Source: JBHIBR01 sp046759145 [NCBI: Nitrospinota bacterium]
GTDB lineage: Bacteria > UBA8248
Assembly: GCA_046759145.1 (NCBI GenBank)
Contig: JBHIBR010000062.1
Coordinates: 1 to 8,186 of the forward strand
Length of the DNA stretch: 8,186 nt
Direction: 5' to 3'
The translations under genes and the position numbers were made by a program. Below the pieces are notes generated by a model, which ran no database searches, was not told where the DNA came from, and saw nothing but the letters and a program-made list of their open reading frames with translations. Shown one piece after another: positions 1-8,186 of this stretch. Numbering within the stretch: position 1 is the stretch's first letter; each line of letters begins with the position of its first letter.

Positions 1-989
1 GGCGAAATCACCGACCTGAGGGGTGCTCCCCTTCGGGGGGCGCGCCACCAGCGAACCAGCCCCGACCGCAAGATGAGATAGAGCGGGAAGGCCCAGAAGG
101 CGGCCGGGGCCTGGCCCCCGAAGAGGGCGTTGAGGAGCCAGCCCAGGGCGCGCCCTCCGTACCAGGCTGCGGCGAGGCAAGCGGCCTCGACCAGTATCAG
201 CAGGATTTTTCTCCCAAAAGAACGCTGCGCCCTGACGAATAGTTCCCGGTCGGCCTTGAGGCCCACGAGCATGGGCGCGAGGCCCCGCCGCCAGCCGTGG
301 GCCGCCACCATGAGGAGGTGGGCGCCCGTGAAGGCGACGAGGAAGACTGCTGCCAGGAAGTGCCACAGGCGCGAAGGCTGATAGCCCCCGAAGAGCTGGG
401 TGAGCCAGGCGAGCTGGACCGGCTTGTAGATGGCGAGGCCTGTGAGCACCGAGAGGAGCCCCGCCAGGAGGGCCGACCAGTAGGCGAGCTTCTGTACGGG
501 GTTGAACTTGCCGGGGGGCGGTTCGTCCCTCCGCAGGCGCAGGTAGCGCAGGAGCTGCAGGGGAGCCTCCCGGAAGTCTCTCCCGCTCAGGCGGTAGTGG
601 CGCGCCTCTCCTGTGAGGGCAATCCCGATGAGGAAGACGAGGCCGTTGATGACGTAGAGCCACATGAAGGCGAAGTGCCACTGGAGGCCCCCCGCGAGCC
701 AACCTCCCAGGCCCGCGGTGCCGGCGAGGCGGCCCACGAGATCCCGGTACTCCGCCGAGAAGGCCTTGGCGGCCGGGTCCACCGGGGCCTCCCGACCAGC
801 CAAGAGGTTGTAGGCCGCCTCCGGGTTGGGAAGCCGAGGGCCGAAGGCGGGGTAGGCCCACCAGATCTGGATGCCGCTCATCACCATGATGGCCAGGAGG
901 GGGACGTTGAGCCAGTGGGTGATGCGCAGGAGGAGGGAGTAAGGGATGGGTTGAGCGTCGGCCGACGGCCCCTCCCGCTTCTGTCTCAT
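1..989 (-). CDS. Membrane cytochrome b (thiosulfate reductase cytochrome b/b561 type), 3' end outside window
   Basis: This is an integral membrane haem b protein that would pass electrons between the quinone pool and a partner oxidoreductase. It is read from ATG at 989 and stays open to the window edge (329 residues visible). Hydrophobic segments lie at about residues 24-45, 103-124, 168-188, 208-229, 261-276 and 296-308. Histidines suited to bis-haem ligation lie in or near these segments: H25 (ITHW), H105 (QWHF), H210 (LWHF) and H224 (GAHL). The stretch KFNPVQKLAYW (161-171) is typical of bacterial b561/thiosulfate-reductase cytochrome b proteins, by my recollection of the family. The usual four-helix domain ends near residue 245, so the remaining 85 or more residues, with two extra hydrophobic segments, are an extension or the start of a fused domain. 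The start overlaps the permease stop by ATGA, which implies an operon and coupled translation. The family is fairly sure; the redox partner is not visible. Confidence 0.8.
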   Translation of the reverse strand, partial: MRQKREGPSADAQPIPYSLLLRITHWLNVPLLAIMVMSGIQIWWAYPAFGPRLPNPEAAYNLLAGREAPVDPAAKAFSAEYRDLVGRLAGTAGLGGWLAGGLQWHFAFMWLYVINGLVFLIGIALTGEARHYRLSGRDFREAPLQLLRYLRLRRDEPPPGKFNPVQKLAYWSALLAGLLSVLTGLAIYKPVQLAWLTQLFGGYQPSRLWHFLAAVFLVAFTGAHLLMVAAHGWRRGLAPMLVGLKADRELFVRAQRSFGRKILLILVEAACLAAAWYGGRALGWLLNALFGGQAPAAFWAFPLYLILRSGLVRWWRAPRRGAPLRSVIS

Positions 990-1495
990 CCGTCTCCGCT
1001 CAGTAGCAGCCGGGTCGCTCCGCCCACCAGCAAGGGGAGGAGGAGGGAGCAGGCGAGACGGGTCACTGTGAAGCGGGTCCCCATGAGGGGGAGCTCCCAC
1101 ACAAGCGTTCGGTTCAGGCTCAGAACGGCCCAGGCGGTGATGTAGCTCGCGATGGGCCCCGGGGCCGCCCCAGCCCGGTAGAGGCTCGCGACCACGGGGA
1201 ATTGGGTCATGGGGCCCCCGGGCATGAGGATGCCCCCGCCCATGCCCAGAAGGATTCCCCTCCATCCCGATTCTTCCCCGAGCAGTTTCGCCAGCATCCC
1301 CTTGGGCAGAGCAACCCCCAGCAAGCCCGCCAGGAGGAAGGCGGGCACCATCCGGGGGAGCACGGAGAGGAACACCCCTCCCGCCTCTCTGAGCCCGGTG
1401 GCCGCCGTCCCCGGCCCCTTGCGGTAGGCCAGCCAAAAAGCCCCAGCCACCAAAACCCAAAGGAAGATTTCCGAGAACTCGAAGGGTCGTCTCAC
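986..1495 (-). CDS. Half-size permease (YraQ/DUF318-like, COG0701-type), 169 aa
   Basis: A small polytopic membrane protein resembling one half of the YraQ/UPF0718 permease family, whose full members are about 350 residues long. The substrate is unknown. Hydrophobic segments lie at about residues 9-24, 39-62, 80-92, 98-125 and 143-165. The loop GILMPGGPMTQFP (88-100), the motif SLYRAGAAPGP (104-114) and ITAWAVLSLNRTLVWELPLMG (119-139) match what I recall of short 'permease' proteins. I chose the GTG at 1495 because a strong GGAGG lies six bases upstream of it. The reading frame stays open much further upstream, but that part is low-complexity and crosses the antisense of the lipoprotein gene and its terminator, so it is not coding. 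The last bases overlap the cytochrome b start (ATGA), which suggests that the permease and the cytochrome are made together. Family is fairly sure, transport function is inferred. Confidence 0.75.
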   Translation of the reverse strand: MRRPFEFSEIFLWVLVAGAFWLAYRKGPGTAATGLREAGGVFLSVLPRMVPAFLLAGLLGVALPKGMLAKLLGEESGWRGILLGMGGGILMPGGPMTQFPVVASLYRAGAAPGPIASYITAWAVLSLNRTLVWELPLMGTRFTVTRLACSLLLPLLVGGATRLLLSGDG

Positions 1496-1720
1496 TTTCT
1501 TCCTCCCCCGCGTCTGGGCGGTCCAAGTTGAGAAACACCCGCACACCCGGCCGAGAATCCCCACCTTGGGGAGGACTCTAGCAAAGAGACCTCCAGTGCG
1601 CCCCCTCCCCGGTCTAACGAGCGGGGTCACGCCGGCAGGGGAGAGGGAATATTGCCCTTCGGTGGATGTTAAAAGGGCGAAGGGGAGGAGAGGGATTCTT
1701 CTTACGGAGGAGAGAGCCCC
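1496..1720. other. Divergent intergenic region between permease and small lipoprotein
   Basis: This GC-rich spacer must hold the 5' control sequences of both the permease (minus strand) and the lipoprotein (plus strand). On the minus strand a TAGAGT hexamer (around 1575-1580) could be a -10 element, but no good -35 lies 16-18 bases upstream. On the plus strand the AT-richer patch around 1648-1675 is the only promoter-like composition, and no convincing hexamer pair is present. No other gene is seen here. Confidence 0.4.
1502..1506 (-). promoter_or_regulatory. Ribosome binding site that fixes the permease GTG start
   Basis: On the minus strand GGAGG ends six bases before the GTG at 1495. No in-frame ATG with a comparable site lies nearby upstream, so this site decides the start in favour of a 169-residue protein over a much longer, implausible one. 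Confidence 0.7.
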
Positions 1721-1849
1721 ATGCGCCGTTTCCTCGCCCTTGCCCTCCTTGCCGCCCTGCTCGGTGGCTGCGCTGGCACCCAGCTCGGAGAGATCGCGGA
1801 GCCTGGCCCAGTCTACGTATCGCCGTGGGATACCGGCGAAACAGACTAA
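1721..1849 (+). CDS. Small secreted lipoprotein, 42 aa, unknown function
   Basis: A very short gene starting with ATG at 1721 and ending with TAA at 1849. The product begins with two arginines and a hydrophobic stretch (FLALALLAALL, residues 4-14), followed by a lipobox LGGC (14-17). It should therefore be cleaved before Cys17 and lipid-anchored, leaving a mature peptide of only 26 residues that is acidic and rich in Gly and Pro, ending in VYVSPWDTGETD. A GGAGG-type ribosome binding site sits at 1706-1710, about ten bases upstream, and a strong hairpin terminator follows 20 bases after the stop. It therefore looks like a monocistronic unit, divergent from the permease/cytochrome b pair. The lipobox, binding site and terminator together make a real gene likely. 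I do not recognise the family; small lipoproteins of this size include entericidin-like and envelope-accessory peptides, but nothing here shows which. Confidence 0.72.
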   Translation: MRRFLALALLAALLGGCAGTQLGEIAEPGPVYVSPWDTGETD

Positions 1850-1869
1850 GCTCGGTTCCTTCCCTCCAG

Positions 1870-1910
1870 CCCCTCCCGCGCCTGTGCGCAGGCGCGGGAG
1901 GGGGTCTTTT
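1870..1910 (+). terminator. Strong intrinsic terminator of the small lipoprotein gene
   Basis: A perfect 15-bp stem (1870-1884 pairing with 1889-1903) closes a four-base loop TGCG and is followed by GTCTTTT at 1904-1910. It lies 20 bases after the lipoprotein stop codon. The minus strand lacks a T tract on the other side, so the terminator works for plus-strand transcription only. Confidence 0.85.
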
Positions 1911-2149
1911 CCACCAAATCCGAGCCCGCACGCCACAAGCCATAAGCTGAGGCGCGAAAGGGGGGAGAAGGGCGGCTGTGTGGACGGTCGTCTCCTCCCC
2001 GCTGCCTTGAGCTGCCGCAGCTCGGGCCTGGCCGTTTCGGTTGTTACCCCCCTCCAGGATGGCGCGGTCCATGGGGTCCTCCTGCGGTGCGGATAGCTCC
2101 GCCCGGGGGCGGCCGCTCCCTTCTGAAGACGCACTCGGTCGTCTGAGGG
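1911..2149. other. Intergenic stretch with no convincing gene
   Basis: GC-rich DNA between the lipoprotein terminator and the broken MerR fragment. Long open frames cross it on both strands, but they are rich in Arg, Pro, Ala and Gly, lack ribosome binding sites and match nothing I recognise, as expected by chance at this GC content. A short perfect hairpin GAGCTG-CCG-CAGCTC sits at 2009-2023 without a following T run. Confidence 0.45.
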
Positions 2150-2332
2150 GACATTCGCAAGCTCTACCCGGAACTCCGCGAAGATCGGGTCCGTTACCTC
2201 GAGGCGTGGGAGCTGGTCGGGCCTGTTGTGCGGACCAACGCAGCTCGGTTCTGCGATCTTCAGGCCCTGCTGATCTTCCTCAAAGCCCGCCAACAGCTCG
2301 CCCAAGAGCTCCCGCTTCAGGCTGTAGCCTGA
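2150..2332 (+). pseudogene. MerR-type DNA-binding domain fragment (broken gene)
   Basis: The plus-strand frame from 2150 to the TGA at 2330-2332 encodes 60 residues that read like a MerR-family winged-helix domain. The recognition part is LYPELREDRVRYLEAWELV, followed by a wing region (GPVVRTNAARF) and a helix ending QQLAQELPLQAV. It lacks a proper start: a TGA at 2144-2146 interrupts the frame just upstream (preceded by KTHSVV), and no ATG or GTG with a ribosome binding site follows it. It is also cut short, since MerR proteins go on to a dimerisation helix and an effector domain; past the terminal TGA the same frame gives VLRAG, which resembles the next conserved step. Both TGA codons are one C-to-T change from CGA (Arg). 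Its end overlaps the tail of the convergent GGDEF/EAL gene. I infer a decaying regulator gene. Family assignment is by eye. Confidence 0.5.
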
Positions 2333-4379
2333 GTCCTCCGGGCGGGCGCTTGGGCATCAAGAGGCGGAGGCCTCCCTTCTTTACCATGAATCCACGCCTA
2401 ACTTCCCTCCCCACCTTCTCTTTCCATTTTGCCAGGAACCATTGTGCGAACACCTCTGCTGGGGGCATTGGAGGAGCGAGGATATATCCCTGGGCGGAAT
2501 GGCAACCTTGAGCGGCTAAGAAGCTCAGTTGTTCATCCGTTTCTACGCCCTCGGCGATCGCCTCCAGCTTGAGGCTGGCAGCCAAAGCGATGATGGCGGT
2601 GGTGATAGCCGCATCATCACGGTCCGCCGGGATGCCCCGCACGAAGGACCGGTCGATTTTTAATTTGTCTATAGGGAAACGTTTCAAGAAGCTCATGGAC
2701 GAATATCCTATACCGAAATCATCGATTGAGAGCTTCACGCCCATCTCTTTCAGCGACTTCATCATCGCAATGGCATGATCCGCATCTCTCATGGCAGCGC
2801 TTTCGGTGACTTCGAGCACCAAGCAGTTCGGGCTCAAGCCGGTTTCTTCGAGAATCTGTGCAACGGTTTCCGCGAGTCTTTTTTCTCGTAACTGGCGTGC
2901 CGACAGGTTGACATTCACTCTTATGGGCGGAAACCCTTGTTCTTGCCACGCTTTATTTTGCCAGCATGCCGTGCGTAACACCCATTCTCCGATTGGCACA
3001 ATGAGGCCTGTATCTTCGGCCACCGGGATGAACTTCGACGGGGAGATCATGCCAGCTTCCGGGTCCTCCCAACGCAGCAACGCCTCGAATCCGATGATCT
3101 CACCCGTCGTGAGGTCTGCCTGGGGCTGGTAGTGCAAAACGAGCTTGCCTTTTTCCAGCGCCTTCCGCAGGCTGTTTTCCAGCCTTAAGCGTCTAAAGGT
3201 CAAAGCTTCCATGGCTCGATCGTAAAGCTTAAAGCCATTCCCGCCCTCTGCCTTGGCACGGTACATGGAGATATCAGCCCTTTTAACGAGGGCTTCAACG
3301 TCAGTCCCGTCGGACGGGTACAGGCTGATGCCAATGCTGGGAGTGAAGAAGAGTTCCTGGCCTTCCACCTTGAAAGGCATCGAAAACGCTTTGATGATGG
3401 TCTGAGCCACTCGCACGGCATCTTGCTCTTGAGTGATGTCGTCCAGAACGACGGTGAATTCATCCCCGGCCAGGCGGGCGACCATATCGCTCTCCCTTAG
3501 GCAGCCTTTCATCCTTTGCGCTACTGCTTGGAGCAAGAGGTCACCAGCTTCGTGGCCGAGCGTGTCGTTGACGCGTTTGAATTCGTCCAGATCCAGGAAC
3601 ATGATCGCCGCCCGCGTCCCATGGCGTTTGGCACGCGCCACCGTCTGGTGCAGGCGTTCGTAAAATAGTTGGCGGTTGGGTAAGCTGGTGAGTGAGTCAT
3701 AATAAGCCAAATTACTTAATTCTTTTTCATGTCGCTTTATGGTCTTCCGGCGGGCCCGGGCGACGAAGAGCAAGGTTCCGTAGAGCATGAAAAACCCTGT
3801 CCCGATTGATCCAACGAGCCTGTTCTTTAGATGATTTATCCGTTTTGCCGTGGGCCCGTAATACTGGTAGATCTCAAAGACGCCCCTCGTGCCATTAACG
3901 TCTGGGAAAATGATGGGGGTATACACTTGCACAAGACTGCCCAGGTCTCTTTTGCGACCGTTTTTCGCGTCTTGAGGAATCTTAATTTTTGCAGCGTTTT
4001 CCCCGCGGAGTGCTTTTAAAAGGTTTCCCTTAACGGGGAATTTCATGCCTACGCTCGCGGGGTCATCGGAGTAGATCACAGTGCCGTCTTTTGACCAGAG
4101 CTTCACCCGGGCGGTCCGCTCAGAAACTATAGATTTTTGTACAAACTCATGGAACCTGCGATACCCCTCCCCGCTCATAGGAACTTCAAGATCAGCGGGG
4201 GTGATGGCACTCACAAGACGCCCTCTCACAGTCTCCACTGCTTCATCAATCAAGGCATCAACGGCATCTGAGCGGATTTTGTTGGATAGAACTATGGCAA
4301 GGGCAAGTGCGATGGTAGCCAGCATTACGAAGCTGACTACTGAGAACTGAACCATTAGGTTTTCTTTTAAGCTCCTCAT
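2280..4379 (-). CDS. Membrane-bound GGDEF/EAL cyclic-di-GMP protein, 699 aa
   Basis: This protein makes and/or degrades the second messenger cyclic di-GMP at the inner membrane. Helices at about residues 9-32 and 187-208 bracket a 155-residue extracytoplasmic sensor region (Cache-like by position, not proven). The GGDEF domain spans about 222-387: DSLTSLPNR (228-236), FLDLDEFKRVNDTLGHEAGD (261-280), inhibitory site RESD (295-298), and the signature reads AGDEF (304-308). The EAL domain spans about 397-648 with FEALLRW (431-437), NVNLSARQL (489-497), LEVTES (522-527), DDFGIGYSS (553-561), KIDRSFV (574-580) and EGVET (610-614), so the phosphodiesterase residues I can check are intact. Residues 651-699 lie beyond the domain and look like read-through into flanking DNA. 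ATG at 4379 has only a weak ribosome binding site; Met9 is an alternative. GC is clearly lower than in the neighbours, suggesting transfer. Confidence 0.93.
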   Translation of the reverse strand: MRSLKENLMVQFSVVSFVMLATIALALAIVLSNKIRSDAVDALIDEAVETVRGRLVSAITPADLEVPMSGEGYRRFHEFVQKSIVSERTARVKLWSKDGTVIYSDDPASVGMKFPVKGNLLKALRGENAAKIKIPQDAKNGRKRDLGSLVQVYTPIIFPDVNGTRGVFEIYQYYGPTAKRINHLKNRLVGSIGTGFFMLYGTLLFVARARRKTIKRHEKELSNLAYYDSLTSLPNRQLFYERLHQTVARAKRHGTRAAIMFLDLDEFKRVNDTLGHEAGDLLLQAVAQRMKGCLRESDMVARLAGDEFTVVLDDITQEQDAVRVAQTIIKAFSMPFKVEGQELFFTPSIGISLYPSDGTDVEALVKRADISMYRAKAEGGNGFKLYDRAMEALTFRRLRLENSLRKALEKGKLVLHYQPQADLTTGEIIGFEALLRWEDPEAGMISPSKFIPVAEDTGLIVPIGEWVLRTACWQNKAWQEQGFPPIRVNVNLSARQLREKRLAETVAQILEETGLSPNCLVLEVTESAAMRDADHAIAMMKSLKEMGVKLSIDDFGIGYSSMSFLKRFPIDKLKIDRSFVRGIPADRDDAAITTAIIALAASLKLEAIAEGVETDEQLSFLAAQGCHSAQGYILAPPMPPAEVFAQWFLAKWKEKVGREVRRGFMVKKGGLRLLMPKRPPGGLRLQPEAGALGRAVGGL

Positions 4380-4621
4380 TTCAAGGTTATTTTCCTATTT
4401 TTCAAGGGTCCCAAATTCGCCACGCGGAGGCCGGCGTCATAAGGCGGGGACGTTCGGGGAGCGTCCATTCTGCCGTCTTTGTCCAGCGGCAGTTGTATAA
4501 AGCGGACATGGCGGTGCTCCCGGCCGTAGTTCTCTACCGGCATCTTATGAGGGGGGATTTCCCATTGCGACTTTTGATTCGGCTCCTTAAGGATTTTGGG
4601 CACCCCGCCTCGCTTTCGCAC
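4376..4621 (-). CDS. Possible 81-aa hypothetical protein overlapping the GGDEF/EAL start
   Basis: An open frame from GTG at 4621 to a TGA that overlaps the start codon of the GGDEF/EAL gene by ATGA. The product is polar and basic with no membrane segment or motif I recognise; the most protein-like part is NYGREHRHVRFIQLPLDKDG (about residues 31-50). A later ATG at 4543 is an alternative start. Neither start has a clear ribosome binding site. The four-base overlap is the main point in favour, because it would allow coupled translation of the cyclic-di-GMP protein, which itself lacks a strong binding site. An equally long frame is open on the other strand, so chance is a real possibility. Confidence 0.25.
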   Translation of the reverse strand: MRKRGGVPKILKEPNQKSQWEIPPHKMPVENYGREHRHVRFIQLPLDKDGRMDAPRTSPPYDAGLRVANLGPLKNRKITLK

Positions 4622-4661
4622 CGGCTTACATGCAAAGCAACGGCCGTACCAAGGGGAGTGA

Positions 4662-4909
4662 GGGGAGAGATTCCCTACAGAAGTCGTGGGTTTTCAATGG
4701 GTTTGCGTTATATCCCATCCGTCGGCTGAGCCAATCGCCACTCAGCTGGCGAAAACTGGGGAGTTTCCCCCCAGGGCCTAGGGGGGAAAAGCGTAAGGAG
4801 TTCATGAACAATATGTTAACAAAATCTAGCGAGATTGCGCAGTGCTTATCCAGCGGAGAGGATGGCGCTCTTTTACCGATAAATCAAATACTTATAGTGG
4901 GGAGAGATT
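4662..4909 (+). repeat. Imperfect direct repeat pair around GGGGAGAGATT
   Basis: GGGGAGAGATT occurs at 4662-4672 and 4899-4909 and is followed in both copies by one variable base and CCC. The context also agrees partly (AGTG just before, AC just after), giving roughly 20 bases of similarity 237 bases apart. The two copies could be parts of a dispersed intergenic repeat. Confidence 0.45.
4764..4789. repeat. Perfect 9-bp inverted repeat (TTTCCCCCC / GGGGGGAAA)
   Basis: TTTCCCCCC at 4764-4772 pairs with GGGGGGAAA at 4781-4789 across an eight-base loop. Neither side is followed by a T tract long enough for a terminator. A second potential pairing, CTGGGG with CCCCAG at about 4756-4774, uses part of the same bases, so two alternative hairpins are possible. 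Confidence 0.5.
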
Positions 4910-5035
4910 ACCCACCGCCCCACCAAGGGCAAGGCCCTTCTTCTCCAGGCCATATTTCCCAATCAGGTTTCTCAAGGTCTACGCTAGCAAGGGCCGGTTG
5001 AGAAAAAGCTCCCCGCGATTTTGCCCCCCAAAGGG
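4892..5035 (-). pseudogene. Eroded coding relic, possibly a helix-turn-helix C-terminus
   Basis: On the minus strand the frame between a TAG (5036-5038) and a TAA (4892-4894) is interrupted once by a TAG at 4979-4981. Its two parts read protein-like: ELFLNRPLLA before the stop, then TLRNLIGKYGLEKKGLALGG. The TLRNLIGKYGL stretch resembles the recognition helix at the C-terminus of Fis/NtrC-type regulators, which often read TLRNxIKxYGL. There is no start codon or ribosome binding site. I infer a decayed gene fragment; a chance frame cannot be excluded. Confidence 0.25.
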
Positions 5036-5065
5036 CTAGAGGCATGAGGAAACGTGGGGCAGGCC

Positions 5066-5968
5066 TCAGCCCGCCCGCCGCAGAGCCTCCCGGACGAGGG
5101 GGACGATCTCGCTGAACTCCTCGGTCACAAGGGCCCCTGCCTCCCGCAGGAGCGCCTTCTTCCTCGAGGGGGCGCCGAGCCCGCGCTCGATCAGGGCCCC
5201 CGTGTGAGCGAGGCTCAAGGGCATCCTCTGGTGCTCCATGAACTCGCCGGGGATGACGGCGACAAGAGGTTTCGTGAAGCCGCCGCGCATCACGAACTCG
5301 GCCGCCGCCTCCTCCCGGCCCGTTCCCGGCTCGCCGAACATGAGGACGACCTTCGTCTCGGGGTCCTGCTCGAAGAGGGCCATGAGGTCGGCGAAGGATG
5401 TCCCGATGATGAGGTCGCCCCCGATGGCGATGTAGGTGCTCTGGCCGATGCCCGCCTTGGTGAGGAACATGGCGATCTCAGCCCCCATGCCCCCGCTGCG
5501 GGAGATGATCCCCACCGGCCCCGGTCGGAACATGAGGTCGGGCACCTCCCCCCCCGTCCCCCCGAGCTTTGCCTTCCCGGGACTGATCATCCCCTGGGAG
5601 TTGGGGCCGATGACCCGCACCCCGCGCTTCGCCGCCCGGGTCACCACCTCGCAGGCGTCGTGGTGGGGGACGCCCTCGGCCAGGATGTGGGCCACCGGCA
5701 CACCCGCCTCGATGGCCTCCAGGGCCGCCTCCCGGACGAAGCGGGCGGGGATGAACAGCACCGCCAGGTCGGCCGGGTGCTCCCGGAGGGCCGCCCGCAC
5801 GGTGTTGTAGACGGGTAGCCCCTCCACCACCTGACCCCCCTTGCCCGGCGAGACGCCCGCCACCAGGTTCGTCCCGTAGGCGCGCATGAGGGGGATGTGT
5901 CGGCGGGCCTCCGCCCCCGTGGCCCCCTGGACGAGGACGCGGGTGCTCCGGTCGAGGAGGATGCTCAT
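5066..5968 (-). CDS. CoA-ligase alpha subunit, SucD family (succinyl-CoA or citryl-CoA synthetase type), 300 aa
   Basis: This is the CoA-binding, phosphohistidine-carrying subunit of an ATP-dependent acyl-CoA ligase that should pair with the ATP-grasp subunit encoded just upstream. The N-terminal Rossmann CoA-binding domain shows VLVQGATGAEARRH (11-24) and GVSPGKGGQVVEGLPVYNTV (38-57). The ligase domain has VIGPNSQGMISPGKAKLG (119-136), VGIISRSGGMGAEI (152-165), IAIGGD (180-185) and FGEPGTGREE (211-220), whose Glu213 matches the glutamate that supports the phosphohistidine. H255 in AHTGAL aligns with the phosphorylated His of the GHAGA motif, with Ala in place of the first Gly. Length is that of a normal SucD, so there is no citrate-synthase domain as in ATP-citrate lyase. 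SRSGGM is the lyase-like form where E. coli SucD has SRSGTL. The ATG overlaps the upstream stop by ATGA. Superfamily is certain; substrate is not. Confidence 0.9.
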   Translation of the reverse strand: MSILLDRSTRVLVQGATGAEARRHIPLMRAYGTNLVAGVSPGKGGQVVEGLPVYNTVRAALREHPADLAVLFIPARFVREAALEAIEAGVPVAHILAEGVPHHDACEVVTRAAKRGVRVIGPNSQGMISPGKAKLGGTGGEVPDLMFRPGPVGIISRSGGMGAEIAMFLTKAGIGQSTYIAIGGDLIIGTSFADLMALFEQDPETKVVLMFGEPGTGREEAAAEFVMRGGFTKPLVAVIPGEFMEHQRMPLSLAHTGALIERGLGAPSRKKALLREAGALVTEEFSEIVPLVREALRRAG

Positions 5969-7197
5969 GAGTCCCTGCCCGGGAGCCCGCCGTAGGCCCG
6001 CTCGACGATGCGCCTCACCGCGTCCTCGAGGGAGAAGTCGTCCTCGTGCCACTCCACGCCGGGGACCCCCTTGACCAGCTCGCGGGCCACCGCGGCTCCC
6101 GGGCCCGTGTAGCGGAGGACGACGGGGAATTCCGCGTAGTCGAGGCCCGCCTCCTTGAGGGCGCGGACGATGCCCGCCACCCGGACGTCCACCCGGGCGA
6201 AGTTGCTCACGTTGCCCGCAAGGAGCAGCCCCTTGAGGCCAGGCTTGCGGAGCACGGCCAGGGCGGCCCGGTACACCTTCTCCTCGTAGCGGCCATAGTG
6301 GCCCCACGTGATGTCGAAGGTTGTGGCGGGCCGGCCGCCGAATTTGTAGAGGAGGCCGAGGCTCAGGAGGCCGCTCCCGCCCCCGCTGACCATGAAACCG
6401 ATGTCGCCCTCCAGCTCGCTGAAGCGGATGGCGCCCACGTGGGGGTCGAGGGCGTCGATCTCCCGCATCTGCCGTTCCAGGGGGGTGAGGGGACGGAAGC
6501 CATTCCCCTCCTCCTCGCCCGCCAGGGGCGCGAGCTCCCGGTGGCGGAAGAGGGCCTGCTCGTCCAGGTTCACCACGGCGGAGCCCGCCACCAGCCGGCC
6601 GCGGGCGTCCCGCACCAGGGGGTTCACCTCCGCCAGGCGGGCGTCGCAGGCGCGGAACAGGCGGTAGAGGCCCGCCGCGAATCGCGCCGCCCCGAGCGCC
6701 TCTTGCCCCCCCAGGCCCGCCCGCTCGCAGAGGTCGAGGGCGCCGAAAACCTCCAGGCCCTCGGTGATGTCCACGGGGAGCGAGAGGAGCCTCTCTGGCC
6801 GCTCGGCGACGAGCTCTTCGACCTCCACGCCCCCCTCGGCGCTGAAGAGCACCACCGGGCTGTTGGCCATGCTGTCGAAGGTGACGGAGAGGAAATACTC
6901 CTGCTGGACCTCCAGCGCTTCGCTCACGAGGAGCCGCCGGACCGGGAAGTTGTGGACCACCATCCCCAGTATCTCCCGGGCGGCTCCCTCCGCCTCCCCG
7001 GGGCTCTGGACCAATCGCACCGCCCCGGCCTTCCCCCGCCGGCCCACCGGCACGAGCGCCTTCAGCACGGCCTTCCCCCCCAGGGACTCCGCCTGGCGGG
7101 CCGCCGCAGCGGGGTCCCCGGCCACGGTGTAGTCGGGGACGAGGAGGCCAAATCTTTTGAGGAGACCCAGCGAATGGTGCTCGAGCAGGCGCGCCAT
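5965..7197 (-). CDS. CoA-ligase beta subunit, ATP-grasp, SucC/ATP-citrate-lyase-like, 410 aa
   Basis: Nucleotide-binding subunit that would phosphorylate the partner's histidine and bind the carboxylic acid. The ATP-grasp fold is recognisable from EHHSLGLLKRFGL (6-18), the lysine/arginine loop VGRRGKAG (51-58), EGGVEVEEL (121-129) and AEVNPL (189-194), with N192 as a Mg ligand. Differences from SucC: the position of the second Mg ligand (Asp213 in E. coli) is Ser206; the substrate loop that is GGGATKERV in SucC reads ITWGHYGRYEEKV (296-308); and the NIFGGIVRCD loop is replaced by GNVSNFARVDVRVAGIVRAL (328-347), which closely resembles IANFTNVAATFKGIVRAI of ATP-citrate lyase. These features suggest a citryl-CoA-synthetase-like or otherwise non-standard member. 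ATG at 7197 is the first plausible start, aligned with family N-termini, though its ribosome binding site is poor. A good promoter lies 64 bases upstream. The pairing with the alpha gene and the divergent Kor gene supports a central-carbon role. Confidence 0.88.
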   Translation of the reverse strand: MARLLEHHSLGLLKRFGLLVPDYTVAGDPAAAARQAESLGGKAVLKALVPVGRRGKAGAVRLVQSPGEAEGAAREILGMVVHNFPVRRLLVSEALEVQQEYFLSVTFDSMANSPVVLFSAEGGVEVEELVAERPERLLSLPVDITEGLEVFGALDLCERAGLGGQEALGAARFAAGLYRLFRACDARLAEVNPLVRDARGRLVAGSAVVNLDEQALFRHRELAPLAGEEEGNGFRPLTPLERQMREIDALDPHVGAIRFSELEGDIGFMVSGGGSGLLSLGLLYKFGGRPATTFDITWGHYGRYEEKVYRAALAVLRKPGLKGLLLAGNVSNFARVDVRVAGIVRALKEAGLDYAEFPVVLRYTGPGAAVARELVKGVPGVEWHEDDFSLEDAVRRIVERAYGGLPGRDS

Positions 7198-7260
7198 CGG
7201 GACTCGGCTGTGGGGGTCCGCCCCCCTGGGGCGAATAAGCTGCCTCGCGGCCGGGTTTTC

Positions 7261-7289
7261 ATGCTAAAGGGGCAGGGCGAGCCGGTCAA
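7261..7289 (-). promoter_or_regulatory. Sigma-70-type promoter of the CoA-ligase operon
   Basis: On the minus strand TTGACC (7289-7284) and TAGCAT (7266-7261) are separated by exactly 17 bases. The -35 matches 5 of 6 consensus bases and the -10 matches 4 of 6, including the key first A and last T. Transcription would start near 7254, giving a leader of about 57 bases before the beta-subunit ATG. Confidence 0.6.
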
Positions 7290-7331
7290 CTCGCGTCGCC
7301 TCTCCATTGATTGGGCCCGGGGGGCAGGCAG

Positions 7332-7347
7332 ATATTGTATACAATAT
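7332..7347. promoter_or_regulatory. Perfect 16-bp palindrome, probable GntR/FadR-family operator
   Basis: ATATTGTATACAATAT is perfectly self-complementary and stands out as an AT-rich island in GC-rich DNA. The core TTGTATACAA has the TnGT...ACnA layout known for GntR-family (FadR/FCD subfamily) operators, which commonly regulate organic-acid metabolism. It lies between the divergent ligase and oxidoreductase genes: 43 bases upstream of the ligase -35 element and about 270 bases upstream of the oxidoreductase start. No regulator gene is in the window. The palindrome is certain; its use as an operator is inferred. Confidence 0.6.
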
Positions 7348-7417
7348 TCGCAAAACCTTTCTCCCTTAAAAATTGGGCGGGAGGGAAAAAACACTGGTAT
7401 GTCCCCGGGGGGGCTTG

Positions 7418-7426
7418 TGCTAGAAT
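7418..7426 (+). promoter_or_regulatory. Candidate extended -10 promoter for the oxidoreductase gene
   Basis: TGCTAGAAT fits the extended -10 form (TG, one base, then TAGAAT against TATAAT). No good -35 hexamer lies 16-18 bases upstream, which extended -10 promoters can tolerate. If used, transcription starts near 7433 and leaves a leader of about 180 bases. Confidence 0.35.
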
Positions 7427-7577
7427 CCAGATGGGAGTGAACGGGCATTTGACCTAGAGCACGCGGGAGGGGGAGTCTTCAACCCCTAGGGGTGACCAGA
7501 GGACCGGGACGACAAAATCCATTAGGGCATGGTGGCGGAAGGGCATAGTCCCTTTCGGCCAGAGGGTTTAGTAGTGT

Positions 7578-7605
7578 GTTGAGGCGTGAGCTCAACCAAG
7601 GGGGA
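7578..7605 (+). promoter_or_regulatory. Hairpin and ribosome binding site ahead of the oxidoreductase start
   Basis: GTTGAG (7578-7583) pairs perfectly with CTCAAC (7591-7596) over a seven-base loop. It ends three bases before an AAGGGGGA ribosome-binding stretch (7598-7605), about ten bases from the ATG at 7616. The hairpin could tune translation, but this is inference. Confidence 0.4.
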
Positions 7606-7615
7606 CCGCAGCAAG

Positions 7616-8186
7616 ATGGCCACTGAGATTACCGTAGGAATCGCAGGCGCCGCCGGCGACGGATTGGACAAGACCGGCGACACCCTCGCCCGCACCGCCG
7701 CCCGCCTGGGACTTCACGTTTTCGCTTACAACAGCTACCAGTCGCTGATCAGAGGGGGGCACACCTGGCTCCGCATCCGGATGGCGGAGGAGAAGGTGGC
7801 CTGCCATGGCGATCGCTTGAGCGTGCTGATCGCCCTCAACGAAGACAGCATCGAGCGGCACGCCCGCCAGGTGGAGCCGGGGGGAGCCATCCTTTACAAC
7901 AGCTCCCGGCTGGCCTGCGACTCCTCCCTGGTGCCCGAGGGGGTGCAGGTGGCCGCCTTGCCCCTGCGAGAGATCACCAAGGACCTGGGCAAGCTGCTGC
8001 CCGTGATGCAGAACACGGTGGCCCTGGGTGCGCCGCTCCACCTGATCGGCTTCGACATCGAGGTCACGGCCGGGCTGGTGGCCGGGACCTTCAAGCATAA
8101 AGGCGCCGAGGTCATCGAGCAGAACGTCAAGGTACTCCGGGCCGGTTACGACTACGCGGTGAAGGAGCTGAAACCCCTCGGCTACC
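7616..8186 (+). CDS. 2-oxoacid:ferredoxin oxidoreductase, gamma domain (KorA-type), 3' end outside window
   Basis: The enzyme catalyses the reversible, CoA- and ferredoxin-linked oxidation of a 2-oxoacid to an acyl-CoA and CO2, most likely 2-oxoglutarate to succinyl-CoA. The visible 190 residues start at ATG 7616. They contain the gamma-domain signatures VGIAGAAGDGLDKTGDTLAR (7-26), NSYQSLIRGGHTWLRIR (39-55) and LIALNEDSIERH (71-82), followed by QNTVALGAPLHLIGF (132-146) and a C-terminal helix. The gamma domain is normally about 190 residues, and the frame is still open at the window edge. The gene is therefore probably the fused gamma-alpha form common in Kor enzymes, with the thiamine-diphosphate beta subunit expected downstream. 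It is divergent from the CoA-ligase pair and shares the control region with it. An indolepyruvate or pyruvate specificity is possible; the GAAGDGLDKTG form and the neighbouring ligase favour 2-oxoglutarate. Confidence 0.88.
   Translation, partial: MATEITVGIAGAAGDGLDKTGDTLARTAARLGLHVFAYNSYQSLIRGGHTWLRIRMAEEKVACHGDRLSVLIALNEDSIERHARQVEPGGAILYNSSRLACDSSLVPEGVQVAALPLREITKDLGKLLPVMQNTVALGAPLHLIGFDIEVTAGLVAGTFKHKGAEVIEQNVKVLRAGYDYAVKELKPLGY

Follow-up and report, generated by a model that had tools for sequence, protein, structure and literature searches.

The window, an 8,186-nucleotide stretch of contig JBHIBR010000062.1 from a Nitrospinota bacterium assembly (GCA_046759145.1), carries on its reverse strand a compact two-gene unit in which the start of the alpha-subunit gene overlaps the stop of the beta-subunit gene by 4 bases (Table 1). 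An ATP-grasp domain in beta, CoA-binding and ligase domains in alpha, and the active-site histidine together place the pair in the succinyl-CoA synthetase (SCS) superfamily. Both subunits are conserved as proteins, with identities to the relative L001 of 66% (beta) and 75% (alpha). A sequence-only reading of this DNA had described subunits of 410 and 300 residues without an attached citrate-synthase domain, and both the coordinates and a domain search of the window's alpha and beta, which detected no such domain, agree with it. The divergently oriented neighbor, a korA fragment, was left out of the unit. The window's DNA is probably from Tectomicrobia. The korA fragment is 83% identical to korA of genome G001, which lies on a contig other than that of the pair and has a different gene upstream; korA next to the pair was not seen in the relatives' loci that were read. 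None of the window's own neighbors points to a substrate.

Table 1. Genes and sequence features of the ligase locus (window coordinates).
Feature	Position	Strand	Remarks
Beta subunit (SucC/CcsA/AclA superfamily), 410 aa	5965..7197	-	ATP-grasp_2, 152.6 bits
Alpha subunit (SucD superfamily), 300 aa	5066..5968	-	CoA_binding and Ligase_CoA domains
KorA-type alpha chain of a 2-oxoacid:acceptor oxidoreductase, N-terminal (gamma-type) portion; divergent neighbor	7586..8185	+	Cut by window end
Beta GGG (272-274)	6376..6384	-	Alignment; replaces SucC NGAG; shared with CcsA and AclA
Beta clade-specific segment FDIT...YEEK (294-307)	6277..6318	-	Replaces SucC LDVGGGAS.E and CcsA TDIGGNPPAE
Beta substrate loop AGNVSNFARVD (327-337)	6187..6219	-	Family alignment
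Beta R362..GPG (362-367)	6097..6114	-	Alignment; like RRNGP/RRGGP of CcsA/AclA
Alpha SRSGGM (156-161)	5486..5503	-	Alignment; replaces S[RK]SGTL of canonical SucD
Alpha Glu213	5330..5332	-	Invariant in alignment A2
Alpha His255, phosphohistidine position	5204..5206	-	Invariant in alignment A2; aligns with the GHAGA His of SucD

The pair retains the catalytic residues of the SCS superfamily, and its pocket motifs resemble those of citrate enzymes. On the alpha side, we take His255 to be the phosphohistidine, in keeping with established knowledge of SCS, and Glu213 aligns with the glutamate opposite the phosphohistidine in SCS. The lyase-like SRSGGM noted earlier in alpha is indeed present, position by position, in the family alignment. 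The C-terminal half of beta contains four segments unlike SucC, which we take to be those lining the citrate site in ATP-citrate lyase, and the motifs invariant in nine canonical SucC sequences are lost. GGG occurs in 27 of the 28 rows of the window's clade (SGG in L119), and FDIT in all 28 and in none of the 33 other rows; within the FDIT...YEEK segment, the window bears a 3-residue insertion that is absent from the other eight rows in alignment A1. The substrate loop occupies the position of N[IV]FGGI.R in 11 SucC-type rows and has the length found in CcsA and AclA, one residue more than in SucC. The proposal that this loop is lyase-like holds for SNF only, because the R.D that follows is shared by CcsA, SucC, and plasmid-borne rows. 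Further along, beta reads R.TGPG where SucC has R..GT; GPG is found in 22 of the 28 clade rows, while six rows of a second Tectomicrobia paralogue read GAG.

Beta reaches 215.6 bits against the NCBIfam SucC model (cut-off 370) and alpha 278.8 bits against SucD (cut-off 336), both below threshold, and the 160.3 bits of beta against MtkA (cut-off 604) leave it outside malate thiokinase by that measure. The Pfam family Citrate_bind (PF16114), named for the citrate site of ATP-citrate lyase, matches eight of the nine beta sequences in alignment A1 but 0 of 9 canonical SucC proteins at E<=0.01; the window's beta is among the eight, at 3.2e-4 and 20.7 bits, under the 26.8 cut-off, and the best A1 member reaches 9.8e-13. 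Conversely, Ligase_CoA (PF00549) is found in none of the nine A1 betas and in all nine canonical SucC. A fold model of beta (mean pLDDT 83.3, built with a nine-row alignment) gave Z scores of 26-29 for SCS rows, 26.6 for CcsA, and 22.3 for AclA, at whole-chain rmsd values of 14-18, so that the predicted fold does not discriminate between SCS and CcsA.

Phylogenetic analysis also separates the pair from canonical enzymes. The truncated beta L118 was dropped, and the two-subunit tree was computed without L120, L121, L122, L022, L046, and L097, which have no full alpha, and without the PDB rows CcsA, AclA, and two SucC, such that it contains no Ccs row. This tree joins the window to 14 Tectomicrobia rows (support 100/100), this group to rows from Proteobacteria, Myxococcota, and NC10 (100/98), and these in turn to the second Tectomicrobia paralogue (99/97). 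A clade from Bipolaricaulota is sister to the whole (97/94). The beta tree instead sets the Bipolaricaulota rows across a supported branch (96/86) from the window's clade, although forcing the two together in beta was not rejected by the AU test (p-AU 0.141). The beta tree, the two-subunit tree, and the AU test all put the pair outside the canonical SucC(+MtkA) clade: joining the window's beta clade to the SucC and MtkA rows was rejected with a p-AU of 1.5e-5, under a constraint that keeps MtkA and L097 with the SucC rows among which they nest. A pair from NC10-phylum genomes in which alpha is fused to citrate synthase (L134, a domain control) forms a separate branch. Beside the second Tectomicrobia paralogue lies a thiamine-diphosphate enzyme that matches several families, all below cut-off, and for which no substrate can be named.

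The genomes of relatives complement these trees. In a first set of 8 genomes with a relative, 7 have a canonical sucC as well, and so do 14 of the 15 Tectomicrobia genomes that carry the pair. This co-occurrence, the missed NCBIfam cut-offs, and the AU rejection make a housekeeping SucCD unlikely. Housekeeping sucCD partnered by korA was set aside as the main reading, as korA does not adjoin the pair in the relatives read and their genomes mostly have a canonical sucC besides. Another version, in which the pair is a divergent SCS isoenzyme that still uses succinate and may work together with the neighboring 2-oxoacid:ferredoxin oxidoreductase, draws on the adjoining korA and on the best PDB sequence matches, which are SucD 2yv2 for alpha (257.5 bits) and Thermus SucC 3ufx_B for beta (198.6 bits). 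Against it stand the canonical sucC of the 14 relatives, the loss of the SucC-invariant motifs, and the korA of G001 on its other contig, and we consider it unlikely. The sequence-only reading had named as counterevidence a placement within the canonical clades in a genome with no other sucCD; in the trees and the genomes of relatives the reverse was found, and the separate clade and the relatives' sucC genes support its option of a new acyl-CoA ligase distinct from housekeeping SCS.

What the pair might activate is best approached through the neighborhoods of its relatives. For most Tectomicrobia of the first group, the pair is a two-gene unit whose nearest recognizable neighbors lie on the opposite strand. 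Beside the pairs L003-L007, a same-strand fused FAS1/MaoC-type dehydratase is found (identified by Pfam for four and by clustering for L004), and genes for the transporter components TctA and TctC adjoin the cluster of L003 on the other strand. At L119, an acyl-CoA dehydrogenase gene follows alpha after 12 bases and a second one 15 bases further, on the same strand. Such MaoC-type dehydratases, acyl-CoA dehydrogenases, and transporter genes beside some relatives are best accommodated by a catabolic, ADP-forming ligase whose substrate is some polar carboxylate and not succinate; since the neighbors vary between subclades, one common substrate is not shown. The MaoC-type neighbors, at 366-371 aa, agree in size with the mesaconyl-CoA hydratase of Haloarcula, given as 358 aa in an excerpt of PMC5592240. 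Assignment of the neighbor as a mesaconyl-CoA hydratase was nevertheless rejected: the one protein compared, that of L006, has no close solved relative, its best PDB match being weak at 26.1 bits, and no NCBIfam model names the MaoC protein.

Taken together, the window's pair reads as a catabolic, ADP-forming ligase of the SCS superfamily, probably encoded in addition to an ordinary SCS and probably acting on an acid other than succinate; we assign this reading a probability of roughly 60%. Both the ligase direction and the substrate class are inferred: the acid is probably a di- or tricarboxylate of polar character with four to six carbons (C4-C6), which may bear a hydroxyl group or a branch. 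From the conserved residues and established SCS chemistry, a mechanism can be proposed in which the ATP-grasp domain of beta would transfer a phosphate from ATP to His255 of alpha, and the phosphohistidine would pass it on to a carboxylate of the acid, held where alpha and beta meet. The acyl phosphate would then be attacked by CoA, which the Rossmann domain of alpha binds, to give the acyl-CoA. The acid would presumably be imported beforehand, and its CoA ester broken down by hydratases, dehydrogenases, or lyases.

Citrate was the other candidate put forward by the sequence-only reading, with the pair as a citryl-CoA synthetase. Such a CcsAB-type enzyme would ready citrate for cleavage by a citryl-CoA lyase or a CitE-type lyase. 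The two-subunit layout, the loop length, and the GGG and GP motifs are common to the pair and CcsA, which ranks third among the PDB matches of beta (133.8 bits), and the AU test did not reject union of the beta clade with CcsA (p-AU 0.114) or with AclA (0.084). Moreover, the loop reads SNFT in seven close relatives (L100-L106), to be compared with ANFT in AclA, and CitE-type (PF03328) lyases, which could cleave citryl-CoA too, are encoded in 14 of the 15 Tectomicrobia genomes; these two observations raise the odds slightly. Short citrate-synthase-like ORFs of 278-335 aa also occur in G002, G003, and G088, genomes carrying relatives of the pair. Yet no short citryl-CoA-lyase-like gene was detected at E<=1e-10 in the 15 pair-bearing Tectomicrobia genomes, whose completeness is unstated, the beta tree does not join the window's clade to CcsA, and the CcsA segment TDIGGNPPAE is replaced. 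A citryl-CoA synthetase is accordingly disfavored and appears quite improbable. Full-length citrate synthase was found in 13 of the same 15 genomes, with an additional split one in G116; the search returned only a fragment in G118 and nothing in G111.

A more specific hint comes from the Bipolaricaulota sister clade, whose pair adjoins glutamate-mutase genes in three genomes. Two of the three also encode a CitE-type lyase beside the pair, and one a methylaspartate ammonia-lyase; at L127, this ammonia-lyase and both glutamate mutase S and E score above their cut-offs. The CitE-type lyase finds its best PDB match, at 142.3 bits, in 5vxc, a citrate lyase subunit beta-like protein. Neither lyase was detected in the third genome, G574, whose contig breaks off immediately ahead of the beta gene, and neither citrate synthase nor canonical SucC was detected in any of the three. 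The Bipolaricaulota pair is thus probably a citramalyl-CoA synthetase; a literature search found no precedent for such an enzyme, nor a description of ATP-linked citramalate activation in glutamate fermentation. A broader proposal, possible though decidedly tentative, is that the window's clade and its sister form a branch of ADP-forming ligases whose substrates are C5-type dicarboxylates, either hydroxylated or unsaturated. The Bipolaricaulota pair would then serve methylaspartate-route glutamate fermentation, with a stand-alone citramalyl-CoA lyase taking the place of a CoA-transferase or of citramalate lyase, while a related CoA ester would be the product in the window's organism.

Could the window's organism make citramalyl-CoA (or malyl-CoA) itself, feeding a CitE-type lyase? 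The methylaspartate-pathway genes adjoining the sister clade, and the 34-41% identity of the CitE-like lyases of Tectomicrobia to Bipolaricaulota CitE where compared, would suit this idea. It becomes rather improbable in that methylaspartate ammonia-lyase was detected in 0 of the 15 Tectomicrobia genomes with the pair, no CitE gene lies in the Tectomicrobia neighborhoods clustered, and the loop differs (NVSNFARVD in the window, NITNNTQID in Bipolaricaulota). A sulfonate-CoA ligase, acting on sulfoacetate or 3-sulfopropionate, is very improbable: the plasmid-borne relatives are placed with SucC in the tree (100/99) and keep NGAG, and sulfonate-type neighbors were not noticed in the related loci read. 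This idea arises from the best matches carried on plasmids (36% and 33%), among them pairs that adjoin an aldehyde dehydrogenase and, in Rhodococcus, lie close to xsc and to a gene for a sulfite exporter, and from the loop pattern FAR.D, common to the window and the plasmid rows, whose sulfonate type (L136, L137) is judged from gene context only.

Distant SCS-like pairs are easily annotated as sucC, as several plasmid records among the matches are, and the window's clade could pass for a duplicate TCA enzyme. If the pair does act on another acid, metagenome-based calls of the TCA cycle and its reverse would be affected wherever they count sucCD- or CCS-like genes, and the family would gain a further substrate beside succinate, citrate, malate, and sulfonates. 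The Bipolaricaulota cluster offers a concrete, testable case, namely ATP-linked activation of citramalate within glutamate fermentation.

Among known systems, SucC/SucD share with the window's pair the fold, the ATP-grasp domain, the phosphohistidine machinery, and the subunit sizes, and differ in the pocket motifs, the separate clade, and a beta identity of 29-36% to the SucC rows compared. CcsA/CcsB of Hydrogenobacter (PDB 6hxq) likewise consist of two separate subunits of similar size, with the same loop length, GGG, and GP; the modeled fold likeness to CcsA (Z 26.6) ties with several SCS rows, beta is 31% identical, and the FDIT segment is found in the window's clade instead. AclA/AclB resemble the pair in the loop NF, GGG, and the Citrate_bind match, whereas the window's alpha lacks their citrate-synthase domain and beta is 28% identical. 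MtkA/MtkB offer a functional parallel as an SCS-like pair that activates a hydroxy-dicarboxylate ahead of a lyase (at L138, a gene annotated malate--CoA ligase adjoins a CoA ester lyase), but the MtkA row lies inside the SucC clade in the beta and two-subunit trees, and the window's beta scores far under the MtkA cut-off. SauCD, SqwKL, and HpfYZ, described in an excerpt of PMC12890257 as SCS-like ADP-forming ligases for sulfonates, are alike in serving another acid, and differ in that their context-putative representatives L136 and L137 belong to the SucC side of the tree.

The gene pair of the window is, as read from its sequence, a ligase of the succinyl-CoA synthetase (SCS) superfamily with a citrate-type pocket, to which we assign no substrate. 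Gene coordinates and a domain search bear out the sequence-only reading of a 410/300-residue pair with no citrate-synthase domain attached; the two genes, on the minus strand, overlap by 4 bases. Both subunits score well below the NCBIfam cut-offs for SucC and SucD, the beta and alpha subunits of SCS, and the beta also falls below that for MtkA of malate thiokinase. Among genomes, the closest relative found comes from a Candidatus Tectomicrobia MAG (66% identity for the beta, 75% for the alpha), and the korA fragment that diverges from the pair in the window is 83% identical to korA of this same genome, which makes Tectomicrobia the probable source of the window. The family alignment shows the His and Glu of the phosphohistidine step retained, so the pair should be active.

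The ligase pair and other minus-strand genes of the window
Feature	Position	Strand	Remark
Beta subunit	5965-7197	-	410 aa, ATP-grasp_2 domain
Alpha subunit	5066-5968	-	300 aa, CoA-binding domain + ligase domain
GGDEF-EAL protein	2280-4379	-	699 aa, downstream of pair
ArsP_1-type permease stretch	986-2305	-	
Cytochrome b561-type protein	3-944	-	

In the family alignment, the window beta shares with CcsA of citryl-CoA synthetase (CCS) and AclA of ATP-citrate lyase its departures from the 11 SucC-type rows. As in those two proteins, GGG replaces NGAG, and the loop AGNVSNFARVD lacks the one-residue gap of the SucC-type N[IV]FGGI.R; R.TGPG also replaces R..GT, and in the alpha SRSGGM takes the place of S[RK]SGTL. 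The beta loop and alpha SRSGGM first remarked from the sequence were correctly recognized, although only the SNF of the loop is lyase-like. Seven close relatives (L100-L106) carry SNFT in the loop, where AclA has ANFT. Pfam Citrate_bind matches eight of nine aligned betas, including that of the window, albeit under the curated cut-off, and none of nine canonical SucC proteins, while Ligase_CoA matches none of the nine betas versus all nine canonical ones. An FDIT segment, directly followed in the window beta by a three-residue insertion, is present in 28/28 clade rows and in 0/33 others.

In trees of the beta (61 rows) and of both subunits (51 rows), the window clusters with 14 Tectomicrobia rows (100/99 and 100/100, respectively), joined next by Proteobacteria/Myxococcota/NC10 rows (100/97 and 100/98) and then by a second Tectomicrobia paralogue (97/89 and 99/97). 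SucC, MtkA and sulfonate-type rows form a separate clade (100/99 in both trees), and joining the window clade to the SucC and MtkA rows was rejected (p-AU 1.5e-5). Beta-only AU tests did not reject its union with CcsA (p-AU 0.114), AclA (0.084) or Bipolaricaulota rows (0.141). The latter are its sister in the two-subunit tree (97/94); in the beta tree alone they lie across a supported branch (96/86).

A profile built from nine betas matched 15 of 18 genomes in the phylum of the nearest relative at E<=1e-80 (the G116 copy is cut by a contig end) as well as 2/95 NC10 and 3/100 Bipolaricaulota genomes at >500 bits. Among 385 genomes sampled from one proteobacterial class, three scored >600 bits and a further one 341 bits. 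Canonical SucC above cut-off also occurs in seven of the eight genomes of the first loci and in 14 of the 15 pair-bearing Tectomicrobia genomes, and was not found in the remaining one, G111; in the three Bipolaricaulota genomes the sole SucC-type match is the pair's relative itself. Given the separate clade, the rejected union and the coexisting SucC of Tectomicrobia, a housekeeping SCS is an unlikely reading, and to this extent the sequence-only reading holds.

Its proposal of a citryl-CoA synthetase fared less well. No short citryl-CoA-lyase-like gene was found in the 15 pair-bearing Tectomicrobia genomes (E<=1e-10), which speaks against a CCS/CCL route, CCL being citryl-CoA lyase. Citrate could nevertheless be the substrate, since CitE-type lyases, present in 14 of these genomes, might in principle cleave citryl-CoA. 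Thirteen of the 15 encode a full-length citrate synthase (G116 additionally has a split one); at E<=1e-10, G118 has only a fragment and G111 yielded no citrate-synthase-like gene. Short citrate-synthase-like ORFs of 278-335 aa are found in genomes carrying pair relatives (G002:C454, G003:C378, G088:C426 and C262); these could be candidate citryl-CoA lyases, which would make the CCS/CCL route possible in that subgroup. The window ligase differs in branch from a fused citrate-lyase-like pair of NC10-phylum genomes (L134, whose alpha carries a citrate-synthase domain; counterpart G007:C72). Two NC10-phylum genomes encode a 507-aa SucC/AclA-like beta (L134:8881-10401, plus strand; L132:6701-8221, minus strand), and the C-terminus of the L134 protein is a cysteine-rich CIECLACELAC stretch resembling, by eye, a 4Fe-4S tail.

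The neighbour settings of relatives suggest catabolism via CoA esters, with no specific acid named. In the first Tectomicrobia group, that of the window, the pair is mostly a two-gene unit, with TRAP-type transporter genes (by eye; the one receptor tested is NMT1_3) and SDR or small MaoC genes on the opposite strand; L001, the nearest relative, and L099 have a peptidase M19 cluster gene upstream. The second paralogue (L112-L117, six genomes, the alpha gene present in all) lies in a same-strand series of putative cyclase, beta, alpha and thiamine-diphosphate enzyme. A fused FAS1/MaoC-type dehydratase (366-371 aa) is encoded near the pair on its strand in L003-L007; L003 additionally carries, on the opposite strand, genes for the transporter proteins TctA and TctC. 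L119 shows a single run of hydantoinase B, FMN-dependent dehydrogenase, beta, alpha and two acyl-CoA dehydrogenases. Tandem genes of one cluster at L006:14235-16260 (336 and 334 aa) appear L-asparaginase-like by eye. In a further SCS-like branch from NC10-phylum genomes (L120-L125), the two subunit genes flank or adjoin genes that are TrpB-like, PrpD-like or 3-hydroxyisobutyrate-dehydrogenase-like.

In the Bipolaricaulota locus L127, a CitE-type lyase gene precedes beta and alpha, which are followed in turn by glutamate mutase S, a GlmL-like gene (by eye), glutamate mutase E and methylaspartate ammonia-lyase; mutase S, mutase E and the ammonia-lyase exceed their NCBIfam cut-offs. Against the PDB, the CitE-type lyase matches 5vxc best (142.3 bits); that entry is titled citrate lyase subunit beta-like protein, and we take it to be the citramalyl-CoA lyase of humans. 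L008 keeps the pair together with the CitE gene and the two genes that follow, and has the ammonia-lyase on a separate contig. The L128 contig ends immediately before the beta, and the S gene, the L gene and an E-like gene follow the alpha (clustering, by eye); CitE-type lyase and methylaspartate ammonia-lyase both went undetected in its genome, G574. Citrate synthase was undetected in all three Bipolaricaulota genomes, whose completeness is not stated, and each has a gene of class I fumarase type, the family of known mesaconases according to PMC4682846. The same paper describes routes through citramalate lyase or through a CoA-transferase plus citramalyl-CoA lyase, and PMC5592240 a haloarchaeal route through mesaconate CoA-transferase and hydratase. 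An ADP-forming citramalyl-CoA synthetase fits the Bipolaricaulota pair and would fill a gap among these published routes. A literature search by the name of such an enzyme found no SCS-like pair; for mesaconate in Arcobacter, PMC2147049 proposes an acetyl-CoA synthetase, not an SCS-like pair.

Plasmids of Indioceanicola (L136) and Rhodococcus (L137) carry a gene whose annotation is succinate--CoA ligase beta. It is paired with a gene for a CoA-binding partner and adjoins an aldehyde dehydrogenase, with transporter or xsc genes nearby; these pairs are candidate sulfoacetate-CoA ligases. Among known SCS-like pairs, one serves malate. Others serve citrate (PMC9560492) and sulfoacetate and 3-sulfopropionate (PMC12890257).
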